35,658 bases of DNA from Gemmatimonadota bacterium (GTDB lineage Bacteria > Latescibacterota > UBA2968 > GCA-2709665). The position numbers and the translations under genes were made by a program. Positions 1-35,658 of this stretch are shown piece after piece. Position 1 is the stretch's first letter; every line of letters begins with the position of its first letter. The notes under the pieces are model-generated. The model did no database searches, had not been told where the DNA came from, and saw nothing but the letters and a program-made list of their open reading frames with translations. The DNA lies in contig PAQK01000012.1 in assembly GCA_002709665.1 (NCBI GenBank), forward strand, positions 132,723 through 168,380, in the 5' to 3' direction.

Positions 1-878
1 GATCGTCCGCTGGACTCCGAGATCAGATTGACCCCGAATCCGCAATAGTCCACATCAATTCCGGCAAGATTCACGATTGTCGGATACAGATCTATCATAG
101 ATGCGGGACCTTCGGGAATCGGTACGCTCTCTACACCCGGGATGCTGCACAGCAGTGGGACGTGCAACGTATTCGGGTGCAGCAGATCTCCGTGTGCGAT
201 ACTCTCCTCGCAGAACCCTTCGCCGTGGTCACCCACAATGAACACTGCCCACTCACTCAAATCTACCCGCTTCAGAAGCTCAACGAGCAAGAACTCTTGA
301 ACGTGTGTTACAGCCGCAAAATAGTATCGTAGCGCTTCCTCGACTCGGCCAGTGTCTACCAACTCCTTCAACTTAGGCGCATTTCTGATTCCCTGCATGC
401 CATAGCCACCATGGGTGTACCAGAAATGCAGAAAACAGAACTGTCGGTCACACTCACCAGAAAAAATGGTGTCGAACAGATTTTCGAGCGAACCCAGATG
501 CTGACTCTGAACCTTCGGGTCCATAGCCATAATAAACTGCTCGAAATCCAGAAAGCGGAACACTTCCGGTCGCTCGGATCTCCCGGTCACCTGATACCCC
601 GCATCGGAGAAAAGCTGAAGCAAGTTTGGAATCCCCTCGAACATCTTCAAATAGGTCTGGCCGTATAATCCGTGCTCGAAGGGGTATAGTCCGGTGAAAA
701 GGGATGTGTGAGAAGGTCGCGTTGCCGGAGCGGTCACGAAGAATCGTTCAGCAAGCGTATAGTCTCTAGTCAGATCATCAAACTTGGGGGTATTGAGAGA
801 CGTATTCGTCCGACTAAGGGCATCATACCGCAGGCAGTCGATTGATACGATCAGGAACTTCTGCACGTGTGAATCCAT
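1..878 (-). CDS. Sulfatase/alkaline-phosphatase superfamily hydrolase, 5' part (cut by left edge)
   Basis: Translating the minus strand from the ATG at 878 gives about 292 residues with no stop before the window edge. The N-terminus has the superfamily metal-binding start (FLIVSIDCLRYD, D14). Near residues 49-63 is TAPATRPSHTSLFTG, the equivalent of the sulfatase signature CxPSRxSxxTG, but the nucleophile position is Thr53 rather than Cys/Ser and the Arg is His. A second metal motif (IVGDHGEGF) lies near residue 215. Without the formylglycine Cys it is more likely a Thr-nucleophile phospho- or sulfo-ester hydrolase than a classical sulfatase; that is inference from the motif. An in-frame ATG at 905 is an alternative start, with a TAG just upstream that closes the frame. 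No signal peptide is visible. It diverges from the catabolic block that starts at 1533. Confidence 0.85.
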   Translation of the reverse strand, partial: MDSHVQKFLIVSIDCLRYDALSRTNTSLNTPKFDDLTRDYTLAERFFVTAPATRPSHTSLFTGLYPFEHGLYGQTYLKMFEGIPNLLQLFSDAGYQVTGRSERPEVFRFLDFEQFIMAMDPKVQSQHLGSLENLFDTIFSGECDRQFCFLHFWYTHGGYGMQGIRNAPKLKELVDTGRVEEALRYYFAAVTHVQEFLLVELLKRVDLSEWAVFIVGDHGEGFCEESIAHGDLLHPNTLHVPLLCSIPGVESVPIPEGPASMIDLYPTIVNLAGIDVDYCGFGVNLISESSGR

Positions 879-910
879 TTCTACTTCAGTTCTCGCAACC
901 AACATATAGA

Positions 911-940
911 AATCCCGCTAGAATTATGCCCAGCGGGATT
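911..940 (-). repeat. Perfect 9-bp inverted repeat upstream of the sulfatase-family gene
   Basis: AATCCCGCT at 911-919 and AGCGGGATT at 932-940 are exact reverse complements separated by 12 bases. On the minus strand the hairpin ends about 6 bases before the alternative ATG at 905 and is followed by a weak T-rich run (TTTCTAT). It could mask the GGGA ribosome-binding region, or end transcription from the decayed DNA upstream. The inverted repeat is seen directly; its function is not known. Confidence 0.5.
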
Positions 941-968
941 TGCGTCCAAATAGATCTGACGGATGGTC

Positions 969-1064
969 TCAATTGTCATGTCCGAAATCCTGAAAATATC
1001 CACCTTCATCGGCCTGCTCAAGCACAGCCGTAAACTCATTCTTCATGGCGATGGCGCTCTCCAT
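969..1064 (-). pseudogene. HicB antitoxin-like N-terminal remnant
   Basis: A 31-residue minus-strand frame starts at the ATG at 1064 (second ATG at 1046) and contains MKNEFTAVLEQADEGGYF. This resembles the first beta-hairpin of HicB-family antitoxins, which usually begin MKxxFTAVIExDxxGGY and run 70-140 residues. Here a TGA at 969-971 ends the frame soon after the hairpin, so the rest of the fold is missing. No HicA-like toxin frame was found beside it. I read it as a decayed toxin-antitoxin fragment. The match is short and made by eye, so it could be chance. Confidence 0.4.
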
Positions 1065-1532
1065 TTGTGGAATCCATGCCAAATATAATCAAGATGGCAG
1101 AAATTGTCTATTCACATTGAATGTCAGGTTATCATTGCAGGAGGTCGGACGGCGACGTGGTCAAGATTCTTGACCCAGGATTCGTGTTCCGAAGCCTAGA
1201 GGACAGTTGCTGCCTCTGCGGACAACCCGTCGTCGAGCGCGTCGAAGAATACATCCGACAGTCTTCCATTGAGTTAATCGGTATTCCATTTGTCGAGAAT
1301 CTCTGGTCGGTTCATCATCTCCTCCCAGTCGTTATTGACTCCACAACTTGTCGTCTCATAGGTGGTTAGAGTGCGGACAGTATATGTTCGGTCCCAGGAA
1401 CGTGTCAGCCAGGGTCATGGCCGGGAAAAATCTCGTTATCTTTCAAAACAGGGTGCCAATTCCAAATTTTACCCTTATCATGATCGATGAGTAAATCGTC
1501 ATTATAAGAACCATCTTAACACAGGGTAGCCC
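1065..1532. other. Gap between divergent genes; probable decayed coding DNA
   Basis: There is no convincing gene here. The minus strand keeps one reading frame at 1196-1414 with coding-like composition (fragments TYTVRTLTTYETTSCG, EEMMNRPEILDKWN and LSDVFFDALDDGLSAEAA), but it is broken by TAA at 1274-1276 and bounded by TAG at 1196-1198 and TGA at 1415-1417. I do not recognise the family. A plus-strand frame at 1121-1369 overlaps it and looks like a shadow. The promoters for the divergent neighbours should lie here, but I see no clear -35/-10 pair. Confidence 0.35.
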
Positions 1533-2618
1533 ATGACTCCAGGAGACCCGTGCTTCGAATTCCGGGGAACACTGGAATGCGGTTGGAATATCTTCAATCG
1601 CAAGGGGTATTCGACCAATCCGGGTGACATCTCCGTAAACCACACATACCTCGACCATCTGGCGGAGGCCGGACTGAACTGGTCGATCGTGTTTTGGACC
1701 AACTCAAGAAACTTTCAAGATGCTTGGTGCCAAGCAGTCGAATACGCACACTCAAATGGGATCAAGCTCGCGAGGGCCATATATGGATTCAGCGGTGGCG
1801 GTTCCGAATACACCATGGCTGAACCTGGTGTGCCAGGCCATCTCCTGCGTCCGAGCGCAAGGGGCGAACGTACTGCTTTGTGCCCACACGATGAAGAAAC
1901 TCGCGAGTGGATGGCGCTTACCCTGTCCGAGAGACTGGCCCCTGGTGTAGACGGAATCGACATTGAGCCCGCGCGAGAAATCGGTCGAAACTGCATCTGT
2001 GAACAATGCCAGGCCCTTGAGGGTTTCGAATGGGATGTATTAGTCATCAACTTAATGGCTGATCGAATTCGGATGCTGAGTCCCGAATGTGAAGTTATCC
2101 TGCACCTGAAGATGGCACCTGATCGATCCGGCAAACAAAGTATGTCAGATAGCCTTCAGGGCTTGCGCGATCATATCCGTCACATCTTCGCCTGGGGTGC
2201 GGATGACGAATCGTCGCTTACGGACTGGCTGAACGCGGATCCCCGATTCGAGCCATTCACCAAACTTGCGAGAGTGATGCTCTTTCCTGGGGGAAACAGC
2301 CCAAAGCAATCAGTAGAGGAACGTGTGGCACGCACGTTCAACTGGTGCAAACTCGCAGCAAATCGCGGAAAATCAGGTCACATCTTCGACTATCGGATTT
2401 TCGGGGGGACTGAATGGGCAAGTCTCGAAGATGGTCCACCAGTTTCCAGAACTGGGAATCGCCTGCCTGCCTCGATAGCCCTCATGGGCGCGGCGATGAC
2501 AAATCCTTACCTGGACGCCCAGGGGCAGAAGTCGCTTATATCAGAACTCAGGAGCAAGTGTGACTGGGATTTGGAGAATCCTGAGCGATTTTACCAGGGC
2601 GAGACTGCTGGGACTTAG
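1533..2618 (+). CDS. Predicted TIM-barrel glycoside-hydrolase-like protein
   Basis: A 361-residue protein with no signal peptide. The start ATG follows AGGG by six bases. The strand-helix pattern suits a (beta/alpha)8 barrel: an early conserved stretch (TLECGWNIFN), LNWSIVFW at about residues 48-55, and a central GIDIEPAREIG near 140-150 followed by a CxCxxC cluster (CICEQC). This layout recalls uncharacterised carbohydrate-active barrels of the DUF4838/GH20-like kind, where an Asp/Glu pair after a beta strand and a nearby Cys cluster occur. The exact family is not settled. It opens the plus-strand block of lyase-like genes, which supports a role in sugar catabolism. Acidic residues D and E in GIDIEPAR are candidates for catalysis; this is inference. 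Confidence 0.6.
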   Translation: MTPGDPCFEFRGTLECGWNIFNRKGYSTNPGDISVNHTYLDHLAEAGLNWSIVFWTNSRNFQDAWCQAVEYAHSNGIKLARAIYGFSGGGSEYTMAEPGVPGHLLRPSARGERTALCPHDEETREWMALTLSERLAPGVDGIDIEPAREIGRNCICEQCQALEGFEWDVLVINLMADRIRMLSPECEVILHLKMAPDRSGKQSMSDSLQGLRDHIRHIFAWGADDESSLTDWLNADPRFEPFTKLARVMLFPGGNSPKQSVEERVARTFNWCKLAANRGKSGHIFDYRIFGGTEWASLEDGPPVSRTGNRLPASIALMGAAMTNPYLDAQGQKSLISELRSKCDWDLENPERFYQGETAGT

Positions 2619-2924
2619 GCGCTTTCAGTTGCTTACGAGATCTTTTTTTGGCTGACCTCACAACCACAACACCTGATCGATCTCAGGACAGATCTCGAAA
2701 GCGGGAGGCTGTCATTGCTCGAGGCATAGGCTTCGAGGTTCTCCTGTCGGAGGTCGCCAATCTGTGGGTCAACGACATCGAATATTTCATTCACGGGTCT
2801 CGAATGACCCCCAGCCAACAGGAATGCCTTCTACAGGACCCTCGAAATCTCTTCGAATTCCGCACTTCTGGAACTACACCCTCTATCCTGAGAGCCACTC
2901 TTGCACAAAACTTTTCCTAGAACA
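2619..2924. other. Intergenic gap, no gene assigned
   Basis: About 300 bases between the TIM-barrel gene and the first heparinase-like gene. Short plus-strand frames in two phases (2648-2920 and 2764-2946) have no recognisable motifs. In the frame of the downstream gene, a TGA at 2889-2891 lies 36 bases before its first ATG, and the sequence above it is open back to at least 2820. The lyase may therefore have lost an N-terminal segment, but that upstream translation does not resemble a signal peptide. No terminator or promoter is evident. Confidence 0.3.
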
Positions 2925-5255
2925 ATGTATAAGGCCGTGGACATAGAGTGTGCCCGAAAGAACATCTCGCGTCACAAATGGGCTCGCGATCTGTATGCGG
3001 GCATCAAGTCAGGGGCGGAATACTACCTCGGAATGGATCGCAACAGACTCAGGTCTTTCATCAGCGATCAGACTCCGCTCATAACCGTGAAATGCCCGTC
3101 CTGCAATTGTGGTCCCTGGTATGCTTACGCTCTCATCAATGAGGGCGATACGCTTCAATGTCTAGACTGTAAGACCACATGGAATTGGGACCCACAGGAC
3201 ACTACCGAACAGTGGAACATACAGGCAGTCATCCGCAGCTACAGGTTAAAACATATCGTAGGAGGTCTGGACAGCGCGGGACTCGTGTACCAGATAGAAG
3301 GCGACAGCAGCTATGCTGAAGTCGCCGCGATTCTCATAGAACGGTTCGCAGAAGTCTTCCACAGCTATCGCATCAACCGGGTAAACAGGAATGAATGGCA
3401 GGAGGAGAACGATCCAAATCACGGGAAAATCGACGGCTGGAAACAGAGGGACGCCGGAGCCCTTCGCCCTGTACTTCACGCCTACGATCTCATTCGTGAG
3501 TCCGGATGTCTCTCAGAAAGTCAATGTTTGACCATTGACAAAGACCTTGTCGCATACGCCAGAGATTACTTCGTTCAAAGCTTTCACAACACGACGACCT
3601 CGCTCGAGGGCTACAACTATACGGACGACATGTCACCCTATCTCTCTCACTACTCCATTCAAGATCACGGTGGGCCGTGGTGGTGCATCGCCGCCTCCGC
3701 TGCCATTCTGGGCGACACAAAAATTCTGCAATCAGTCGTCACCCTGTACGAAGATATGCTCAACCCCAAGTTCGGCGTTTTTCATGAAGACGGAACCTTC
3801 TATGAATGTGCTGCGGACTATACCCTTGGTCTTCTCCAGGCCTCTCAGGGCATAGCCGAGATCGTCCGTGGAAATATCGAACCGGACGTCTACACCAATC
3901 CAAAATGCTCGCTCTGGGAGAAATGTTATACCTGGTTCCTGGACGCATCCTTTCCCAACGACACTATTCCTGCCATAAATGACTCTCATGTAGGGAGTTC
4001 ACTCAGACCCTTTTGCTCGGAAATCGCCTACATCAACTACGGCAATCGGAAGGCCCTTGCGCACCTCAAGAGTATCTGGGGACCCGACCTCAGTAACGGC
4101 ACGAAATACTCCCTCTTCTATCGAGATCCGGACACCTCGATCGATAGGATGCATGAGCCTTATGGCGAAGCGTGCCTGCGCCTTGACGGCATGGGCATCA
4201 TGATGCTGCGCCACGGCAACCGGGGACCCGAACAAACCGTAGCATACATCGACTACGGTCCTTACATACCGGCCGCACACAAGCAGAAAGACTACTTGAA
4301 CTTCGGCCTGTGGTCTAGCGGACACGAAATTGTCACGGAAATGGGTTACAACTGGAACCCAGAATGGGCACGTCTCTGGGAACGAAGCGAAAGATCTCAC
4401 AACACGGTCTTCGAACTGGCATCCCAGGGGGAAGGCGGTCAACCGTTAACCTGGTGCATTACACCGGGACCAAAGATAGCTGAAGCGGGGTTGCCCGGCA
4501 CGAATTCCAGACTCATCGCCCTATTGCCAATCACGCACGGCCCACCTCTCATCGTCGACATATTCAGTATTTCAGGAACCGAGGAAACTTACACCTGGAT
4601 GCTCCACTCACGTTTCGGCACACTGGAGATCGACGGCGTCGACAATCTGAAGGATACTGACGTCCCGGAGCCACTCCGTTCGGGCAAAATGGGTCAGTCG
4701 GCCGACCAGATCGTTGCCACCTGGTTTCCGAACCAGGATGAGCCGTGCGGTCACCGGGCCATTCTTCCATATGTGGCAGGATCAACAATCACCCTCTCCG
4801 AATGCCCACCAGAGGAGGACGTCATCGATGACTTGCACGAAGCCGGAGGTACGCTCAAATCCGAAGCCTCGATACCATACAGGGGTCATCTGCAGGTCAC
4901 TCGGAAAGGACCCAAAACTGTCTTCGTAGCCATCCACGCGCCATTCCAGGGATCATCACCAAACATCGACGTGAATTGTGAGCCCGTCGGTACTGACGGA
5001 CTTTTCCTGGAAGTCGACATTGTCGATGAAACCTTCACGCTCCTGCACAACTCGGGACAACAAGCCCTTAGACACGGGGATTTCTACCTGGAAGGCCGCT
5101 GCGGCATAGCCGCTGGCAGAGCCGGCTCTGCGGTGTCGCTCACGCTTGGGGCAGGAAGGCGGGTTTGCTACGGTAAATACGAACTGATGCGCGAACATCC
5201 AGGAAACGCCTTCGGTATAGTGGAAAACTCGAGATTCATCGAGAAGCAAGTCTAG
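2925..5255 (+). CDS. Heparinase II/III-like polysaccharide lyase family protein
   Basis: From the ATG at 2925 the protein has 776 residues; a TTG at 2901 is an alternative start. Neither has a strong ribosome binding site. The N-terminal part holds a zinc-ribbon-like cluster (CPSCNC at about 57-62, CLDC at about 79-82). A helical toroid region follows (about 100-400). The C-terminal beta domain begins near 415 with the heparinase-type strand series (GIMMLRHG, TVAYIDYGPY, HKQKDYLNFGLWSSGHEIV), in which the His and the small-residue turn match the usual HxxxDxLxxxxxxxG pattern. Such proteins cleave uronate-containing glycans by beta-elimination. The catalytic assignment is inferred from the fold. 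No signal peptide is seen. It sits 77 bases before the methyltransferase gene in the same orientation, probably in one transcript. Confidence 0.75.
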   Translation: MYKAVDIECARKNISRHKWARDLYAGIKSGAEYYLGMDRNRLRSFISDQTPLITVKCPSCNCGPWYAYALINEGDTLQCLDCKTTWNWDPQDTTEQWNIQAVIRSYRLKHIVGGLDSAGLVYQIEGDSSYAEVAAILIERFAEVFHSYRINRVNRNEWQEENDPNHGKIDGWKQRDAGALRPVLHAYDLIRESGCLSESQCLTIDKDLVAYARDYFVQSFHNTTTSLEGYNYTDDMSPYLSHYSIQDHGGPWWCIAASAAILGDTKILQSVVTLYEDMLNPKFGVFHEDGTFYECAADYTLGLLQASQGIAEIVRGNIEPDVYTNPKCSLWEKCYTWFLDASFPNDTIPAINDSHVGSSLRPFCSEIAYINYGNRKALAHLKSIWGPDLSNGTKYSLFYRDPDTSIDRMHEPYGEACLRLDGMGIMMLRHGNRGPEQTVAYIDYGPYIPAAHKQKDYLNFGLWSSGHEIVTEMGYNWNPEWARLWERSERSHNTVFELASQGEGGQPLTWCITPGPKIAEAGLPGTNSRLIALLPITHGPPLIVDIFSISGTEETYTWMLHSRFGTLEIDGVDNLKDTDVPEPLRSGKMGQSADQIVATWFPNQDEPCGHRAILPYVAGSTITLSECPPEEDVIDDLHEAGGTLKSEASIPYRGHLQVTRKGPKTVFVAIHAPFQGSSPNIDVNCEPVGTDGLFLEVDIVDETFTLLHNSGQQALRHGDFYLEGRCGIAAGRAGSAVSLTLGAGRRVCYGKYELMREHPGNAFGIVENSRFIEKQV

Positions 5256-5332
5256 TTTGACTGCCGCCCGCAAATGCCTTTACTTGCCGCCACGAATTCA
5301 TCCATCAGCCAATTCACTATAGGAGTCCGTAC

Positions 5333-6277
5333 ATGCCTACCGATTTCCTCAAACGACTGTCTGAAGGTCCTGTTCTATGCGACGGAGGATACTATCTCGA
5401 GTTCGAAAGAAGGTGTCTGGGCAGCTACAAGTCGCACATACCCATGGGCGTGTTGGATTACCCTGAGGGTGTCCTTGAAATCCACAAAGAGTTCGCTCGT
5501 GCGGGAGCGGAAGTCATCCAGGCGATGGCCTGGGGTGTTCGCACGAATGAGCGTGAGCAGGAACTTCACGAGGCTGCGGTGAAAATCGCCCGGGAAGCCG
5601 CAGGACCGGATCGTTATGTGGCCGGCACACTCAGTCCATTTGTCTACTCTGGAAGATCCAAGTGGAGCCCGATGACCGATGACGACAAGAAAAATGCTCA
5701 GGAATTCTTCGAACGTCGGGTCACGCAACAAACAGCAGCAGGAGTCGACCTCTTCATTGTCGAGACGTTCTACTCCGTAGATGAGGTCTCTCTCGCGATC
5801 CCTTTCGTCAAACAGGCAAATATACCAGCCGTGGTCACCATGACCTATCGGGATGCTGAAAACACGCGTGAAGGCTACAGACCGGGTGAAGCCGCTAAAA
5901 GACTGGTAGAGGCGGGAGCCGATGTCGTGGGCATCAACTGCATGCGACCCTGGCAGACCATGCGCCCGCTCATGTTCGAAGTTAAAGAGGCGGTCTCGGT
6001 TCCTTTATGCGCCCAGCCTACGGGATACGAACTCGAACCCGGCGAAGTCTTCAACCGTCCACTGAGCGTCGCCGGACTCTGGACAGAGGTGGAACCACGT
6101 GTCCTGACCCGTTTCTCAATGGCACAGTTCACCGCCGAAGCCAATCGAATGGGAATTGGTCTCATAGGGTCATGTTGTGGGACATTGCCCTATCACGTCC
6201 GCGCCATGGCTGAGGCTCTCGGCAAACACACGGATCTGCCAGATCTGGACCGGAAGTATCAGGGGTTGGCTCTATGA
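5333..6277 (+). CDS. Homocysteine S-methyltransferase family protein (Zn-dependent, BHMT/MetH-N-like)
   Basis: A 314-residue barrel protein. AGGAG at 5321-5325 lies seven bases before the ATG, so the start is firm. It begins with VLCDGGYYLEF, the family's early DG(G/A) motif, and holds the three zinc-binding cysteines: one in VGINCMRP (C203) and the pair in IGSCCGTLP (C281, C282). These match the Zn ligands of betaine-homocysteine methyltransferase and the N-terminal module of MetH. The family moves a methyl group from betaine, S-methylmethionine, dimethylsulfoniopropionate or a corrinoid protein to homocysteine or another thiol. The donor cannot be read from sequence. Its place between two lyase genes is unusual for a methionine enzyme and hints at use of a methylated substrate; that is speculation. 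Confidence 0.88.
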   Translation: MPTDFLKRLSEGPVLCDGGYYLEFERRCLGSYKSHIPMGVLDYPEGVLEIHKEFARAGAEVIQAMAWGVRTNEREQELHEAAVKIAREAAGPDRYVAGTLSPFVYSGRSKWSPMTDDDKKNAQEFFERRVTQQTAAGVDLFIVETFYSVDEVSLAIPFVKQANIPAVVTMTYRDAENTREGYRPGEAAKRLVEAGADVVGINCMRPWQTMRPLMFEVKEAVSVPLCAQPTGYELEPGEVFNRPLSVAGLWTEVEPRVLTRFSMAQFTAEANRMGIGLIGSCCGTLPYHVRAMAEALGKHTDLPDLDRKYQGLAL

Positions 6278-6442
6278 AGTAGACCATCAGCTGGAGCACG
6301 ACACCAAAGCATCAAGGCGGGAACACAGAAAGAAACGGATCCCCGCCCAAGAACGCTCCCAAAGTACTGAAGCATGCTGAGCCGTCCTTCCACCCCATGT
6401 CCAGATCTGGAACAAGACAACAATCATTTATCCAGGGATCCT

Positions 6443-9400
6443 ATGGAAGATCTAGATACATCTCCTGAAGCGAAGGGTCATCGTGTCGTTGTGTTCCCGG
6501 AAGAACCGAACATCTGGATTGACAACCTTCCATTCGACGAGGTGAAGAGACAATTCCTTGCCGGGGAGGATGGGATTCGAAAACGCGTCGAGGACACCAT
6601 CGAGGTGGCTGAGAAGTGGTCCGGTAAACCTGACGCGTGGTATCTGAGGCACATCTGGCATCGGGAACCGAGGGGGATATTCACCTGTGCATGTCCCATA
6701 CATCCGTTCCACGTGAGATACTACAGCTATTTCGATTGGTCTCTGGACGATCCCACGAGGCTCTACTGTCGCCTGTGCCAGGAGGAAGGTCGCGAGTACC
6801 CGTATTATCCCAATCCTCGATATCCAGACGACGGAGATGGGTGCTTTCCCACGGACGAAGTCTGGCGCGAAGATCACGACGAGGCCTGGAGCCGGGCGCA
6901 CGATGGCATACCATGGGATCACTGGGACGGAGAAGCCCACGGCTATGTAGAACCCACGAATGCCTTCTATTTCAAAGCGCTCTGCTGGATGAACACCTTT
7001 CGCGCCCTAGCGGGCAACGTGCTTCACAGGCTTGGTGAGGCCTGCCACTACGCTGCAAAGCTGCACGAGGACCATGAAAGGGCAAGTCGGTACGCTCATA
7101 CGGCCAAGGTAATCCTCGTCACCCTCTCACGGGCTTTCTTGGGCGATCCCTATCTCTCTGCGCTCCTGCACATTTCCGAAACAGGTCTCCAGGAGGAATT
7201 GACCACATTTTACCGGGGGGACGCCTCTTCGACCAGCTATCCCGGCTTCAGGCTCTATGCCGCCTTCGATCACATCGAAGGTGATCCGAAACGGCCTCTG
7301 AACGCACCTGGCGATCGCTATGGTACGAAGGGCGCCTGTATATATCCTGGGTTATGGAACTGGAAGGCCAGTGAAACCCAGGACCTGATGGTCGGATACG
7401 GTCTTATTGCGGAGACTTTCACTGAAACCGAAGCAAATCTCAAGGCGATTGCCCTGCGGATCGTCACCTCGGTCGAAGGGGACGCGGAGCGGCTTCAGAA
7501 CAGCGACCAGATTCTCAAGCGGGGAATCCTCGAGTACACTCTCCATCCCTACACACTCGTCACCGGGGCCGACAATCTCTCGACCTCGACCCAGATGCCC
7601 GGGCTTCAGCTCGGGAGGATTGCTGGCGACCACCAAATCGTTGAAAATGTAGCCAGGGACATTGTGTTCTTCCTCTACAATTTCTTCACCGGGGACGGGC
7701 TTGGCAAAGAGGGATCGCCGTCATACACAAGTTGGGGAATCGCAAGCGTCATGTCCGCCTGCCAAGGTGAGAGGGTGGACTCCGACCGTCCCTGCCCTTA
7801 CGTGAATCCTCAAACCAGCAGCATAGATCTGCTCTCACTCCCAATCTTCAAACATGGTCTGGGCCAGTTCCTCCTGACCGGGTTTCCCAACGGTAGACCC
7901 GTCACCTGGGAGGACTGCGTCATCAGAGCAGCCATGCCCTTGGAGCCATTGGCACTGGCTGAAAAGCTCGGAGGCGGTATACCAGTTGCGTATCGTCCCT
8001 ACCTCGACATTGATTTGGACCGCGAACCCGCTATCTACTCGAAACTCCCGATGACCCTACCGTCTCACCTGCTTGGGCAGAACCGTAAGGCGATCGTACG
8101 CAGTGGCGAGGCGAAGAATTCCCGGGCGCTCTCCATCGACTACACGGAACGGGTCGGACACTATCACATGGCGCCACTTAACCTCTCCCTGTTTGCGAAA
8201 GGGCACGAACTCGCAACCGACCTCGGGTATCTGGGCTCCACCCACTTCATGACCGTCGACTGGATCAAAACCTTTCCGGCTCACAACACCGCTACCATCC
8301 GGGCTGAAGATGGGGATCCAATGGGTACCGACAACTTGCGGGGAGATCTCCGATATTTTGTCGATATGCCCGGATTCAAAAGCATCGACGTCGCTGAGGA
8401 GGACGCATCGGAACTCGCAAAAATTCCCGGCACAGACCGCTATCAGCGAACCGTCGCACTCATTGATATCGATTCCCAGGATACCTATGTGGTTGACATC
8501 TTCAGGCTCAACGGCGGCCACCTCCATGACTGGACTTTCCATAGCAACGGCCATCGTTTCCAAACCGAAGGCATCGAACGCCTCGAGCAACCAGACAAGG
8601 ATGAATCTCTCTATGACTATAGCGGCTTCACGTTCACTCCATCTCGACGAACAAAGGGAGCCAATGCGAAATGGGGCTCGGAGCGTGTCACGGAACTCAG
8701 CGTCGGAAAGGCGTCAGGAACTTGGACAGCAATCTGGGGAGATGTAACCGAATTTCCTGACGAGGACGGTAAGTCTGAGATCGATTCCGACGTCTTCCTG
8801 AAATTACACATGCTGGATGAGCCCGGCTCGGAAATCATTACGGGCACCGGTCCCGCGCAGCGATGGCTGGACAATCGCGACCTGGGTGAGCAAATGCGTA
8901 TCGTCACCGTACGCAGGTCTGAAACAGAGAACCTTGACACCTTTGTGGCAATCCACGAACCCTACCGAGATAATCCTTTCATCCAAGAGATCGTGCGCCT
9001 GGATGCCGGGGCCAGTGAATCTGTCGCCCTCAAAATTACTCACGATCGGGGCGTGGATCTGGTGATCAGCAACCCTGAACGGGAATCCATTCGTGTATCC
9101 GATTGGAACCTCAATCTCCAAACCGATGGGGAGACAGCCCACGCGTCGTATGACGATCAGGGCCTACGATCACTTTCCGTCGTTGGTGGAACCATTGCAC
9201 GATCGGGAGATCACAGTGTAGTTCTTCCGGCCTCCATCAAGGGGCAACTCACCGACTATGACGATGTGAAGAAGTCGCTCTTGATCCGACCAGACGCAGT
9301 AGTTTCAGATCCGGAAAGCCTTGGAGAACAGACTGTCACGGTTCGTCACAGGGAACGTGGATCGGCTTACACGATCAGCTCCGCTCAGAACAATCCAGAT

Positions 9401-9760
9401 GGAACCTGTACCTTGAACCTGGAAGGTTTTCCTCATCTAGCGATCGGATACCTCCTCGTAACAGGTGTAGAAGCAGAACGTATATGGGTCGAGCCGCCAC
9501 CCGTCATACAGGGAAAAGAGACGAATCTCAACATCTTCAGAGTCGAACCGTCCCGAAACCTGTCTTACCTGCAACAGTTTTCCGCTGTCACCACAGACGA
9601 CATTCTTGACGAACGCGGATGCCGAATTCGGACAAAGCACGCGCTCACAATGGATGACACCGGGTCTCTCGCCCCAGGCGATGAAATCGCACTCTCGCCC
9701 CTTCACCCCGGTGTCGACCGGGTCCAGATCATCCAATCTTCATCATGGACTCGCGAGTAG
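6443..9760 (+). CDS. Large heparinase II/III-like protein
   Basis: 1105 residues from the ATG at 6443, which has AGGGA just upstream; an ATG at 6374 would add 23 residues but has a weaker site. The N-terminal segment carries a metal-ribbon-like cluster (CACPIH at 82-87, CRLC at 109-112), as in the 2925 protein. A long helical toroid follows (about 130-520). A heparinase-type beta domain then starts near 555, with HYHMAPLNLSLFAKGHELATD at about 573-593 aligning to the H..D.L.L.LYAxG pattern of the family, and further beta-rich sequence runs to the end. It is much longer than typical heparinase II/III proteins (600-800 residues), so it has an extra C-terminal beta module of unknown role. No signal peptide is visible. 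The next gene starts 25 bases on. Lyase activity is inferred. Confidence 0.75.
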   Translation: MEDLDTSPEAKGHRVVVFPEEPNIWIDNLPFDEVKRQFLAGEDGIRKRVEDTIEVAEKWSGKPDAWYLRHIWHREPRGIFTCACPIHPFHVRYYSYFDWSLDDPTRLYCRLCQEEGREYPYYPNPRYPDDGDGCFPTDEVWREDHDEAWSRAHDGIPWDHWDGEAHGYVEPTNAFYFKALCWMNTFRALAGNVLHRLGEACHYAAKLHEDHERASRYAHTAKVILVTLSRAFLGDPYLSALLHISETGLQEELTTFYRGDASSTSYPGFRLYAAFDHIEGDPKRPLNAPGDRYGTKGACIYPGLWNWKASETQDLMVGYGLIAETFTETEANLKAIALRIVTSVEGDAERLQNSDQILKRGILEYTLHPYTLVTGADNLSTSTQMPGLQLGRIAGDHQIVENVARDIVFFLYNFFTGDGLGKEGSPSYTSWGIASVMSACQGERVDSDRPCPYVNPQTSSIDLLSLPIFKHGLGQFLLTGFPNGRPVTWEDCVIRAAMPLEPLALAEKLGGGIPVAYRPYLDIDLDREPAIYSKLPMTLPSHLLGQNRKAIVRSGEAKNSRALSIDYTERVGHYHMAPLNLSLFAKGHELATDLGYLGSTHFMTVDWIKTFPAHNTATIRAEDGDPMGTDNLRGDLRYFVDMPGFKSIDVAEEDASELAKIPGTDRYQRTVALIDIDSQDTYVVDIFRLNGGHLHDWTFHSNGHRFQTEGIERLEQPDKDESLYDYSGFTFTPSRRTKGANAKWGSERVTELSVGKASGTWTAIWGDVTEFPDEDGKSEIDSDVFLKLHMLDEPGSEIITGTGPAQRWLDNRDLGEQMRIVTVRRSETENLDTFVAIHEPYRDNPFIQEIVRLDAGASESVALKITHDRGVDLVISNPERESIRVSDWNLNLQTDGETAHASYDDQGLRSLSVVGGTIARSGDHSVVLPASIKGQLTDYDDVKKSLLIRPDAVVSDPESLGEQTVTVRHRERGSAYTISSAQNNPDGTCTLNLEGFPHLAIGYLLVTGVEAERIWVEPPPVIQGKETNLNIFRVEPSRNLSYLQQFSAVTTDDILDERGCRIRTKHALTMDDTGSLAPGDEIALSPLHPGVDRVQIIQSSSWTRE

Positions 9761-9785
9761 CCCGGTAACCCAATGGAGATTCGAC

Positions 9786-11510
9786 ATGCTGAACGACATC
9801 ACCGAATGCTTGAAGTCCGGATTCGACCTCGGTGTGAACTGGACTGACGAGGACGGCGTCCTCAACGACCCATATGAAAGCGATCGGGCGGAAAATTTTG
9901 CACCGGCTTGCTGGAGTGTCGTTGGCGCAACACTCTATCGGCTCACGGGGGAATCGACCTACCTCGAATGGACCGAACGCTGGGTAAAGCGCACCTCGGA
10001 AATCCTGGAAGGGGCGAGGAACTCACCCGGATCTCGAGAATATGTACTGGGATACGGGGTAATGGTCTTCCCAATCCTCACAGGGGTTGTGGATGAAGAA
10101 AAGCTCGACAGCTGGCGAGATGCCTTCGCCGCCTCTTACACAGATGACGCGGGACTCTCCGATTGCCACGTCTCGGCCACTTCGCTCTTGTGTGACCTAT
10201 TCTTTGACCTGAACCGCGAAGAGAAGGCAAAGGACCGAGCGGAAAACATCGTATCCGCCTTGCAGGACCGGTTGACCACTAAGGGATTCCTGAGGGATGA
10301 CGATTTGAATGGCCACTCCATCCCCCACGCCTACCTTTCGGCCAGTTTCCTCTCCGCCTCATTACTCAAACCCAAGACCGTTAAGCTGGGCGAACACATA
10401 GAACACCTCCTGCACGACCTGGTCTCCTGGGGACCGGATAACATCAAGACGAAGATCAAGGACTTGCTCAAGCAAATTTGCATATGGTTCAAACAGGCCA
10501 ATGGTGAATTCCATCTGCCGGTTCTGGCCAATCGAAGCATCTACCAGATGTACGCGTATCCTATGGTCGCACTCCTGGCATTTGTCGGCGAAGGAGAGCT
10601 GGCGAAAGGCCGCATCCGCAGCATACTCTCCTTCTGCCAATCCTTCGGCCCCCACAAACACGGATTTTCCCATACCCCGAATCACTTCTCACCCTATGCG
10701 GTTGCCGGTCTGGAATGGACGTACAACCGGCTCAACACCGACCTGGGTGCAGGCCTTGTGGCCTGGGCGCTACTCGCCCTCCTAATCGAACAGGAGTGGG
10801 AAGGCTTCCAGGATGTAAAGGACGCCGCTCACGAAAACATCGTCGACACAGAGGCGGGATACGCGGTCCTGCACGGAGAGAAATCACGCCTGGCGATGTC
10901 ATTGCGCGAACATAACTGGGGATACCACCTTCCCCTTCAGCCATATGGTCTCAAACTGGATAACAATATGCTGATCGAACCCATAGTGGATGCAAAGCGT
11001 GACGGCGTCAAACATCCATTTGCAGACATTCTGACCGATCCAAACTCGGGTGACCCTCTGCTCGAACCCTACTTTGGCATAGGGGTCAGGCACGCTGATG
11101 GGTCAAACTCGATCATGAGTGGATCAGCAGATACGGAAGACAACCATAGGTTTACGCTGTCCGGCGGTAACTTCGATCTGGTCTTGATCCCCGAACTCAA
11201 GAACGAATCCATCCAGTTGAATTACATGGCAACCGGACTGGCACTCGAAGACCAGCCGTTTTACTCAATTCCGATTCTTTTGTGGGACGGTCAAACAGAA
11301 CTGAGCTATGAAATCGAAGCGGGTATCCTGTACCTTGAATGGTCAGGCACGAAATATCGTGTAACCGCAACTGGAAACAGTGGCTCCTGGGTTCTCCATA
11401 TGGCACGCTATACCCATGCAGGCTACGGATTGACAGGGAACATGCACGTTCCGCTTTCTCCCACGTCCTCAGACCTCCAGTGCACGATTGCGATTGAGCG
11501 CGTAAGGTGA
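9786..11510 (+). CDS. Predicted (alpha/alpha) toroid protein, lyase- or glycosidase-like
   Basis: 574 residues from the ATG at 9786, which has GGAG at 9775-9778. The frame is open further upstream, but that stretch overlaps the preceding gene and lacks a binding site. The first 400 residues are mostly helical with aromatic-rich repeats (ESTYLEWTERWVKRTSEILEG, SIPHAYLSASFLSAS, HGFSHTPNHFSPYAVAGLEW), as in an (alpha/alpha) toroid. The last 170 are beta-rich (YRVTATGNSGSWVLHMARY). This two-part build matches polysaccharide lyase folds, but I see no family-specific catalytic motif. It shares the architecture of the 555-residue protein at 19657. It follows the 1105-residue gene by 25 bases and is probably co-transcribed. 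A non-catalytic or new lyase family is possible. Confidence 0.6.
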   Translation: MLNDITECLKSGFDLGVNWTDEDGVLNDPYESDRAENFAPACWSVVGATLYRLTGESTYLEWTERWVKRTSEILEGARNSPGSREYVLGYGVMVFPILTGVVDEEKLDSWRDAFAASYTDDAGLSDCHVSATSLLCDLFFDLNREEKAKDRAENIVSALQDRLTTKGFLRDDDLNGHSIPHAYLSASFLSASLLKPKTVKLGEHIEHLLHDLVSWGPDNIKTKIKDLLKQICIWFKQANGEFHLPVLANRSIYQMYAYPMVALLAFVGEGELAKGRIRSILSFCQSFGPHKHGFSHTPNHFSPYAVAGLEWTYNRLNTDLGAGLVAWALLALLIEQEWEGFQDVKDAAHENIVDTEAGYAVLHGEKSRLAMSLREHNWGYHLPLQPYGLKLDNNMLIEPIVDAKRDGVKHPFADILTDPNSGDPLLEPYFGIGVRHADGSNSIMSGSADTEDNHRFTLSGGNFDLVLIPELKNESIQLNYMATGLALEDQPFYSIPILLWDGQTELSYEIEAGILYLEWSGTKYRVTATGNSGSWVLHMARYTHAGYGLTGNMHVPLSPTSSDLQCTIAIERVR

Positions 11511-11649
11511 ACCATCCCTTGTCCCACAGAATTCGCTTCGAATCAAGGACGGATCAGAGTTCCAACCCTTGAAGACAATTTCGAGAGATCGGAACCATGC
11601 TTGAATAGATCTGGCGGTTTGGCTTTCTCTGAGGGGAAACGACTGAAAT

Positions 11650-12633
11650 ATGAACTTCGGATTTGTCGGTCTGGGCAACTACTCGCAGAATCATCAGCGT
11701 GCAATGGAACAACATGAAGACTACAACCTTGTATCCGTCTACGACGTCGTTCCAGACAATGCCCGAAAAGTAGCTGATAGATTCGGTTCAAGCGTTGCCG
11801 AGAGTATCGAAGCCCTCGCCTCCGACCCCGTGGTCGAGGCAGTTGTCATAACCACTCCGAACGCACAACACTTCTCAGATTTCAAGACTTGTGTTACAAA
11901 CGACAAGCATGTCTTTGTGAACGTCCCCGTAACAACGAGTATTGAAGAAGCAACCCAAATGATCGCGTTGGCAAAAAAACACAACGTGGTCTACATGGCC
12001 GGCCACAACCTCCGTAAAAATCCCGCCATCATCTATTTGTGTGATAAGCTTTCAACCGGGGAGACCGGATCCCTGCACGCCGTCGAAGCATCCGTTGGTG
12101 GTCCAGCGGCCTATGCACTCACACCCGACAACTGGCGATACCACCTTACTCAGGCGCCACTACTCCCCTTTGCCCAGATGTCCGTGGTCTTCATCGACCT
12201 CATCTTACATCTCATGGGTGCACCTGAAACGGTGTCCGCAATGATGGCCAAACGAGATGCCCCTGGCGAAACGCCCGATCACGGAACCGTCATCTCGCAA
12301 TACGCCGACGGCCGACTCGCCTATATCGGCTGCTCGTACATCTCCCAGCTGGGTTACGAAATCACGTTTGTCGGCAGCGAAGGCAAAATCAAATGGGACA
12401 ACCGGGACGACAACTCGGTAACCCTCATCACTCCCGGTGGTCAGGACTGGAAATCCTTCGACTGCATCGACGAACAGACCGAGGAACTCGCCGAGTTCGT
12501 CCATTGCATTGAAAATAGCACCCCTCCCTCCTGTGGCGGCATTGATGCCTACAACGTCGCGTCATTCTTCGATGCCATCGAACGGTCCATCGATTCAGGC
12601 AGCCACGCCAAGTTCCGTGAATTTTCAGGCTGA
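11650..12633 (+). CDS. Gfo/Idh/MocA-family oxidoreductase-like protein with altered active site
   Basis: 327 residues with an N-terminal Rossmann fold (FGFVGLGNYSQNH, residues 3-15) and the family pattern AVVITTPNAQHF at 64-75. The usual EKP motif, whose Lys takes part in catalysis and cofactor binding, is replaced by NVP (91-93). The His in the usual G.xxDxGxHxxD segment is replaced by Phe in VVFIDLILHLMG (179-190), although the Asp remains. Typical members oxidise sugars or sugar acids with NAD(P). With these changes the protein may be a divergent reductase, may use another mechanism, or may only bind ligand. It is the last gene of the plus-strand catabolic block and follows the toroid gene by 139 bases. 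The family call is firm; the function is open. Confidence 0.8.
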   Translation: MNFGFVGLGNYSQNHQRAMEQHEDYNLVSVYDVVPDNARKVADRFGSSVAESIEALASDPVVEAVVITTPNAQHFSDFKTCVTNDKHVFVNVPVTTSIEEATQMIALAKKHNVVYMAGHNLRKNPAIIYLCDKLSTGETGSLHAVEASVGGPAAYALTPDNWRYHLTQAPLLPFAQMSVVFIDLILHLMGAPETVSAMMAKRDAPGETPDHGTVISQYADGRLAYIGCSYISQLGYEITFVGSEGKIKWDNRDDNSVTLITPGGQDWKSFDCIDEQTEELAEFVHCIENSTPPSCGGIDAYNVASFFDAIERSIDSGSHAKFREFSG

Positions 12634-12784
12634 CCAAAAATGACATTTCCTTGGATCCTGCTCGAAAATGTCGGAGCCCTAGGACATAACAACGAAAAAC
12701 CCGATGCTTAGTCCTTCCTGAGTGAGAAGGATGTCTGCAATGCAACTGTCCTGAAAGACATGCCATTTCACCTGCGAGAGATAC

Positions 12785-13620
12785 ATGAATATTACTGACA
12801 AAGTAGCTCTGGTTAACGGGGCCAGCCGGGGGTTGGGAAGGGCGTCGCACTTGGACTGGCCGAAGCTGGTGCTACCGTATATCTCACCACCCGTGCGCTC
12901 AAGAATGGACATGGACCGATTAGCGGTTCACTCTCGCAAGCGATCAAAGAGATCAAGGCTCTTTCTTGGAGGCCAGCCTTTCCCCTTCGGTGTGATCACA
13001 GTAACGACGACGAAGTGAAGGCTATTTTCGAGAGGATTATCAGGAAAGAGAAGTGAATCGATATCCTGGTGAATAGTGTGTGGTCAGGGTATGAACGGCT
13101 TCGTGATCCAAATTCCACGGATAATTGGCGAGATGTCTTCTGGAAAATACCGCTGATGATCTGGGACGAAACCCAGGTAGTCGACGTGAGGTCCAATTAT
13201 GTGGCAAGCGTACATGCCGCCACAACGATGGTTCAGCAAGGTAGTGGTTTCATCGTGAACATCTCATTCTTTGACGGCAAGTGATACATTGCAGGCAATA
13301 TCCCATATGCACTGTCCAAAGCTGCAGTTGATCGCATGTCCAAGGATATGGCGATCGAGCTGAAACCATATAATGTCGCATCAGTTGCGCTCTATCCCTG
13401 ATATGTGGACACCTCCAGGAACAGAAGTCCTGGCACCGAATCTCCACAATTCATCGGGCGGGCAGTTGCGACCCTTGCGGGTGATCCAAATCTCATGCAG
13501 AAGACTGAAAAGACATTGATTGTTGCCGAGCTGGCTAGAGAGTACGGATTCAGAGACTTGGATGGCATGCTTCCTCCTGTCCTGAGTGTCTCTGCCGTGC
13601 GAAAGCGATTCAAGGCCTAA
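12785..13620 (+). pseudogene. Short-chain dehydrogenase pseudogene (DHRS1-like)
   Basis: The start MNITDKVALVNGASRGLGR is an SDR cofactor-binding N-terminus. A one-base loss near 12840 shifts the frame; in the new phase the sequence continues VALGLAEAGATVYLTTRAL, later FPLRCDHSNDDEVKAIFERI, IDILVNSVW, GSGFIVNISFFDG and YALSKAAVDRMSKDM. The catalytic YxxxK is present as Y-A-L-S-K. Three in-frame TGA codons break this phase (13054-13056, 13282-13284 and 13399-13401), where Gly or a basic residue would be expected. The reading phase is then kept to the TAA at 13618-13620. The resemblance is to the DHRS1-type SDR subfamily. Several lesions make it a true pseudogene unless the sequence is in error. 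Confidence 0.8.
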
Positions 13621-14018
13621 GTACTGCCACAGAGAAATCCAACAAGTACCAGGTCGGAACTGTGGGTCTCATTTTGGTGAGAACCTTTGGCTGGAGAGGT
13701 TTCAAGGGAAATCGCTAAGTCCTGAAATTGAAGAAGGCAAGGTACGTGATGCAAAATGGTCCCAAACCGAACTGTTTGGTCGGGAAAGCAACTCGATTGA
13801 TACTCCTGAGGAAAAAGGAAGGTACATTCAGCGCATTCGTGGAGTGGGATGGGGCGCATCACGACATGCATCCCTACAGCCTGCTCAGAAGCGAGTGGTT
13901 GGAATAGGAGAGAGGCAGGAAATGGGCTACAAGGCACTGTGACTTCTGCCTCGACGCACGGCGGGACTACCAGTGCCACCCTACCTACAAACCAGTTTCA
14001 TACAAGGAACAACACACT
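13621..14018. other. Gap of about 400 bases, possibly decayed coding DNA
   Basis: There is no supported gene between the SDR pseudogene and the intact SDR. A plus-strand frame runs through 13942 (fragments LSPEIEEGKVRDAKWSQTE and DTPEEKGRYIQRIRG), and another phase reads FSAFVEWDGAHHDMHPYSLL. Neither matches a family I recognise, and the switching phases suggest eroded sequence. The last bases (AAGGAACAACACACT before 14019) hold the ribosome binding site of the next gene. Confidence 0.3.
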
Positions 14019-14849
14019 ATGGGAGAAAGACGACCGAGGTTGGCGGGGAAAGTTGCTATCGTCACCGGCGCAGGATCGAGTGGACCTGGAACGGGAACCG
14101 GTAACGCAACCGCCATCCTCTTCGCTCGAGAAGGTGCGAGCGTATTGCTGGTCGACCAGTCAGCGGAACGTGCTGAGCAGACACTCGCAACCATCCAGCA
14201 GCAAGGCGGTGAGGCCTCAGTATATGCAGCCGATATCACACAAGCTCCGGACTGCCAGGCCATGGTGGAGGCTGCCAGGGATCGCTACGGCGGGTTACAC
14301 GTCCTGATGAATAACGTGGGAATTCTGGGTTACGGAACTGTTGTCGACGTCACCGAAGAAACATGGGACCGTGTATTCGAGGTCAACTTGAAAAGTATGA
14401 TGCTGACCAGCAAATTTGCTGTTCCCGCCATCATAGAGAGTGGGGGTGGTGCCATCATCAACATTTCTTCAACGGAGGCATTGCGTGCAAGCAGCTCTGC
14501 CGTAACGCCCTATAATGCCTCAAAGGCCGGGATAATCGGGTTAACCAATGCCATGGCCGCCCACCACGGCAGGGACAATATCCGCGTGAACTGCATCGCG
14601 CCCGGCTTCCTATATACGCCAATGGTAGCGCCCTTGCTAACTGAGGAGTCACGTGAATCACGACGCCAGGCGTCTCTCCTGGGCACGGAAGGAACTGCCT
14701 GGGACGTAGCGTGGGCTGCGGTTTTTCTGGCAAGCGACGAGTCCCGGTGGATTACGGGAATCGTGCTGCCGGTAGAAGCGGGACTCCTGACCTCAACCCC
14801 TCTTCCCACTCTGAACTACGAGAGCTCTGACTCGGGGAATAAACCCTAA
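14019..14849 (+). CDS. Short-chain dehydrogenase/reductase (classical SDR), intact
   Basis: 276 residues, preceded by AAGGA. The N-terminal cofactor motif is VTGAGSSGPGTGTG (15-28), a slightly expanded TGxxxGxG loop; NNVG follows at 98-101, the catalytic Ser sits in INISST near 150, and YNASK gives Tyr165 and Lys169. The C-terminus (RWITGIVLPVEAG) is the usual SDR end. The enzyme probably oxidises or reduces a sugar, uronate or other alcohol with NAD(P); the substrate cannot be told. It is a different subfamily from the pseudogene upstream and, unlike it, has no lesion. It stands alone between decayed regions, so retention suggests it is still used. Confidence 0.9.
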   Translation: MGERRPRLAGKVAIVTGAGSSGPGTGTGNATAILFAREGASVLLVDQSAERAEQTLATIQQQGGEASVYAADITQAPDCQAMVEAARDRYGGLHVLMNNVGILGYGTVVDVTEETWDRVFEVNLKSMMLTSKFAVPAIIESGGGAIINISSTEALRASSSAVTPYNASKAGIIGLTNAMAAHHGRDNIRVNCIAPGFLYTPMVAPLLTEESRESRRQASLLGTEGTAWDVAWAAVFLASDESRWITGIVLPVEAGLLTSTPLPTLNYESSDSGNKP

Positions 14850-14981
14850 AATCCGCACCAGAAGTTATAATTTGACAGGACATTCCTCTAATCCAGTTTT
14901 GTTCTAGTAAGAAGTCGAGAATGTTTCGGTTCCGATGGAATAAAGGGTCCGTATTTGGGTCTTACTTGTAGGATGCCAATA

Positions 14982-15473
14982 ATGGAACTCATCTCATTCG
15001 CCAGAAGTGGGGACCAGGAAGCCTTCACATCTCTCATGAGATCGCACGAGGGCGGAATACAGTCATTCTGTCGGAGATTCACAAAAAAACCGGATGACGC
15101 TGAGGACCTCGTCCTCGAAACATTTGTCGAGGCGTATCTAAAACTGAATCAACTGCGCAACTCTGAGGCCATTGCACATTGGCTCCGATCGATCGCACGC
15201 AATCTCTGCAGATCCTGGTACCGCAAACAAAGAATGGGATCGCCTTCGTTTTCCTCCGACCCATAAGCCTCTGACGAGGGTGCGGAGGTCCAGTATGACC
15301 GGATCGTGTTCGGGATGGACCGGATGAGTTCATCTCATCGACGCGTCCTAGATCTGCACCACCAGGCAGGCCTGTCGTATTAGGAAATCGCGGCGTTCCT
15401 GCAGATCGCGCCTGACACGGTGAACAACAGGCTGCGATCCGCTCGGAAACAGCTGAAAAAGGAGTTACTGACA
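14982..15473 (+). pseudogene. ECF-type sigma-70 factor segment, broken by two stop codons, in frame with ankyrin protein
   Basis: From the ATG at 14982 (AGGAT about eight bases before) the frame reads a sigma-70 region 2: SFARSGDQEAFTSLMR, then KKPDDAEDLVLETFVEAYLK (the core and -10 recognition segment) and HWLRSIARNLCRSWYRKQ. A TAA at 15264-15266 ends it. The same phase continues through a linker, then region 4 (RVLDLHHQAGLSY, EIAAFLQIAPDTVNNRLRSA), with a TAG at 15381-15383 exactly where SYxEIA normally has Glu. Without the two stops it would run straight into the ankyrin gene at 15474. It is either a pseudogene with two nonsense changes and no frameshift, or a sequencing artefact. No anti-sigma gene is next to it. 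Confidence 0.7.
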
Positions 15474-17225
15474 ATGGCAAAAAGACAGCTGTGCGAAAAC
15501 GCACCGTCACGAGACGAAACTTTCGCGAAGGTAGTCGGGATCTGCAATGCCGCTCAATCCGGCGATCTGAATCACGTCAAGGAGATCCTTGCGAGCAAGC
15601 CAGAATTGGCGCATCGAGATGGAGATCAGGGATACCAGGCGATCCATTACGCGGCAAGGGAAGGACAACTGGCAGTCATAAAATGCCTTTTGGAAGCAGG
15701 CGCAAGTCCTAGTCGCATAACCTACCGGGAGCGTGTGTCTCCTATCGATATGGCTCGAGGCAAAGGGCACGCTGATGTAGCGGATTATATGGAAGCGTGG
15801 CGAGCCGGGCAGACAGGAGAATCGGATGAAGGAATTACGCTTTGCGAAGCTGCAGCAAACGGAGATCTCGACGGTATCAAAAGGCAACTCGAGATTGAAC
15901 CCTCCGCAGTTCACGCTTTGGACAAAAGTGGAAATACGGCGTTGCATGTGGCAGTGGAGCGTCATCACGTATCTGTGGTTTCGGAACTCCTGGACCGTGG
16001 TGCCGACCCGAATCAGACGAATCTGGAAGGGAAGCGTCCAATCCACCTCGCACTCGGACCCAGACCCAAACGGGGTTGGGATCCGCCTCCCAGCCCCCTG
16101 TGGCCGGTAATTGGTGGGATGCTGATAAGTAGAGGCGCTGAGTATGATCTGTGGGTGGCCTCTGCCATTGGCGATGTGAACCGAGCGCGAGAAATCCTCC
16201 AATCCGAGCCTGACGCTGTGAATGAATGGGCACGGAACTACCCGAGCATCGACGGTTACCCTCTCTCCATCGCTTCGTGCAATGGACATCTACCTGTTGT
16301 GAAGCTGCTCCTCGAACTGGGCGCCGATCCGGATACTCCTTACCAGAAGGATAGAGGCTACCCGGTAGATGAACGAGGTGCGCCCCTGCTATGGGCGGCC
16401 ATCAACAACGACCTGGAGATGGCAACATTGCTCCTGGAGCACGGAGCCTCTGGTCATACGGTCATGGATGCGTCCGGCAATGCGCTCAACCGAGCGATCT
16501 CCCACGGCAACGAGGCGATGGAAAAACTCTTATTGGGACACGGGGCGATACCGGGCTACGGCGGGAAGGTCAGCCCAGGTTTCTATGCACAAAACAGTGA
16601 CAACATCACCGTGGACGCTGCCCTGTTGAAGTCTGGCCCGTCTTGTGTCTATGACGTCCTTCAGGGCGCCGTCTTGGGTGGACATCCCGATCTCGTAGCC
16701 CTGTGTCTCTCGCAAGAGCCGGAGTTTTCAGAGAGCCAAATGCACGACCTACTGGGCCTTTCCATGCGATTGTGGCGATTCCGTTGCCCTCTAAACCCGG
16801 GCAAGGCGCTTGCGGAGCACTTCTATGAGTGTTTCGAACGCTTGTTGGAACATGGATTCAATCCAAATGCACGCGCAAAGACGAGCGGCTTGACGCCTCT
16901 TCAATGGACAGCGGGTATCACCTGGTATGTCAGTGAGGAGGATCGGATCGTATTTGCGGGAAAGTTACTGAATCACGGGGCTGACATCAATCTACTGGGT
17001 GGCGAGAGGCAGTCAACCGCCCTCACGATGGCTGTCCAGTACGAATGGCCAGAACTTGCTAAATACATGCTGGAGGCTGGTGCAGACCCCAATCTGGCGG
17101 GCACCGATTGGGAAACACCTCTGGCGTGGAGCGAGAAGCCACAGGGAAATATGCTTTATTCCCGTATGGATACAGAGGTAAGCGATATGGGTGCGTTACT
17201 CAGAAGATACGGTGCAAAGAAGTAG
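15474..17225 (+). CDS. Ankyrin-repeat protein (formerly C-terminal part of a sigma factor-ankyrin fusion)
   Basis: 583 residues from the ATG at 15474, which has AAGGAG nine bases upstream, so it could be made on its own even though the sigma part is broken. About ten ankyrin units are visible, for example GYQAIHYAAREGQLAVIKCL, NTALHVAVERHHVSVVSELL, GYPLSIASCNGHLPVVKLLL and STALTMAVQYEWPELAKYML, many ending in (L/G)xxGADPN-type turns. The C-terminus closes with an ankyrin-like cap (ALLRRYGAKK). Ankyrin repeats bind partner proteins. In the fused form they might have sensed or tethered a regulator of the sigma factor; that is inference. No signal peptide or membrane segment is seen. Frame continuity with the sigma region above is exact. 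Downstream lies a decayed kinase gene. Confidence 0.85.
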   Translation: MAKRQLCENAPSRDETFAKVVGICNAAQSGDLNHVKEILASKPELAHRDGDQGYQAIHYAAREGQLAVIKCLLEAGASPSRITYRERVSPIDMARGKGHADVADYMEAWRAGQTGESDEGITLCEAAANGDLDGIKRQLEIEPSAVHALDKSGNTALHVAVERHHVSVVSELLDRGADPNQTNLEGKRPIHLALGPRPKRGWDPPPSPLWPVIGGMLISRGAEYDLWVASAIGDVNRAREILQSEPDAVNEWARNYPSIDGYPLSIASCNGHLPVVKLLLELGADPDTPYQKDRGYPVDERGAPLLWAAINNDLEMATLLLEHGASGHTVMDASGNALNRAISHGNEAMEKLLLGHGAIPGYGGKVSPGFYAQNSDNITVDAALLKSGPSCVYDVLQGAVLGGHPDLVALCLSQEPEFSESQMHDLLGLSMRLWRFRCPLNPGKALAEHFYECFERLLEHGFNPNARAKTSGLTPLQWTAGITWYVSEEDRIVFAGKLLNHGADINLLGGERQSTALTMAVQYEWPELAKYMLEAGADPNLAGTDWETPLAWSEKPQGNMLYSRMDTEVSDMGALLRRYGAKK

Positions 17226-17289
17226 AAGATTATGCGGCCGATTTTATCTGTAGGCCTATGTTCAATCCAACAAATTTTACTCAGCAACA

Positions 17290-18300
17290 AGATGTGCTAT
17301 CCTGGCTGGAGTGATCTTCTGCCTGAGTACCTACATCCCACAAACAGATTGGTCCAAGTGGAAAAATACGATCAAACCATCGTGGATCTAACGGCGCAAA
17401 GGATGTCCGAACTCTTTGGCGGACCCGTCAGGATACACGCAACGGAGCGATTCGAGAGCGACAGAAAGTGCTTGCTTCGATGTCGGATTTCTCACGATCC
17501 CCAGGGCACACCCTCGACTATTGTGATCCAAGCATCTGCCATCCTAGTCGGTAGAGGAACCCACCCAGAATGACCACCTCCGTTTACTAAACAAATGGGC
17601 TGGATTGAAATTCCTGACAGATTTGCCCAGTGGGACTGACTTGAGCACTGAATTGTATGTAGGAGATCGTGATCACAAACTGATGATACTTGAGGACCTT
17701 GGCGAGTGTGGTCCACTGATGGGCCTGTTGCAAGGGGACGTGGAGGAAGAGACAATTGAAGCCTTTGAGCGATTCGGTGCCTTGCTGGGCCAATTGCACG
17801 CTGCTACGTTTGGAAGGGAGCGGAAACTGAATGAGATCAAAGCGAATTTGGGGCTCACGTCACTCCCTCTCGATAACGCCAGTCGAGATATCCGGACAGA
17901 CCGCCCGAATCTAAAAAGTCATTTTGAGAAACTCGGCGTGGAGACTTCCAATGGCTTCGTTGAAGAGCTCGAATAGGTTTAGGGTGTGCCCATTGGGCGC
18001 TGACAAAATTTGTTGGATGGTGTAATTCTGTTCTGATGAACGCACCGGGCCTTGATGCGCTATACAGACCAGTAGACGCTGTTCGGTGGCAAAAGCACAT
18101 TGCCTGGACGGAGGCTTTAATCAAGACCTCTAAGGAATTTCAGTGCCTACCACATATCCGCACAACACTCTCCAGGGTAATCCTCTCCTTAGGTGCACGC
18201 TCCCCTGATGTTGACCCCCTGGGGAGTTTTCCGGCCTTTTCACAGACAGAGGGAGGGTTGGGCCTGTAGCGATCTGAATTTGACCAAGAACGAGTCGTCG
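17290..18300 (+). pseudogene. Aminoglycoside phosphotransferase (APH)-like kinase pseudogene
   Basis: Two plus-strand segments in different phases join into one recognisable N-lobe. The first (to 17573) reads TERFESDRKCLLRCRISHD and TPSTIVIQASA. A frameshift near 17545 then moves to the second (to 17976): EEPTQNDHLRLLNKWAGLKFL, YVGDRDHKLMILEDLGECG and ALLGQLHAATFGR. This is the order of the ATP-binding lobe and hinge in APH-like small-molecule kinases. The downstream C-lobe, including the expected HGDxxxxN catalytic loop, is not in any open frame; fragments such as LFTDRGRVGPVAI near 18240 may be its remains. It is almost certainly non-functional. Its original substrate is unknown. Confidence 0.7.
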
Positions 18301-18555
18301 ATTTATCTCGACCTTTTGGGATATCTGACCGAATGCACCGGATGCACGAGCTTCGGTGCATATTCTGGTACAAAGAAGATGAATGTTATCCTTGATCATC
18401 ATGTGTCCGTCCTGATCCACAGGCCCTGGCATCGCAATTTCACTTTTTGATATCGGATTTAGTAGAGATCTTACCTATGAAGCTACAACCCCACCAGTCA
18501 TCGAGACTTGATCCTGTCTTACAAGTTTCCTACCACTCATAAAGGTTGGTAATTG
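18301..18555. other. Decayed or non-coding gap before the PhyH gene
   Basis: Short frames in all phases, none complete. One phase from about 18276 reads VVDLSRPFGISDRMHRMHEL then CIFWYKEDECYP before a TGA. It looks coding-like but I could not assign it; it may be the tail of another eroded gene. The last bases carry AAAGG ahead of the dioxygenase-like gene. No terminator or clear promoter was seen. Confidence 0.3.
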
Positions 18556-19392
18556 ATGAAAGAAGTCACATTTGGCGAGAGGTTCCTATTCGACATTCAA
18601 GGCTACCTGATCCTCCGCGGAGCAATCGATTCCGATCTGATAAAGGCGATCGATCATGCGTTAGTCAAGAATGAAGCCATCGACCACAACGAGAGTTGGG
18701 CGGAGGGATTGCCGGTAGTTACAGCCCAGCACTTCATCAAAGATCTGAATGTAGAGAATCAAGTTCGGATGAACGGCTTGCCGCGGCTCGATCCCATTTT
18801 CGATCAATTGATCGCACACCCCGCGATATTGCCCTACCTGAAGGAGTTCATGGGTGAACCCCAGCTTGTGAATACCTGGTCGATATCGAAATACGTGGGT
18901 CGTGGCGCTACAGGATGGCACAACGGCCTTCCAACAGAGGATTACACGGTGCGCGACGGTGTCATTCGATCCCCTATGGTAAATGTTGTAACAATGATCA
19001 CGCCAAATCAACAGGGGGATGGATGCTTTACGGTAATTCCCGGTTCACATAAAAAGAACTTCAAGCTCGATCCCGAGTGGAGTACGGCAGGCCTGGATAC
19101 CCCTGGCGCCATCGAGATCACGGGGGATCCAGGGGACGTCATGATATTCACCGAGGCGCTCACACATGCAGGTGCGGCCAAGACAACCTTGCGAAGACGG
19201 ACGACACTTCAGTACAACCACGTCCATCGCAATCGGGCATGTCCCATGTGGGACCATCATAACGTCCGGCATTACTGGTTGCCACCGTCCCTTCGTGAGC
19301 GCTTCACGCCCGAACAAAAAGAGCTTACCCGTTGGATGGACTACACCATTCCCGATCGATCGGTTTCGGGTTCGGAGAGGATCATCGACTGA
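18556..19392 (+). CDS. Phytanoyl-CoA dioxygenase (PhyH) family protein with HxG in place of HxD
   Basis: 278 residues from the ATG at 18556. The double-stranded beta-helix fold of Fe(II)/2-oxoglutarate dioxygenases is recognisable: FDIQGYLILRG near the start, GWHNGLP (120-126) at the first iron-ligand site, GDGCFTVIPGSHKKNF (154-169), then EALTHAGAA with His204 as the distal ligand, and RRRTTLQYN with Arg for the 2-oxoglutarate carboxylate. The usual HxD is HNG, so the Asp ligand is missing. This is seen in other members of a PhyH branch common in marine bacteria (recalled, not checked), and an HxG/HxA change is also a mark of Fe/2OG halogenases. The reaction may be a hydroxylation with an altered iron site. 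A strong terminator follows. Confidence 0.85.
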   Translation: MKEVTFGERFLFDIQGYLILRGAIDSDLIKAIDHALVKNEAIDHNESWAEGLPVVTAQHFIKDLNVENQVRMNGLPRLDPIFDQLIAHPAILPYLKEFMGEPQLVNTWSISKYVGRGATGWHNGLPTEDYTVRDGVIRSPMVNVVTMITPNQQGDGCFTVIPGSHKKNFKLDPEWSTAGLDTPGAIEITGDPGDVMIFTEALTHAGAAKTTLRRRTTLQYNHVHRNRACPMWDHHNVRHYWLPPSLRERFTPEQKELTRWMDYTIPDRSVSGSERIID

Positions 19393-19471
19393 TGTGGTTA
19401 CTTGAGGGATCCCAAGGTAAGGCACTAGTTCAAGGAGAATCGGTAATACCCGGCCACCTCCGGATTTGGTG

Positions 19472-19506
19472 AACGCCCCGGCAAATGGCTTGCCGGGGCG
19501 TTTTTT
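19472..19506 (+). terminator. Strong Rho-independent terminator after the PhyH gene
   Basis: A 13-bp perfect stem (AACGCCCCGGCAA with TTGCCGGGGCGTT, 19472-19484 and 19490-19502) has a five-base loop and is followed by a run of six T (19501-19506). It lies 80 bases after the PhyH stop codon and separates that gene from the toroid gene at 19657, which therefore needs its own promoter in the following 150 bases. Confidence 0.93.
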
Positions 19507-19656
19507 GCTGTTTACCTTGCTTGCATCATTCTGCTATTCACCTAATAATCCAAACATGGACGCTGATCGTGCCCAATTCCAGCCTTGCCAGGAGGGCCTC
19601 TCCGATCCACGTCGATCCGCCTCAAACCCGCAGGACCAAACACCGAGGTCCACACC

Positions 19657-21324
19657 ATGCCCAACCTTGAACTTGCCCACGAAGGCCTCACCCAGGGATT
19701 TTTGGCAGACCTGAAATCGGACATCCAGAGCACGATCCTCCCTGCTGCGGAATCCTATTTTACGGAAGAAGGCACGGCCTATACGCAAAACAATGCTTCG
19801 CTAAAAAAGGTCGAGATGGTCGTCAACTACTACGATTATCAACCGTGCTGTTCCTCGGTGCTGGGCCTGCTTGCGGCGCAGGGAAACGACCGGGCGTTGA
19901 CCGTTGTCCGACGACTCTTCGAGAATGTAGGCTACTATATCGGCGAGGGTCGAGAGAAAGAGGGCTTTAAGGTCTCTCTCCGACGTTCCCAACTCCATCT
20001 CGTGCTGTGCAGGGAGCGTCTCAAACCCATACTCGAGACATCAGAAACCGACGTGTGGGGACAGCTTCTGGCACAATCGTGTGAAGATATGCTGGCCCAT
20101 TTCAACGGGCTTCAGGAACGCGTTCCTGCGCTCGACAATCGCGGCTTTGGCACCGGAATCAACCACGTGGCCATTGCCGCAGAAGGCATCTGGAAGACCG
20201 GAAACGTCCTGGGACGGGAAGATTGGTCGAGGACGGCTTCCGAATTCAACGACCGCCTCATCGCGTACGGCCATCCCGATGGATACTTCGAGGAGAACAC
20301 CAATGACTCACGTGAGGGTGGTCCCAGCCTAGTATATACGCCATTGACCGCCGGATGCGCATACGTCATTCAACGCTGGCGGCAAACAGTGGACCGCAAC
20401 CGCTTTGACAGATGCGGCACCTTCTTCAGAAATTTCCTGGATTCACACCTGCGTGCAATGCCATTTGCCGACGAACGCGCGAATCCCCACGGCATCGGTT
20501 GCTATGGCCTCGCCATCCATGCGCTGTCCGCCGAAGGGCGCGGTCTGCTGCGCTTGCACCTCGAAAACGTCCAGCTCGAAAACATGAGTCTGGAATACCT
20601 CGCTCGCCTCCACTTTGAAATTGACCATATGGAAACGGGTCCGGGAGCTATTCCCGAACCCCTTCTGGATGGCACTTTCCGGATAACAATGCCCCTGGGA
20701 GTTGCGCGCTCATCCGACTGGACACTGGGCCTCTCGGCTATGAAGGCTCTCAACCGCGAAGACTCAGCTACCAGTGACTACGCGTTGGATCGTCAAACGC
20801 TCCTGTTCATTTCTCACCGGAAGGCAGGTTCGATCATTTCGGGAGCCAAATCCAAACACAATCCCGGCTGGTCTACCGTGCGAAAAGGAGAGGACGCGTA
20901 TCCTGTAAAGACCGGTGAGCTCGAAATGGGGACCGATCGGGCGACCGCTGAGGTGCACTACGAATCCTTCATTGTGAATGTCACCTTGATCTACGGAGCC
21001 GAACCCCGTCTACGCTTCACCTCCGATACCCCGGACACCTTAACCACACAACTAGTGTTGGAAGCACCTCAGGGCGCGAATTTCAAAATCAACAACGACT
21101 TCAAAGTCGAATTTGATGACACTGAGACAACCATCGAGAGTGTGCACACCGTATCAACCGACACGTGGCAAATCGCCACTGAAAAGTCAGGTTGCCTTAT
21201 ATGGTTCGTTACGCCCTTCAATCCCTATTCGTCCGGCAACAAGAGCGCACCCTCAACTAGGCGACCTGTCCTGGCGGTGGATTGGACTCGGAGCGTCGAG
21301 TTTAGATTCAGCGTCTGCCCGTGA
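19657..21324 (+). CDS. Predicted (alpha/alpha) toroid plus beta-domain protein, lyase-like
   Basis: 555 residues from the ATG at 19657, which has GAGG eight bases upstream; the frame is open further upstream but without a better start. The first 370 residues are helical with toroid-like repeats (YYDYQPCCSSVLGLLAAQGN, FGTGINHVAIAAEGIWK, YTPLTAGCAYVIQRW). The rest is beta-rich (RQTLLFISHRKAGSIISGA, EVHYESFIVNVTLIYG). The order toroid then antiparallel beta is that of polysaccharide lyases (PL8/12/15/17/21-like), and Asn/His in GINHVA and Tyr in PSLVYTP could serve in catalysis; this is inference. It shares its two-domain layout, but little obvious sequence, with the 9786 protein. It ends 46 bases before the convergent enolase-superfamily gene. 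Confidence 0.6.
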   Translation: MPNLELAHEGLTQGFLADLKSDIQSTILPAAESYFTEEGTAYTQNNASLKKVEMVVNYYDYQPCCSSVLGLLAAQGNDRALTVVRRLFENVGYYIGEGREKEGFKVSLRRSQLHLVLCRERLKPILETSETDVWGQLLAQSCEDMLAHFNGLQERVPALDNRGFGTGINHVAIAAEGIWKTGNVLGREDWSRTASEFNDRLIAYGHPDGYFEENTNDSREGGPSLVYTPLTAGCAYVIQRWRQTVDRNRFDRCGTFFRNFLDSHLRAMPFADERANPHGIGCYGLAIHALSAEGRGLLRLHLENVQLENMSLEYLARLHFEIDHMETGPGAIPEPLLDGTFRITMPLGVARSSDWTLGLSAMKALNREDSATSDYALDRQTLLFISHRKAGSIISGAKSKHNPGWSTVRKGEDAYPVKTGELEMGTDRATAEVHYESFIVNVTLIYGAEPRLRFTSDTPDTLTTQLVLEAPQGANFKINNDFKVEFDDTETTIESVHTVSTDTWQIATEKSGCLIWFVTPFNPYSSGNKSAPSTRRPVLAVDWTRSVEFRFSVCP

Positions 21325-21370
21325 GACGACCGTCGTCCACGCTAGTGCTGGATAGGAGCGAAAGCCACAA

Positions 21371-22528
21371 TTAATCAAATACGACCGTATCCACCTTATT
21401 CTTGTCAACGTAGTCCCAATCGATCTGCACACCAAGTCCAGGACCTTCCGGTACGGGCACTTGCCCATTCTTGTCGACGTTTTCCAATTCATCCGTGAAC
21501 TCGGGTTCATAGATGGGCGGCTTCGTATTCTTCACATTCGGGTGCAATAGCCCCAGCTCGTAGTAATTCGTGTTCCTTATCGCAGCAATGCAGTGTCGAT
21601 GTGCCAGCCCTCCCCCGTGAAACTCCACGTCCAGGCCAAACCCCTCGGCTGCGTGAGCTACCTTCATTGCACCTGTGATCCCGCCGTCTTCATACACCCC
21701 GGTCCGCACGAAATCCGTACCCTCGCCAACGATGAAATCCACGTGCTGTTCCAGACCAAATATATGCTCGGTCTGCAGTAGTGGCGTCCTGATTAACTGA
21801 CGCAGTTTGCGATGTGCAAAAATCGACACTCCGCCATCCTTGTATGCGTCCTCCAGCCAGAAAAACTTCGCCTCATCACAAGCCCGGCCGATCTTGAAGG
21901 CGTCTGCCCAAGTGTCGTAATCGCAGACCGGGTCAATCATCAGATCCATCCGGGCGCCCACTCGCCTTCCTGTCTCCAGAACCGTCGCCACTTCCCGCTT
22001 GATTGGACCATTGCCCCAACCGTGGATCTTGAACGCAGGATATCCGATCTCACTACACTGTTCCGCAAAATCTGCAAAGTCCTCTGGTTGTGTCAGACCC
22101 CCGTTGTCATCTCCATGATAGGTACTTGCATACGCAGGAATCGTCTTCCTGTAACCGCCGAGCAGCTGCAAAATCGGCGCGCCATATGCCTTCCCTGCAA
22201 AGTCCCACAACGCCACATCCACCCTGCTGATCGCAGTCCGGTCCGTGTGTCTAAGCCCTCTCTTCAGATCATTGTAGATCTTCTCCCGCTCAAACGGATT
22301 CTTCCCCAAGAGATATACCGCTACAGAACCGAGTCTTTCTCGGGATCACCCACCGGGATACTCACCCACAATTCCTGCGCTGGTGTGCACCTTCAGGATC
22401 GAGGGGTGCATCTCAAGGACACTGCCTTTTTCGTAGACGGTGTTGAAGTCATTGTAGTCTTTGGCCATGTCCTGGATCTTATGGGAGAACACCACGAGCT
22501 CGAGCTTCGTAATTTTCGGATCTGCCAT
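21371..22528 (-). pseudogene. Enolase-superfamily (mandelate racemase/muconate lactonising type) gene with one in-frame TGA
   Basis: From the ATG at 22528, with a strong AAGGAGGAGGG just upstream, the frame encodes 385 residues interrupted only by TGA at 22346-22348 (codon 61), inside the N-terminal capping domain (GIVGEYPGG-stop-SRERLGS). Everything else is intact: RVDVALWDFAGKAYGAP, the KxH pair in AFKIHGW (167, 169), metal ligands Asp199 (MIDP), Glu226 (WLEDAY) and Glu254 (LQTEHI), and His304 in VEFHGGG. The pattern suits an acid-sugar dehydratase or racemase. An alternative reading of 22310-22350 with two compensating frameshifts gives GGDPEKDSVL, which looks native, so the lesion could be paired indels or a sequence error. 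If real, only a truncated protein would be made. Confidence 0.8.
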
Positions 22529-22665
22529 GCCGCCCTCCTCCTTTATTGACTACCCTGGATGAACTAGTAGCCGCACCCTAAAGTGGCTATGAACGCGCCC
22601 TCCCTTGGATCCTAGATAGAGCATTGGAACTGATTTGTTTCTATACCTAATGAAAAATCACAAAC

Positions 22666-24882
22666 TTACTCCATACGAAATTGCTTTTTCGTTGGTATGT
22701 CGAAAGCGTGTTCCTTGCCTTCAAAATTCAGGTAGCGTGCACCGACCACCGAAACAGTTGTTTCGTCCTCCGATAGTTTAATAAGAGCCAGTTCGCCCGC
22801 AAAAACCAACTCTCCGAAGAGGTGGCGCGTGTCCCCATCCGACGTCAGCAGAACATAACGAACCCCATCCACGGTTTGTATCTCTACTCCAACAGCGTGC
22901 GCGATCCCTTCATCCGGTACCTCTGCCGGTAGACGCTTAACGTTCATGATTCGAGATTCGCCGCGATATGGCTCCAGAAAAGCTGCAAAGACTGTATTTG
23001 TCGCATTCCGTCGGGCGATCAGCGTGGACGCGAACTCATCCCCTCGATTTGTCATACTCCGAGCTCGAATTGCCTCTGTGCCCGGTTCTCCGAGCAATGT
23101 GATCCGTAGACCACGACCTTCATCATCCCTCCAGCCAGCAGTCCAGTCCACATTCACTTTAGCTCTTTCTACGTCTTTGATATGCTGATACCCGCATCGT
23201 TCCCCAAGCGGTATCTCGGACTGCGCCAGAGGAACTGAAATGGCATCGGGAGCACCATCTACGTGCATCACCCAGTCGTATTGATGGGCTGCATCGCTTT
23301 CAGCACGGTAGAAATCCACAACCAGCCCATCAAAAAGTGCCAGAGTGCGTTCCAATCGAACACCATCATACACACGATCGCAAGAAGCACTCGCCACCTT
23401 CAGAAGCGAATCCACCTCAAAGGTCTGAAGCTCTCCATTTGCTGGACTCGCAATGTCGTCTGATGGCCAGGCACTGTCTCGGTCACCCTGGGGATGCTGA
23501 CTGATCCCGTCCACAGTCAGCGTGCTGTGCGACACCGTCTGAGCGGTCCATTCTCCCTTGAGTTTCATCGGGTGACCGTTATAGCTGAAACTGCCAAAAT
23601 CGCGAATCCACTGCTTCCCGTCTGAATAAAGCACCATGTTCAGCTGATCAGGATGACCGTGGCCGCCTCCGAAGGGACCATAGTTCAAGAGCACGCAGGT
23701 GGCATCTCGATCCAATTCATCCTGTCGAAGAATGGCATAGCCCGTTGCCGGATACAGCGTGCTCCCCAATACCGTGCGTCCCGTATTTCCAAACCGACCG
23801 GTGCCCAGAACCGGAGCAGGAATTCCTTTTCCGGGCAACCCATGAATGAGCGCCGTCAGATCAGGACCATAGCCTTTGTGCTCGATCAGCCACGCGTATT
23901 TCGGATCCTTGCATCGTGCATAACCTATTCTGTAGAGAGGATGCCCTAGAAACATCTGCATACTACTGTCGCCGATATTCGCGGTACTTCCGTCTGGAAA
24001 TGGATAATAAAACGGTGCATCGAACATCATCTTCAACGTCTTTGGGCCATTGTCGCCATCAACCGGATAGTTGAGCTCTCGGATGTCGTCCGATGGTCCA
24101 TAGGTGTCTGAGACCTCAAGAGTGTAAAGATCCATCCCACACCGATAGGCGGCCTCAGTGAGATCCAGGAATGCCGAGAGCGTGAACTGATGATACCCTA
24201 AAGCCCGTTCCCAGAACAAACCATCGTCGTTGATGTCATGACCGATATGATGTCGAAAACCGAACCGGCTCTCCAAAGCGTAGTCGATCAACTTCTGGTC
24301 TTGGAGACAGAAACCGGCCAGACCGATGGCTGCCAGATGCCACGCCTGGAAGTTGTAACACCGATAGTGCCAATCGGTGGCTCGAGGATCGGTCCCATAG
24401 TCCCAGACCACAAAGCAATCGAGTCCGGGTCTTACAATCCCCGCCTCGACACGTTCCCGTTCCACCGAAGAAAGCGATTCATACAACAGATCGTAGGCGT
24501 ATACCAACGGAATGTACCACCTGGATTCGTAAAGAGACGAGAACGAGGTCAAACGACTCCTCTTGTTGCGCACCAGTGGGAATGAAGTGTAAACCTCAGC
24601 ATAATGAAGCAACACCTTTCTGGAGTATTTCCGATAGCGTTCTTCACCTGACAATGCGTAGGCCAGCGCCACATCTTTTGCCGCACTTGAAACTCCCCGA
24701 TGATCCGCACTCACACCCTCTGGAATATCCGGGGGCTCGGCGAGAACACGGTCCGCTGCATCCAGGATACGGTCCAGTGCTTTCTTCGCCCAGGGCTCTG
24801 CCTGTGCCCTTGAGTGAACCTGGGCGATCTCTTCGACTGTAATCAACAAATAGGGATGACGTGTTGGGAACTTCGGAGTCAA
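22666..24882 (-). CDS. Heparinase II/III-like (alginate-lyase-like) protein
   Basis: 738 residues from a TTG at 24882; the true start was probably the ATG at 24960 (see the leader entry). The N-terminal toroid begins HPYLLITVEEIAQVH, the typical opening of this family, and continues with YNFQAWHLAAIGLAG (about 176-190) and WERALGYHQFTLSAF (about 224-238), which hold the Asn, His and Tyr positions used by heparinase and alginate lyases. The C-terminal beta domain has GPFGGGHGHPDQLNMVLYSD near 402-421, then WIRDFGSFSYNGH, a strong match to the Heparinase_II_III domain. It probably cuts uronate-containing chains by beta-elimination. It lies between the sulfatase and the enolase-superfamily gene in the same orientation, which suits breakdown of a sulfated uronate polymer. 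Confidence 0.85.
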   Translation of the reverse strand: MTPKFPTRHPYLLITVEEIAQVHSRAQAEPWAKKALDRILDAADRVLAEPPDIPEGVSADHRGVSSAAKDVALAYALSGEERYRKYSRKVLLHYAEVYTSFPLVRNKRSRLTSFSSLYESRWYIPLVYAYDLLYESLSSVERERVEAGIVRPGLDCFVVWDYGTDPRATDWHYRCYNFQAWHLAAIGLAGFCLQDQKLIDYALESRFGFRHHIGHDINDDGLFWERALGYHQFTLSAFLDLTEAAYRCGMDLYTLEVSDTYGPSDDIRELNYPVDGDNGPKTLKMMFDAPFYYPFPDGSTANIGDSSMQMFLGHPLYRIGYARCKDPKYAWLIEHKGYGPDLTALIHGLPGKGIPAPVLGTGRFGNTGRTVLGSTLYPATGYAILRQDELDRDATCVLLNYGPFGGGHGHPDQLNMVLYSDGKQWIRDFGSFSYNGHPMKLKGEWTAQTVSHSTLTVDGISQHPQGDRDSAWPSDDIASPANGELQTFEVDSLLKVASASCDRVYDGVRLERTLALFDGLVVDFYRAESDAAHQYDWVMHVDGAPDAISVPLAQSEIPLGERCGYQHIKDVERAKVNVDWTAGWRDDEGRGLRITLLGEPGTEAIRARSMTNRGDEFASTLIARRNATNTVFAAFLEPYRGESRIMNVKRLPAEVPDEGIAHAVGVEIQTVDGVRYVLLTSDGDTRHLFGELVFAGELALIKLSEDETTVSVVGARYLNFEGKEHAFDIPTKKQFRME

Positions 24883-24900
24883 ATTCGATCCTCCAGGGGC

Positions 24901-24960
24901 TCAAAGACGAGATGGAATCAACAGAACGAATAATACCGAAAGCAGTATCCACTTTTCCAT
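24901..24960 (-). other. Signal-peptide-like leader in frame with the lyase, cut off by TGA
   Basis: An ATG at 24960 has AGGGAG five bases upstream and encodes MEKWILLSVLFVLLIPSRL, a good signal-peptide shape (charged start, hydrophobic core), followed by TGA at 24901-24903. The phase continues without another stop through APGGSN into the lyase at 24882. The lyase was therefore probably exported, and this nonsense codon now separates its leader from the enzyme. Low-level restart at the TTG, or readthrough, would be needed for expression. Confidence 0.65.
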
Positions 24961-25063
24961 CAGAACTCCCTCAAAGATTGTGTGGGGCCCATTCAGTTTA
25001 CGGACCGACTATGAGGTGCGGGCTAAACTGTTGTCCCATCTCCTGCTCGAACTCTCGGATAAA

Positions 25064-26533
25064 CTAATAGTGACTCACCCGCTCTGAACTCTTCGAATAG
25101 GCCATCGCTGTCGCATCCAGATTCTTCTCCATCATCTGCATCAAAACGTCCCTGCTGCCCTCGTCCTCGGACAAATCCTTGTGTTCCCAGGGATCGTCCT
25201 CAAGGTCATACAACTCACACACATCCTTCCCGTGATAGCGAACATACTTGTGTCTCTTGTCCCGAATCATCGTAGCGTGTGTCTGATCGGGATAGGCGAT
25301 CGCCCCGTAGAATTCAGCACGGACAAACTCATGGTGCTCGCTAGTCTTGCCTTGGAGAATCGGAACAAGCGATCGCCCCTGCACGTAATGTGGGATCTCC
25401 TCACCGACCGCCTCATAAAGTGTCGGCGCTAGGTCCGTCAGCTCCACCAGCGCGTCACTCACTTCGCCCTCGCCGAATCGGCCTGGCCAGGAAATGATCA
25501 GCGGCACACGTACGAGTCCCTCATAGAAGCGGCAACCTTTCAACACCAGACCGTGATCTCCCAGCATCTCGCCGTGATCGCTCATGAAGATTACTATAGT
25601 ATTCTCACGCTCGCCGATTGACTCCAGGTGATCCAGGATACGTCCGAACTCGTGGTCTATGAACTCGATCATCGCGTAATAGGCGGCCTGCATGACCCTT
25701 TGATCTCGGTCCTCCGAGCAAAGGGGTTCCGACTGGAAATCCACGCCGGCCGACTTGAGACATTCCTGTACACCCAGATCGCCTTCCTCGAAGTGAGCAC
25801 CGGGGAGGGAATTGGGATCGTATCTCCGGAAATACTCGTACGGGGGATCGAAAGGCGCGTGCGGATCGAACGGATTGATGCTCAACAGCCAGGGTTGGTC
25901 GTCACCTCTGCTTTCATTGATAAACTCGATCGCTTTTTCCGAACACCAGTTCGTCTGGTGCAAATGTGGTGGGAAATTGTCGTTATCTTCAGTCGGCACC
26001 TGAACGCCACCGAACCGTTTCTGCTTCGCTCCTTCGAGATAGGAGGCCTTGTCCGTCGGCTTCGCCATTAAAACATCAGGATCAGCGCCAACTGACCTGA
26101 GCCAATCGGCGTAATCATGACCTGGCTTTCTTGGTCCTTTGTGGTCGTGGCTGTATTGGAAGTAACGGTACCCATCCTCAACCCTAGGCTCTTGCCCTTC
26201 GGCGGCGGTAGCAAGATGGAGCTTCCCCACCAACCCGCAGTCGTAACCCGCGCCGGCCAAACGCCCAGGAACCAATCGATCAGCGTAGTGTGCCGGAAAG
26301 GCGGGATTCCCATTCTGATTCACCCCTACGGCGCTTGGGTACATACCCGTCAAAAAACTGGCCCGACTTGGCGTGCAAATCGGGCTCTGGCAAAACGTGT
26401 GTGTGAATGTAACAGCTTCGCGCATTATCGCGTCCAGCCGCGGTGTATTCACGTGGGAATTACCGAGCCCCCCGATCGTATCGAACCGTTGCTGGTCGCT
26501 GCAATACCACAAGATATTCGGTCGTTCGCTCAT
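25064..26533 (-). CDS. Sulfatase (formylglycine type), no signal peptide
   Basis: 489 residues. The N-terminus PNILWYCSDQQRFD carries the first metal ligand (Asp13). The catalytic signature is complete: SPICTPSRASFLTG with Cys53 for conversion to formylglycine, Pro55 and Arg57. A second metal site, FMSDHGEMLGDHG, lies near residues 315-328, and the C-terminus has the usual KYVRYHGKDVCELYDLEDDP region. It should release sulfate from a sugar or other organic sulfate. There is no signal peptide, so it probably acts in the cytoplasm on imported products, and maturation would need an anSME-type or FGE enzyme, not seen in the window. It sits beside the heparinase-like lyase on the same strand. The ribosome binding site is weak (GAGATGAT). 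Confidence 0.93.
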   Translation of the reverse strand: MSERPNILWYCSDQQRFDTIGGLGNSHVNTPRLDAIMREAVTFTHTFCQSPICTPSRASFLTGMYPSAVGVNQNGNPAFPAHYADRLVPGRLAGAGYDCGLVGKLHLATAAEGQEPRVEDGYRYFQYSHDHKGPRKPGHDYADWLRSVGADPDVLMAKPTDKASYLEGAKQKRFGGVQVPTEDNDNFPPHLHQTNWCSEKAIEFINESRGDDQPWLLSINPFDPHAPFDPPYEYFRRYDPNSLPGAHFEEGDLGVQECLKSAGVDFQSEPLCSEDRDQRVMQAAYYAMIEFIDHEFGRILDHLESIGERENTIVIFMSDHGEMLGDHGLVLKGCRFYEGLVRVPLIISWPGRFGEGEVSDALVELTDLAPTLYEAVGEEIPHYVQGRSLVPILQGKTSEHHEFVRAEFYGAIAYPDQTHATMIRDKRHKYVRYHGKDVCELYDLEDDPWEHKDLSEDEGSRDVLMQMMEKNLDATAMAYSKSSERVSHY

Positions 26534-26564
26534 TGGATCATCTCAGGCAGAACACCCTTTCTCG

Positions 26565-27029
26565 TTAGTCGTTCACCTCGGCGATCACCGCAAGCTCAAC
26601 GCTCGCACCCAGGGGCAATTCGCTGACCCCAATGGCTATCCTGGCGTGACTCCCCTTCTCTCCAAGCACCTCGGCGAAAAGCTCGGAGGCACCATTGATC
26701 ACCTTCGGCTGATCAGTGAACGCGCCAGCAGAACAGACAAAACCTTCTACTCGGACGAGTTGCACAATTTTGTCTAGTGAACCTGCTTCGGCATTCAATA
26801 CACTCAGCGCGTTCAAAGCACACATTTTCGCTGCCTCGTATCCGTCTTCCAGGGTGAGATCCGCTCCCACTCTTCCCAAAGACTTCAGCTCGCCGTCCTG
26901 CATCGGCAACTGTCCAGCTACGTAGATCAGATTGCCTGTACGTTTGGCGCGCACGTAGGCGCCTGCTGGGCTGGCAGGCTCAGGCAGGGCAATGCCCAGT
27001 TCAGTTAGTCTTTCGGCTATCGACAACAT
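26565..27029 (-). CDS. RidA (YjgF/YER057c/UK114) family protein
   Basis: 154 residues from the ATG at 27029, which has AAGGAGGA directly upstream; the frame is open to 27116 but without a better start. The family core is clear: PASPAGAYVRAKRTGNLIYV, VAGQLPMQDGEL, then AAKMCALNALSVLNAEAGSL, VRVEGFVCSAGAFTDQPKV and ARIAIGVSELPLGASVELAV, where the Arg and Glu of the ligand pocket are expected. RidA proteins hydrolyse reactive enamine/imine products of pyridoxal-phosphate enzymes. It is longer than typical RidA (about 130 residues) and belongs to the longer RidA-like subgroup. It lies 31 bases before the sulfatase start and may share its transcript. Substrate unknown. Confidence 0.9.
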   Translation of the reverse strand: MLSIAERLTELGIALPEPASPAGAYVRAKRTGNLIYVAGQLPMQDGELKSLGRVGADLTLEDGYEAAKMCALNALSVLNAEAGSLDKIVQLVRVEGFVCSAGAFTDQPKVINGASELFAEVLGEKGSHARIAIGVSELPLGASVELAVIAEVND

Positions 27030-27225
27030 GTCCTCCTTTTGGGATTGTGCGACCTCGTAGTCAGGAGGTGAGAGTGCGGTGGGAGATATTTGAATCAATT
27101 GAAGAATCAGGAGCAATCTACAAAGTGATTGCCGGGTTCTGACACACCCTCCCGCACTGCTACACAGGTTCGGAGGGCACTCGAACTCACTGGAATGAGT
27201 AAGACAGGTGCCAAGAGATCGACCA

Positions 27226-28959
27226 TTAGTCTCCTTGAGCGTCCGAAACGGTCTTCTTCACAAATCCGACCAGGTCTCCCAGGGTCACGTCCTGGCGATC
27301 TTGTTCCAAGCGCAACTTGACCTCCACCTGACCGTTCGCCAGGCCTCTAGACCCGACGGTGATACGGATGGGAATGCCGATCAGATCCGCGTCTTTGAAC
27401 TTCACTCCTGCGCGCTCGTCGCGATCGTCCAGCAGCACGTCAATGCCTTCCGCTTCCAGGTCTCTGGTGATCTCCTCGGCGGCCTTGAGCTCACCCTTGG
27501 GTTTGTTCCCGCTCAACACCACGATGTGCACTTGAAATGGCGCAACGGATATTGGCCAGATGATGCCCTCGTCGTCATGGTGTTCTTCGATAACGCAAGC
27601 AAGGAGTCTTCCCAATCCAATTCCGTAGGAACCCATTACCACTGGACGCGCCTGGCTCTCCTCATCCAGAACCCTCACGCCTAATGTTTCGCTGTATTTG
27701 GTACCCAGCTTGAAGATATTCCCTACCTCGATGCCGCGTACACTCCTCAGGTCGGTGCCACAGGTCGGGCAGGGCATTCCTTCCGCAACGGCAACCAGAT
27801 CCGTCACGATGTCCGGCTCAAAATCTCTTCCGGAATTCACATTCAGGTAGTGATAATCAACCTTGTTCGCGCCAGACACAAGGTTGCCCAAAGCTGCGAC
27901 GAAATCATCGACAACAATCATCGTATCCTCAGCTACACCGATTGGTGAACCGTACCCTGCCTCGGACCCAACTGCACGAATCTCCGCCTCGGTAGCCGGC
28001 CGCATCTCCGTCGCCTTCACCGCATTGGCCAGCTTCGTCTCATTCAGCTCGTGATCGCCCCTGAGCAATACGAACACAAATCGCTCTTCCCCGTCAATCG
28101 TTGCGACCTGGAAAACCGCCTTTGCCGTCTTCGACTCAGGAATCTTCAAGAAATCAGCGAGCTCCTTGATGGTGGTACACCCCGGTGTCTCCACCTCCTC
28201 GAGAGTCTTGGGTTGCTCCGCCTGGATTGCTTCCCGCTGGTACGTGGCAATCTGCCGATTCGCGCTGTAACCACAGTCGTCGCAAAGCAGAAGGGTATCT
28301 TCACCCGCTGGATTCATATACATGAACTCGTGCGCACCGGTTCCCCCCATCATTCCCGTATCACTCTCCACAGCGATCACCGACTCGCCCAGTCCCGAAC
28401 GCCGGAAGATATTCTCATACGCACGGTACATATCATCATATACCGCATCAAGACCCACCTGATCCAGATCGAAACTGTAGGCGTCTTTCATCGTAAACTC
28501 TCGAACGCGAATCAACCCGCCACGGCTGCGCGGTTCATCCCGAAATTTCGTTTGGATCTGGAATACACTCAAAGGCAACTGCCGATAGCTGTGGATAATG
28601 TTTCTCGCCAGATCGGACACTGCCTCCTCGTGCGTCATTGCCAGGCACATCTCCCGCTCGCCGCGGTCGTGCATCCTCAACATTTCCGGACCGATATCGC
28701 TCCAGCGACCACTCTCTCGCCAGAGTTCGGCAGGCTGTACGACCGGCATACTCAATTGTGCACAATCAATGGCCTCCATCTCCTCCCGCAGAATCCGCTC
28801 GATTTTCTGCTTAACTCTCAAACCGAGAGGGAGGTAGCTGAAGATCCCCGCGGCCAGCGGTCTTATCAGCCCGGCCCTCAACGCAAGCTGGTGACTTGCC
28901 AATTCTGCATCAGCAGGTGCTTCACGCAACGTCTGAACAAACATTCGACTATACTTCAT
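27226..28959 (-). CDS. proS: Prolyl-tRNA synthetase (bacterial type with editing insertion)
   Basis: 577 residues from the ATG at 28959; a GTG at 28965 is an alternative. Class II synthetase motifs are present: motif 1 region with SMPVVQPAELW (70-80), motif 2 FRDE (139-142) with the REFTMKDAYSFD stretch, and motif 3 GSYGIGLGRLL (443-453). Between motifs 2 and 3 the INS editing domain (about 225-395) carries ELADFLKIPESKTAKAVF, which removes mischarged Ala. The C-terminal anticodon-binding domain follows (VAPFQVHIVVLSGN onward). It charges tRNA-Pro in the cytoplasm. The length (about 570-580) is normal for the bacterial form. Its setting inside a sugar-catabolism cluster is incidental or reflects local rearrangement. 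Confidence 0.97.
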   Translation of the reverse strand: MKYSRMFVQTLREAPADAELASHQLALRAGLIRPLAAGIFSYLPLGLRVKQKIERILREEMEAIDCAQLSMPVVQPAELWRESGRWSDIGPEMLRMHDRGEREMCLAMTHEEAVSDLARNIIHSYRQLPLSVFQIQTKFRDEPRSRGGLIRVREFTMKDAYSFDLDQVGLDAVYDDMYRAYENIFRRSGLGESVIAVESDTGMMGGTGAHEFMYMNPAGEDTLLLCDDCGYSANRQIATYQREAIQAEQPKTLEEVETPGCTTIKELADFLKIPESKTAKAVFQVATIDGEERFVFVLLRGDHELNETKLANAVKATEMRPATEAEIRAVGSEAGYGSPIGVAEDTMIVVDDFVAALGNLVSGANKVDYHYLNVNSGRDFEPDIVTDLVAVAEGMPCPTCGTDLRSVRGIEVGNIFKLGTKYSETLGVRVLDEESQARPVVMGSYGIGLGRLLACVIEEHHDDEGIIWPISVAPFQVHIVVLSGNKPKGELKAAEEITRDLEAEGIDVLLDDRDERAGVKFKDADLIGIPIRITVGSRGLANGQVEVKLRLEQDRQDVTLGDLVGFVKKTVSDAQGD

Positions 28960-29013
28960 TTCCACCCCACTTGGTGCGATTCCTTGTCAATGCTAAATCC
29001 CGGTGACAGCTCT

Positions 29014-29766
29014 CTAACGAAATTCGATTATCCTGTTTGCTGTTCCGCCCAGTACCCATTCCAGATCCCCTTCGCTCAAACAGGACCATGTCTTCGGAAG
29101 CGCAAGGGCCAACTCTACCGTTTCGTGTAGGGAAACCGGTGGAAAATCACTCCCCCACATCAATCTGTCTGCTCCAAACGCCTCGAGCGCTCTCTCGACA
29201 AATGGCTCTACTTCTTGGTAGGGGTAGCCGCGGCCGAAGGCATAGAATCCGGACAACATAAAAACGGTGTTGGGATACTTCGCGTAACTGAGCACCCGAT
29301 CAAACTCGGCCTGGTCGGTTGGCTTGTCGACATCCGGAAACCAACCCATATGTTCGATTCTGAACATCGATTCGGAGAACCGCTGGATGTATCCTTCCGT
29401 TCTGGCGTCGATAATCCCCTCAATCCCACCGCTCAAACTCGCCATTATTCCCAGTTCACCAACCGCCTCCCAAACCGACTCGTTCTCTGTCTTCGCAGGA
29501 ATTCGGAGACCCACCAACCCATATTCACCTACTTCCCTCCGAATCCAATCTCCCGCATCAGCAGCAGTGTAATCCACAGCGCCCAGAGATGCGAATCGCC
29601 CGGGATAGCGTCTCATACATTGATCCAGATAAGCATTGTCGTGGCAGCCACCATATTGAACCAACAGGCATTTGTCGATACCCGCCGAATTCATCTGCGC
29701 GACCAGAACCTCTACAGCCACATACTTCGTCAAACCTACGTGTACGTGAGCATCGACAACTTCCAT
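29014..29766 (-). CDS. Amidohydrolase-related (COG2159-type) metal-dependent hydrolase
   Basis: 250 residues from the ATG at 29766, with GGGAGG four bases upstream; an in-frame stretch above it overlaps the neighbour and is not used. The N-terminus VVDAHVHVG gives the HxH metal site (His7, His9). The C-terminus DRLMWGSDFPPVS holds the conserved Asp, and IEHMGWFPD supplies a His in the middle. Members hydrolyse or decarboxylate lactones, aryl acids and sugar-derived compounds. In this setting a sugar-lactone hydrolase is plausible but not proven. It lies 34 bases after the CocE-type gene and probably shares its transcript. Confidence 0.85.
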   Translation of the reverse strand: MEVVDAHVHVGLTKYVAVEVLVAQMNSAGIDKCLLVQYGGCHDNAYLDQCMRRYPGRFASLGAVDYTAADAGDWIRREVGEYGLVGLRIPAKTENESVWEAVGELGIMASLSGGIEGIIDARTEGYIQRFSESMFRIEHMGWFPDVDKPTDQAEFDRVLSYAKYPNTVFMLSGFYAFGRGYPYQEVEPFVERALEAFGADRLMWGSDFPPVSLHETVELALALPKTWSCLSEGDLEWVLGGTANRIIEFR

Positions 29767-29800
29767 TGTGCCTCCCTCGTCTAGAACTTGCTCATTTGAT

Positions 29801-31255
29801 TCACGAGCAACCTCGCATCGGTATATCGATCGAAGAAGCGTAGTCTCTATCGTAGAATAACCGTGCACAGAAAGGTTCAAAATAAGGGAACGTATAGGTC
29901 GTATTGTAGTTGACAACGTCCAGGCGAATCTTGTGGCCGGTCTGCAGCGTATACCCGATCGTCCTCAGTGTGATCTCCACGTCAGTGTGTTGTCCCGGTT
30001 GCAGCGATCGCGCGCCGAAGTCGCCACGAGTAATCAACGTAGCTTCTCCCTGGGGCGAAACATCGTACAACTCAGCGTGCACCTGGAGTGTTGGTCTGTT
30101 GCACAACATCTTGAATCGCGCCACGGGTGCGCCCAGGATCTCAGTCGGCTCGCCCAGGAGATTTCCCTCAAAGCTGATTGCCTCGCGCGCCAAGGCGTCG
30201 GATACGCCTTCCATATCGTCCATCACCGCAGACTTCAGCGTGTAGTCCGGGTCGATCAAACGATTATTCACATTGGCGTGAGTCTGAACGTCGTCCTCCT
30301 TGTTGGACGACAGCTTCCCACCGTGCCGAAGGTAGAGCGTCTCGGTCGTCACCTCGGTCGGCGAAAATGTCTCTAGCGTCCCGTGATCCCAGCCGGGTCT
30401 TTGCGTATACGTGATCTCCGGTTCGTCCATAATGCCATTCTCATCGCCCTTGAGCCAGTGTGCCAACCAGCGATCGATCAGCCGCACACGTAACTTCTGG
30501 GCTTCGGTATCATCCTGACCGTCGTGTCCACCGCCACCGATGTACAGTTTCTTGGGCACGTGCAAGCGATCGAACATCTCCACCACTTCATTCGGTGGCA
30601 TCCCCACATCGTGCCAACCGTGAAGAATGAAAACCGGGCACTTCACCCGCTCCGCGAAGATGATTGGCGAATACGGCCTTAGCCACTCCCGAATGAGATC
30701 CCAGTCTTCCGACTGCGCCCACTGCCGTATCAACTCCTGGAAACCTGCAGACATTATGCGTCTACGCATCGTCCGTGTGAAGAACCATTTGGTCAGGCAG
30801 TTGTTTCGGACAGCGAAATCGTCGTGGCGTGTGTGGATATTTTGGGGGACCACCGTGGCCACCCCGGGGTGATGCGCGGCAGCCATATGACTGTGCCACC
30901 CGCCCTGGGAACTGCCTACCACACCCAGCTTGTTCTGGTGAACATACAGCTCGTCAAGCGTCCAGTGGATCATATCCTGAAGGTCGAACACCTCGCGCGC
31001 GCCCATATGAAACGTCAAACCCTCGGAATTCCCTTGCCCTCTGATACTGTAACAGACTGTCAAGTACCCGTGATCTGCGAACCGTCGGCCCTGGCCAATC
31101 GTCGACGCCTTGCTGGCCGCGTCACCGTGACCGTGGGCAAGCAGAATCCCGGGCCACCCACCCTCTGGCATTTCACCCTCTGGTGTACACACGGAAACGT
31201 CTAGGTGCACCCCGTCATTCATCGCTACCCTGTCTACTTTTTCAGTGAACCCCAT
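29801..31255 (-). CDS. CocE/NonD-type (X-Pro dipeptidyl-peptidase-like) alpha/beta hydrolase
   Basis: 484 residues from the ATG at 31255, with GGGAG upstream. The alpha/beta hydrolase core has GILLAHGHGDAASK as oxyanion region, the nucleophile elbow GVVGSSQGGW (Ser116), the acid in LHGWHDVGMPP (Asp216) and GGGGHDGQ (His244). The C-terminal half is a beta jelly-roll (LQPGQHTDVEITLRTIGYTL, IRLDVVNYNTTYTFP), as in cocaine esterase and X-Pro peptidases. It may be an esterase or peptidase for a modified substrate, for example removal of acyl groups from a glycan. No signal peptide is seen. It follows the metallo-beta-lactamase gene by 25 bases. Confidence 0.87.
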   Translation of the reverse strand: MGFTEKVDRVAMNDGVHLDVSVCTPEGEMPEGGWPGILLAHGHGDAASKASTIGQGRRFADHGYLTVCYSIRGQGNSEGLTFHMGAREVFDLQDMIHWTLDELYVHQNKLGVVGSSQGGWHSHMAAAHHPGVATVVPQNIHTRHDDFAVRNNCLTKWFFTRTMRRRIMSAGFQELIRQWAQSEDWDLIREWLRPYSPIIFAERVKCPVFILHGWHDVGMPPNEVVEMFDRLHVPKKLYIGGGGHDGQDDTEAQKLRVRLIDRWLAHWLKGDENGIMDEPEITYTQRPGWDHGTLETFSPTEVTTETLYLRHGGKLSSNKEDDVQTHANVNNRLIDPDYTLKSAVMDDMEGVSDALAREAISFEGNLLGEPTEILGAPVARFKMLCNRPTLQVHAELYDVSPQGEATLITRGDFGARSLQPGQHTDVEITLRTIGYTLQTGHKIRLDVVNYNTTYTFPYFEPFCARLFYDRDYASSIDIPMRGCS

Positions 31256-31280
31256 CGTGCACTCCCAAAAAACGCCGTAC

Positions 31281-32102
31281 TTACTCGATCTCCACCACGA
31301 GTCCATCTTCGGCAACAATTACTTCGCCAGCGTAGCCCTCACGAATTTGCTCAGCCATCTGGTAAGGAGTCGACTTGTCGCCAGTAATATCCTCGATAAC
31401 CAGGTGCTTGATCATCACCCGCTTCACAGCCGCCTCCGTTGCAATCCGGGCGATATCAGCCGGTATAATATGCCACGCGCCCCAGGGCTGTTCGGCCAGG
31501 AACTCCGGCGTGCCCGAGCACTCGATCGACAGGAGATCGGCCCCCTTGCAGAAGTTCACGAAATTCCCGTCCGGCGTTCCGTCACCTGTAATCACCACTC
31601 GGTGATCGCCCGTATCTACCCGGTAGACCAGCGTTGGGATGTGGCCGTGATCGGTAGAAGTCGTGGACAGCCTGTAAGTGTCTGTGGAAAGGAACTCGCC
31701 CTCGAGCTCCACCTCGATCACCTCGGGATCTAGCGGAGCAATATCCTTTCCGTGACTCAGCCTGCTCTGGATATCCTGCTCGAACGGCGGACGTATGATC
31801 CGCTCCACGAAATCCTTTGTCCCTCTTGGACCGTATATCTTCAACCTCGACTTCCGGACCTTTACCCAACCAACCAGCACAAGATAGGGTAAATCCACAA
31901 TGTGATCGAAGTGCAAATGTGTCAGAAACAGCCGGTCCACCACCTCGCACCCGACACCCGCCTTCGCGAGATTTGTACTCGCCGAACGACCGCAGTCGAA
32001 CATCCACACTTCTTTGTCGATATGTAGAATCTGCGAAGGCCCGCCACGATCGGGGTTATCCCTGACCGCCCCACTTCCAAGCATCACGTACTTTAGACCC
32101 AT
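31281..32102 (-). CDS. Metallo-beta-lactamase-fold hydrolase
   Basis: 273 residues from the ATG at 32102, with GAGG close upstream. The metal motif is complete: THLHFDHIVDLP (His62, His64, Asp66, His67), with later His and Asp ligands in TDHGHIP and ITGDGTP. The layout (VMLGSGAVRDNPDRGGPS at the start) is that of RNase Z/ribonuclease-like and lactonase MBL proteins, not of class B beta-lactamases. It could be a lactonase or phosphodiesterase in sugar-acid metabolism. It sits 47 bases after the isomerase gene ends; the stretch between them is tight, as in an operon. Confidence 0.9.
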   Translation of the reverse strand: MGLKYVMLGSGAVRDNPDRGGPSQILHIDKEVWMFDCGRSASTNLAKAGVGCEVVDRLFLTHLHFDHIVDLPYLVLVGWVKVRKSRLKIYGPRGTKDFVERIIRPPFEQDIQSRLSHGKDIAPLDPEVIEVELEGEFLSTDTYRLSTTSTDHGHIPTLVYRVDTGDHRVVITGDGTPDGNFVNFCKGADLLSIECSGTPEFLAEQPWGAWHIIPADIARIATEAAVKRVMIKHLVIEDITGDKSTPYQMAEQIREGYAGEVIVAEDGLVVEIE

Positions 32103-32149
32103 TTCCTCACCTTGGTCACCGCGCCTCAACTTTCCTGACCACCGATATT

Positions 32150-33058
32150 TCAAACTCCCAAAGTACTCAGAAACGACCTGCTGTTTTCGGCACTTTCCCT
32201 GGGTGTGCCGGTGCCTGAAATGACATCCTGTTCAACCACCAGCCACCCTGAATACTCGATATTGTCCAGCTCAGACAGCAATTCTCGAAACCCGAATGTA
32301 CTCCGCTCGAGATCGCAGAAAACCCCGTGACTGATAGCCTCGTGATAGTCCCACCCCTCGAACCTGGCTGCGGAGGCCACGTCCGAGTCGTACCCCTTCA
32401 GGTGCACGTGCCAGATACGATCGGCATATCGCCGCACAAGCTGAAGGGGGTCGCCTCCCCCGTAAGCGTACTGACCTGTATCCAGACAAAGCCCCAGGAT
32501 CCTGGGGTGTGTCGCTTCCATCAGTACCGCGAGCTCTTCGGGTGTTTCCACGAACCCGCCGCAGTGTGGGTGAAAGGCCGTACGAAGACCTGTCTCATTG
32601 AGTACCATCAGCGCAATTTGGTTGACCGCGTGTGCGGCGATCTCCCACTGCAGCATATTGAACCCTTGCTCGAAACCGATACGCCCCGCGCACCGCGTAC
32701 GCACGGAATCGGTCAGGATTTCGTCCGATAGCACGAGAATCGGGGCCTCTTCGTCAATTTCCGCCAGCAGCCTGGCTACCTGGAGTGCTTCCGTCTCTCC
32801 CAGGTATCTCGCATCTGGATCAGACAGAGGGATTGGTACGAATGCTCCCGCCAAAGACAGATTTCTGCTCTCCAGTTCGGTTCGAAGCGTCTCAGGATCC
32901 GTCGGCATATAACCATAATCACCCAGCTCTACACCTGAATATCCCGCAGCAGCTGCCTCATCGAGCACCTTGGTGTAACCAGGTGGTTCCTCATCTCGAT
33001 TGAATGCGGAGACTCCCCACGAGCAAGGAGAATTCGCTATACCTGTCTGTCTGCTCAC
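32150..33058 (-). CDS. Sugar phosphate isomerase/epimerase (IolE/AP-endonuclease-2 fold)
   Basis: 302 residues from a GTG at 33058, which has GAGGA eight bases upstream; no ATG fits, and the frame above it is not conserved-looking. The start GIANSPCSWGVSAF is the usual opening of IolE-type proteins. Metal ligands of the TIM barrel are visible: Glu in GVELGDYGY, HPHCGG and ETPEEL, CLDTGQYAYGGGDP, HVHLKGYDSD and VVEQD near the end. The fold acts as 2-keto-myo-inositol dehydratase, xylose isomerase-like or epimerase. The substrate cannot be told, but inositol or keto-sugar dehydration is likely. It is the first gene of the 33058-29014 block. Confidence 0.88.
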   Translation of the reverse strand: MSRQTGIANSPCSWGVSAFNRDEEPPGYTKVLDEAAAAGYSGVELGDYGYMPTDPETLRTELESRNLSLAGAFVPIPLSDPDARYLGETEALQVARLLAEIDEEAPILVLSDEILTDSVRTRCAGRIGFEQGFNMLQWEIAAHAVNQIALMVLNETGLRTAFHPHCGGFVETPEELAVLMEATHPRILGLCLDTGQYAYGGGDPLQLVRRYADRIWHVHLKGYDSDVASAARFEGWDYHEAISHGVFCDLERSTFGFRELLSELDNIEYSGWLVVEQDVISGTGTPRESAENSRSFLSTLGV

Positions 33059-33355
33059 TGCTGAGATCCTCGGGAATAAAGAGGTGCTTGATTGGGCCAA
33101 ACTGGCCGATGTGACACCCCCGCGACGAACGACCAATATACCACCTTCCCCAGGCCCTGTCAAACAGGCCTCCATTTCACCAATCGCCTTGTATTTATTG
33201 AACGTGTGTATTATCTTGGCCGGGCAAAATCAGTCTTGGAAAGGTCCGAAAGGGACGGGGAATCGAGGGTGTTAAGGACCAAAGGGCGCATTTCGGGCAT
33301 CTGAAGTGTGTCCGGTTTCGTATCGACAGCGCACCTAGCTGTACCGGAAGTGTAA
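33059..33355. other. Intergenic gap upstream of the isomerase gene
   Basis: Nothing recognisable is coded here. The minus-strand frame of the isomerase stays open to 33175 but carries no motif. This region should hold the promoter of the minus-strand block; no clear -35/-10 pair was identified by eye. Confidence 0.3.
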
Positions 33356-33774
33356 GCAACCAAAAGACGCAAAACTTGGGAGAAAAGTGTAGAGATCCGT
33401 CAGAGAAGGGAGCAGGACCTAGCAATACTGTCTATCGAGGGTGCCCTCCTCAGTGGGCTGCAAGTTGCGCCATTTCATGACGAGATCCGTGATCTTCAAA
33501 ATCAGGACGTGAACAAGTTCGCTGTGGACCTTTCCTGCGTAACCTGGTTTGGCAGCGCGATGTTTGGTGTCCTGGTCGCAAGCCTTACCACTGTGAAAAA
33601 GTCCAGGGCCCGACCTTCCTGGAGCGAACCGGCGGCAAAAGGGGTGTTGGCGGACGCTATCCCATCGTTGATGTTCGTGTCAACGGCAAACCATTCGCAG
33701 AAGGTGAGGTTGTAACAATCGGCGAAGCCTACGGTGTCCGCCTAACGGACATCTTGAACCACGACCTGGAGTAG
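33356..33774 (+). pseudogene. STAS-domain and SpoA/FliN-like remnant
   Basis: The plus strand first reads a STAS (anti-sigma factor antagonist) domain in one phase: SIEGALLSGLQVAPFHDEIR, NKFAVDLSCVTWFGSAMF and GVLVASLTTVKK, up to about 33603. It has no start codon and the phase then loses homology and stops at 33715. In another phase 33652-33774 reads RYPIVDVRVNGKPFAEGEVV, TIGEAYGVRLTDIL and a TAG, which resembles the C-terminal SpoA domain of FliN/YscQ switch proteins. The two pieces are probably remains of separate genes joined by deletion, or of one odd gene with a frameshift. Neither is intact. Confidence 0.55.
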
Positions 33775-33797
33775 ACTTCGTTCTCTTTGCAAAGCGA

Positions 33798-33834
33798 AAT
33801 GGGCGACCAACTTGGCCGCCCATTCACATTTTTT
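33798..33834 (+). terminator. Probable Rho-independent terminator
   Basis: AATGGGCG (33798-33805) pairs with CGCCCATT (33817-33824) around an 11-base loop and is followed four bases later by six T (33829-33834). It lies just after the STAS/SpoA remnant on the plus strand. The stem also reads on the minus strand downstream of the aminotransferase but has no T tract there. Confidence 0.55.
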
Positions 33835-33870
33835 CACATTTGTCGCGGATCCGAACTGGAACGACACCTG

Positions 33871-33896
33871 TAGGGGAGGACCTGCGTGTCCTCCCG
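33871..33896. repeat. REP-like palindrome (GTAGGGG-type hairpin)
   Basis: GGGAGGAC (33874-33881) and GTCCTCCC (33888-33895) form an eight-bp stem with a six-base loop and flanking TGTAGG and GCC. Short GTAGGGG-type palindromes of this kind occur in many copies in some bacterial genomes, usually near gene ends. It lies 24 bases after the aminotransferase stop on the minus strand, so it could protect or end that transcript. Only one copy was seen in the window. Confidence 0.45.
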
Positions 33897-33918
33897 CCTT
33901 TCCTCAATTCTACCTACC

Positions 33919-35262
33919 CTACCGCACCATCCTCCTGAACAGATCCTCCTGCATATCACATTCTAGCAGTTGGTCCACCCGTTCATTATCCAGGCCATCC
34001 TTGATCACCGCAAAGCTTTCTCTGAGCGCGCTTTCGGTATGTTCGAGCGCTGCCTCGTCGTGCGCGCAGTTGAAAAAGAATCCTGTCGACAGAATCAGTC
34101 CTCGTTTGGCATTTTCTTGAATGAACAAGGTACTGACCTTCTTCCCAGTCTCCGGATTATCCACGTGGAAACGAATTCCTGGATGTGCCGCAACGCCTAC
34201 ACACTCAGCGTCCAAACCTGCATCCGCTGCTGCGCGGTTGATCCTTTCGCTGAACGAGGCCCCTATAACCTCGAAATGAGAGACCGCATCCCTCCGTTCC
34301 AGTTCTCTTAAGGTCGTCAGTGCAGCAACAATGCCGATCGGATCATCCCAGTAAGCACTGGAAATGAACATTCTCGCAGCGGGCTCCATCACTTCTCGCT
34401 TGCCCACGACCGCTGCCATGGGATACCCGTTGGAAATCGCCTTGGCGAACACGGACATGTCCGGAATCACACCGGTGACTTCTTGTACGCCTCCCAGAGA
34501 GATGCGAAATCCGCACGACACCTCATCAAAAATCAGCACAACACCGTGTTTCGTCGCCAGCTCGCGCACACCTTCCAGGTATCCCTCGGGCGGAAGCTCT
34601 GTCCGCATCGGCTCCATAATGATGCAACCAACCTGCCCTTCGTGTTCGGACAGGAGCTCTCCCAGGCGATCCAGGTCACCGTAAGCAAAGGGTATCGCCG
34701 TCCCTTCCAGTCCGCTCGGAACACCGATCGGCTCGATCCCGTTGAACAGGTGATCGTCCAGTCGTTCGCCTCCCAGATTCGCAGCCAGATACCAGTCGTG
34801 CCAGCCGTGATATCCGCAAAACAACACCTTGTCTCTGTTCGTCACCCCACGTGCTATCCTCACCGCCACGGTGCACGCCTCGCCACCTCCCTTGGCGTAT
34901 CTGACCATCTCTGCTGAAGGGATCAACCGAACGAGCGTCTCAGCAAGGTCAACAGCGGATTCATGTACTATGCTGTTGATCCCGCCTCTGTCCATCTGCT
35001 CTTTCACCGCATTGTCCACAACCTCGTCGGCGTATCCCAGAATGATCGGACCCACACCACTCATCCAATCCACATACTCATTCCCATCGATATCCCAGAT
35101 CCTGCACCCTTTTGCACGGTCCGCGTATATTGGACTCACGCCAAGGGCAGCCCTGGTCGGCCGCCTGCTCAATAGCTGTGTTACCCCGGGAATCACACGC
35201 TGCGCCCGCTCGTACACACCCATCGACGCTTTTACAGAATGCCCACTGCGATTGCCGTTCAT
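33919..35262 (-). CDS. Class-III aminotransferase, glutamate-1-semialdehyde aminomutase-like
   Basis: 447 residues from the ATG at 35262, which has GGAGG at the right distance. The fold-type I PLP signature is complete: FCGYHGWHDWY (148-158), IFDEVSCGFR with Asp246, and VFAKAISNGYPMAAV with Lys274 for the Schiff base. The usual SGTEA at the substrate phosphate region is KGGGEAC (124-130), a variation. Length and order fit glutamate-1-semialdehyde 2,1-aminomutase relatives, which in such catabolic clusters often act on amino sugars or other amines instead of haem synthesis. The distinction cannot be made here. It lies 31 bases after an SDR gene and probably shares its transcript. Confidence 0.92.
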   Translation of the reverse strand: MNGNRSGHSVKASMGVYERAQRVIPGVTQLLSRRPTRAALGVSPIYADRAKGCRIWDIDGNEYVDWMSGVGPIILGYADEVVDNAVKEQMDRGGINSIVHESAVDLAETLVRLIPSAEMVRYAKGGGEACTVAVRIARGVTNRDKVLFCGYHGWHDWYLAANLGGERLDDHLFNGIEPIGVPSGLEGTAIPFAYGDLDRLGELLSEHEGQVGCIIMEPMRTELPPEGYLEGVRELATKHGVVLIFDEVSCGFRISLGGVQEVTGVIPDMSVFAKAISNGYPMAAVVGKREVMEPAARMFISSAYWDDPIGIVAALTTLRELERRDAVSHFEVIGASFSERINRAAADAGLDAECVGVAAHPGIRFHVDNPETGKKVSTLFIQENAKRGLILSTGFFFNCAHDEAALEHTESALRESFAVIKDGLDNERVDQLLECDMQEDLFRRMVR

Positions 35263-35293
35263 CCAATCCTCCGACCCACAAGATTTGTTTCAG

Positions 35294-35658
35294 CTACCAC
35301 GCCGTCCACCCGCCATCGATTGTAATATTCTGTCCTGTCATATAACTGCTTGCCTCACTCGCCATAAACACGATCGCACCTTTCAACTCGTGTGGCTCCC
35401 CCATTCGTTTCATTGGACTCTTTTCACAAAGCCGCTCAACCATCTCACCAGGAGCCTTCTCCAAATTCGGGAACGGTCCCGGACTCAGACAATTCACGCG
35501 AACACCATCTGCCGCCCAATACACCGCCAGATGCCTGGTAAGGTGAATGATCCCTCCCTTCAACGCGTGGTAGCCGGCAGGACTCGCAACACAGACGCCT
35601 GCATAGGCGTCTGGATAGGACGCCACCTGCCCGTACATCGATCCCAGCATCACAATGT
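35294..35658 (-). CDS. Short-chain dehydrogenase/reductase, 3' part (cut by right edge)
   Basis: The minus-strand frame enters from the right edge and ends with TAG at 35294-35296, giving about 121 residues of the C-terminal half. It carries IVMLGSMYGQ (catalytic Ser strand), YHALKGGIIHL (Tyr and Lys of YxxxK), VRVNCLSPGPFPN and the terminal SSYMTGQNITIDGGWTAW. This is a classical SDR related to gluconate or 3-ketoacyl reductases; the cofactor-binding half is outside the window. The neighbouring aminotransferase begins 31 bases downstream, so the two are likely one operon. Confidence 0.9.
   Translation of the reverse strand, partial: IVMLGSMYGQVASYPDAYAGVCVASPAGYHALKGGIIHLTRHLAVYWAADGVRVNCLSPGPFPNLEKAPGEMVERLCEKSPMKRMGEPHELKGAIVFMASEASSYMTGQNITIDGGWTAW

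Follow-up and report, generated by a model that had tools for sequence, protein, structure and literature searches.

Sigma-factor and ankyrin parts of the window gene

The window, the whole stretch of 35,658 nucleotides that was analysed, shows on its forward strand (14982-17225) a gene that can be read in a single phase over 748 codons, with internal stops only at codons 95 and 134 and a terminal TAG at 17223 (Table 1). Translation and Pfam searches confirmed the description given in an earlier note on this DNA: sigma regions 2 and 4 and an ankyrin array in one phase, interrupted by a TAA at 15264 and a TAG at 15381. In the joined translation, with X at the stops, Sigma70_r2 matches residues 18-84 (E-value 7.7e-12), Sigma70_r4_2 matches residues 113-158 (1.2e-7) and Ank_2 matches five stretches (2.2e-42); all three exceed the curated Pfam cut-offs, and these E-values place both sigma regions and the ankyrin part far beyond chance. 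The segment 15474-17222 alone reaches 146 bits with Ank_2 (gathering score 27.3; E-value 4.5e-43), and the tail is an ankyrin repeat protein, with several Pfam ankyrin repeats over the gathering score. No Pfam match to TPR was found in the window protein. The TAG occupies the variable x of the SYxEIA motif and not the conserved Glu, where the note had placed it; that Glu follows directly as an intact GAA codon (15384-15386). The Shine-Dalgarno (SD) sequence AAGGAG at 15459-15464 precedes the ankyrin ORF as described there, with the ATG at 15474, and an alternative start, GTG at 15420, also opens this ORF, with 601 codons. Since the TAA at 15264 and the TAG at 15381 break the continuous coding of regions 2 and 4, the window gene itself falls outside the definition of an ECF sigma factor.

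Table 1. Features of the sigma-ankyrin locus, in window positions.
Feature	Position	Strand	Evidence
Region 2 of sigma-70 with the beginning of the linker (residues 1-94, up to the TAA), of the HEAT-tailed ECF type	14982..15263	+	Sigma70_r2 7.7e-12; nearest relatives G015:C47 (55%) and G020:C29 (50%); clade 100/99.9
In-frame TAA, codon 95, in the linker between regions 2 and 4	15264..15266	+	Direct reading
Remaining linker and first half of region 4, probably of the HEAT-tailed ECF type, residues 96-133	15267..15380	+	Identity counts, residues 111-133
In-frame TAG, codon 134, x of SYxEIA; at or beside the putative recombination joint (~15378-15401)	15381..15383	+	Direct reading; best relatives shift between residues 133 and 140
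Remainder of region 4, with the recognition helix, probably of the ankyrin-tailed ECF type, residues 135-164	15384..15473	+	61% to G001 (region 4 and linker); segment identities
Shine-Dalgarno AAGGAG, 9 nt before ATG 15474, inside the sigma C-terminus (KKEL)	15459..15464	+	Sequence; strength partly due to the encoded amino acids
Ankyrin tail ORF, 583 codons, relic leader MAKRQLCENAPSRD; probable free-standing product	15474..17225	+	Ank_2, orthologs, pN/pS, AlphaFold2

Downstream of the tail, ORFs in two frames (17232-17573 and 17605-17976) are possibly a second broken gene; no Pfam match, and no relative in 15 related genomes, was found for them. Other ECF-like genes of the window genome show an in-frame TAG or TAA: L003 (G000:C29), L007/L008 (G000:C19, C35) and L012 (G000:C60), so ECF decay may be genome-wide there. 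Locus L238 (G000:C41:15000-28000) contains several short ankyrin fragments in different frames, which look like degraded ankyrin genes.

Intact fusions in relatives and descent of the window copy

The joined window translation (X at the stops) was searched against 100 related genomes, followed by six-frame ORF analysis; for the collection scan an alignment of the closer members was used, as the wide alignment was too diverse. This search, proposed in the earlier note, revealed single ORFs of about 750 codons with the sigma part and the ankyrin tail in at least nine other loci (L083/L018, L085, L086, L091, L092/L043, L093, L020, L089/L047 and L095, the last running to the contig end), and the sigma-ankyrin fusion is therefore a real architecture. 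The doubt raised there, that homologs might never join the two parts, is thus removed. L083/L018 belong to the same taxonomic family as the window genome, and L071 shows a more distant intact sigma-ankyrin ORF. The architecture is centred on one class of Latescibacterota: homologs are deposited mostly as Latescibacterota or Gemmatimonadetes/Gemmatimonadota, and a few as Poribacteria, Handelsmanbacteria or uncultured. The intact homologs are ECF (group 4) factors, with regions 2 and 4 and a short linker and without regions 1 and 3, and TIGR02937 (sigma70-ECF; cut-off 42.9) matches L083 with 67.6 bits and L092 with 83.9 bits. Between the sigma part and the ankyrin array they show a conserved junction motif, MAKxxLxxxAPSRD. 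In all of these loci (at least nine) an extension follows region 4 in the same polypeptide, and its fold was modelled for L083 with AlphaFold2 (mean pLDDT 79.1, pTM 0.59): in the model sigma region 2 is folded, a long helix extends from region 4 across the junction, and the tail is a helical repeat array whose PDB matches are ankyrins and DARPins. ECF tails of many kinds were also observed in one ORF at loci L052, L065, L067, L068, L223, L227, L231, L232 and L044 of related genomes: TPR, FliG_C, TPR plus HATPase, GNAT, ankyrin plus ATP-synthase-like, LRR, FliM-like and HEAT.

The sigma factor with its own ankyrin array proposed in the note is thus real in homologs, but two later stops in an otherwise intact fusion do not describe the window gene: region 2 and, probably, half of region 4 derive from the HEAT-tailed ECF type. 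Residues 1-133 are nearest to L045 (G015, 55%) and L044 (G020, 50%), both ECFs with HEAT-repeat tails, and the others reach at most 41% among the matches listed. In the tree of sigma fronts the window, L044 and L045 form one clade (support 100/99.9), and grouping of the window front with the ankyrin-tailed sigmas was rejected (p-AU 1e-31). Residues 111-133 share 13/22 identities with L044 vs 2-6/23 with ankyrin-tailed ECFs, whereas from residue 135 the nearest relatives are ankyrin-tailed ECFs, with 61% identity to G001 over region 4 and linker. For the second half of region 4, identities number 10-11/16 and 12-15/22 with the nearest ankyrin-tailed sigmas vs 7/16 and 6/21 with the HEAT type, and the window tail lies among the ankyrin tails at 100/100. 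On these sequence affinities the window gene is a chimera of a HEAT-type sigma front with an ankyrin-type region 4 half and tail. The joint is probably inside region 4, beside the TAG; over 46 columns neither placement was rejected (p-AU 0.159 and 0.227). That the window gene is just a decayed intact fusion was rejected, since its sigma front belongs to another ECF type. No HEAT-tail donor or reciprocal recombination product was found in the window genome.

The sigma front is broken in 3/3 known carriers, all with open tails: by two stops in the window, by a TAG on a conserved Trp in L044 and by a frameshift in L045. A true gene that is an intact fusion, its stops due to errors of sequencing or assembly or its contig wrongly joined at region 4, is improbable: the genome is a MAG with 8.8% estimated contamination and the joint sits in a motif common to both ECF types, but there are two independent stops of the substitution type, L044 and L045, both known relatives of the front, are also broken by a stop or a frameshift, and the reading register is kept at a joint which lies inside a 225 kb contig.

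Separation of the sigma half and persistence of the tail

Damage of the sigma half with an open tail was found in several related loci. L094, L100, L234, L021 and L046 show a frameshift in the sigma half, with or without deletion, L087 a frameshift at the junction, L053 a TGA in the sigma half, and L019 a single TAG in region 4. L019 is 83% identical over 760 residues to the intact L020, and the comparison reads as a clean recent inactivation. Tail loss is represented by L233 and L236, whose sigma ORFs (221 and 210 codons) stop shortly after the linker, and L235 shows a frameshift at the beginning of the tail. Sigma lesions outnumber tail lesions 11 to 2 (binomial 5e-6; 10 to 3 in a cautious count, 7e-5), a count that is biased and unusable as proof because the loci were found partly through their tails, which favours intact over broken tails. 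In the tree of 42 tails the window and the sister-genus orthologs G002-G005 group together at 100/100, and the states "tail alone" and "sigma present or relic" require 10 changes, at least nine of them forced by starred branches. The tail tree gives no direction of change; loss is suggested as the direction by the relic leader and by pairs of sisters, for example the broken L094 and the stand-alone L102.

Lesions of this kind also bear on the idea that the stops are read through by recoding or suppression, giving a regulated full-length protein, which is very improbable and was rejected. The frame is open across both stops and TAG is common among the internal stops of the relatives; against this, read-through would be needed at two different stop codons, the relatives have their lesions at scattered places, many of them frameshifts, and TAG also terminates the window ORF at 17223, where the homologs end too.

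The four sister-genus orthologs (G002-G005) contain the tail alone, from the same start Met and with 68-69% identity to the window tail; before this Met lie an SD-like stretch and a few codons left over from the sigma C-terminus. The same leader is present in other stand-alone tails (L090, L096, L098, L099, L102 and L106). No upstream gene in common was found between the window locus and the stand-alone orthologs. Over 583 codons the window and sister-genus tails show pN 0.19 and pS 0.72-0.75, and their dN/dS of 0.05-0.10 is only indicative because dS is near saturation; within the sister genus, with dS unsaturated, the tail has dN/dS 0.12-0.24. By these substitution patterns the tail is under purifying selection. 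AlphaFold2 predicted a helical repeat array for the window tail (mean pLDDT 79.8, pTM 0.61), and the tail end at 17223 coincides with the ends of the homologs. The suggestion that the ankyrin gene may work alone is very probably right, given the homologous ATG of the stand-alone orthologs and the selection on the tail.

It is unlikely that the whole locus is a decaying pseudogene whose ankyrin frame is open by chance or only recently lost its function, with no product. Two stops within 133 sigma codons, the in-frame stops of L003, L007/L008 and L012 in the same genome and the downstream ORFs (17232-17976), which may be one gene split over two frames, agree with such decay. Opposed to it are 583 codons without a stop, with a chance of about 2e-4 at the stop rate of the sigma half, differing sites at about 60% of third positions vs 15-22% of first and second positions relative to the sister genus, and the stand-alone tail from the same Met in four sister genomes.

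Proposed control by the tail and comparison with known systems

The reading that we consider probable is a one-component ECF with a controlling ankyrin tail, of which the window copy has a chimeric sigma front ended by two stops and a tail kept by selection. Intact members contain sigma regions 2 and 4, the MAKxxLxxxAPSRD linker and a C-terminal ankyrin array of about 550 residues, which most likely binds a partner protein and so restrains or frees the sigma part. Judged by ECF42 and ECF57, the tail is most likely the signal-receiving part, and we infer that it controls the sigma part in intact members. In the window, recombination within region 4 would have brought the front of a HEAT-tailed ECF, and the stops at codons 95 and 134 end translation before the recognition helix, so that no working sigma factor can be made. 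The tail, kept by selection, would be translated alone in this cell, from the ATG at 15474 via the SD within the old sigma C-terminus; the targets of the free tail may be a partner, other sigma factors or a host.

A more tentative extension, which we regard as possible but rather doubtful, is that sigma-ankyrin genes are dual-product, the junction Met with its SD in the region 4 C-terminus yielding a free ankyrin protein beside the full-length sigma factor. The six intact fusions tested show SD matches of 5-7 nt before the junction Met, a weak excess over synonymous resampling (mean 6.0 vs 3.65 expected, Fisher p 0.02), and Lys/Glu codons account for much of this SD; broken copies show no SD excess at the junction (p 0.51). 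With dual products the free tail would have its own job, and lineages could therefore repeatedly shed the sigma half and keep the tail. If true, some "eukaryote-like" ankyrin proteins of sponge-type symbionts would be freed sigma-factor domains.

ECF42 factors show a large C-terminal TPR extension of about 200 residues, essential for activity and believed both to bind a partner and to control the sigma factor (PMC8999054). An ECF sigma factor with a large C-terminal repeat domain is common to both, but here the repeats are ankyrins over about 550 residues and the sigma half is repeatedly separated or lost; membership in ECF42 was rejected, since the tail is ankyrin and the window protein is without a TPR match. 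The repeat tails of ECF42 and ECF57 are thought to bind a partner and change the sigma conformation (PMC8999054); ECF57 also has a tail of the protein-binding repeat type (PMC8999054), WD40 there and ankyrin here. In ECF41 and SnoaL-tailed ECFs the C-terminal extension regulates the sigma factor without a separate anti-sigma factor (PMC8999054, PMC8103513); it also lies behind the ECF part, but it is a small ligand-binding fold there and a solenoid here. MzaA (NCBIfam NF041931; MZA anti-phage system, sigma-70 family by name) is the only named family met here that apparently pairs sigma-70 with ankyrin-like repeats, as its name and profile suggest. Membership was rejected (64-80 bits vs a cut-off of 800): only about 70 ankyrin residues align, near the profile N-terminus, and the sigma part is without a match to NF041931. 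The literature search, whose scope lay outside the main ECF re-classification, revealed no family of ECFs with an ankyrin tail. Papers on Poribacteria, PAUC34f and sponge-associated Latescibacterota (PMC3909097, PMC7081726, PMC12993501) note ankyrin proteins without mentioning sigma factors, whereas the stand-alone ankyrins described here carry a relic of a sigma-factor C-terminus.

ECFs with regulatory C-terminal tails are already known, and the ankyrin-tailed kind would be a variant of these. The Latescibacterota class seems to build its ECFs modularly, combining sigma fronts that resemble one another with ankyrin, HEAT, TPR, LRR, GNAT, FliG-like and kinase-ATPase tails, and the window would catch a swap and a sigma loss under way. 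It also suggests, in a form open to test, where some free-standing ankyrin proteins of symbionts came from: they may be sigma-factor tails set free.
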